A stretch of DNA of 38,588 bases from Nitrospirota bacterium. Its GTDB lineage: Bacteria > Nitrospirota > Thermodesulfovibrionia > SZUA-242. This document shows, in pieces, positions 1 to 38,588 of this stretch. Made by a program: the position numbers and the translations under genes. Numbering within the stretch: the first letter of the stretch is position 1; each line of letters opens with the position of its first letter. The stretch is taken from positions 1 to 38,588 of the forward strand of contig JALUUO010000066.1 in the NCBI GenBank assembly GCA_027021335.1, given 5' to 3'. The notes under the pieces are model-generated. The model made no database searches. It saw nothing but the letters and a program-made list of their open reading frames with translations, and was not told where the DNA came from.

Positions 1-2
1 AG

Positions 3-269
3 GCTACTGTGATAAGCCTTATCCTGAGGGGCAGCATTAAGAAACAAGATTTTGTCTTGCCGCAAGACAGGGGGGCACCATGTTTTTTAAAAAATGATGC
101 AAGGAAGATTTTTATAAGAGCCTTTGAAAATAAAATGAACAGTTCCATTTCTCATGCTCCCACAGGATATAATGTTGATTACAGGCGGTGTATGGATCTT
201 CAGGTGCAGGGTTTGCGCCGGGTAATTGAAAAGAAGTTAGATAAATATGAGCCGATGACTATTAAATAA
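3..269 (+). CDS. cas1: CRISPR-associated endonuclease Cas1, C-terminal fragment
   Basis: This is the last ~88 residues of Cas1, the metal-dependent integrase that inserts new spacers with Cas2. The reading frame is open to the left window edge, so the gene is 5' truncated by the window and not necessarily in the genome; the GTG at 9 is not a real start. The C-terminal Cas1 pattern is visible: a Leu/Ile-rich helix followed by basic residues, then a motif resembling GYNVDYRRCMDLQVQ and a tail ending in a Tyr-Pro-type segment. The stop at 267-269 lies two bases before the ATG of the first cas2. The catalytic Glu/His/Asp residues lie upstream and cannot be checked. Confidence 0.85.
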   Translation, partial: ATVISLILRGSIKKQDFVLPQDRGAPCFLKNDARKIFIRAFENKMNSSISHAPTGYNVDYRRCMDLQVQGLRRVIEKKLDKYEPMTIK

Positions 270-271
270 CA

Positions 272-547
272 ATGTTTTACATGGTATGTTACGACATAAG
301 TGACGACGGCAGAAGAAGAGATGTTCAGAAAATACTGGAGGGATATGGGAAAAGGGTTCAGTATAGCGTATTTGATTGCGATATATCCGATATACAATAT
401 AGAACGCTAAGAGATGAGCTTATTGCCAAACTCGACAACGATACGGACAGCCTAAGATTTTATCCTCTCTGTAGTGCATGTTACGGGAAAATAGAATACA
501 GAGGAACCGGCGGCATAAACGAAGACGACAGGTTTTATATAGTATAG
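272..547 (+). CDS. cas2: CRISPR-associated endoribonuclease/integrase subunit Cas2 (first copy)
   Basis: A 91-residue protein with the Cas2 ferredoxin-like fold signature: the first beta strand ends in the conserved Asp (VCYDISDD), then a basic helix (RRRDVQKIL), GKRVQYSVFDC, and a late strand DSLRFYPLC. Cas2 forms the central dimer of the Cas1-Cas2 spacer-integration complex. It starts 2 bases after the cas1 stop, and a second Met at 281 is a possible alternative start. It is followed after 2 bases by another cas2-like gene, which is unusual. The family call is firm; the CRISPR subtype cannot be told because no effector gene is in view. Confidence 0.9.
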   Translation: MFYMVCYDISDDGRRRDVQKILEGYGKRVQYSVFDCDISDIQYRTLRDELIAKLDNDTDSLRFYPLCSACYGKIEYRGTGGINEDDRFYIV

Positions 548-549
548 TT

Positions 550-825
550 ATGTTTCTGGTTGTAACATACGATATTACAGAGGACAAAAGAAGACAGCAG
601 GTTTCTTCTGAATTACAAAATTATGGTACAAGGGTTCAAAAAAGCATATTTGAATGCCATCTTGACTGCAATCAAATCGAAACACTTAAAACATCTCTTG
701 AAACGATGATTGATACGACCACTGATCATATCAGGTTTTATTATCTATGCAAAAAAGACCATAGTAAAACAGCGGTTGAAGGAATGCAGATTATATACAG
801 AGATGAAGACTATTTCATGATCTGA
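550..825 (+). CDS. cas2: Cas2 family protein, second tandem copy
   Basis: A second Cas2-like protein of 91 residues. The ATG at 550 is preferred over the in-frame start at 478, which would overlap the first cas2 by 70 bases and adds non-Cas2 sequence. It has the same order of motifs as the first copy: VVTYDITEDKRR with the conserved Asp, NYGTRVQKSIFEC, and DHIRFYYLC. The two copies are clearly diverged along their length, so this is an old duplication or a heteromeric pair, not a recent tandem repeat. The tail (EGMQIIYRDEDYFMI) resembles a Cas2 C-terminal strand. Both appear intact. Whether the pair forms a heterodimer is inference. Confidence 0.85.
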   Translation: MFLVVTYDITEDKRRQQVSSELQNYGTRVQKSIFECHLDCNQIETLKTSLETMIDTTTDHIRFYYLCKKDHSKTAVEGMQIIYRDEDYFMI

Positions 826-963
826 TCAGAAAGACAGGCTTGCCCATAAGAATAGTATTTGCGTATCATGAATGATTGACAAAAACAGTTTCGTATCTTA
901 AGGAGCAGGCAAAGACGGCCCGAAGATGAGATGCGAAAACGTTAAGTTGTTTTTTGACGAGCC
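826..963. other. Convergent intergenic gap after cas2, no CRISPR array
   Basis: 138 bases lie between the stops of cas2 (+) and the JAMM peptidase gene (-). I looked for direct repeats of 23-45 bases with spacers and found none, so the array for this adaptation module, if present, lies to the left of the window or elsewhere. I see no good GC hairpin followed by a T run either, and no small ubiquitin-like or ThiS-like ORF that would complete the cysteine operon on the minus strand. Confidence 0.6.
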
Positions 964-1425
964 CTAAAGGTCGTCTGCCGGGATAAAGTCCAGCTTATCC
1001 CCGTCCCATAAAAACGACTTTATATGGTCGAGCTTTCCGTCTTTGACGGAGATAACAATATGAAGAGCATCAGGGAACTCCGGTTCTCCCAAGATGGTCT
1101 GCACTTCTTTATCCGTTTCTGAAAAATATGCGTCATGGTCTGTGTGGGAATGATAGAATGCTATAACCTCTGCACCACCAGCTTTTGCATCTGAAAATAT
1201 TTTTTCGGCTTCTTTTCTATCAATGGCGTAGGCGGTACGCGCATCACGCTGGTGCAGTGCAGGGTCTTCAGCATGGAGCCGATTCTGTATGTTGGTGCAC
1301 TCATGCACTGCCTGGTCTGTTTTATTTTGGGTTACAATTCCACAACACTCGTCAGGATATGTATTTAATGCATGTCTGCCTATTTTATCGATTACGTTTT
1401 TACTTATCTGAATCTTATATTTCAT
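964..1425 (-). CDS. JAMM/MPN+ zinc metallopeptidase, Mec-like (sulfur-carrier-cysteine hydrolase candidate)
   Basis: A 153-residue single-domain Mov34/MPN/PAD-1 protein with a complete JAMM site: Glu26 in DECCGIV, then the H-x-H-x7-S-x2-D motif with His92, His94, Ser102 and Asp105. Bacterial JAMM proteins such as Mycobacterium Mec cleave cysteine from the C terminus of the sulfur carrier CysO. Here the gene overlaps by 11 bases the end of a CysM-like synthase gene and is last in a coaE-cysK-cysM-like operon, which supports a role in carrier-dependent cysteine synthesis. No carrier gene is in the window. Similar JAMM folds also occur in phage tail and ubiquitin-like removal systems, so the substrate is inferred from context only. 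Confidence 0.82.
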   Translation of the reverse strand: MKYKIQISKNVIDKIGRHALNTYPDECCGIVTQNKTDQAVHECTNIQNRLHAEDPALHQRDARTAYAIDRKEAEKIFSDAKAGGAEVIAFYHSHTDHDAYFSETDKEVQTILGEPEFPDALHIVISVKDGKLDHIKSFLWDGDKLDFIPADDL

Positions 1426-2335
1426 GGCTTAAATATCTGTCGCCGCCGTCCGGGAATATGACTACAACCATTCCCTCTTTGATTTTTTCCGCTGTCTCCA
1501 GCGCCTTAGCCATGGCAGCTCCCGAAGAATGTCCGACTGCTAGCCCCTCTATGGTTGTAAGTTTTTTTACCATGTTATAAGCTTCGTCTGTGTTAACGAA
1601 AATAGTTTGATCCGGAAAGTTTTGGTCATAAATTCCCGGTACAATCGAATTTTCCATGTGTTTCAGCCCTTCGATGCCGTGCATGGCATCATCAGGCTGA
1701 ACCGCTATAACTTGAATCTCGGGGTTGAATTCTTTCAGCGCCCTGCCTGTTCCCATGACAGTACCGCTGGTTCCGACGCTGGCGACAAGGTGAGTAACAC
1801 GTCCCTTAGTCTGTTCAATTATCTCGGGACCGGTTGTAAGGTAATGAGCCTTCCAGTTGGATGGATTATTGTATTGATCCGGTGAAAAGTATTTGTCCGG
1901 ATTCTCATTGAATATTTTCTTTGCAAGGTTAATAGCGCCGTCCGAGCCTTCAAACTCACTGGAGTAGATAATTTCAGCACCAAAGCCTGCTATAATTTTT
2001 TTTCTCTCAATGCTTGCATTTTTTGGGATAACTATTTTTACCTTATATCCTTTGACCGCCGCGATCATGGCATAAGCGATTCCGGTATTGCCGGAGGTTG
2101 CGTCCAGCATGATTTTATCTTTTGTCAATAAACCGGACTCTTCCGCATCTTTTATCATCTGGTACGCCGGGCGGTCCTTGACAGAGCCTCCCGGGTTAAA
2201 GCGTTCGAGCTTTGCGTAAATAGAAACTTTGTTATTCAAATGCTCTGTGAGTTTCCTGATTCGCAGAAGAGGAGTATTTCCTATCGTTTCAAGGATATTG
2301 TTACTTACCGTATCTATGCTGGATGAACTTTTCAT
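1415..2335 (-). CDS. cysM: PLP-dependent cysteine synthase, CysM type
   Basis: A 306-residue fold-type II PLP enzyme. PLP-binding Lys53 lies in GGSVKDRPA; TSGNTG at 80-85 binds the substrate carboxylate; GTSGT near 188-192 cups the PLP phosphate; GHSSGAA is near 268-274. It is closer in motif pattern to the CysM branch (YNNPSNWKAHYLTTGPE; FPDGGDRYLS) than to classical CysK. By eye, Lys225 falls where Mycobacterium CysM has the Arg that selects O-phosphoserine. With the adjacent JAMM peptidase this suggests a thiocarboxylate-carrier-dependent O-phosphoserine sulfhydrylase, but free-sulfide OAS activity is equally possible. Its ATG overlaps the cysK stop by four bases (ATGA), showing translational coupling. 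Confidence 0.85.
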   Translation of the reverse strand: MKSSSSIDTVSNNILETIGNTPLLRIRKLTEHLNNKVSIYAKLERFNPGGSVKDRPAYQMIKDAEESGLLTKDKIMLDATSGNTGIAYAMIAAVKGYKVKIVIPKNASIERKKIIAGFGAEIIYSSEFEGSDGAINLAKKIFNENPDKYFSPDQYNNPSNWKAHYLTTGPEIIEQTKGRVTHLVASVGTSGTVMGTGRALKEFNPEIQVIAVQPDDAMHGIEGLKHMENSIVPGIYDQNFPDQTIFVNTDEAYNMVKKLTTIEGLAVGHSSGAAMAKALETAEKIKEGMVVVIFPDGGDRYLSHEI

Positions 2336-3279
2336 TGTACGAGGTTATCAAACATTCTTGTGCTCAAGTATCTTTCACCGGTATCCGGGAATATAACGAC
2401 AACTTTTTTACCACTTCCAAGTCTTTCCGCCACTTTCATGGCGGCAAAAAGGTTTGCTCCTGAAGATATACCACATAGTATGCCTTCTTTTTTTATAATC
2501 ATCTTTGCTGTTTCATAGGCATCCTCATCCGAGACCTGTACTATCTCGTCGATAATATCCTGGTTAAGCACTTCAGGTATAAACCCTGCTCCTATTCCCT
2601 GGATTTCATGAAGCCCGGGTTTGCCTCCTGAGATAACAGCGCTTTTTGAGGGTTCTACTGCTACAATCAATACCTGGCCGCCTATTTGTTCTTTCAGTGT
2701 TTCGCCTATACCGGTGAGTGTTCCGCCTGTGCCTACTCCGGCAACAAATGCATCAGGATTTTTGACCTGGTTCAGGATTTCACGGGCGGTTCTGTTTTTG
2801 TGTACTTCGGGATTGGCAGGGTTTTTGAACTGTTGAGGTTGGAAGTAACCCTCTGTCTCTACCAAACGCTCGGCCTCTTCAACAGCGCCTATCATGTCTT
2901 TTTCACCTTCAGTGAGAATTAACCTGGTGCCGAAAGATTTAAGTATATTTCTGCGTTCGATACTCATTGTTTCCGGCATTGTCAGTATAAGCTTATATCC
3001 TTTTGCGGCACAAACAAACGCCAGTCCTATTCCTGTATTGCCTGATGTAGGCTCGACAACCGTGTCTCCGGGTTTTATCTCCCCCCGGCTTTCCGCAGCC
3101 TCGATCATTGAGAGACACATCCTGTCTTTTATGGAAGCACATGGATTGAAGAACTCTATCTTGGCATAAATTTCAGCCCAGTCATCCTTGACCAGTTTGT
3201 TGATCCTCACCATCGGTGTGTTTCCGATAGTGTCGAACACAGACTCTGAGGCATCTTTATAGAAAAGTGATTTATTCAT
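2332..3279 (-). CDS. cysK: Cysteine synthase A (O-acetylserine sulfhydrylase)
   Basis: A 315-residue cysteine synthase that condenses O-acetylserine with sulfide using PLP. Lys51 in NPCASIKDR is the Schiff-base lysine; PTSGNTGIG (77-85), the glycine loop GVGTGGTLTG and CGISSGAN are all present. GKPGLHEIQGIGAGFIP is typical of the CysK branch. It lies 14 bases downstream of coaE and is coupled to the CysM-like gene by an ATGA overlap. Two non-identical synthases in one operon suggest division of labour between sulfur donors. The length is normal for the family. Confidence 0.9.
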   Translation of the reverse strand: MNKSLFYKDASESVFDTIGNTPMVRINKLVKDDWAEIYAKIEFFNPCASIKDRMCLSMIEAAESRGEIKPGDTVVEPTSGNTGIGLAFVCAAKGYKLILTMPETMSIERRNILKSFGTRLILTEGEKDMIGAVEEAERLVETEGYFQPQQFKNPANPEVHKNRTAREILNQVKNPDAFVAGVGTGGTLTGIGETLKEQIGGQVLIVAVEPSKSAVISGGKPGLHEIQGIGAGFIPEVLNQDIIDEIVQVSDEDAYETAKMIIKKEGILCGISSGANLFAAMKVAERLGSGKKVVVIFPDTGERYLSTRMFDNLVQ

Positions 3280-3293
3280 ATAATCAATACTTA

Positions 3294-3896
3294 TTATAAC
3301 CCAAGTTGGGTAATTTCCCTGTAAATTCTATCTATTTGCCTTGCGGTTTCGTGGGCCGACCCGCTGTTATCGATAATATAGTCCGCCTGCGCCGCTTTTT
3401 CTTCCTGGCTCAACTGGGCTTTAAACCGCGCCACTACTTCCTGCTTTGAAAATCCGCGTTTTTCCAGCCTGCTGAATATTTTATCCATAGGGCATGTAAC
3501 GACAATCACTTTGTCCATAGAACTGTTGTAGCCGGATTCTATAAGCAGCGGCGCTTCAAATATAATTATTCGTTTGGCATCTTTTTTATAAGCTTTACTT
3601 TTTTGGGCCTCAGCCTCTTTAAATACATAAGGATGTAGCAGCGTCTCGAGGTCCAGGCGCTTGACATCATCTGAAAACACTATGGACGCCAGGCGTCTAC
3701 GGTTAAGGCCGCCCTCCGGCAGTAGAACATCGCTGCCGAATTTTTTGGCAATTTTTTCAAGTAAAACAGGTTTGCTGTCAAAAATGTTATGTACAATTTC
3801 ATCGGCCTCGATTGTCAAAACTCCAAGGCTTGCAAACATCTTAAGGACAGAAGATTTTCCAGCTCCGAATATGCCTGTAAGGCCTATATAGGGCAT
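3294..3896 (-). CDS. coaE: Dephospho-CoA kinase
   Basis: A 200-residue P-loop kinase catalysing the last step of coenzyme A synthesis, ATP-dependent 3'-phosphorylation of dephospho-CoA. The N terminus is typical (IGLTGIFGAGKSSV; Walker A at residues 8-15), followed by the family's ADEIVH motif, the HPYVF lid-adjacent segment, IIFEAPLLIE and VTCPMDKIFSRLEKRG. It is the first gene of the minus-strand operon that continues into the cysteine synthases. Length and motif order are normal. Confidence 0.93.
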   Translation of the reverse strand: MPYIGLTGIFGAGKSSVLKMFASLGVLTIEADEIVHNIFDSKPVLLEKIAKKFGSDVLLPEGGLNRRRLASIVFSDDVKRLDLETLLHPYVFKEAEAQKSKAYKKDAKRIIIFEAPLLIESGYNSSMDKVIVVTCPMDKIFSRLEKRGFSKQEVVARFKAQLSQEEKAAQADYIIDNSGSAHETARQIDRIYREITQLGL

Positions 3897-4160
3897 TGCG
3901 TAACTTTGTCCGTGGTTTTGGTATGAAGCATAAAGAGATGATATCCAGGCGGATGTCGGTGTTGATTTTGTTCAACCGGTTTTATGCAGATTTTATACCA
4001 AAAATAAAGTATAGTGCAATATGCTTAAAAAATCCATTAGGACGCTTATTAAAAAGACATGGAAAACATTGACAAAATAAGGGGCGGCGAAGTAAATTTG
4101 TAGTAGCCTGTAAAAGGCTTTCGCTTGCGGCTTTGCCGTATAATTTGGAGGATAACGCTT
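3897..4160. promoter_or_regulatory. Divergent promoter region between coaE (-) and tatA (+)
   Basis: A 264-base intergenic region. On the + strand TTGACA at 4069-4074 is followed after 18 bases by TAAATT (4093-4098), a reasonable sigma70 pair for the tatA-alr-mla run. A small hairpin AGCCT/AGGCT (4106-4120) lies in the resulting leader. An inverted repeat GTTGA/TCAAC is present around 3961-3976, near where the coaE promoter should be. TATAAT at 4139-4144 almost touches the tatA ribosome binding site and lacks a -35, so I do not call it. No gene is supported here. Confidence 0.5.
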
Positions 4161-4367
4161 ATGTTTGGACACTGGGAACTCATATTAATACTGTTGATAG
4201 TTGTTGTCCTTTTTGGTGCCAAGAGACTTCCTGAGCTCGGGCGAGGGGTTGGTGAGGCTCTGAAAAACTTTAAAAAAGGAATAGCAAAAGACGAGATTGA
4301 CGTAACTCCGCACAAAGATGCAGGCAGTCAAGAGGAAGCAAAGAAGGACGAAGGGAAAAACATCTGA
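4161..4367 (+). CDS. tatA: Twin-arginine translocase subunit TatA/TatE
   Basis: A 68-residue pore-forming Tat component. The start is the ATG at 4161, behind GGAGG at 4147-4151. It has a short N-terminal membrane helix (residues ~5-20), the hinge FGAKRLPELGRGVG, an amphipathic helix with KNFKKG, and a charged, disordered tail. TatA assembles with TatBC to move folded Tat substrates across the inner membrane; tatB and tatC are not in the window. Its TGA stop overlaps the proposed CTG start of alr. Confidence 0.93.
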   Translation: MFGHWELILILLIVVVLFGAKRLPELGRGVGEALKNFKKGIAKDEIDVTPHKDAGSQEEAKKDEGKNI

Positions 4368-5467
4368 ATTATACAACAGCCCATATAGATTTGGGCGCCA
4401 TTCGATACAACTTCGAAAGGGTAAATTCCATTGCAGGGGATCGGCCGGTTCTGGCAGTTGTAAAGGCCGATGGCTATGGGCATGGAGCTGTGCAGATTTC
4501 CCGGACGTTACTGGGGGCTGGAGCCCACGGACTGGCTGTTGCCTACCTTGAGGAGGCGCTGGAGATCCGGGAAGCCGGGATATCCGCTCCGGTAATTGTG
4601 CTTTTTGGTCTGCCTGCCGATAAGGTAAGCTACTGTTTTGATTACAACCTGACTCCTGTTGTATGGAGTGTTGAACAGGCATCTGCACTTTCCGGTGAGG
4701 CAACCAGGCGCTCTTCCAGTATCACCCTTCATATTAAGATCGATACAGGTATGGGACGGCTCGGCCTTCACCCGGGCGAAGCAGTGGAATCCATCGTTAG
4801 AATCATAGATATGCCCGGGCTTGCTGTTGAAGGAATCCTGAGCCATTTCTCTGATGCCGACCTTGCCAGCGCGGATGTTGCCGATGCACAACTGGAGCTG
4901 TTCCGATCGGTTGATTCAAAACTTCAAGACCGGGGTATTCGGATTCGTTTCCGGCATATGGCCAACAGTGCTGCGGTTATCAGTTTCAGGGCTTCTCTAT
5001 TGGATATGGTCAGGCCTGGTCTTATGCTCTACGGCTATAATCCGGTTCCCGAACAATCGGACCTGGATCTAAGGCCTGCTATGACTGTTAAAAGCACGGT
5101 GATTTCTGTAAAGCGTGTTCCAACCGGTACCCCGGTTAGCTACGGAAGGACTTTTTGCACCAAGAGAGAGAGTCTTATCGCCACAATGGCGGCAGGTTAT
5201 GCCGATGGGTTCTCAACAGCCTTGTCAAACCGTGGCCGTGTAATAGTACGTGGGAAAATAGCGCCGGTAGTCGGACGCGTCTGTATGGACTTGGCAATGC
5301 TGGATGTTACCGAAGTAGATGGAGTTTCCGTCGGCGATAAGGTTACTCTTATCGGAGAGGAAGCAGGTCATGGGTGCTGGGCTGATGCTATGGCCGGTCT
5401 CGCCGGAACCATTCCCTACGAGATTCTTACATCTATCGGAAAACGTGTTACGAGAGTTTATCAATGA
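4364..5467 (+). CDS. alr: Alanine racemase
   Basis: A PLP-dependent racemase that makes D-alanine for peptidoglycan. AVVKADGYGHG holds the PLP lysine (Lys34 from the start chosen here), and GTPVSYGRTF holds the catalytic tyrosine of the C-terminal beta domain. No ATG or GTG gives a full N terminus. The TTG at 4391 would begin inside the conserved strand H-I-D-L-G-A-I-R-Y-N, which belongs to the beta domain. A CTG at 4364, overlapping the tatA stop as CTGA and preceded by AAGGG with good spacing, restores it (367 residues). The CTG start is therefore preferred but unproven. The stop overlaps mlaE by four bases. Confidence 0.88.
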   Translation: MNYTTAHIDLGAIRYNFERVNSIAGDRPVLAVVKADGYGHGAVQISRTLLGAGAHGLAVAYLEEALEIREAGISAPVIVLFGLPADKVSYCFDYNLTPVVWSVEQASALSGEATRRSSSITLHIKIDTGMGRLGLHPGEAVESIVRIIDMPGLAVEGILSHFSDADLASADVADAQLELFRSVDSKLQDRGIRIRFRHMANSAAVISFRASLLDMVRPGLMLYGYNPVPEQSDLDLRPAMTVKSTVISVKRVPTGTPVSYGRTFCTKRESLIATMAAGYADGFSTALSNRGRVIVRGKIAPVVGRVCMDLAMLDVTEVDGVSVGDKVTLIGEEAGHGCWADAMAGLAGTIPYEILTSIGKRVTRVYQ

Positions 5468-6264
5468 GCTCTGAAAAAACGTGGACTTTTCTTGTTCGTC
5501 CTGTCGAACGTATTGGAGAGACTTTTGTGCGTCCTCTCTGGCTTTTGGGCGGCATAACCACCATGCTTGTCAAAACAGTCCGTCTTTCGTTTAGGCCACC
5601 GTATAATCTTCGCGGCATAGTGAAACAGATGCTCGAGATAGGTGTTAATTCATTACCTGTTGTTCTTATAACCGCCACCTTTACCGGAGGCGTGCTGGCC
5701 CTTCAAAGTTATACCGGCTTCAGGCGCTTTAGTGCGGAAAGTCTTGTGGGAACAGTGGTGGCTATGTCCATGACACGCGAACTCGGCCCGGTTCTTACCG
5801 GTCTTATTGTTGCCGGCAGGGCAGGGGCCGCCATGGCTGCGGAACTGGGCACAATGCGGGTTACCGAGCAGATAGATGCGCTTGAGACGCTGGCTACCAA
5901 TCCTGTTAAACATCTTGTAGTTCCAAGGTTTCTGGGAAGTCTTTTGATGCTGCCGGCTCTGACGGTTTTCTCGGACGCGGTAGGAATTATGGGAGGCTTT
6001 TTTGTGAGTACTAAACTTCTAGGCGCCAATCCGACCACGTATCTTACAAGAACATGGGATTACCTTAAGGTTATGGATATTTATCATGGAATCCTGAAGG
6101 CTTTTTTTTTCGGCGCTGCTATTGCCTTGATCAGCAGTTACCAGGGATTCAACTCCAAAGGCGGTGCCGAAGGTGTGGGTAAGGCGACAACCCGTGCAGT
6201 TGTGTTGTCGTCCATGACTATTCTCGTATCAGACTACTTTCTTTCAGCTTGGATGTTCAAATGA
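5464..6264 (+). CDS. mlaE: ABC transporter permease, MlaE/YrbE family
   Basis: A 266-residue inner-membrane permease of the Mla (MCE-type) phospholipid transporter. Family landmarks include the N-terminal amphipathic segment, several membrane segments, and the conserved central block TRELGPVLTGLIVAGRAGAAMAAELGTMRVTEQIDALE, here spanning about residues 102-140, whose EQIDALE part is the coupling region to MlaF. It starts in an ATGA overlap with alr and ends in an ATGA overlap with mlaF. It acts with MlaF and the periplasmic MCE protein MlaD to move lipids between the membranes. Confidence 0.94.
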   Translation: MSSEKTWTFLVRPVERIGETFVRPLWLLGGITTMLVKTVRLSFRPPYNLRGIVKQMLEIGVNSLPVVLITATFTGGVLALQSYTGFRRFSAESLVGTVVAMSMTRELGPVLTGLIVAGRAGAAMAAELGTMRVTEQIDALETLATNPVKHLVVPRFLGSLLMLPALTVFSDAVGIMGGFFVSTKLLGANPTTYLTRTWDYLKVMDIYHGILKAFFFGAAIALISSYQGFNSKGGAEGVGKATTRAVVLSSMTILVSDYFLSAWMFK

Positions 6265-7049
6265 ACAGCAGCCCGGAAACCGAGCCTCTAATTCGCATCG
6301 AGGGTCTCTCAAAAAGCTTCGGAAGCAAACAGGTTCTTAACGGTGTCGATCTGGAGGTTATGAGAGGGCAGAGCATGGTGGTGATCGGTGGAAGCGGTAC
6401 CGGAAAAAGCGTGCTTATAAAACATGTTATCGGTCTTTTGAAACCGGATGCCGGACGGATTGTCGTTGCCGGACAGGATATATCCACTATGGATATGCGC
6501 GGCATTAATAAACTTAGAAGGAAAATGGGAATGCTTTTTCAGAATGCCGCCCTGTTTGATTCCCTTCCGGTCTGGGAGAATGTCGGGTTTTCTTTGAAAC
6601 AGCATACCAAACTGTCCGGTAAAGAGATAAAAAAGATTGCTGTGGAGAAGCTTAAGATGGTTGGTTTGAGTGACGAAGTGTCCGACGTTATGCCATCTGA
6701 TCTTTCGGGCGGGATGCGTAAGAGAGTTGGTTTGGCGAGGGCTATAGCTGTGGATCCTGAAATAATATTATACGATGAGCCTACCACCGGTCTGGATCCG
6801 ATAATGGCGGATGTAATTAATGATTTGATAATAGCTCTTCAGAAAAAGTTGAACGTAACTTCTATCAGTATCACTCATGATATGACCAGCGCTTATAAAA
6901 TAGCTGATAGAATAGCGATGCTTTACCAGGGTAAAATCATTGAAGTGGGAACTCCTGAGGAGATCCGAAGTTCAGATAATGAAATTGTAAGACAGTTTGT
7001 TTCGGGAAGCGCTGTCGGACCAATCACTGTAGAGGTTATGAGGGCATGA
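6261..7049 (+). CDS. mlaF: ABC transporter ATPase, MlaF family
   Basis: The 262-residue nucleotide-binding subunit of the Mla transporter. Walker A is GGSGTGKS (43-50), the ABC signature LSGGMRKRVGLARA, Walker B IILYDEPTTGLD, and the switch histidine lies in SITHD. The GMRKR form of the signature is characteristic of MlaF. The ATG at 6261, overlapping the mlaE stop (ATGA), is preferred over an in-frame TTG at 6249. The end overlaps mlaD, again as ATGA, so E-F-D are translationally coupled. Confidence 0.95.
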   Translation: MNSSPETEPLIRIEGLSKSFGSKQVLNGVDLEVMRGQSMVVIGGSGTGKSVLIKHVIGLLKPDAGRIVVAGQDISTMDMRGINKLRRKMGMLFQNAALFDSLPVWENVGFSLKQHTKLSGKEIKKIAVEKLKMVGLSDEVSDVMPSDLSGGMRKRVGLARAIAVDPEIILYDEPTTGLDPIMADVINDLIIALQKKLNVTSISITHDMTSAYKIADRIAMLYQGKIIEVGTPEEIRSSDNEIVRQFVSGSAVGPITVEVMRA

Positions 7050-8578
7050 AAAATATGTCTGCAGAACTTAAAGTTGGTCTTTTTGTTATTTTTGTTATTT
7101 TGACACTATCTTTTATGACTTTCAAGGTGGGCGGGTTTAGTTTCTCAAAAAAAGACGGCTACAGGCTTTACGCCTACTTTGATAATACGCTGGGAGCGGA
7201 TAAAAATACCCGTGTTAAGCTGGCGGGTGTTAATGCCGGTATAATCGAAAATATCGATATTGTACATGGCAGGGCCAAGTTGACCATGCGTATAGATCCG
7301 GGTGTTCAGATACGCTCCGACGCTGTTGCCTCTGTTCGTGCGCTTGGCTTGCTTGGTGATAAATATGTCTCCATATCGCGTGGATCAGACACGGCCTCTT
7401 TGTTAAAAGACGGAGATACCATCGGAAGCGCCAGGCAGCCCACGGACTATGATACTCTTGTGTCTAACCTCTCAGATATGTCAGCTAAATTTGCAGTTTT
7501 AGCCGACGCTCTTAATCGCTCTATCGGCAGCGACGAAAGCCAGCAGGCTATAATCGAAAGCCTTAAAAATATCAAGCTGATAACAGAACACCTTGACAGC
7601 GCCATAACTGTAAACGACAAAAAATTGGGAGCACTGCTGGATCGGCTTTCCAACCTCACGGACTCTGTAAGCAAGATAGTAGACGAAGACAGAGAACCAC
7701 TGTCAAAAGCGATCTCTGAGTTCAGCTCTTTTTCCGAGGTGCTTAATGATAGGGGGCCTGCGCTTATGGAAGAGATTTCCGGGGTTGCTGAAGACTTGAG
7801 AAGCTTTCTGAAAGAAGTAAGAAAACCTCTTCTTGTGACTGCAAAGAACCTTGAAAAAGGCTCCGGCAGGATTGAATCCACCCTTCAGTCCATTAGTCGT
7901 GTAACCGATAAAATAGATAAAGGCGAGGGGACGCTTGGCAGACTTGTAACAGATGACAGCCTTTATAACTCTGTTGACAAAGCCGCTGCCGGTATCAGCA
8001 GGCAGATTGATAAAGTGAATAAATTCAGAATCTTCATGGAGTTCAAAAGTGAGAGTCTAACAGGAATCGGTAGAGCAAAAGGATACTTTAACATTAAGCT
8101 TCAGCCAAGAAAAGAAAGGTATTACCTCTTTGGAGTAGTGCAAGATCCGGTTAGCAGTATCAGCAGTGATGAAATAGTGACCACAGAGAATTCTATAACT
8201 ACACGAACTACCAGGACAACAATGGAAACAGGGTTTGAATTTACAGCTTTGTATGCAGGGCGTTTTGATGATGTTGTTCTTAAAATCGGTTTGATCGAGA
8301 ACACGTTCGGCTTTGGAGCCGATTATCATCTTATAGATGACAGGCTTACATTTACTGCTGAGGCCTGGGACTTTGATAGAGATGAAGAGGGGAGCCGGTA
8401 TCCGCACCTTAAAATAGGGGCTGACTATCGTTTGATGAAGCACATTATGCTGAGCACAGGCTATGACAATCCATTAAACGAAAAGTATAGAGGTTTGTTT
8501 TTTGGAGGTGGGATTCGCTTTGAGGACGAGGACCTGAAAACTCTTCTTGGAGTCCTTCCGAGTCTTACTATAAATTAA
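7046..8578 (+). CDS. mlaD: MlaD-type MCE-domain protein with long coil and beta-rich C-terminal region
   Basis: A 510-residue protein anchored by an N-terminal membrane segment (residues ~10-25). One MCE domain follows (~37-115; YFDNTLGADKNTRVKLAGVNAG and ALGLLGDKYVSIS are typical), then a ~200-residue helical stretch with the LxRL and GTLGRLVTDDSLY features seen in MCE proteins. The last ~190 residues are rich in alternating polar/hydrophobic strands and aromatics (FGFGADYHLIDDRLTFTAE and similar), suggestive of an outer-membrane-barrel-like domain; MlaD of E. coli ends after its MCE domain. The long form may bridge the periplasm. No mlaC or mlaB is adjacent. MCE identity is firm; the C-terminal fold is inference. 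Confidence 0.88.
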   Translation: MKNMSAELKVGLFVIFVILTLSFMTFKVGGFSFSKKDGYRLYAYFDNTLGADKNTRVKLAGVNAGIIENIDIVHGRAKLTMRIDPGVQIRSDAVASVRALGLLGDKYVSISRGSDTASLLKDGDTIGSARQPTDYDTLVSNLSDMSAKFAVLADALNRSIGSDESQQAIIESLKNIKLITEHLDSAITVNDKKLGALLDRLSNLTDSVSKIVDEDREPLSKAISEFSSFSEVLNDRGPALMEEISGVAEDLRSFLKEVRKPLLVTAKNLEKGSGRIESTLQSISRVTDKIDKGEGTLGRLVTDDSLYNSVDKAAAGISRQIDKVNKFRIFMEFKSESLTGIGRAKGYFNIKLQPRKERYYLFGVVQDPVSSISSDEIVTTENSITTRTTRTTMETGFEFTALYAGRFDDVVLKIGLIENTFGFGADYHLIDDRLTFTAEAWDFDRDEEGSRYPHLKIGADYRLMKHIMLSTGYDNPLNEKYRGLFFGGGIRFEDEDLKTLLGVLPSLTIN

Positions 8579-8617
8579 ACAGAAAGCTGAATAATAACAA
8601 AACATCCAACAAAAATC

Positions 8618-10306
8618 ATGCCGAAACGTATAGGTGAAATACTTCTGGAACTTGATCTGATAGATCCCTCTCAGGTAGAGACGGCGCTTGATATTCAGCG
8701 TTCGGAGGCATCCTCGAAACGCCTGGGAGAAATCCTGATGGGACTTGGCCTGGGCAAAGAGGATTTTCTTAAGGCTCTAAGCATCCAGCTGGGATATCCG
8801 TATGTAACTTCTGATAAGTTTCCGAAAGACAGTTCCGTAGACCATCCGATAGCTTTTGATTTTTTGAAGGAACACTGCATATTTCCGGTAAAAATGACTG
8901 ATGATGTCCTAACCGTGGTAGTGGCCGATCCGAACGATCACACAGGGCTCAGCAATCTAAAGACGGCCCTTGGCAGGCGCCTGGAACTCTTCATAGGTTT
9001 TGAAGAGGATATCCTCGAATCCCTAGAAGCATTTTATGGATCACGTGGCGCTGTTATGAAACGTATTCTGGATGTGGTTGAGGAAGAGGGTGAAGACACT
9101 ACCGCCTCTTTACAGGATACCGGAGAAATCAGCCAGCTTGAGGACTTGGCTGAGGACCGCGGGATTATACAGCTTGTAAACATGATTATAGAAAACGCGG
9201 TTAATGACAGGGTCAGTGACATTCATGTCGAACCTTTCGAAAACTCTCTTTGTGTACGCTACCGGGTTGATGGCATATTACACGAGGCTCAGTCGCTGCC
9301 CAAGCGTATGCAGCCGGCGGTTACATCGCGTCTCAAGTTGATGGGCCAGATGAATATCGCGGAGCGTAGACTTCCACAAGACGGCAGAATCAAGGGTAGA
9401 TACTCGGGTAAAGATATAGATATTCGTGTTTCCACGCTGCCCACGATCTATGGGGAAAGCATAGTGATGAGGATTCTGGATAAGACATCCGCTTTTTTTT
9501 CTATGGAAGAGCTGGGCTTTTCAAAGCCGTTACAGAAGATGTACGAGAAACTCATACATCTTCCTTACGGCATGTTTCTTATTACCGGACCAACCGGAAG
9601 CGGTAAGACCACAACTCTTTATGCTTCCCTTGATAAACTGAACTCTCCAACGAAAAAGATAATTACTGTTGAAGAACCTGTAGAATATCAACTTCAAGGC
9701 ATAAACCAGATTCAGGTTCGTTCCAAGATCGGGCTTAGCTTCTCAAACGGGTTAAGACATATTGTCCGGCAGGACCCGGATATAATAATGGTAGGTGAAA
9801 TCCGTGATCTGGAAACCGCTAACATAGCCATTCACTCCGCCCTTACCGGGCACTTTCTCTTCAGCACGCTTCACACCAATGATGCGCCGGGTGCAATAAC
9901 AAGGCTCATGGACATGGGTGTCGAAAACTTCCTGGTCTCTTCCACTTTGGTGGGAGTGCTGGCACAACGTCTTGTGAGAAAGATATGTCCTGACTGCCGT
10001 GAGCAGTACCAGCCTGGAAATGAAGTTGAGCATGTTTTCGGTTATAAAGTTGATATTCTCTACAGGGGCCGGGGTTGTGAGAATTGTAAAGGCACCGGAT
10101 ACCGTGGCCGTATTGGGATATACGAACTGCTATCCATAGATGACACTATGCGTCGCCTGATTATTGAAAATGCTACGGCAAACCGCATGAAGGAGTACGC
10201 AGTCAAGCGCGGAATGAAGACACTTAGCCAGGATGGTTTATTCAAGGCGCTTAGCGGCCAGACCACGTTGGACGAGGTGCATCGTGTAACGCAGATAGAG
10301 CTGTGA
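8618..10306 (+). CDS. gspE: Type II secretion system ATPase GspE (PilB/GspE family)
   Basis: A 562-residue hexameric secretion ATPase. The N-terminal GSPII_E domain (~1-150) begins with the GEILLELDLI-type repeat. The ATPase core has Walker A GPTGSGKTT (near 324), an Asp box (VEEPVEYQL), Walker B (DPDIIMVGEIRD) and a His box (TGHFLFSTLHTND). A zinc tetracysteine motif is formed by CPDC (~457) and CENC (~487). The length matches GspE and PilB, and the neighbours (K, L, M, C, D) decide for GspE. It follows mlaD by 39 bases with no clear terminator, so readthrough from the mla operon is possible. No strong Shine-Dalgarno is visible. Confidence 0.9.
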   Translation: MPKRIGEILLELDLIDPSQVETALDIQRSEASSKRLGEILMGLGLGKEDFLKALSIQLGYPYVTSDKFPKDSSVDHPIAFDFLKEHCIFPVKMTDDVLTVVVADPNDHTGLSNLKTALGRRLELFIGFEEDILESLEAFYGSRGAVMKRILDVVEEEGEDTTASLQDTGEISQLEDLAEDRGIIQLVNMIIENAVNDRVSDIHVEPFENSLCVRYRVDGILHEAQSLPKRMQPAVTSRLKLMGQMNIAERRLPQDGRIKGRYSGKDIDIRVSTLPTIYGESIVMRILDKTSAFFSMEELGFSKPLQKMYEKLIHLPYGMFLITGPTGSGKTTTLYASLDKLNSPTKKIITVEEPVEYQLQGINQIQVRSKIGLSFSNGLRHIVRQDPDIIMVGEIRDLETANIAIHSALTGHFLFSTLHTNDAPGAITRLMDMGVENFLVSSTLVGVLAQRLVRKICPDCREQYQPGNEVEHVFGYKVDILYRGRGCENCKGTGYRGRIGIYELLSIDDTMRRLIIENATANRMKEYAVKRGMKTLSQDGLFKALSGQTTLDEVHRVTQIEL

Positions 10307-11259
10307 AATTCATGAGTGGTGAGCTGAAAGTTATGTTTAGGGTAAAAGGAAAAAAAGGTATCGCTCTCATGATGACCCTCTGGATTGTAGTATTGCTTGC
10401 CGTTGTGGCTGCTTCTTTTGCAGTGTCTATGCGTACAGGTACTGCCAGTGTGAGGAATTTCAAAGAGGATATATCAGCATACTATTACGCGATATCAGCA
10501 TACGAGGACGCTGTTAAGTTTCTTCTAAACGATACGGACAGCGCCGTGGACTATGTTGACCAGGATGGAAAGATGATAGTGGAAGCTGATGGTGAAACAT
10601 TCAGAGAAAACAGGGAGCTTCCCTTTGGCAGTGTTGAGGTTAACATTATTGATGAGAGCGCCAAGATAAATATTAATTCACTCTCAAAAGAAAAATGGAT
10701 CAGGCTGCTTAATAGGTCCGGAGTGGATTTTAGAGAGGCGGAAGAAATAACCGATTCAATCCTTGACTGGCGCGACAGGGATGATCTGCGTCACGAATAC
10801 GGAGCTGAAGACGATTACTACGAAGATTATGACTATGCTGCAAAAGACGCTCCATTTAGTACGGTTGAGGAACTTCTGCTTGTAAAAGGTATGGACGAAG
10901 ATATTTTGTACGGGAGTGCTGAGTTGGAGCTGACAGGTATTTACGATCACCTTTCCGTTTGTTCCGGCAGGGGAATAAACGTTAATACGGTATCGGAGGA
11001 CACTATGGAAATCCTGGGCGTTTCTCCCCTGGAAATGGACTCTGTTCTTGCTCAGCGTGCGGAAGGCCCTGTGATGCTTATACCTGCTTCGTTCGGGAGC
11101 GCAGGTATAGGAACAACTATTTCAGAGTGTTTCAAAATTCGATCTTCGGTAACTCCGGCCGGTACGGACTATACACGGACTATTGAGGCTCTTATCAAAA
11201 GGATTCCGAAAGGTTCGGTATACGAGATAAAAGTTATTTACTGGAGAGACGATGTTTAG
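10303..11259 (+). CDS. gspK: Type II secretion minor pseudopilin GspK
   Basis: About 300 residues. A prepilin-type N terminus is visible: basic leader KGKKG followed by IALMMTLWIVVLLAVVAAS, cleaved after Gly by the prepilin peptidase, without the usual Glu+5, as is common for GspK. The body has the family's ININSLSKEKW motif, SILDWRDRDDLRHEYGAEDDYY and the FSTVEELLLVKGM segment with acidic, calcium-type residues. GspK caps the pseudopilus tip. The GTG at 10303 overlaps the gspE stop (GTGA); ATGs at 10312 and 10333 are alternatives, and the last gives the most typical short leader. Confidence 0.9.
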   Translation: MKFMSGELKVMFRVKGKKGIALMMTLWIVVLLAVVAASFAVSMRTGTASVRNFKEDISAYYYAISAYEDAVKFLLNDTDSAVDYVDQDGKMIVEADGETFRENRELPFGSVEVNIIDESAKININSLSKEKWIRLLNRSGVDFREAEEITDSILDWRDRDDLRHEYGAEDDYYEDYDYAAKDAPFSTVEELLLVKGMDEDILYGSAELELTGIYDHLSVCSGRGINVNTVSEDTMEILGVSPLEMDSVLAQRAEGPVMLIPASFGSAGIGTTISECFKIRSSVTPAGTDYTRTIEALIKRIPKGSVYEIKVIYWRDDV

Positions 11260-12640
11260 AAAAAATCTGGTGATAGCGCGCCTCGAGCCTGATTCGATCG
11301 GCTACACACTGATCGAAAAAAGAGGGATTTCCTGCAGGGTCGTGGAGGAGGGCCGCTGGAGGTCGGAACCCGAAACATCGCTTCCGGAAATTCTCGTAAA
11401 GGAGCTTCAGGCAAAAGAGGCTGGTATGGTTAGGTTGGAGCTTCCTTTGAATAACGTGGTTATTCATATGCTGGAGATGCCTGCTATAAAGCGTGCCGAT
11501 ATAAAGAAGGCCATACCCTTTGAGCTGGAAAGGAAAATGCCTATTGCTCTTGATAATTTCTACTGGTCGTTCAGCGTTCTGGAGTCAGGCGGAGACAAAA
11601 CAAAGATTCTTACCGCCGGGGTTCGGAAAAGGTATCTCTCGCCATTTATTGAGTGCATCTCAAAAGCCGGCATTGTTATAGGGTCTATTGAGTTGGGTGT
11701 CTTGAGTTTTCTGGGAAAACTAAAGCCTGCGGATGATGTTCTTTACCTTGGACTAAACGAAAACAGCTTTGACCTGACAGTGATCAAGCAAGGGCTGCCG
11801 GCTATGCTTAAGTCTGTAGAAAAACTTTCCGCTCCGGAAGCCTCGCTTGAAGCCTTGGCCAATGTGGTAAGTCGCGATATCGACCAGTACCAGTGTAAAC
11901 GTGTGGAGCTTTACGGCCACATCGATAAAGATGAGCTGGAGAAGATAGGCGCGCTCTTGCCGGCGGGTGTTTCATCCCTTGGGCATACGGCAGCCCGCAG
12001 TATTATTGCGGATAAACTGGGTGCGCTTCTGCCTGTTACGGTCTCACCGGTAAAAAACTCAAAAAACGGTGGAGCAATAGGCAGGAAAACTCCTGCGGGT
12101 CCCTTTAGGCTTGATATCCTGCCTGAAGGGCTTAGTAGAAGACTGGATTTTCACAATATCATACTTGCTATTCTTCTTGCATGTTTAATGGTAAGTGTAT
12201 ACTTTCAGGGACATGAAAAGGCAAGGAAAGACAGGCTTGCCCTTGAGGAGATAAACCAGGAACTTGGAGAACTTCGTGAAAAAGTGGGCGGAAAAGTGGA
12301 GGAGATTTCAGGAACCCTGAGGGAGCATGAAAGAATCCTTCGTTCCTTAGCTGTTTTAAGACCTTACTTTTCGAATCGAAACAGGCCGTTTATTGCGATT
12401 ACGGAACTGAACAAAATTATTCCCAAAAACACCTGGATTGTAAACTTTATTATGGATGCAAAAGGCAAGATTGAAATTGATGGCTACTCAACGCATTCAT
12501 CCGATCTTGTGAGTTTGATCGAAGAATCTGACAAATTTACAGGCGCGGAAATGGCCGGGCCTATCAGAATGCAGCAGCTTGGAGAACATTTCTCCATAAG
12601 AATGTACTGGGAAGATGGCAGTGAAAAGGCCGACAACTAA
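11252..12640 (+). CDS. gspL: Type II secretion inner-membrane protein GspL (PilM/PilN-like fusion)
   Basis: 462 residues. The first ~270 form an actin-like PilM/GspL cytoplasmic domain, with conserved segments near LELPLNNVVIHMLEMP and KKAIPFELERKMP. One membrane helix follows (~299-316, IILAILLACLMVSVYF), then a coiled coil and a periplasmic ferredoxin-like PilN/GspL C-terminal domain (PKNTWIVNFIMDAKGKIEIDGYS). GspL ties the GspE ATPase to the inner-membrane platform. The gene overlaps gspK by 8 bases and is followed after 9 bases by gspM. Confidence 0.87.
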   Translation: MFRKNLVIARLEPDSIGYTLIEKRGISCRVVEEGRWRSEPETSLPEILVKELQAKEAGMVRLELPLNNVVIHMLEMPAIKRADIKKAIPFELERKMPIALDNFYWSFSVLESGGDKTKILTAGVRKRYLSPFIECISKAGIVIGSIELGVLSFLGKLKPADDVLYLGLNENSFDLTVIKQGLPAMLKSVEKLSAPEASLEALANVVSRDIDQYQCKRVELYGHIDKDELEKIGALLPAGVSSLGHTAARSIIADKLGALLPVTVSPVKNSKNGGAIGRKTPAGPFRLDILPEGLSRRLDFHNIILAILLACLMVSVYFQGHEKARKDRLALEEINQELGELREKVGGKVEEISGTLREHERILRSLAVLRPYFSNRNRPFIAITELNKIIPKNTWIVNFIMDAKGKIEIDGYSTHSSDLVSLIEESDKFTGAEMAGPIRMQQLGEHFSIRMYWEDGSEKADN

Positions 12641-12649
12641 AAGCTGATA

Positions 12650-13195
12650 ATGAAGAGTATTCTTATAAATAATAAAAAAAACCTCGTGGTGATACTTCTT
12701 GGGGGCGCGATTGTCTTCCTGTTATTTCTGGTACAGCCGTGGATGAATTCAACGGACATGGAGGAAGAACTTTTCAGCCGCTACAGGCTGCTTTTAAAAT
12801 ATCGTTCTCTGGTTGAAGAGTCAAAAAGCCTGGGTGGAAATGTTGATGCGCTTCGGGATGAACTTAAGTCATACGAAGAACGGCTTCTTGAAGGCAGCAA
12901 TACGTCTCTTGGCTTTGCCGAACTCCAGCGTGTTGTCAGTGGTCATGTCCAGAGTGCCGGGCTCAAGCTTCTGACAGTAAAACCTATGCCTATTATTGAG
13001 CGTGATGAGTATGTTGAGATTCCGCTTCAGGTTGATCTTCAGGGTGATATGAAGTCGTTTCGTGACCTTGTACGAAAGTTGGAAGCCGAGCACCTGGCGC
13101 TAAGGGTAAGCAAACTTTCGATATCTGTTGCGGATGTAAGAAATCCATATAAGCTGAATATAAAGATTGCGATACATGGAATGATAAAGTTATGA
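12650..13195 (+). CDS. gspM: Type II secretion inner-membrane protein GspM (PilO-like)
   Basis: 181 residues: a short cytoplasmic start, one membrane helix (~11-29), a coiled-coil linker, and a C-terminal ferredoxin-like domain of the GspM/PilO type (FAELQRVVSGHVQSAGLKLLTVKPMP; VEIPLQVDLQGDMKSFRDLVRKLE). It partners with GspL in the assembly platform. The reading matches its position directly after gspL, and it overlaps the next gene as ATGA. Similarity to the PilO family is as strong as to GspM; context decides the name. Confidence 0.82.
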   Translation: MKSILINNKKNLVVILLGGAIVFLLFLVQPWMNSTDMEEELFSRYRLLLKYRSLVEESKSLGGNVDALRDELKSYEERLLEGSNTSLGFAELQRVVSGHVQSAGLKLLTVKPMPIIERDEYVEIPLQVDLQGDMKSFRDLVRKLEAEHLALRVSKLSISVADVRNPYKLNIKIAIHGMIKL

Positions 13196-13785
13196 TACGT
13201 AAAATTGCACTGGAAGTTGTTCTTTTCGCCCTGCTTGTATATTCGGCTGTAGCTGCCGGAGATATTGCGGTTAATTACGATCCTCTTGCCGATATTAAGG
13301 AGTCGACGGCCTCTATTAGCCGGAGCTTCGCAAGCCTGCCACCTATGCAGTATACTGCGACCGGCGGAAAAGGCATTCTTGAAAAACACCTTTTTCATCC
13401 CAGCCGAAGCGGTACGGTCAAAACTCCTAAACCAAAACCTGAAGTTCAACCAGCACTACCGGTTCCGGCTATTGTGCCTAACATTCTGCTGGTCGGAGTC
13501 CTGGAAGATCCGGATGGGGAGAGGGTCGCAATCCTGGAAGTAGAGGGCGGAAAGGCACATTCGTACAGGGTGGGCGATGTTTTTGCCGGTTTTAAAGTTG
13601 TCGAAGTAGGGGTGCTGGAAGTCAAGCTTGAACGGGATGGAGAACCATTAAAGATCAAGTTGCGAAACCAGGCCATTTCCAAAAAACGTAAGCCGTCAAG
13701 GCGTAGAGCGCCTAAGCGTAGAAACTCACGGCGCAGAACTTCACGGGAAAGATCCTTAAGAGAGAGACCATTAAGGAACAGGTAA
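13192..13785 (+). CDS. gspC: GspC-like type II secretion protein with Arg-rich tail and no PDZ domain
   Basis: 197 residues: an N-terminal membrane segment (~5-22), a Pro/Lys-rich linker (KTPKPKPEVQPALPVPA, ~82-98), then a compact HR-type domain (NILLVGVLEDPDGERVAILEVEGGKAHSYRVGDVF across ~101-135) that in GspC contacts the N0 domain of the secretin. Typical GspC continues into a PDZ or coiled-coil domain; here the protein ends in a ~35-residue tail made mostly of Arg, Lys and Ser. It is coupled to gspM by ATGA and lies 77 bases before the secretin gene. Call from the HR domain and position. Confidence 0.78.
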   Translation: MIRKIALEVVLFALLVYSAVAAGDIAVNYDPLADIKESTASISRSFASLPPMQYTATGGKGILEKHLFHPSRSGTVKTPKPKPEVQPALPVPAIVPNILLVGVLEDPDGERVAILEVEGGKAHSYRVGDVFAGFKVVEVGVLEVKLERDGEPLKIKLRNQAISKKRKPSRRRAPKRRNSRRRTSRERSLRERPLRNR

Positions 13786-13862
13786 AGAAGGTATGGAGTT
13801 AAGATAATGAGTCGGGATCAGAAAGCTGGAGAAGTTTTAAATTTATTCATGGGGAGGAACTC

Positions 13863-15773
13863 ATGCGGAGATTATTATTTGTTCAATTAGTTCTTATTAT
13901 CGTTATGGTTACGGTTTCATGTGCGCCTATGGCATCTGTGAAACGTACAAAATCCAGACATAAACCCAAGGCAAAGATTGTTAAGGTGGAGGGTGCAAAG
14001 CTTGCTGGAGGGCTTATAGAAGAGGATGAGATGCAGAAGCCTGCTGTCGAGACAAAGCACCAGGAAGTGAAGGCCCGGGCACAAGCTTCTACCCGTCTTG
14101 AGGGCAAGGGCAAGGAGAAACAGATTATTCTTAACTTTGAGAATGCGGACATAAGTACAGTGATAGAGACAATTGGAGATATCCTGGACTTAAACTATAT
14201 TCTTGCGCCCGGAATTTCCGGCCAGGTTACGATTCAGTCCAACTCTAAATTTCCTGTATCAGAACTTTTTTCAGTATTCCAGGCTGTCCTAGAGATGAAT
14301 AACCTTACTGCTGTAAAAGAAGGCCCTTTCTATACCATATTACCTATTGATCAAGCCAAGGGATTACCGCTTTTGGTCGAAAACGGTAAAGATGTGGAAA
14401 TGACGCTCGATTCATCGTTCATAACTCACATTATAACCGTCGAGCATGTCAAGGCTTCCGACGCAGCAAGTATTTTGCGTAACCTGCTTCCAAGGGGGGC
14501 CGACCTTATTGTTTACGAGCCGACCAATATTTTGATAGTTACGGCCCGTCCCAGTGCGCTTAGCCGTGTTATGAAGATACTGGAAGCTGTGGATATTGAA
14601 GAGACCGAAACAGAGGCTGTCAGGACTTTTGTCTACTACGTGGAGCATGGTGAAGCAAAATCCCTGACCAAGATTTTAAAAACCATCTATACAGAAGGTA
14701 AGTCCAGCGGCATTCGGCGGTCTTCTATAGCCAGCCGTAAGCGCACTACCGCTCAAAAACGCAATATAAAGAAGGACTCATCCGTCACTCCAAGTACGAC
14801 CACGACTATCAGTAGTGAAGTTTCCGGCGAAGTGATCCTATCAGCTTACGACGATATAAACGCTATTATCATAAAGGCTACGCCTAAAAACTACCTGACT
14901 ATTGTAGATGCCCTAAAGAAGCTTGATATTCCCAGGAAACAGGTTCTTATAGATGTTATGGTGGCTGAGGTCACTTTGTCTGAAAACGAGGAATATGGAG
15001 TGGAATGGCTGCTGAAGACCGACTCGAACCCAAGAATCGAGACAGGAGGCATGTCTTTTGGACAAGTCGGCCTGACAGAGACCGATGCTGCAAACGCCAC
15101 GAATTTTGCTCTGGGAGCTGTTGCTTCCGTCTTTAATTCAGACAAATTTAATGCCATACTCAATATGTTTGCATCGAACAATCAGCTTAAAGTTATTGCA
15201 AGTCCAAGCATCCTTGCCACTGATAACAAGGAGGCTAGAATTGAGGTGGGCGATGATGTGCCTACAGCTACGGGAAACCTTTCGGTAGATAACAGCACCA
15301 GGGCTACTTTAGGACAGATACAATACAGAACCACCGGGACCATTTTGGAGGTAACTCCCTACATAAATGCAAAAAATATGGTAACATTAAAAATATCCCA
15401 GGAGATCAGCAGTATGAAATCCGAGAATGTCGGAGGGCTTGATTCTCCGGTCTTCAATTCCAGGAAGGCAAAAACCACGGCGATTGTACAGGACGGAAAT
15501 ACTCTGGTTATAGGTGGTCTTATAGATGAAAAGATAACCACAAGCCAAGGCGGAATTCCTTACCTGTCTCAAATTCCGGTTATAGGTTTTCTGTTTGGCA
15601 GCACTAAAGACAAAGTGGTTCGCACAGAGCTGCTGATAATGGTAACACCGCATATTATTACTTACCCTGAAGATGCGAAAGCGATTACGGATGAATATAA
15701 AAACAGAGTTAGGCTCATAAACAAGAGGCTTGAACAAACAAAAAAAAGAGACGAAAAAAGAGGTAAAAAATAA
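13863..15773 (+). CDS. gspD: Type II secretion system secretin GspD
   Basis: A 636-residue outer-membrane secretin. It has a lipoprotein signal peptide with lipobox VSC|A (Cys20). N0 (IILNFENADISTVIETIGDILDLNYIL), N1 (HVKASDAASILRNLLP) and N2/N3-like ring domains follow, with a Ser/Arg/Lys-rich insertion around residues 280-315. The secretin barrel domain has ASPSILATDNKEARIEVGDDVP, the glycine/aspartate gate region, and LVIGGLIDEKITTSQGGIPYLSQIPVIGFLF. A charged Lys/Arg tail closes it. The ATG follows GGGGAGG. It forms the outer gate for folded exoproteins. Lipidation suggests it may not need a separate pilotin. Confidence 0.94.
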   Translation: MRRLLFVQLVLIIVMVTVSCAPMASVKRTKSRHKPKAKIVKVEGAKLAGGLIEEDEMQKPAVETKHQEVKARAQASTRLEGKGKEKQIILNFENADISTVIETIGDILDLNYILAPGISGQVTIQSNSKFPVSELFSVFQAVLEMNNLTAVKEGPFYTILPIDQAKGLPLLVENGKDVEMTLDSSFITHIITVEHVKASDAASILRNLLPRGADLIVYEPTNILIVTARPSALSRVMKILEAVDIEETETEAVRTFVYYVEHGEAKSLTKILKTIYTEGKSSGIRRSSIASRKRTTAQKRNIKKDSSVTPSTTTTISSEVSGEVILSAYDDINAIIIKATPKNYLTIVDALKKLDIPRKQVLIDVMVAEVTLSENEEYGVEWLLKTDSNPRIETGGMSFGQVGLTETDAANATNFALGAVASVFNSDKFNAILNMFASNNQLKVIASPSILATDNKEARIEVGDDVPTATGNLSVDNSTRATLGQIQYRTTGTILEVTPYINAKNMVTLKISQEISSMKSENVGGLDSPVFNSRKAKTTAIVQDGNTLVIGGLIDEKITTSQGGIPYLSQIPVIGFLFGSTKDKVVRTELLIMVTPHIITYPEDAKAITDEYKNRVRLINKRLEQTKKRDEKRGKK

Positions 15774-15776
15774 GTG

Positions 15777-15865
15777 GCTGTTTAATCCGGGGTTGTTCAA
15801 CTTGGTTACTACTATAATAATATAGATGCCCGGTATCAAGGTTAATTGATATCAGTTTAAACAGC
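15777..15865. repeat. Nested inverted repeats between gspD and the C39/TPR cassette
   Basis: GCTGTTTAA at 15777-15785 is matched by TTAAACAGC at 15857-15865. Inside this lies a second pair, TATCAA (15834-15839) and TTGATA (15846-15851). The outer arms are 9 bases and the loop is long. There is no T run, so this is not a standard intrinsic terminator. It could be an mRNA structure, a processing site separating secretion and cassette transcripts, or an operator pair. The AT-rich stretch around 15820 may hold a promoter for the next genes, but no clear -35/-10 pair was found. Confidence 0.45.
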
Positions 15866-15896
15866 TCCATATAAGTTATACAGGAGAATATTGAAT

Positions 15897-16298
15897 ATGT
15901 GGAAGAAAACAAGACACTTCAGAATTATCGGGATCTACTTGGCATTTGCTATGTTTATACTTGGGTCAGTGCCGGCAGATTTATTTGCCGGAATGACGCC
16001 ATCGACAGCTGTCACACAAGAGGGAGAGGCCGACAGAAATGCTGATTTATATAAAATCCGTAAAGAGCTTGAGACCAAGCTGGTTTCCGAACGTATGATG
16101 GACCTGGGTCTTACTCCGGATGAAATCGATCGGCGAATCTCCAGGCTTGACGATGACACTCTTCATGATGTGGCTGTAAAAATAGATGACCTGAAAAAAG
16201 GTTCCGATGTTCTGGGCTCGGTGATCGGTCTGCTTGTTGTAGCTATTCTTGTTGTTCTGCTTCTTAAACTTACAGACCATAGAATTGTAATTGAATAA
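15897..16298 (+). CDS. PA2779-like small membrane protein
   Basis: 133 residues from the ATG at 15897 (GGAG 10 bases upstream; an in-frame TTG at 15891 is closer). The N-terminal signal or membrane segment (~10-30) ends near ADLFAG. A helical acidic middle carries the pattern LVSERMMDLGLTPDEIDRRISRLDDDTLHDVAVKIDDL, and a C-terminal membrane helix (VIGLLVVAILVVLLLKL) follows a Gly-containing turn. This matches what I recall of the PA2779 family, found next to PA2778-type C39-like peptidases, which is what follows here. Function unknown; the gene end overlaps the peptidase start. Confidence 0.7.
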   Translation: MWKKTRHFRIIGIYLAFAMFILGSVPADLFAGMTPSTAVTQEGEADRNADLYKIRKELETKLVSERMMDLGLTPDEIDRRISRLDDDTLHDVAVKIDDLKKGSDVLGSVIGLLVVAILVVLLLKLTDHRIVIE

Positions 16299-16869
16299 GC
16301 CGGCAGCTGGGGCATTCAGTTCCTTTTTTGTAATTTCCACTCTATTTATTACTACTTTTTTTTCCCCTGCTTTACTGCACAGCCAAGAGACTCTGCTTGA
16401 TGTTCCTTTTTATCCCCAGCAAGTCTATCAGTGCGGGCCGTCCGCTATGGCTTCTGTTATGAGTTACTGGGATCGTCCCCGCTCTCCTGAAACTATAGCA
16501 GCCGAAATGTTCTCGGAAGCGGCTCGCGGATCTCTTACCCTGGATATGTATATTTACGCGATAGAAAACGGTTTTGAAGCCAAACAGGGTGGTGCTGATA
16601 TTGCAGAAATAAAGCGTTTGCTGGATACTGGAGAGCCGGTTATCGTGCTTGTGGATAATGGGTTCTGGATTGTCCGGCGTGGTCATTACCTGGTTGTGGT
16701 CGGCTATCGAGATGATGGTTTTTTTGTGCATAATGGCTACAGGAAGAACACTTTTATCTCTTTTGAAGACTTTGAAAAGAGGTGGCGCCGCACTGGATAC
16801 TGGGCGTTGATCATGCATCCTGAGTCAGTCTTCAGGGGTCAGTCTTCAGGGGGCGGGAAAATAAACTGA
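16291..16869 (+). CDS. C39-like cysteine peptidase, exported (PA2778-like N-terminal half)
   Basis: 192 residues starting at TTG 16291, which overlaps the previous gene by 8 bases. A signal peptide (hydrophobic ~10-28) is followed by a C39-type papain-like domain: catalytic Cys in YQCGPSAMASVMSYW, and His in RRGHYLVVVGYRDDGFFVHNGYR with the Asp/Asn partner in the latter part. C39 domains in bacteriocin exporters cut double-Gly leaders; stand-alone secreted forms have unknown substrates. PA2778 proteins join this domain to TPR repeats in one chain; here the TPR part is a separate downstream gene that begins in a CTGA overlap with this stop. Confidence 0.78.
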   Translation: MNKPAAGAFSSFFVISTLFITTFFSPALLHSQETLLDVPFYPQQVYQCGPSAMASVMSYWDRPRSPETIAAEMFSEAARGSLTLDMYIYAIENGFEAKQGGADIAEIKRLLDTGEPVIVLVDNGFWIVRRGHYLVVVGYRDDGFFVHNGYRKNTFISFEDFEKRWRRTGYWALIMHPESVFRGQSSGGGKIN

Positions 16870-17345
16870 AACCTGTAAATTTATCTATCGTTGCCGCCGT
16901 GCTGTCGGTTTTGATGCTCGGTGGATGTGGATTGCATCTGCCACGAATCGTGGTGCTTGATGACCCGCTTACTGCTGAAGAACACCTAAACCTTGGAGTA
17001 AGCTATGAATTAAGGAAGGAATATGTATATGCGATAGAGCAGTACCGACTGGCTGCTGAAGGCGAGCTCAAGGCGCGTGCCGAGCTTTATACGGGTAATG
17101 CTTATTTCGGTATGGGAGATATGGATGCTGCTGAAAGCCACTACAGGTTGGCCCTGAAGGCTGATCCTGGCTTTGCTGAAGCCTACAATAGTCTTGCATG
17201 GCTTTATGCTTCGGAAAAACGGAACCTGCATGAAGCGGAAAAACTGGCTCTTAAGGCGATTGATCTTTCCGGAAATCTTTCAGATGACATGGTTGAGAAT
17301 TTTCGTGATACCCTTGGTACCATAAGAGTACTGCTGCAGAAGTAG
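16866..17345 (+). CDS. TPR lipoprotein (PA2778-like C-terminal half), CTG start
   Basis: 159 residues from CTG 16866. The GTG at 16899 would leave an N terminus with no basic residue and a hydrophobic core of about seven residues. Starting at CTG, which overlaps the upstream stop as CTGA, gives a textbook lipoprotein signal: M-K-P-V-N then a hydrophobic run and lipobox LGGC (Cys21). About three TPR units follow (AEEHLNLGVSYELRKEYVYAIEQYRLA; AELYTGNAYFGMGDMDAAESHYRLAL; AEAYNSLAWLYA). It is likely an outer-membrane-tethered partner for the C39-like peptidase. The family call for TPR is firm; the start is inferred from the signal peptide. Confidence 0.82.
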   Translation: MKPVNLSIVAAVLSVLMLGGCGLHLPRIVVLDDPLTAEEHLNLGVSYELRKEYVYAIEQYRLAAEGELKARAELYTGNAYFGMGDMDAAESHYRLALKADPGFAEAYNSLAWLYASEKRNLHEAEKLALKAIDLSGNLSDDMVENFRDTLGTIRVLLQK

Positions 17346-17370
17346 ATAGTGAACCCACCGGTTGTTCTGC

Positions 17371-18744
17371 CTACTTATTCATCATATCAAGAAACTCCCT
17401 ATTGTTCTTTGTTCCACGAAGCTTGCTTAGGATAAACTCCATGCTTTCTATTGAGCTTAAAGGATGGAGGACTTTTCTTAGTATCCACATCTTATTCAAG
17501 ACGTCTTTTTCAACTAGAAGTTCTTCCTTTCTGGTTCCTGACGCGTTTATATCAATGGTTGGGAATATTCTCTTTTCGACCAGCCTGCGATCCAGATGCA
17601 GTTCCATGTTGCCGGTTCCCTTGAACTCTTCAAATATCACGTCATCCATGCGGCTCCCGGTATCTACAAGAGCGGTTGCCAGGATTGTAAGAGAACCTCC
17701 ATTTTCTATGTTTCTTGCCGCACCGAAAAACCTTTTTGGCCTCTGGAGCGCGTTTGAATCCAAGCCTCCGGAGAGCACTCTGCCGCTTGTGGGCATGATC
17801 GTGTTGTAGGCCCGGGCAAGGCGTGTGATACTATCAAGAAGTATCACAACGTCTTTTTTGCTCTCGACGATACGCTTTGCCCTGTCGATTACGATTTCGG
17901 CAACTTGACAGTGCCGCTGGGGCGGTTCGTCGAATGTGGAGCTTATCACTTCTGCGTCTACTGTTCTTTTCCAGTCGGTAACTTCTTCTGGCCGTTCGTC
18001 TATAAGAAGAATGATAAGATGGGTTTCAGGGTTGCCTGTTCTGATCGCTTTGGCTATAGACTGAAGAAGCATGGTCTTTCCTGTGCGGGGTGCCGCAACT
18101 ATCAGACCGCGTTGTCCTTTGCCGGCAGGAGCTGTCAGGTCCATTACACGTGTTGAGTAGTCTTCCGGGGTGTAATCCAGGTTCAGTTTCTCGGTAGGAT
18201 AGTATGGAGTCAGGTTGTCAAAAAGCGGCCTGTTGATGCTGGCCTCAGGTGGCTCGTGAGCGATGGCCTCAACCTTAAGAAGAGCAAAATACCTCTCACT
18301 GTCTTTTGGTTGCCGTATTTGTCCTGTGATTAAATCTCCGGTTCGGAGATTGAATCGGCGTATTTGAGATGGAGATACATATATATCGTCCGGCCCTGGA
18401 AGGTAGCTGAAGTCAGGAGAACGAAGAAAGCCGAATCCGTCGGGCAGTATTTCGAGGACACCCTGAGCGAAAATATGACCTGTTTTTTCGGTCTGCACTT
18501 GGAGAATGGCATAAATTAGGTCCTGTTTGCGCAGGCCGCTTGCTCCTTCGATATTCAGATCCACTGCCATGCGGGTAAGTTCATCCGTGGTCTTTGCCTT
18601 AAGTTCGGTAATGTTCATGCGATGAGATTTTTTTTCGTCGAGATGATTCCCGTGTTTGCCGTTTTTCAGGTTGTTTTCATTTTTTTGAAACCTGCCACCT
18701 CTTGCGGGTTTTGAAATAGTTGATCTGGCATTAGAACCTTCCAT
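17371..18744 (-). CDS. rho: Transcription termination factor Rho
   Basis: A 457-residue RNA-dependent hexameric helicase/terminator. An extra ~42-residue basic, Asn/Lys-rich N-terminal extension precedes the usual start ([18 protein letters not shown]). Then come the Rho_N helical domain, the CSD RNA-binding domain ([37 protein letters not shown]), Walker A ([12 protein letters not shown]), Walker B ([17 protein letters not shown]), and the Q/R-loop segments. The upstream ATG is chosen because GGAAGGG precedes it, while the internal Met at 18618 has no ribosome binding site. The leader appears long (see the promoter at 19137-19166), which fits autogenous control. Confidence 0.95.
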
Positions 18745-19136
18745 AGTGCTTTCCCTTCCAAGTTTTAGTCTGAGTATCGACGAGCCTTAGAGGCCGCCAT
18801 GGCTTTTAGTTTGATTTGTTTAGAGTTTATTTATTTAGATTTTTTAGAATCTTTTAGAATTTATGCGCAGGCTTTAGAGCTTGATTTCTTGAAAAAGATA
18901 TTGTGTGAAATGAACAATGTTCCACGTGTCAGCCTTTAATTTATTTATCGGACGTCGGCTTTAATTCCTTTAAAAGACACAATCTTAATAACGATTAATA
19001 ATTCTACCGGTTCCTTTAAAGCGTGGTTATATTAAACGGGGTATTTTCCCAACGTGTGATGATAACAAGCAGTTTGGTTTCGGGTTAATAGTTAAAGATG
19101 CGGAGAATTATTTGAATCGATCAAGAGGATAGTCCT
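18745..19136 (-). promoter_or_regulatory. Long untranslated leader of rho with repeated CTAAA motifs
   Basis: About 390 bases between the predicted rho promoter and its ATG hold no convincing ORF. Near the gene (18803-18877 on the + strand) the motif TTTAG occurs six times, i.e. CTAAA repeated in the rho transcript at irregular 9-19-base intervals, in an AT-rich, poorly structured stretch with pyrimidine-plus-C contacts that could serve as rut-like sites. In E. coli rho is autoregulated by termination within its leader; the same logic is inferred here. Confidence 0.45.
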
Positions 19137-19166
19137 AGCATAAAGCAAGATATTTCTTTTTGTCAA
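19137..19166 (-). promoter_or_regulatory. Predicted sigma70 promoter of rho
   Basis: On the minus strand TTGACA (19161-19166) is followed after 18 bases by TATGCT (19137-19142). The spacing and a perfect -35 make this the best promoter in the bioF-rho gap. Transcription would start near 19130 and give a leader of about 385 bases. Confidence 0.6.
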
Positions 19167-19385
19167 CTTGTCATTTTTTTCATAATTTGTTTTTAAAAAA
19201 AACTAAAAAATCTAAAGAACAAAAAAATAATAATCTGTTTTTAAAATCTTCCGGTCAGTCAAGCAAGCTGTATTCTGCCTGGATACAACACCTTACCATT
19301 ACTATTTATTTAAACTAGCATGCGTTTTAGCAGATGTCAAGTGCCGGTTGTATGCCTGGCGGCAGCTATGGTTGGTATCTGCTGT
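19167..19385. other. AT-rich gap downstream of bioF
   Basis: About 220 bases between the bioF stop and the predicted rho promoter. It contains long A/T runs (19171-19245) and no ORF or tRNA that I can support. A strong hairpin with T run ending the bioF transcript is not evident, so bioF messages may run into rho. Confidence 0.4.
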
Positions 19386-20549
19386 TCAAAGCAGCTTGTA
19401 AAGAGCTTCAAGCAGTATGTCGATGTCTTTCTGTGAGTGTTCGGCCGTAAGCGAAATACGGATACGGCAGGTATCGGCGCTTACTGTTGGAGGGCGGACA
19501 GCAGGTGCGAATATGCCAAGTCGTTCCAACTGTGCGGCAACCTTGAGGGTTTTTTTCAGCTCTCCGGTAATTATGGGGAATATGGGTGTTGCCGCATCGG
19601 CGGTTATTCCAAGCTTTTTTAAGCCATTGCCGAGGTGGCGGCAGTTTTCAGAAAGTTTTTGTTGGAGAGTGTCTCCTTCTTTCTCGATAATCTCGATTGC
19701 GGCAATTGAAGCGGCGCAGGCCGCAGGCGGAAGCGACGTGGTGTAAATAAAACTTCGTGTGAGGTTTCGCAAGTATTCCACAAGCGGCTTGCAACCTGTT
19801 ATAAAAGCCCCGGTGCTGCCAAGAGCCTTTGAAAGTGTTCCCATTAAAATTAACTGTTCTGTCTTGGCTTTCTCTTTCAGAAAGTTTTTTTCAGGTGATT
19901 TCACGGGGAAAAAACCGAAAAGATTTGCTGAGGTGCCTGTGCCGTGTGCATCGTCCAGATAGAGTATAGCATTGTGCCTGCCGGCGATTTCGATTATTTG
20001 TTCAATAGGGGCTATATTTCCATCCATGCTGAAGATGGTATCGGTAACAATCATTTTTTTTCCGGTGTTGCTGGAGAGCAGTTCTTCCAGATGCATCATA
20101 TCGATGTGTCTAAACACCCTGAACCCGGCTTTTGACAACCTGATCCCATCAACAAGGCTTGCATGATTCAGTTTATCGCTGAAAATCATGGTTTCTTTGC
20201 CGGCAATGGCCGCAATAGCCCCCACGTTTGCGGTATAACCGGAATTAAATAGAATAGCTGATTCAGTATTTTTGAAGGCGGCAATACGTTCCTCCAGCTC
20301 TTCGTGAAGCCGGTTGGTTCCGCTCATCAACCTGGATGCGCCGCTTCCCCAGCCGTAGTCTTGTATGGCTTTGGCCGCAGCTTTCTTCAAACGTGGATCA
20401 CCGGCCAGGCCCAAATAATTATTAGAAGCGAAGTTTATCATCGTTCGCCCCGAAATACGTATTATACGTCCGTGGTCCGAGTCGATCCGGCGTGTCGTGC
20501 GGTAAAGTCCCTGGGTTTTAATTTGGTGAAGTTTGTCTTTAAATGTCAT
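19386..20549 (-). CDS. bioF: 8-amino-7-oxononanoate synthase (or related alpha-oxoamine synthase)
   Basis: A 387-residue fold-type I PLP enzyme of the alpha-oxoamine synthase family, joining alanine and pimeloyl-ACP/CoA in biotin synthesis. Visible: NFASNNYLGLAGDPRL, GSGASRLMSGTNRLHEELE, FNSGYTANVGA, the PLP-binding Asp in LYLDDAHGTG, the Schiff-base Lys in MGTLSKALGS, and RSFIYTTSLPPA. Length matches BioF. No other bio gene is in the window, and the neighbour is the mobBA fusion 11 bases upstream, so glycine C-acetyltransferase (kbl) is a less likely alternative. Confidence 0.85.
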   Translation of the reverse strand: MTFKDKLHQIKTQGLYRTTRRIDSDHGRIIRISGRTMINFASNNYLGLAGDPRLKKAAAKAIQDYGWGSGASRLMSGTNRLHEELEERIAAFKNTESAILFNSGYTANVGAIAAIAGKETMIFSDKLNHASLVDGIRLSKAGFRVFRHIDMMHLEELLSSNTGKKMIVTDTIFSMDGNIAPIEQIIEIAGRHNAILYLDDAHGTGTSANLFGFFPVKSPEKNFLKEKAKTEQLILMGTLSKALGSTGAFITGCKPLVEYLRNLTRSFIYTTSLPPAACAASIAAIEIIEKEGDTLQQKLSENCRHLGNGLKKLGITADAATPIFPIITGELKKTLKVAAQLERLGIFAPAVRPPTVSADTCRIRISLTAEHSQKDIDILLEALYKLL

Positions 20550-20560
20550 AGTTTCTCTGT

Positions 20561-21679
20561 TTATTTATTAGACGAACCGACTGCATTTTTCCAGTCTTGC
20601 GGTCTGTTTACGTTGGTGAAGGCCGGCACAAATCGCTCTGGAACCAGGGGGGTGATCACTTTCGGGTGCCGGGCCAGCTCGTTTAGAGCCATTCGGCCTT
20701 TTTGGACCATGGACTCTATATAAGGAAATATCATGGGTTCGTAACAGGCGGAAAGCGGCTCAACCCCAGGGCTGTTCGGCAGTTTAGGAAGTACTGCCCA
20801 GGCCCCCGGCTTTCGCATGCTTATTATCCAGTCGATGGTTTCCGGCGTAATTCCAGGCATATCTAGGGCACAGATCATCCATGCGCTATCCGGAGCCCAA
20901 CGGCTTGCAGCCAGAAGTCCTGCCGCTGGCCCGGCAGTGCAGGGCGGATCGGGCAGCAATGTGGTTTGATTGATCAGTGACCCTGGAAGAGGTCCTGCGC
21001 CAAGTATAACCGGCTTATATTTTGTTGCTGCTTTATTACTGCATGCGGCAGAGTTCAGAATCCGAAATGTACGCTCGGCAAGAAACTCACCATCAACCTC
21101 AAGAAGTGCCTTGGGGCTGCCCATGCGTGTGCTCTTGCCGCCGGCCATGAGGCCGTACCTCAGGGGTCTTGCATCGATACTTTTTTTGAGTTCACTTTTT
21201 ATGATTTCAAAAAACTGCTCAGCACGCCCAGTGACGTTCCAGGGTAACCTGGCTATTGAACCAAGGCCGGCCGGTTCATTATCTGATTTCGGCCCATCCA
21301 GCCATACTCGTCTAAGCGGTGAATTTTTATGCCCTTCCACAATGATCAGGTCTAGGCAGAGCGGCAGGGCTCTTAGCGCATCTTCTAGACTCATGGATGT
21401 GGAATAAATTTGAAACGATTTTGTTGTGCTGTGAGCAAACACAAAGTCGGCTCCTGCGCAGACAAACCTATTGGTATCTTTTCCCGGTCGGTCCATAACA
21501 AGGCCATGAACATCATGTTTCAGAACCGCCACTGCCAGTCCCGAGCTTTTAAGGCTGGGCAGAACGGATTCTATCAGGGTTGTTTTTCCAGAGCCCGAAA
21601 ATCCGCATACTCCAATAACAACCGGCAGAAGGCCGAAGGGCTGCTGACCTTGTTCATATGAGTTTTTGCTTGTCTGCAT
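20561..21679 (-). CDS. mobBA: Molybdopterin-guanine dinucleotide biosynthesis fusion protein MobB-MobA
   Basis: 372 residues in two domains. Residues ~18-165 are MobB, a GTP-binding P-loop protein (GVCGFSGSGKTTLIESVLPSL; LKHDVHG; LIIVEGHK). Residues ~174-370 are MobA, the GTP:molybdopterin guanylyltransferase (YGLMAGGKSTRMGSPKALLEVDG; CALDMPGITPETIDW; PLSACYEP). Together they make the MGD cofactor needed by DMSO-reductase-family enzymes such as the formate dehydrogenase at 30004. Usual MobA order places the LAGG motif at the protein start; the fusion to MobB is known in some lineages. Joint transcription with bioF is likely. Confidence 0.9.
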   Translation of the reverse strand: MQTSKNSYEQGQQPFGLLPVVIGVCGFSGSGKTTLIESVLPSLKSSGLAVAVLKHDVHGLVMDRPGKDTNRFVCAGADFVFAHSTTKSFQIYSTSMSLEDALRALPLCLDLIIVEGHKNSPLRRVWLDGPKSDNEPAGLGSIARLPWNVTGRAEQFFEIIKSELKKSIDARPLRYGLMAGGKSTRMGSPKALLEVDGEFLAERTFRILNSAACSNKAATKYKPVILGAGPLPGSLINQTTLLPDPPCTAGPAAGLLAASRWAPDSAWMICALDMPGITPETIDWIISMRKPGAWAVLPKLPNSPGVEPLSACYEPMIFPYIESMVQKGRMALNELARHPKVITPLVPERFVPAFTNVNRPQDWKNAVGSSNK

Positions 21680-21742
21680 TATTTGAAGTATACACTTTGA
21701 GAAGGGAAGAGATAAATTCGGATTGATTTTGGTTTGGCAGTA

Positions 21743-21758
21743 GTGATATCTTAATCAC
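21743..21758 (+). promoter_or_regulatory. Small inverted repeat just before the ilvE start
   Basis: GTGAT (21743-21747) and ATCAC (21754-21758) are separated by 6 bases and end 4 bases before the ilvE ATG. This is where a ribosome binding site would sit, and none is visible. It may act as a weak translation-control hairpin or a repressor half-site pair, or be chance. Confidence 0.3.
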
Positions 21759-21762
21759 CACT

Positions 21763-22671
21763 ATGCAGAAATTAGCTGAAAAGATCTGGATGGACGGAGA
21801 GTTAGTCGATTGGAATGACGCAAAAGTTCATGTATTAAGCCACATTCTCCATTACGGTTCAGGTGTGTTTGAAGGAATACGCTGCTACAATACCGACAAA
21901 GGCCCGGCAGTATTCCGGTTGTCCGAGCATGTGACCAGGTTGTTTGAGTCGGCCAAGATCTGTCAATTTCCAATGCCATACTCGAAAGACGAAGTCATAG
22001 AAGCCACGCTTGAGGTCATAAGAGTCAATGGCCTTAAGGAGTGCTATGTTCGTCCTTTGGCCTATTTAGGCCTTGGATCTATGGGGATTTACCCCAAAAG
22101 CAACCCCGTAAACCTCACCATTGCCGCATGGCCCTGGGGGAGCTATCTTGGTGAGGACGGTCTTAACAAGGGAATCAAGGTAAGAACTTCATCTTTTACG
22201 CGCCATCATGTAAATTCAGCCATGACCAGAGCCAAGGTATGCGGCTACTACATGAACTCTATTTTTGCCAAACAGGAGGCTATTTCCTCAGGAAGCGATG
22301 AGGCGCTTCTTCTTGACGCAGAGGGATATGTGGCTGAGGGAAGTGGTGAAAACATATTTATCGTAAGAAAGGAAATTCTGAAAACACCGCCTCTTACATC
22401 AATCCTGGACGGAATCACCCGAGACACCATAATCAGATTGGCTAAGGATGAAAAAATAGAGGTAAAGGAGTACCGCTTTACAAGAGATGAGGTCTATACG
22501 GCTTCGGAAGCGTTTTTTACCGGCACAGCGGCGGAAGTTACCCCTATACGTGATTTGGATGGTCGTGAAATAGGCCCTCCAGGTCCGATAACCAAAAAAC
22601 TGCAGGCACTCTATTTCGATACAGTAAAAGGCGGAAAATCCGCATATTGTGACTGGCTGACATACGTTTGA
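21763..22671 (+). CDS. ilvE: Branched-chain amino acid aminotransferase
   Basis: A 302-residue class IV PLP aminotransferase that interconverts Leu/Ile/Val and their 2-oxoacids. Recognisable blocks: GSGVFEGIRCYNTDKGPAVFRL, YVRPLAYLGLGSMG, the PLP lysine in TRAKVCGYYMNS, EALLLDAEGYVAEGSGENIF, and TSILDGITRDTIIRLA near the C terminus, with TASEAFFTGTAAEVTPI. No clear Shine-Dalgarno precedes the ATG. Instead GTGAT/ATCAC (21743-21758) forms a small inverted repeat immediately upstream of the start. Confidence 0.93.
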   Translation: MQKLAEKIWMDGELVDWNDAKVHVLSHILHYGSGVFEGIRCYNTDKGPAVFRLSEHVTRLFESAKICQFPMPYSKDEVIEATLEVIRVNGLKECYVRPLAYLGLGSMGIYPKSNPVNLTIAAWPWGSYLGEDGLNKGIKVRTSSFTRHHVNSAMTRAKVCGYYMNSIFAKQEAISSGSDEALLLDAEGYVAEGSGENIFIVRKEILKTPPLTSILDGITRDTIIRLAKDEKIEVKEYRFTRDEVYTASEAFFTGTAAEVTPIRDLDGREIGPPGPITKKLQALYFDTVKGGKSAYCDWLTYV

Positions 22672-22728
22672 GCTTGCAGCTTCTTAGAGAGTAGAAATCA
22701 GGTTTTTGGGAGGTAAGGAGCCTGAAGA

Positions 22729-23337
22729 ATGGTTGATTTACACCCCATACATGTTGCTATCTCACCCTCGGTTCGTCCGACACCCAGGATTGTGCCTCTT
22801 GCAACGGTTCGCTCCTGGGCCCGCAGAGTCGGAAATCCTAACGCAAGCCGGCAAGACATTGCAGGAATTACAGTTCCCGGCATTACTGTAGATGTGCGTG
22901 GCATTCGTTTTGAGCAAAGGCGAAACCTGGTGGGGAACATGGAGTTCCGTTATGAGCGTGGAGTACTTGCAGTCCAGACATACAGCCTGATATTTATATC
23001 CAACAGGCTGAGTGAATGTGAGCGGCGGATCTGGACTGCGCACGAATTCGACCATGTTCGGGACTATGAGCGTTTGAACGAAAGATTGCTGGCAAGAGTT
23101 CAGGTCAACCCCTTTTTAAGATCGGTTTTTGTTGAGCGGCAATGGCTTCCAAGAAACAGTTTTGATGTTATTCAAACCAGTATCCGCGAGGCATGTTACA
23201 GAATCTATCGTGAGTTTACTGCGGAGGCTTCACGGCGGAGGGATACTTCCGCAGAGTACCAGCGTATCCGTAACCGCGTAAGAGCCAATTGCGGTAGATC
23301 TCGTCGTGGCGCTCTGAGGCCGCGCCGAAGTACCTGA
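22729..23337 (+). CDS. Uncharacterised protein with HExxH metal-binding motif
   Basis: 202 residues that I do not recognise as a named family. A well-placed ribosome binding site (AAGGAG, 8 bases before ATG) supports the start. The central region is beta-rich (GITVDVRGIRFEQRRN; YERGVLAVQTYSLIFISN). It is followed by IWTAHEFDHVRDYERL, containing HEFDH (near residues 106-110), a zincin-type HExxH motif. The C terminus is strongly Arg-rich. There is no signal peptide or membrane helix. It follows ilvE by 57 bases and may be in the same transcript. A cytoplasmic metallopeptidase is a hypothesis only; resemblance to DUF922-like proteins is weak. Confidence 0.6.
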   Translation: MVDLHPIHVAISPSVRPTPRIVPLATVRSWARRVGNPNASRQDIAGITVPGITVDVRGIRFEQRRNLVGNMEFRYERGVLAVQTYSLIFISNRLSECERRIWTAHEFDHVRDYERLNERLLARVQVNPFLRSVFVERQWLPRNSFDVIQTSIREACYRIYREFTAEASRRRDTSAEYQRIRNRVRANCGRSRRGALRPRRST

Positions 23338-23402
23338 GAGACGCGAAAAGGCTAAGCGTCATTTCTACGATATTTCTGCAACTTTTAGGTCTCTACTAAA
23401 TA

Positions 23403-24236
23403 TTGGATGGAAAATTGAAAAAGGACAAAAACGATAGTTGTCTGCTTTTTCGCGGTGTTTATTTGTTGCCTGCTGTCGTGATTGCAGTGGGTGTCTTTGG
23501 CTGGATAATACGTAGGGTCAACACTGCCCTGTTTCTCTGGATCAACAGTCACAATTCCGGCCGTCTTGATATAATAATGACTCATATCACCTCGTTGGGA
23601 GACGGGTTGATTCTTTGCCTGCTGTTGTTTTTCCTGTTTCCAAGGCGGGCTGATATTACTATTTTATCCATGGAAGCATACATCACATCAGGTCTGGCGG
23701 TAAATATCCTAAAACCACTGTTCGATCTGCCACGTCCGCCGGCCCTGTTTTCGCCGGAACTCATTCACGTGATAGGATCGGCTTATAAAAGAGGAAGTTT
23801 TCCTTCCGGGCATACTGCTTCGGCGGTTGCTGCAGGTCTGGTTTTGTTTCTGCTTCTACGGTCACCTATGTGGCGTTTTTGCGCTATTTTATTGGGTTTA
23901 TTGGTCGGTTATTCCAGAGTATATGTTGGAGTTCATTTTCCGCTGGATGTTTATGCAGGCGGCCTTCTGGGTGCTTTGACCGCATGGGTGGCGGCCCGCC
24001 GACAAAAAAAGATCCGCAAGTGGCTTAATGATCTTTCACTAAAAGGGCGCCGGGCATTAAGAAATTGTAGTATGTTGCTTATGCTGGCAGCCGGCCTCTA
24101 CCTGTTACTTTGGTACCCTGAAGTGATGCCCGGAGTTGAATTGAGCGCAAAACTTCTTGGGATGAGCGCTGCATTAATGGCTGCTTATCAGCTGGCTAAG
24201 GATGTAGAAGGTTTTGGTATACGAGGTCAGCTTTGA
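23403..24236 (+). CDS. PAP2 superfamily membrane phosphatase
   Basis: A ~277-residue inner-membrane protein with about five to six hydrophobic segments and the complete PAP2 acid phosphatase signature in three parts: K-x6-RP in KPLFDLPRP, FPSGHT, and SR-x5-H-x3-D in SRVYVGVHFPLD. Such enzymes dephosphorylate lipid phosphates (phosphatidylglycerol phosphate, undecaprenyl pyrophosphate or lipid A). The substrate is not evident. The start is uncertain: TTG at 23403 or TTG at 23415. The stop overlaps the next gene as TTGA. Confidence 0.85.
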   Translation: MDGKLKKDKNDSCLLFRGVYLLPAVVIAVGVFGWIIRRVNTALFLWINSHNSGRLDIIMTHITSLGDGLILCLLLFFLFPRRADITILSMEAYITSGLAVNILKPLFDLPRPPALFSPELIHVIGSAYKRGSFPSGHTASAVAAGLVLFLLLRSPMWRFCAILLGLLVGYSRVYVGVHFPLDVYAGGLLGALTAWVAARRQKKIRKWLNDLSLKGRRALRNCSMLLMLAAGLYLLLWYPEVMPGVELSAKLLGMSAALMAAYQLAKDVEGFGIRGQL

Positions 24237-25414
24237 AAAAACAGGTAGCTACGGGTTTGGACCTTGTTAACCGGAGTTGGCCTAAGTCTCTAAATGGTTG
24301 CCGAGTTGGGCTTTTGGCGCATCCGCCCTCTGTAAATAGGCGGCTTCGGCATGCCGTTGATATTTTTCTTGAATCCAACAAGTTCCGGCTTACCGCACTG
24401 TTTGGTCCTCAACACGGCTTTCTTGGTCAGACGCAAGACAACATGGTTGAGTGGCAGAGCTATCGTGACCGCAGAACCGGCCTTCCGGTTTTCAGCCTTT
24501 ACGGAGCCACGAGGAAGCCCTCGGCCCGAATGCTTAAAAATATCGATGTTCTGGCCATAGATTTACAGGATGTAGGAGCCAGATATTATACATTTATCTG
24601 GACTTTGGATCTTTGCATGGAGGCGGCGGAAGCCTATGGAATACCGGTTGTGGTTCTGGATAGACCAAACCCGATCGGAGGCAGGCTTACCGAGGGTCCG
24701 GTGCTTGATTCCGGGTGGACTTCGTTCGTAGGACGCCGTCCTCTGCCTGTACGGCATGGGATGACTATCGGAGAAATAGCGTCGTATTTAAAAGAAGATT
24801 TTTTTCCGGCTCTGGAACTTCACGTTATTAAGATGAAGGGATGGCGCCGCGATTTTTGGTTTGACGATACAGGCCTTCCCTGGGTATCTCCTTCACCTAA
24901 CATGCCTACCCAAAACACCGCCATGGTCTATCCGGGTTTTTGTCTTCTTGAGGGCACTAACCTTAGCGAGGGCCGTGGCACTACCAGGCCGTTCGAGCTT
25001 TTCGGAGCTCCGTTTATCGATTCTGAACGGTTTGTTAATCACCTTAAGGAGTGCTTTAGGCTTCCGGGAGTTGCCTTCAGGCCTGTTTCGTTTCTGCCTG
25101 GATTTCAGAAATACGCTGGCCGGCTTTGTGGTGGGGCGCAGGTTCATGTAACCTCGCCTGATATATTTAAGCCGTTTAAAACATCTGTTGCTGTTTTAAA
25201 AGCAGCCCGCGAGCTCTACCCGGCAAAGTTCAGATGGAAACAACCGCCTTATGAGTACGAGAAGAAGAAAATGCCTATAGATATTCTTGCAGGCAGTGAC
25301 AGACTGCGGAAGGCGATAGACTCAGGAGTGGATCTGAAAACCATGGAAGCATGTTGGTTAAAGCAACTTACGGAATTCCGGAAAAAACAGCGTAAAAAAT
25401 ACATGTTGTATTAA
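24233..25414 (+). CDS. DUF1343/NamZ-family exo-beta-N-acetylmuramidase-like protein
   Basis: A 393-residue protein of the DUF1343 family, whose characterised member NamZ removes terminal N-acetylmuramic acid from peptidoglycan fragments. Hallmark segments are present: FGPQHGFLGQTQDNMVEWQ, DRRTGLPVFSLYG, DVLAIDLQDVGARYYTF, VLDRPNPIGG, PVRHGMTIGE, WVSPSPNMPT, YPGFCLLEGTNLSEGRGTTRPFE. There is no signal peptide, so it is predicted cytoplasmic and would act on imported muropeptides, unlike many secreted homologues. It starts at TTG in an overlap with the PAP2 gene and is the last gene before a convergent boundary. Confidence 0.87.
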   Translation: MKKQVATGLDLVNRSWPKSLNGCRVGLLAHPPSVNRRLRHAVDIFLESNKFRLTALFGPQHGFLGQTQDNMVEWQSYRDRRTGLPVFSLYGATRKPSARMLKNIDVLAIDLQDVGARYYTFIWTLDLCMEAAEAYGIPVVVLDRPNPIGGRLTEGPVLDSGWTSFVGRRPLPVRHGMTIGEIASYLKEDFFPALELHVIKMKGWRRDFWFDDTGLPWVSPSPNMPTQNTAMVYPGFCLLEGTNLSEGRGTTRPFELFGAPFIDSERFVNHLKECFRLPGVAFRPVSFLPGFQKYAGRLCGGAQVHVTSPDIFKPFKTSVAVLKAARELYPAKFRWKQPPYEYEKKKMPIDILAGSDRLRKAIDSGVDLKTMEACWLKQLTEFRKKQRKKYMLY

Positions 25415-25480
25415 TCTGCCTATATAATGTCTGTACCTGTTTTTACTGCGTAGATCGGGTTGAAAGATATTCATGAAACA

Positions 25481-25927
25481 TTACAGATGAATATCCAGCA
25501 GTTTACGTCTGATCTCTACAAGGTACTGAAGCTGCTCTATAAATATTCTGTAGGATTTGGCTCTGTCATTTTCTAGGCTTTTCAGCAAAGGGTTGCAAAA
25601 GAAATGTGTGCAGCGGAAAGGTCGCTCCCATCTCTGACGTGAACATCCATCTTTACGTAGAAACCGGCATGGGGATGTTTCTTCATGATCAGATTGATCA
25701 TTATGGTTCTTTTCTATGCCGAGAACTCTAAGAATTACGAGGTCACTGTCGTCATAACGTCCGTGTTTGTCTATGCAGCAGACGTTTTTACAGTCAGGAC
25801 AGACTATCGATGTATGCTTTTCTATAAAACTGGAAACAGAGTTAAATGCATTTTTTAGTTCGGCTGCTATTTCTTTTTTATGAAATTTATGTTGAGGGTT
25901 ATCATTAACAGGAAGCTTAAGTCTCAT
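25481..25927 (-). CDS. YkgJ-like cysteine cluster protein
   Basis: 148 residues with a cysteine pattern typical of the YkgJ / Zn- or Fe-S-binding cluster family: CPDCKNVCC, then a second block CRFLRKDGCSRQRWERPFRCTHFFC (Cys spacing C-x7-C and RP-x2-C). It is soluble and has a helical C terminus. Its ATG overlaps the pckA stop by four bases (ATGA), so it is translated together with PEP carboxykinase. No function is established for this arrangement. The family assignment is from the cysteine spacing, not from overall similarity. Confidence 0.72.
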   Translation of the reverse strand: MRLKLPVNDNPQHKFHKKEIAAELKNAFNSVSSFIEKHTSIVCPDCKNVCCIDKHGRYDDSDLVILRVLGIEKNHNDQSDHEETSPCRFLRKDGCSRQRWERPFRCTHFFCNPLLKSLENDRAKSYRIFIEQLQYLVEIRRKLLDIHL

Positions 25928-27516
25928 CCCCCTGGCGCTGCTGCCTTTACGCTGTCTTTTACATCTGACTCAAACCTTTTAAAATTTTCCCGGAAAAGGG
26001 CGGCTAGTGTTTTTGCCTTTTGATCGTATGCGTCTTTGTCTGCCCATGAGTTTTTGGGGTTTAGTATTTCCCCGGGTACGCCATCGCAGGATATTGGCAC
26101 ATGCAACCCGAATACCGGATCTTGTTTTGTCTCTATGCTTTCAAGCCTTCCTGAAAGAAGCTCATGAATTATTGCTCGTGTGTAGGCTATTTTGATCCTG
26201 CTTCCCACCCCATAGGCTCCACCTATCCAGCCGGTGTTTACGAGCCAGCAGTTTACATTGTGTTTGGCAATTTTTTCTCCCAGAAGATTTGCGTAGACCG
26301 AAGGGTGAAGCGACATAAATGGCGCGCCGAAACAGGCGCTGAAAGTTGCCTTAGGTTCGTTGCCAACTCCCTTCTCGGTTCCGGCCACCTTTGCGGTGTA
26401 TCCCGAGATAAAGTGATACATAGCCTGCTCCGGGCTTAGCTTTGCAACCGGCGGCATAACACCGAAAGCATCGCAGGTAAGCATTACAATGTTGCTAGGG
26501 TGCCCGCCGCGTCCCTTTATAACCGCGTTGTCTATGAATGCAAGTGGGTAGGCTGCCCGGGTGTTTTCCGTAAGGGTATCGTCGTCAAGGTCCAGGATCC
26601 TGGTCTGCGGATCAAACCCAACATTTTCTATAATGGTTCCGAACTTACGTGTGCAGGAGTATATTTGAGGTTCCGCTTCTTCTGAAAGTCGGATAACCTT
26701 TGCATAGCATCCGTTTTCGAAGTTGAAGACTCCGCTGTCCGACCACCCGTGTTCGTCGTCTCCGATAAGCATTCTTTCCGGGTCTGCTGAAAGTGTGGTT
26801 TTTCCCGTTCCGGAGAGGCCGAAAAACAGGCAGACGTCGTTGTTGTCGCCTATATTGGCTGAGCAATGCATCGAGAGTATGCCTTTTTGAGGAAGAAGGT
26901 AGTTCAATATTGAAAATATCGATTTTTTCATCTCTCCGGCATAACTTGTGCCACCTATAAGGACTAATTTCTTGGCGAAATTCACAAGTATAAACGTATC
27001 AGAAGATGTTCCGTCCTCGGCAGGGTCTGCTTGGAAGTCAGGCACGTTTATTACGGTGAAGTCAGGGATATGCACCGCCCTTTCTTCTGGTGTTGCAGGG
27101 ATGAACAATGTGCGGGCAAACAAGCTGTGCCATGCGTTAACAGTAATAACACGAACAGGCATGCGGTTTTCCTTATCATGACCGGCCCAGCAGTCCTGGA
27201 TGAATACGTCTCTGCCTTTTAGAAAGCTCATCATGCGTTTATAAATACGTTCAAAGCTTTCCTGCGATATGCCTTTATTCTCCTTACCCCACCAGATCGC
27301 GCTTTCGGTGGATGGCTCTTTTACGATAAACTTATCATTGGCCGCCCTTCCGGTATGAAGTCCTGTTCGTACTATAAGGGGACCGTTAGCGGCCAAAACT
27401 CCTTCCTTGCGCGAAATAGCTTCTTCGTAAAGCGCTTCTGTAGAAAAGTTCCAGTGCTCGTTGGCAACATTCAAAACGCCCTGGTTTTCTATGCCGAAAT
27501 TGGATTTTATTTCCAT
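25924..27516 (-). CDS. pckA: Phosphoenolpyruvate carboxykinase (ATP)
   Basis: A 530-residue ATP-dependent PEP carboxykinase, converting oxaloacetate and ATP to PEP and CO2 at the entry to gluconeogenesis. Motifs: GGTSYAGEMKKSIF, kinase 1a P-loop FFGLSGTGKTTLS, kinase 2 LIGDDEHGWSDSGVFNFE, and the RTGLHTGR N-terminal site; GGAYGVGSRI follows later. The ATG at 27516 is chosen because GGAGAGG lies just upstream. An upstream in-frame ATG at 27573 adds 19 residues with no matching binding site. The divergent formate dehydrogenase operon begins ~160 bases away. Confidence 0.96.
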   Translation of the reverse strand: MEIKSNFGIENQGVLNVANEHWNFSTEALYEEAISRKEGVLAANGPLIVRTGLHTGRAANDKFIVKEPSTESAIWWGKENKGISQESFERIYKRMMSFLKGRDVFIQDCWAGHDKENRMPVRVITVNAWHSLFARTLFIPATPEERAVHIPDFTVINVPDFQADPAEDGTSSDTFILVNFAKKLVLIGGTSYAGEMKKSIFSILNYLLPQKGILSMHCSANIGDNNDVCLFFGLSGTGKTTLSADPERMLIGDDEHGWSDSGVFNFENGCYAKVIRLSEEAEPQIYSCTRKFGTIIENVGFDPQTRILDLDDDTLTENTRAAYPLAFIDNAVIKGRGGHPSNIVMLTCDAFGVMPPVAKLSPEQAMYHFISGYTAKVAGTEKGVGNEPKATFSACFGAPFMSLHPSVYANLLGEKIAKHNVNCWLVNTGWIGGAYGVGSRIKIAYTRAIIHELLSGRLESIETKQDPVFGLHVPISCDGVPGEILNPKNSWADKDAYDQKAKTLAALFRENFKRFESDVKDSVKAAAPGG

Positions 27517-27610
27517 GGTTTTTACCTCTCCGTAATTTGATAATTCTGTCATGCTATTATAATTTTTTACCAAAATGCAAGTTAAAAAAATCTGCTAAAA
27601 ATCTGCTTTA

Positions 27611-27635
27611 GTTATGGATTTTGCAAAACCATAAC
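27611..27635. promoter_or_regulatory. Near-perfect palindrome in the pckA / formate dehydrogenase divergent region
   Basis: Arms GTTATGG (27611-27617) and CCATAAC (27629-27635) flank a self-complementary core TTTTGCAAAA (27619-27628), with a single extra A at 27618. Thus 24 of 25 bases fit one dyad. The site lies midway between divergent genes, 105-bp apart in ORF terms, and about 44 bases before the NuoE-like ATG. It looks like a dimeric-regulator operator; the regulator cannot be named. Confidence 0.6.
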
Positions 27636-27678
27636 TTTATATGCTAACCTATTTGAATTTTTTGGACGGAGCACTTTT

Positions 27679-28158
27679 ATGGAATCATCTATGTTAACAA
27701 AACTCAATACTATTCACTCCCATTTTAATAATAACGGGGGGAATATAATATCAGCGCTTCAAGATATACAGTCCGAATTCGGATATATACCTGAAGATGC
27801 TGTTTACTGGTTTTCCGACAAGACAGGAATTCCGGCAAGCAAATTCTTTGGTGTGGCGACCTTTTACTCTCAGTTCTACCTGAAGCCAAGGGGTAAGAAT
27901 ATCATAACCGCATGCTGCGGTACGGCATGTCATGTTAAGGGCTCGGATCGGATCATTTTCAGGCTCCAGGATGAACTGTCACTTGCAAAAGGTGAAGATA
28001 CAACCGGCGATGGATTGTTTACGTTGGAGAAAGTTGCATGCGTAGGGGCTTGCAGTATTGCTCCGGTGATGCTTGTTAATCAAAAGGTCTACGGTAAGAT
28101 GACGCCTGATAAGATGGTGAAAGAATTGAAAACCTACGAGGAAAGTCCTAGTGAGTAA
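27679..28158 (+). CDS. NuoE-like [2Fe-2S] subunit of the formate dehydrogenase complex
   Basis: 159 residues of the thioredoxin-like [2Fe-2S] ferredoxin family (NuoE/HoxE/FdsG/HydC). The N-terminal helical part is ALQDIQSEFGYIPEDAVYWFS. The cluster ligands are visible as C-x4-C (CCGTACHVKGS) and C-x3-C (CVGACSIAPVM). It starts at ATG 27679 after GGACGGAG, and overlaps the next gene by 8 bases. With the NuoF-like and FdhA-like proteins it should form a soluble NAD(P)-linked formate dehydrogenase of the HydABC/FdhABC architecture. NuoE of complex I is ruled out by context. Confidence 0.88.
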   Translation: MESSMLTKLNTIHSHFNNNGGNIISALQDIQSEFGYIPEDAVYWFSDKTGIPASKFFGVATFYSQFYLKPRGKNIITACCGTACHVKGSDRIIFRLQDELSLAKGEDTTGDGLFTLEKVACVGACSIAPVMLVNQKVYGKMTPDKMVKELKTYEESPSE

Positions 28159-29929
28159 TAACATAAAGATAAATGTATGCATGGGAACAGGTGGTATAGC
28201 CGCAGGCGGTGACGAGGTTATGGCTGCCTTTGACCTCGAGCTCCGTAAGGCAGGTCTTGAGGCCGACGTGGAAAAACATTGCGCTGTGCACCGTGTGGGA
28301 TGCAGGGGATTTTGTGCTCGGGATGTGCTTGTGGATGTTTCTGTCGATGATGTTAGAACCACGTATCAATATATCAAGGCGGATATGGTCCCGCGTCTCG
28401 TAGAAGAGCATATAATCGGCGGCGTACCTGTGGAAGATTGGGTGGTCGGGCAGGATTATCATGACTTTCATGACCGTCAGGAAAAGGTGGTGCTTGCTGA
28501 CTGCGGGCAGATAGATCCTGAAGACATACAGGCATACCTGGATGTTGACGGCTACAAGGGTATTGTTAAGGCCCTTTCAGAAATGTCGCCTGCCGAGGTG
28601 ATCGAATGTGTTAAAGCCTCTGGCCTTAAGGGTAGGGGAGGGGCTGGTTTCCCGACAGGTATGAAGTGGCAATTTTGCGCTGCCAACAAGTCGGACCGGA
28701 AATATGTAATATGCAATGCAGATGAAGGCGATCCCGGAGCCTTTATGGATCGTTCAGTCATAGAAGGCAATCCGCATGCTGTGATCGAAGGTATGAGTAT
28801 CGCAGCTTATGCTATTGGAGCAGCCGAGGGATATGTCTATATACGAGCAGAGTATCCCCTGGCGGTTGAACGTCTTCATAAAGCGCTTAGCCAGGCTCGT
28901 GCTCATGGTTTTCTCGGTAAAGCAATTCACGGAACGTCTTTTGATTTCGATATCAAGGTGAAACTTGGAGCGGGTGCCTTTGTCTGTGGTGAAGAAACCG
29001 CTCTTATCGCATCTATTGAAGGCCAGCGCGGCATGCCACGGGCTAAGCCGCCCTTTCCTGCCGCCAAGGGGCTTTGGGGTAAACCCACGGTTATAAACAA
29101 CGTTGAGACCTTGGCCAATCTGCCCTTTATTCTCCGGAAAGGTGCCGAGTGGTTTGCCTCGCTGGGCTCTGAGACCAGCAAGGGTACGAAGGTTTTTGCT
29201 CTTACTGGAAAGATATGTAACACCGGCCTTATAGAAGTGCCCATGGGTATACCTTTAAAGGAGATCATCTACGATATTGGTGGTGGAATCGAAGGTGACC
29301 GACTATTTAAGGCTGTTCAGACCGGCGGTCCATCAGGTGGATGTATTCCCGTGGAGCATATAGACCTGCCGGTAGACTACGAGAACCTGCTCAAAGTCGG
29401 CTCTATGATGGGTTCCGGAGGTATGGTTGTTCTGGATGAGAACGACTGTATGGTTAATATTTCTAAATTCTTTCTTGAGTTTACTCAGTCGGAATCATGC
29501 GGCAAGTGTACTCCGTGCAGAATTGGTACAAAGCGGCTGCTTGAGGTCCTTACCAGGATTACTGAAGGAAAAGGAAAGAAGACGGATATAGATCTTCTCC
29601 TGGATATGGCAAATGACATTAAAGATACAAGCTTGTGTGGCCTTGGAATGTCGGCTCCTAATCCTGTTTTGAGCACTATCAAGTATTTTAGGCATGAGTA
29701 TGAAGCACATATAAATGATAAACGCTGTCCGGCTGCGGTCTGTCGCAGCCTGCTTACTTTCACAGTGATAGAAAATTTGTGCAAAGGTTGCGGCATGTGC
29801 CTGAGGGCTTGTCCGGCCGGAGCGATTACCGGTGAAAAGAAAAAACCGCACTACATCGACACATCATTATGTGTGAAATGTGGAGCATGTTTCGATGTCT
29901 GCAAATTCAAATCGGTAATTAAAGAATAA
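28151..29929 (+). CDS. NuoF-like flavoprotein subunit (NAD(P)- and FMN-binding) of the formate dehydrogenase complex
   Basis: 592 residues from GTG 28151. Order: thioredoxin-like [2Fe-2S] N-terminal domain (~1-90), NuoF flavin/NAD domain (KGRGGAGFPTGMKWQF; CNADEGDPGAFMDR; YIRAEYPLAVERL; GAGAFVCGEETALIASIEGQRGMPRAKPPFP), SLBB domain, the NuoF [4Fe-4S] motif ESCGKCTPCRIGTKRL with a later Cys near CGLG, and a C-terminal 2x[4Fe-4S] ferredoxin (CKGCGMCLRACPAG; CVKCGACFDVC). The extra N- and C-terminal domains are those of HydB/HndC-type and bifurcating enzymes. One of the usual N-terminal cluster cysteines is Gly (CMGTGG). Confidence 0.92.
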   Translation: MSNNIKINVCMGTGGIAAGGDEVMAAFDLELRKAGLEADVEKHCAVHRVGCRGFCARDVLVDVSVDDVRTTYQYIKADMVPRLVEEHIIGGVPVEDWVVGQDYHDFHDRQEKVVLADCGQIDPEDIQAYLDVDGYKGIVKALSEMSPAEVIECVKASGLKGRGGAGFPTGMKWQFCAANKSDRKYVICNADEGDPGAFMDRSVIEGNPHAVIEGMSIAAYAIGAAEGYVYIRAEYPLAVERLHKALSQARAHGFLGKAIHGTSFDFDIKVKLGAGAFVCGEETALIASIEGQRGMPRAKPPFPAAKGLWGKPTVINNVETLANLPFILRKGAEWFASLGSETSKGTKVFALTGKICNTGLIEVPMGIPLKEIIYDIGGGIEGDRLFKAVQTGGPSGGCIPVEHIDLPVDYENLLKVGSMMGSGGMVVLDENDCMVNISKFFLEFTQSESCGKCTPCRIGTKRLLEVLTRITEGKGKKTDIDLLLDMANDIKDTSLCGLGMSAPNPVLSTIKYFRHEYEAHINDKRCPAAVCRSLLTFTVIENLCKGCGMCLRACPAGAITGEKKKPHYIDTSLCVKCGACFDVCKFKSVIKE

Positions 29930-30003
29930 CAAAACATTACTTAATTCAAAGTCAATCCAAACTAACTATTAAAACCAAAATAAACAGCAGGGTGTATTTA
30001 ACT

Positions 30004-32676
30004 ATGATTGATTTAACTATAGACGGTAGAGATATAAGTGTTCCGGAGGGGACGACTGTTTTAGATGCGGCCCGGTTGCTGAACCTGGATATTCCGACCC
30101 TATGTCACGATCCGAGACTGAAACCTTATGGAGGATGCCGCCTCTGCATAGTGGAGCTGGAGGGTGTGCCGCGGCCTGTCACGGCATGTACTACTCCTGT
30201 GGCCGGCGGCATGGTGGTTACCACTGAAAGCGAGCAACTTTACAGGCTGAGGCGTACGGTTATTGAGTTCTTGCTTTCAGATCATCCAAACGACTGTATG
30301 GTCTGTCAGCGGGCCGGTGACTGCACTCTTCAGGAACTCGCATATTTTTATGGTCTGCGCGACAACCGGTTCTGGGGTGAAAGAAGACGCTATGACAAGG
30401 AAGATGCAAATCCCTTCATAAAGCGGGAAATGGAGAAATGCATTCTCTGTGCCAAGTGTGTGCGTGTTTGCGGCGAGGTGCAGGCGGTGGGAGCCATTGA
30501 TCTTGCCTATCGTGGCTTTAATGCCAAAGTATGCCCGCCTTATGAAAAGGATCTTGACTGTGAGTTCTGCGGTCAGTGCGTGGCGGTTTGTCCCACAGGC
30601 GCGCTTACCGGAAAAGTATGGGAGGCACAGGGCAGGCAGAAGGATGTTAAATATACCGAAACGGTCTGCCCCTATTGCGGTTGTGGCTGTAATATCACAC
30701 TTCACAGCGTTAGAAACCGTGTGATAAGAGTTTCCTCCAGAGAAAATACTCTTAACGAGGGGTGGTTATGCTCAAAGGGAAGGTTCGGATTCGAGTTCAT
30801 TAACAAGCCCGACAGATTGAGGACTCCTCTTATAAGAAGGCGAAAAGATGGACCTCTTGAACCTGCGTCCTGGGATGAGGCACTGGGGCTTATATCGTCT
30901 CGTTTTGAAGGTATAAAAAAAGAACATGGACCGGACGCGTTAGGGGGGCTGTCATCGGCCCGGTGCACAAACGAGGAGAACTACGCTTTTCAGAAATTTT
31001 TCCGCACGGTGATCGGCACGAACAATATTGATCACTGTGCACGTTACTGACACAGTGCAACGGTGGCCGGTCTGGCCACAGTGTTCGGATCCGGAGCTAT
31101 GACGAATTCGATAGCAGAGGTGGAAAACAACGACGCTCTTTTTGTTATAGGTTCAAACACCACGGAGAATCACCCGATAGTTGCTCTTCGGATGAAAAAA
31201 GCTGCTGAAAAAGGAGCTAAAATTATTGTTGCGGACCCAAGAAAAATTCCTCTTGTAAAGTTTGCAGCTCTCTGGCTAAGGCAGAGGCCCGGTACTGATG
31301 TGGCTCTTCTTAATTCAATGATGCATGTGATTCTTGAAGAGGGGCTCGAGGATAAAAGGTTTATTGAGGAGCGGACAGAGGGGTTTGAGGCTTTTAAAGC
31401 AGCGGTTAAGGAGTTTACACCTGAATACGCAGAAAAGATTACCGGTGTGCCGAAAGAGGATATAATTAAGGCTGCAAAAATATATGCATCAGCCGGAAAA
31501 GCGGGAATATACTACACAATGGGTATCACTCAGCACTCTATGGGCACAAACAATGTTTACTCGGTGGCCAATCTTGCAATGCTTACCGGCAATCTAGGCA
31601 GGGAGTCCACAGGAGTGAACCCCTTGAGAGGCCAGAACAACGTCCAGGGTTCTTCAGATATGGCATGTGCCCCAACAGTTCTTCCAGGTTATCAGAAGGT
31701 GACGGACGAGGCTGCAAGGGCGAAGTTCGAATCCGTTTGGGGCAGGCCAGTGCCTTCAAAGGTTGGTATGACAGCCACTGAGATGACCGGAGCGATGATT
31801 GACGGCAGCTTAAAGGCTCTCTACATAATGGGTGAAAATCCACTGCTGAGCGATCCAAACATGGGGCACACGACAAATGCCTTGAAAAATCTTGAGTTTC
31901 TTGTAGTGCAGGACATATTCCTGACCGAGACCGCTGAACTTGCCGACGTGGTTCTGCCCGCGGCGTCTTTTGCCGAAAAAGACGGCACTTTTACAAATAC
32001 CGAGCGGCGTGTGCAACGTGTAAGAAAAGCAATAGACGCACCTGGTGAGGCACTGGACGATCTTGAGATCATATGCAGGCTTTCTTTGCGCATGGGTTTT
32101 GATCTTTGCTTAAACACGCCTGAAGATGCGTTTCTGGAAGCGGGTTCGCTATGGCCTGCATTGGCTGGTATGACCTACCGGCGCATTAATGATAATGGGC
32201 TCCACTGGCCGTGTCCGACTTCGGATCATCCAGGAACTCCATATCTCTTCCATGGAACTTTTCCAAAGGGTAAGGCGACTTTTACACCGGTGCCTTTTGT
32301 TAAGTCCAAGGAATTGCCTGATGATGAGTATCCGTTTGTTCTTACCACAGGGAGGGTTCTGTTTCAGTACCATACCGGAACTATGACCCGAAGGTCAAAA
32401 GCGCTGGAAGCCGTGGCGCCGGAGGCATTTGTCGAGATAAATACCGCAGATGCCGAAAACTTGGGCATCAGCACCAGCGATATGGTTTCCGTGACATCCC
32501 GCAGGGGAGAGATAAAGCTTAAAGCAAAGGTGGCTGACAAGGTCGGCCCTGGTGTGGTATTTATTCCTTTTCACTACAAAGAGGCGGCGGCCAATATTCT
32601 TACCAATGATGCGCTGGATCCTGTATGCAAGATTCCCGAGGCCAAGGTTTGCGCGGTTAGACTGCAAAAAGCATAA
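30004..32676 (+). CDS. fdhA: Selenocysteine-containing formate dehydrogenase alpha subunit, NuoG-type N terminus (FdhA)
   Basis: One 890-residue selenoprotein read through TGA at 31048-31050 (Sec349). The N-terminal NuoG-like part has a [2Fe-2S] ferredoxin domain (CHDP-x7-GGCRLC), the His-Cys3 cluster ([14 protein letters not shown]), and two [4Fe-4S] motifs ([22 protein letters not shown]). From ~residue 220 comes the molybdenum/tungsten bis-MGD domain with its own [4Fe-4S] (CPYCGCGCN). The context [22 protein letters not shown] is the FdhF/FdhA active site, with the His after Sec. The ATG at 30004 is preferred to GTG 29992. It oxidises formate or reduces CO2. Confidence 0.93.
31048..31083 (+). 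promoter_or_regulatory. UGA recoding site with SECIS-like hairpin in fdhA
   Basis: The TGA (31048-31050) is followed, 12 bases on, by a perfect hairpin: GTGGCC (31063-31068), loop GGTCT (31069-31073), GGCCAC (31074-31079). The GGUCU apical loop matches the bacterial SECIS read by SelB in E. coli fdhF. CACTGTG (31033-31039) can pair with either of two CACAGTG copies (31051-31057, 31077-31083), giving alternative lower stems. selA, selB and selC are not in the window. Confidence 0.88.
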
Positions 32677-32730
32677 AAGGCGAATATAGGTTCGCATTTA
32701 CAATTTAAAAATACTAAGGAGGAGTACAAT

Positions 32731-34494
32731 ATGTCACTTGATCCAACAAAACACGCTGACTGGGAAATAGCCGAGGCAGCGGAAAAAAACATGAAAACGG
32801 TTTACGAGCTTGCCGAAGGGCTCGGCCTTGAGAAGGAGGAGCTTTTGCCGCATGGCCATTACGTGGCCAAGCTGGACTTTAGTAAAATTCTTAAGCGCCT
32901 TGAAAACAGGCCGGATGGCAAGTATGTCGATGTTACGGCTATAACGCCGACACCCCTTGGTGAGGGTAAATCGACTTCCACCATGGGACTTACCCAGGGC
33001 CTCGGAAAGCGTGGCAAGAGCGTGATCGCCGCTATCAGGCAACCATCAGGCGGTCCGACCATGAATATCAAAGGTTCGGCTGCAGGTGGCGGGCTGTCGC
33101 AGTGTATTCCGCTTACCCCTTTTTCACTTGGTCTTACCGGCGATATAAACGCCATTATGAATTCTCACAACCTGGCCATGGTTGCACTGACAAGTCGTAT
33201 GCAGCACGAGTTCAACTATGATGACGCGCAGCTTGAAAAGAGAAATCTTAAGCGTCTTAACATTGATCCGAACAATGTGCAGATGAAATGGATAATTGAT
33301 TTCTGCGCGCAGTCCTTAAGAAACATCATCATAGGAATCGGCGGCAAGATGGACGGGTTTATGATGAATTCGAGTTTTGCCATTGCCGTGTCATCCGAGG
33401 TTATGGCTATTTTGTCTGTAGCCAAAGACCTTAAAGATATGCGTGAGCGGATGGGTAAGATTGTGGTTGCCTATGATAAAAAAGGTAAGCCTGTAACCAC
33501 AGAAGACCTGGATGTAGCCGGTGCCATGACCGCGTGGATGGTCGAGGCTCTTAACCCGAACCTTCTTCAGACCCTTGAAGGACAGCCTGTTCTTGTTCAT
33601 GCAGGGCCGTTTGCCAATATCGCTATTGGTCAGTCATCGATAATTGCCGATAGAGTGGGTCTTAAGCTTGCTGATTATCATGTTACGGAGTCCGGTTTTG
33701 GTGCGGATATAGGGTTCGAGAAATTCTGGAATTTAAAATGCCGCTTCTCCGGCTTAAAGCCCAATGCCGCAGTTCTTGTCGCCACAATCCGTGCTCTTAA
33801 ATGTCACGGAGGTGCGCCTATTCCTGTGCCCGGCAAACCGATCCCGGCTGAATACCAGGGAGAAAACGTTGGATGGGTCGAAAAGGGTTGCGAAAATCTT
33901 GTGCATCATATTAATACTGTTAAGAAGGCGGGAATTAATCCAGTGGTATGTATAAACGCTTTCTACACAGATACTGATAACGAAATCAATGCCATCCGCA
34001 GAATCGCTGAGGCCGCAGGTGCGAGGGTTGCTCTTTCGAGGCACTGGGAAAAAGGCGGCGAGGGCGCGCTTGAACTTGCTGATGCGGTTGTGGATGCTTG
34101 TGATGAGCCAAACAATTTCAAGCTGCTTTATGAACTTCAGGTGCCGCTTAGAGAAAGAATCGCTACACTTGCAGCCGAGGTGTATGGTGCGGACGGTGTG
34201 GAGTACTCTCCAGAGGCTCTTAAGAAACTTGATCAGATACAGGACGATCCTGAGCTTTCGAAGCTTGGAACCTGTATGGTGAAGACTCACCTGAGTCTTA
34301 CCGACAACCCAAGCCTAAAAGGTGTGCCCAAGGGTTGGAAGCTCTTTATCAGGGATATTCTCACCTATAACGGCGCAGGGTTTGTTGTTCCGGTGGCAGG
34401 TGCTATCAGCTTGATGCCCGGAACTGCGTCTGATCCGGCTTACCGCCGTGTTGATGTGGATACGGATACAGGAAAAGTTAAGGGATTGTTTTAG
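32731..34494 (+). CDS. fhs: Formate--tetrahydrofolate ligase
   Basis: 587 residues: ATP-dependent activation of formate to 10-formyl-THF, the second step of the Wood-Ljungdahl methyl branch. Visible: the Walker-type [19 protein letters not shown] loop, [49 protein letters not shown] and a C-terminal half ending in [12 protein letters not shown]. It has a strong ribosome binding site (AAGGAGG) and follows fdhA by ~54 bases, so formate made or used by FDH is channelled directly. Length is slightly above the acetogen enzymes' ~560. Confidence 0.96.
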
Positions 34495-34540
34495 TCCGAT
34501 ACTGACAATAATCCTTAATTTTAGAAATAACTATTTGGAA

Positions 34541-34573
34541 AACGGCGGCTCCATACGGTCGCCGTTTTTTTTT
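34541..34573 (+). terminator. Intrinsic terminator after fhs
   Basis: Stem AACGGCG (34541-34547) pairs with CGCCGTT (34560-34566), with a 12-base loop, followed by a run of nine T (34565-34573). It ends the nuoE-like/nuoF-like/fdhA/fhs transcript 47 bases after the fhs stop. Confidence 0.85.
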
Positions 34574-34636
34574 GCATCTTTCCGGATACTGTAAATTTTA
34601 GAATTTTTTAGAGTAAAAAAGATGAATAGATCGTAC

Positions 34637-35776
34637 TTAAAATAGATCGTACTTCACCAGCCTTCCATCAAGGCCGCCTGACTCAATCGGCTTTTTCCAT
34701 GACGGTTTCAGTCCTATTTTTTTGATAAACTCTCTCTTGCCAAAATAAATATATGCGGTGGAACCTTTGCATTTGTTCTTTAAAAAATCACCGAAATCTT
34801 TGTAAAGGAGATCAAGTTTCTGCTTTTCTCCCATACGTATACCGTAAGGAGGGTTTGTGATAATAACTCTATTGCTCAAGCTACTTATCTTTCTGAAATC
34901 AAGAGTTCTAAGCTTTATTTTAGCTCCATGGGGCAAGTTTAGTATATTTGTTTTTGCTATATCAATAGACCTTGCGGAGGAATCGCTTCCAGAGATACGT
35001 TCTTCAGGCAATGCTTTGATCTGCCGGTCGAGTTCTTTTTTTACTTTAGCCCATAGCCCGCTGTCATAATCCGGCATAAATTTAAATCCAAAATTACTGC
35101 GGAAAATACCGGCGGGAATTCTGCAAAAATGCATTAATGCCTCACTTAGCAAAGTGCCGGACCCGCACATTGGGTCATAAAGTGCGGCAGAGCCGTCCCA
35201 TTCAGTATACTTAACAATAGCAGCAGCAACTGTTTCCTGCATGGGGGCTTCTACTGAAGTCTTTCTGTAGCCACGTTTGTGCAGAGAACCGCCGGATGTG
35301 TCCAGGCTGATGATCGCTTTGTTACTTGTTATGTGGAGGTTCAGCCATATGTCAGGGGTTTTCGGGTTGATATTAGGCCGTTTTTTTGTTTTTTCGATGA
35401 ATGAATCAACGATTGCGTCTTTTAATCTCAGGGATGCATATTGCGAATTTCTTATTTTGCTGTTTGATACATTGCTGAAAATGGCAAACGTACTTTCCTG
35501 GGGAATTATGTCTAACCAGTTTATACGCTTTGCTTTTTTGTACAGTTGGTCGGTTGTGTTACAGTTAAACCATACAAGAGGCGCAAGTATTCTTGATGCA
35601 AGCCTTGTGCAATAATTAATGCGATAAAGTGATTCCTTGTCCGCGTCAAAATATATTCCCCTGTATGCTGGACTTATTCTTTGTGCGCCAAGTCGATTCA
35701 GCTCTTTGGCTCCGACCTCTTTTATCCTATCTGCAATCTGAGCGAAAAAACGGTTGTTTTTCTGATATTCATACAT
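34637..35776 (-). CDS. THUMP-domain class I SAM-dependent RNA methyltransferase (RlmL N-terminal/YpsC-like)
   Basis: 379 residues: an N-terminal ferredoxin-like/THUMP region (~1-160, with the RLASRILAPL block), then a Rossmann methyltransferase with the SAM motif YDPMCGSGTLLSEAL, GSDSSARSIDIAKTN and the catalytic N6/N2-amino motif TNPPYG. Members methylate 23S rRNA guanosines at N2 (RlmL, RlmG-like). It is a single-domain form, like B. subtilis YpsC; the RlmK half of E. coli RlmKL is absent. The gene is alone on the minus strand, divergent from the DsrE-like operon. Confidence 0.87.
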   Translation of the reverse strand: MYEYQKNNRFFAQIADRIKEVGAKELNRLGAQRISPAYRGIYFDADKESLYRINYCTRLASRILAPLVWFNCNTTDQLYKKAKRINWLDIIPQESTFAIFSNVSNSKIRNSQYASLRLKDAIVDSFIEKTKKRPNINPKTPDIWLNLHITSNKAIISLDTSGGSLHKRGYRKTSVEAPMQETVAAAIVKYTEWDGSAALYDPMCGSGTLLSEALMHFCRIPAGIFRSNFGFKFMPDYDSGLWAKVKKELDRQIKALPEERISGSDSSARSIDIAKTNILNLPHGAKIKLRTLDFRKISSLSNRVIITNPPYGIRMGEKQKLDLLYKDFGDFLKNKCKGSTAYIYFGKREFIKKIGLKPSWKKPIESGGLDGRLVKYDLF

Positions 35777-35891
35777 GAAATTCCCTGGTATTTGTTGACC
35801 TCACATTGATATTCTAAAGTATTCTAACAGTTTTAAAAGATTTGGTGTTTCATAATCGTATAGCTCGAAACTAAATCTGAAGCTGAGATAT

Positions 35892-35920
35892 TTGACAGAA
35901 CTAGGTCACGACAGTATAAT
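35892..35920 (+). promoter_or_regulatory. Perfect-consensus sigma70 promoter for the DsrE/DsrH-like operon
   Basis: TTGACA (35892-35897), exactly 17 bases, then TATAAT (35915-35920): both hexamers and the spacer are ideal. Transcription would start near 35927, leaving a leader of about 20 bases that carries AGGAGG just before the first ATG. Confidence 0.88.
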
Positions 35921-35949
35921 GTAAAATCTTTAAAATAAGGAGGTTGAAT

Positions 35950-36222
35950 ATGGCTAAGAAAATAGCGGTGATTGTAAGGGATAGGCAAGGAGAAGCCATG
36001 CGAATGGGTCTCGGGATCATACTGCTTGATGATGTGATTGATGTATATGTTTTGGATAGAAAACTTGAGGAAACGGAAGATAATACTCTGAACTTTGAAA
36101 CCATGAAAGATATGGATATGAACGTATACACTAACTGCAAAGACAATAAGGATATGGAATACCTTTCCACAGAAGACCTAGCAAAAAAACTTACACAATA
36201 CGATCACATACTGCCATATTAG
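35950..36222 (+). CDS. DsrE/DsrF-like small sulfur-relay family protein
   Basis: 90 residues starting at ATG 35950 behind AGGAGG (35938-35943). The sequence IAVIVRDRQGEAMRMGLGIILLDDVIDVYVLDRKL has the DsrE-fold layout: a strand, a helix reading across a family of adjacent genes, then a second strand. It has a single Cys, in TNCKDNKD. It heads a three-gene operon with a DsrH-like and a second DsrE-like gene, an arrangement recalling DsrEFH/TusBCD complexes of sulfur transfer. Role in sulfur relay is inferred; the catalytic cysteine of true DsrE/TusD is not clearly conserved. Confidence 0.7.
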   Translation: MAKKIAVIVRDRQGEAMRMGLGIILLDDVIDVYVLDRKLEETEDNTLNFETMKDMDMNVYTNCKDNKDMEYLSTEDLAKKLTQYDHILPY

Positions 36223-36253
36223 ATACATAAGGCATTGAAGAAGGAGATAGATT

Positions 36254-36421
36254 ATGAAGATATTATATATTCTTAAGCAAGATCCGGATGAAACGTTGAA
36301 CTCTATTATGAACGAACATAAAGCTTCAAATGATGTTACAGTTATCGATTTAAGAGAGAACAAGAACTATGATCAAATTATAGATCTCATTTCAGAAAAT
36401 GATAAGGTTATATCCTGGTAG
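36254..36421 (+). CDS. Very short DsrH/TusB-like protein (55 codons)
   Basis: A small gene easily missed: ATG 36254, AAGGAG ribosome binding site at 36241-36246, 55 codons, TAG stop. The protein begins MKILYILKQDPDETLNSIM and ends ENDKVISW. The N-terminal MKxLYIxK strand and the C-terminal Trp are features of the DsrH/TusB family, but typical TusB has about 95 residues, so a central part is missing. It contains no Cys. The gene sits between two DsrE-like genes with its own ribosome binding site and lies in the same orientation 31 bases after the first. Confidence 0.7.
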   Translation: MKILYILKQDPDETLNSIMNEHKASNDVTVIDLRENKNYDQIIDLISENDKVISW

Positions 36422-36498
36422 TTAATTTAATCTTAATCTTAACATTAACCAAGTAATAGAAAAAACAACCGCTGTAATTACTAAGGAGGTACTAAAAC

Positions 36499-36801
36499 AT
36501 GAAACTCGGTATTTTGGTGAATACGGACAAACACCTTGAAGACATAATCGGACTTACAAAAAGTGCTCTATCCAAAGGCCACGAAGTTACTATGTTTACT
36601 ATGGATGAGGGTACCAATTTTTTTACGGATCCCTCCTTCACAGAGTTATCTAAACTTCAAGGCGTTACTATGAGCTTCTGTGATCACAGTGCAAAACAAT
36701 TAAATGCTAAAACCGATGGCCTTCCATCTGAAATAACAAGTGGCAGTCAATATGACAATGCTGCCATGTACAACAGTTGCGATAAGTCGATAGTGCTATA
36801 G
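36499..36801 (+). CDS. DsrE-family protein
   Basis: 100 residues with a strong AAGGAGG. The start KLGILVNTDKHLEDIIGLTKSALSKGHEVTMFTMDEGTNFF is typical of DsrE-like domains. Later come the family's Cys position (MSFCDHSAKQLNAK) and the end motif GSQYDNAAMYNSCDKSIVL. The Cys in FCDHSAK is a candidate persulfide carrier. It is the third gene of the small operon and is followed by a >100-base gap before rlmB. Whether it works with Dsr sulfite reduction or tRNA thiolation cannot be told. Confidence 0.75.
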   Translation: MKLGILVNTDKHLEDIIGLTKSALSKGHEVTMFTMDEGTNFFTDPSFTELSKLQGVTMSFCDHSAKQLNAKTDGLPSEITSGSQYDNAAMYNSCDKSIVL

Positions 36802-36917
36802 AAAATAGAGAATTTTTTATAAAATCAAAAAGTTGGTGGCGATTGTAGGTTGTCGACAGGTTTAAGGGTATATTGTTTTGCTGCCTTCGGTGTTTGATTT
36901 TCAGATCTGTTTTTTAA

Positions 36918-37685
36918 ATGTCCCATGCTGCAAAGCAACCGGTGTTGCGTAAAGTTCTTGTTTTCGGAATAAATCCTGTTCGTGAGGCGCTGCTTGCAGA
37001 TAGCAAGCCTGTAAAGTGTGTATATTTTGAAGAGGGGCGCAAAAGGCGGGCGGCTTTTGAAGAGATCCGGGAGTTGGCTCTCCGGGCCGGTATTCGGGTG
37101 GAGCTGTTGCCAAAGAAGGTGTTTAGTGGAAAATGTCCTTCCAAAGCGGCACAGGGTGTAGCTGCCGAAACCTTGGAGAAAAAACCGCTGCCTCTTAATG
37201 CGCTGCTTGATATTCCGGTCGAAAAAGATGAAACACCTTTTTTTGTTCTTCTCGATGGCGTAGAAGATCCTCGCAATTTGGGAGCTATTATCAGAACTGC
37301 TGAAGCCTGCGGTGTTCATGGCATAGTGCTTCCCTCCAGAAGGTCCGCAACTCTCGGGCCGACAGCGGCAAAAACATCATCCGGCGCCCTGGAGTCCATG
37401 AACTTCTCTGTGATTACAAACATAAAAAGAGCGATAAGCGCTATGAAGGATCGTGGAATCTTTATTGTGGGTGTTGAGCCGGAAAAGGGGCCTAGCCCAT
37501 GGAGAGTGGATCTTAGAGGCCCTGTTGCTGTTGTTTTTGGTGGTGAAGGGCGGGGTATTCGTCCTACAGTTCTTTCCAGTTGCGACCTGTTTGTTTCCCT
37601 CCCGCAGCTTGGCCGAATAAACTCCCTTAATGTATCTGTTGCTACAGGAATGCTTCTGTATGAAATACTACGCCAGAGAGCCTGA
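36918..37685 (+). CDS. rlmB: 23S rRNA (guanosine-2'-O-)-methyltransferase RlmB / SpoU family
   Basis: 255 residues of the SPOUT (SpoU) 2'-O-methyltransferase family. An N-terminal substrate-binding domain (VLVFGINPVREALL) is followed by a knotted SAM domain with motif 1 LLDGVEDPRNLGAIIRTAEACG, motif 2 VAVVFGGEGRGIRP and motif 3 INSLNVSVATGMLLYEILRQ. In E. coli RlmB modifies G2251 of 23S rRNA. No Shine-Dalgarno is visible before ATG 36918. It lies just upstream of the tRNA-tuf cluster. Confidence 0.92.
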   Translation: MSHAAKQPVLRKVLVFGINPVREALLADSKPVKCVYFEEGRKRRAAFEEIRELALRAGIRVELLPKKVFSGKCPSKAAQGVAAETLEKKPLPLNALLDIPVEKDETPFFVLLDGVEDPRNLGAIIRTAEACGVHGIVLPSRRSATLGPTAAKTSSGALESMNFSVITNIKRAISAMKDRGIFIVGVEPEKGPSPWRVDLRGPVAVVFGGEGRGIRPTVLSSCDLFVSLPQLGRINSLNVSVATGMLLYEILRQRA

Positions 37686-37763
37686 TTGTGATAACATATT
37701 GAAATTGTTCAAATAATTTAGTTGGATTAATCACCCTGTGCGACCTGTCAGAGAACTTGGTAC

Positions 37764-37792
37764 TTGTTTAATTCTTTCCATCAGAGTATAAT
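37764..37792 (+). promoter_or_regulatory. Predicted promoter of the tRNA-Thr/Tyr/Gly/Thr cluster
   Basis: TTGTTT (37764-37769), 17 bases, TATAAT (37787-37792), about 67 bases before the first tRNA. A perfect -10 and ideal spacing with a weaker -35 fit a stable-RNA promoter. Confidence 0.65.
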
Positions 37793-37859
37793 AGCCCTTG
37801 ATTTTTTTCGTGCAAGTATGTATAAGCTAGAGCTTGACTCTTCGGCGTTGTCTGAATTT

Positions 37860-37935
37860 GCCACCGTAGCTCAGCTGGAAGAGCGGCTGATTTGTAATCA
37901 GCTGGTCGGGGGTTCGAATCCCTTCGGTGGCTCCA
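37860..37935 (+). tRNA. tRNA-Thr(TGT)
   Basis: A 76-base cloverleaf including encoded CCA. Acceptor GCCACCG pairs with CGGTGGC; anticodon stem GCTGA/TCAGC encloses loop TTTGTAA with anticodon TGT; the T loop is GGTTCGAATCC-like. Confidence 0.96.
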
Positions 37936-38026
37936 GACAGTCGTTTTATGTACTTTAACGAGGCGTTTTTTAGTTGTTGGATGATTGATTCAGGTTGTTG
38001 AACTTAGCTTTTAGGCTATGTTTTGT

Positions 38027-38111
38027 GGAGAGATTCCCGAGTGGTCAAAGGGAGCAGACTGTAAATCTGCCGGCTCAGCCTTCGGAGGTTCAAATCCTCC
38101 TCTCTCCACCA
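38027..38111 (+). tRNA. tRNA-Tyr(GTA)
   Basis: 85 bases with the long variable arm of class II tRNAs and encoded CCA. Acceptor GGAGAGA pairs with TCTCTCC; anticodon stem GCAGA/TCTGC encloses CTGTAAA with anticodon GTA. Confidence 0.96.
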
Positions 38112-38151
38112 TATGTTTTTTATACAATAAATATATATAGTATGAGTGGGT

Positions 38152-38227
38152 GCGGGAATAGCTCAGTTGGTAGAGCGCTAGCCTTCCAAGCTGGATGTCG
38201 CGGGTTCGAATCCCGTTTCCCGCTCCA
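38152..38227 (+). tRNA. tRNA-Gly(TCC)
   Basis: 76 bases with CCA. Acceptor GCGGGAA pairs with TTCCCGC; the anticodon loop CTTCCAA has anticodon TCC; a standard T arm (CGGGTTCGAATCCCG) is present. Confidence 0.96.
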
Positions 38228-38299
38228 ATAATCACCTGAGCTATTTTAAAAATATTGGAAAATTTTATCTGAAACTGGTTTTAATAGAACGGTTTATAT

Positions 38300-38375
38300 G
38301 CCCATGTAGCTCAGTTGGTAGAGCACATCCTTGGTAAGGATGAGGTCAGCGGTTCAATCCCGCTCATGGGCTCCA
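38300..38375 (+). tRNA. tRNA-Thr(GGT)
   Basis: 76 bases with CCA. Acceptor GCCCATG pairs with CATGGGC; anticodon stem CATCC/GGATG encloses TTGGTAA with anticodon GGT. It is the second Thr isoacceptor of the cluster. Confidence 0.96.
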
Positions 38376-38432
38376 TAGATGGGGGGACTCCGAGGCGGTT
38401 GGTGCCGGTTCGGTAAGTTCGGTTTTTAATAA

Positions 38433-38588
<156 letters not shown>

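Follow-up and report, generated by a model that had tools for sequence, protein, structure and literature searches.

A compact DsrE/DsrF/DsrH-like gene cassette, probably of the type II/YTD kind, in a Nitrospirota bacterium

Do three very small genes placed behind an ideal promoter encode a minimised sulfur relay of the DsrEFH/TusBCD family, and does this relay form a distinct complex? The question is raised by a contig from the genome assembly (2.7 Mb, 96% complete) of a Nitrospirota bacterium with dissimilatory sulfur metabolism, analysed over its full length of 38,588 nucleotides (hereafter the window). An earlier reading of the sequence (the original prediction) had described the genes as a DsrE/DsrH/DsrE-like operon. 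We compared the locus with a sample of 61 relatives from the same class, and examined 69 distinct cassette loci.

Layout of the cassette and its promoter

The features of the cassette are the following:

35892..35920, + strand: sigma-70-type promoter, an exact match with TTGACA (35892-35897), a 17-nt spacer and TATAAT (35915-35920)
35937..35943, + strand: ribosome binding site AAGGAGG of gene 1, from direct sequence reading
35950..36222, + strand: gene 1 (g1), 90 aa, DsrF/TusC-like subunit without conserved Cys, from a profile match to DsrF and an alignment with TusC
36241..36246, + strand: ribosome binding site AAGGAG of gene 2, from direct sequence reading
36254..36421, + strand: gene 2 (g2), 55 aa, shortened DsrH/TusB-like subunit with no Cys and a C-terminal Trp, from synteny, selection and weak profiles
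36483..36489, + strand: ribosome binding site AAGGAGG of gene 3, from direct sequence reading
36499..36801, + strand: gene 3 (g3), 100 aa, predicted DsrE/TusD-like catalytic subunit with Cys61 and Cys94, from Pfam DsrE and profiles
36679..36681, + strand: codon of Cys61, candidate persulfide-carrying residue, from alignments

The three genes lie in the same direction downstream of the promoter, and no terminator-like sites were found between them in the window sequence. Each gene has the strong ribosome binding site that had been claimed for it, at 6-9 nt from the ATG; the mechanically called ORF of g1 begins 2 codons further upstream, at a TTG. The ideal promoter was also confirmed. The exact TTGACA-N17-TATAAT string occurs only once in the whole window, for a mean of 0.01 exact sites per window in dinucleotide shuffles (0.29 when one mismatch was permitted). 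Such a match does not amount to evidence of the heavy constitutive expression originally deduced from it. Upstream of g1, in the loci where this gene comes first, the best consensus match has 0 mismatches in the window alone, two in L031, L041, L044, L073 and L098, and three to five in the others. A strong promoter is therefore not a general property of the cassette. In many relatives a rhodanese gene precedes the cassette on the same strand, and the cassette may there share the transcript of this gene.

The cassette is flanked on one side by an RlmL-type methyltransferase gene on the opposite strand, and on the other side by a SpoU-type methyltransferase gene. The latter is followed, at positions 37860-38588, by four tRNA genes (Thr, Tyr, Gly, Thr), after which an EF-Tu-like gene begins, an arrangement common in bacteria.

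Distribution and gene order in relatives

Among the 61 relatives, g3 was detected in 49, g2 in the same 49 by profile search, and a member of the g1 family in 48. g3 also occurs strongly in some other classes of the phylum. No cassette homologues were found in viral contigs and plasmids, and a locus of Ca. Fraserbacteria (L042) was discarded as a chance match, the profile search of its genome being empty. The presence of g1, g2 and g3 disagrees in only three genomes, which are 83-87% complete. All three genes are missing together from one genus (f10, 8 genomes) and from genomes G002, G030 and G049, corresponding to at least four separate joint absences. This joint presence or absence offers natural contrasts for studying the purpose of the complex.

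The gene order is g3-g2 in 28 of the 69 loci, g3-g1-g2 in 20, g1-g2-g3 as in the window in 19, and g1-g3-g2 in a single one, the last locus containing g3 alone. Three DsrE/F/H-like genes are syntenic in 40 of these loci, including the window (35950-36801). In nearly all the genomes exhibiting only the g3-g2 couple, g1 is present elsewhere in the genome, and in four of the loci that were re-read it is placed directly upstream of tig (trigger factor), clpP and clpX. The co-inheritance of g1, g2 and g3 without linkage argues for joint action, and the co-occurrence of the three genes lends indirect support to a heterotrimer or hexamer. Synteny-based surveys would miss these genomes, because DsrF is unlinked although co-inherited.

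Assignment of the three subunits

The profiles used for comparison within the class were built from its own dsr-operon DsrH-DsrE-DsrF-TusA cassette, found in seven loci (L112-L118), most of which have dsrMKJOP, dsrC or tetrapyrrole genes next to it. By profile comparison its subunits are homologous to those of the window, from which they differ by a normal size (98, 120 and 137 aa) and by a CxxC motif on DsrE. In these seven loci, the DsrE ORF lies between dsrH and dsrF and falls under the family cut-offs. Most Thermodesulfovibrionia with reductive-type dsrAB only were reported to have dsrFH but no dsrE (PMC11033732), and this reported absence may be due to these low DsrE scores.

In the profile comparisons each gene matches its own counterpart best, the cross-controls being worse. 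g3 scores over the Pfam DsrE gathering score, the family is matched in 62 of 68 homologues, and the g3 profile matches the dsr-operon DsrE with an E-value of 7e-12, compared with 0.073 for the DsrF control. It also matches the DsrE chain 2hy5_A of the PDB (E 0.003); no NCBIfam match was found for the g3 of the window. Cys61 is invariant in the 68 aligned g3 homologues and is aligned both with the active-site residue of DsrE/TusD, Cys78 in E. coli TusD, and, in the dsr-operon DsrE, with the Cys that opens the CEAC motif. The third protein thus keeps a candidate persulfide Cys, as had been anticipated.

For g1, no NCBIfam match was found in the window protein, and the best profile match is the DsrF of the dsr-operon cassette (E 4e-4, probability 34%, a weak match), the DsrE and DsrH controls being worse (E 0.56 and 0.15, respectively). 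Its C-terminus can be aligned with TusC. The AlphaFold2 model of g1 is moderate and retrieved nothing significant with Foldseek, DsrE 2hy5_A being found with a TM-score of 0.62 but an E-value of 0.3. The identification of g1 as a DsrE was ruled out, since 0 of 40 g1 members match DsrE and the best profile is DsrF. The DsrE/DsrH/DsrE composition originally proposed consequently holds for g2 and g3 and has to be amended for g1, so that the set is probably DsrF (g1), DsrH (g2) and DsrE (g3).

The identity of g2 is the weakest of the three by sequence. The TusB family TIGR03011 is the commonest weak NCBIfam match of the g2 family (11 of 67 members, best 0.0029), and the g2 of the window scores 13.7 bits, below the cut-off of 49.2. 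The g2 profile matches the 98-aa DsrH of the class weakly (E 7e-4, probability 27%), with controls of 0.048 for DsrF and 0.003 for DsrE, the latter also being a weak match. This in-class profile did better than the single-sequence comparison of g2 with E. coli TusB, for which hhalign gave no match. AlphaFold2 yielded a beta-alpha-beta-alpha-beta model with a mean pLDDT of 93, for which Foldseek found no significant match. The protein has, as initially described, 55 residues and no Cys; only 12 of 68 g2 homologues contain any Cys at all. A Trp is found at the C-terminus of 67 of 68 g2 copies, and likewise at or near the end of TusB/DsrH. This Trp, the TIGR03011 matches and the gene order, which in the 20 g3-g1-g2 loci corresponds to the canonical E-F-H, indicate that g2 is probably a DsrH.

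Alternatively, g2 could be a spurious ORF, or a real but unrelated small protein, the true unit being a DsrE/DsrF pair, which would agree with its weak resemblance to TusB/DsrH and with a length about 40 residues below that of the usual DsrH. We consider this very improbable, given that g2 adjoins g3 in 68 of the 69 loci, occurs in the same genomes, and has a confidently predicted fold with the C-terminal Trp kept as in TusB/DsrH. Moreover, g2 is under purifying selection, with dN of 0.015-0.18 against dS of 0.08-1.04 in the pairs with computable dS. A chance ORF was ruled out on the same grounds, and the conservation of the small ORF, on which the original prediction depended, is established. 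The preferred assignment of g2 to DsrH implies that it would show how small this subunit can be.

Sulfur-gene context and the proposed relay

A survey of gene neighbourhoods had been suggested as a check and was carried out on the relatives. YeeE/YedE is encoded within about 5 kb of the cassette in 36 loci, TusA in 26, a two-domain rhodanese in 32 and a single rhodanese in 7. The rhodanese-membrane protein-YeeE-TusA-USP block of the window's own genome lies on another contig (C108) rather than beside the cassette, and each of its genes matches the block that trails the cassette in relatives. The genome further encodes dsrAB (contig C68) and, beside dsrMK-like genes (contig C40), a DsrC with Cys in both C-terminal positions, so that all the partners of a TusA-DsrE-DsrC relay are present, scattered over four contigs. 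A dsrD-like ORF follows dsrB, without a Pfam match at 1e-3. dsrA, found over its cut-off in 56 of the 61 relatives and in the window's genome, was ruled out as a predictor of the cassette because it is nearly universal in the class.

The context in relatives is that of the published YTD cluster. This cluster, made up of YedE, TusA, DsrE and two or three hypothetical proteins, was first reported from a disproportionating member of the Nitrospirota (Umezawa 2020, as cited in PMC8780430). Later reports give its composition as YedE, TusA, DsrE, Chp1 and Chp2 in cable bacteria, Desulfobacterota and Nitrospirota (PMC13293266, PMC13047784, PMC12998232). Two 2026 papers identified the cluster's three small cable-bacterial proteins as DsrEFH-like (PMC13047784; PMC13293266, under the name 'DsrEFH type II'). 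In the cable bacterium E. aureum they form a 1:1:1 complex, in which TusA loads Cys67 of DsrE and sulfur is transferred to DsrC in vitro (PMC13293266). Type II was reported in 985 genomes including Nitrospirota, only syntenic sets being counted (PMC13293266).

Like type II/YTD, the window's set comprises three small DsrE/F/H-like proteins, of which the DsrE subunit carries a single invariant Cys and the DsrH lacks Cys20; it likewise occurs in Nitrospirota, in a genome with dsrAB, and in relatives it is syntenic with yeeE/yedE and tusA. It differs by the location of the cassette and of the yeeE-tusA block on different contigs, by the gene order F-H-E and by a DsrF that is unlinked in many relatives. 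Its three proteins sum to 245 aa, the published type II trimer being quoted as 33 kDa. With DsrEFH type I of Allochromatium vinosum (PDB 2HY5) and TusBCD of E. coli (2D1P), the common points are a subunit-by-subunit correspondence, the equivalent of Cys78 on DsrE/TusD, a Trp at or next to the DsrH/TusB end, and the order E-F-H in 20 loci. In contrast with these systems, the proteins score far under the TIGR03010, TIGR03011 and TIGR03012 cut-offs, the DsrH is shortened to 55 aa (usually about 95-102) and lacks Cys20, and the cassette does not lie in a dsr operon.

The cassette is real and conserved, and most likely belongs to this recently described kind rather than to a new category. The minimised DsrEFH/TusBCD relay initially proposed is well supported by the subunit profiles, the co-occurrence of the genes and the invariant Cys61. 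The suggestion of a distinct complex is not, as the cassette of relatives adjoins YeeE/YedE and TusA, which is the published YTD arrangement. It appears doubtful that the 55-residue DsrH, together with a DsrF encoded at its own site, marks a distinct minimal DsrEFH clade that differs from the type II of cable bacteria and was missed by single-cluster surveys; if it did, no smaller sulfur-relay trimer would be known.

With good confidence, we propose from these comparisons that g1-g3 encode a compact DsrEFH of the type II/YTD kind, which takes sulfane sulfur from TusA and relays it to DsrC. The three proteins would form a compact heterotrimeric sulfurtransferase made of DsrE (g3), DsrF (g1) and the 55-residue DsrH (g2). 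TusA, loaded with sulfane sulfur imported via YeeE/YedE or freed by rhodanese, would hand it to Cys61 of DsrE, and the complex would pass it on to DsrC, which would supply DsrAB. DsrF and DsrH, without conserved Cys, would most likely provide scaffold and docking surface. This mechanism is carried over from the published type II biochemistry; the set, compared with type II through the published description, is probably orthologous to it. Its cellular role would lie in sulfur oxidation or disproportionation.

Two other functions were considered. A TusBCD-like housekeeping transfer of sulfur for tRNA 2-thiouridine, rather than for energy metabolism, appears improbable. The job could be vacant, as no DsrE/TusD over the TIGR03012 cut-off was found in the 61 genomes of the class, and the window's genome has TusA and a second, shorter protein of the DsrC family, TusE-like by size only. 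However, the cassette is missing from the 8 genomes of genus f10 and from three well-completed genomes that should also need tRNA thiolation, and in relatives it adjoins genes for YeeE, TusA and rhodanese rather than tRNA-thiolation genes. The RNA methyltransferases (RlmL-type and SpoU-type) that could recall such a role flank the cassette at the window's locus only. The second possibility, which we regard as rather unlikely though less so than the first, is that the YTD complex takes thiosulfate-derived groups from YeeE-TusA in sulfur disproportionation, DsrC not being its target. YTD was proposed as a marker of disproportionation, and its expression rises during the disproportionation of thiosulfate (PMC9751629, PMC12998232); the complex was proposed to accept YeeD products (PMC13047784), and DsrE3A of M. 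cuprina moves thiosulfate (PMC4175335). Yet thiosulfate did not load the type II proteins, sulfur went to DsrC in vitro, and disproportionators are known both with and without type II (PMC13293266). We retain the transfer from TusA to DsrC as the preferred reading.

In five relatives' loci (L055, L060, L064, L065 and L066), the YeeE/YedE gene located directly after g2 (at about 5783-6871 in L060, for instance) contains two in-frame TGA codons. Both positions are Cys in the Cys-type versions (L068, L070), and SelB is present in the genomes with the TGA-bearing genes. These YeeE/YedE are predicted double selenoproteins. The YeeE/YedE selenoprotein listed in reviews has a single Sec, within a GUxSG motif (PMC13188914); here Cys occupies that position and Sec is predicted at two others.

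Elsewhere in the window, two successive ORFs at 272-825 (272-547 and 478-825) resemble Cas2-type proteins by eye. Also by eye, the minus strand at 964-3279 carries a protease-like ORF of the JAMM/MPN type and, after it, two cysteine-synthase-like genes, recalling sulfur-carrier-protein-dependent cysteine synthesis.
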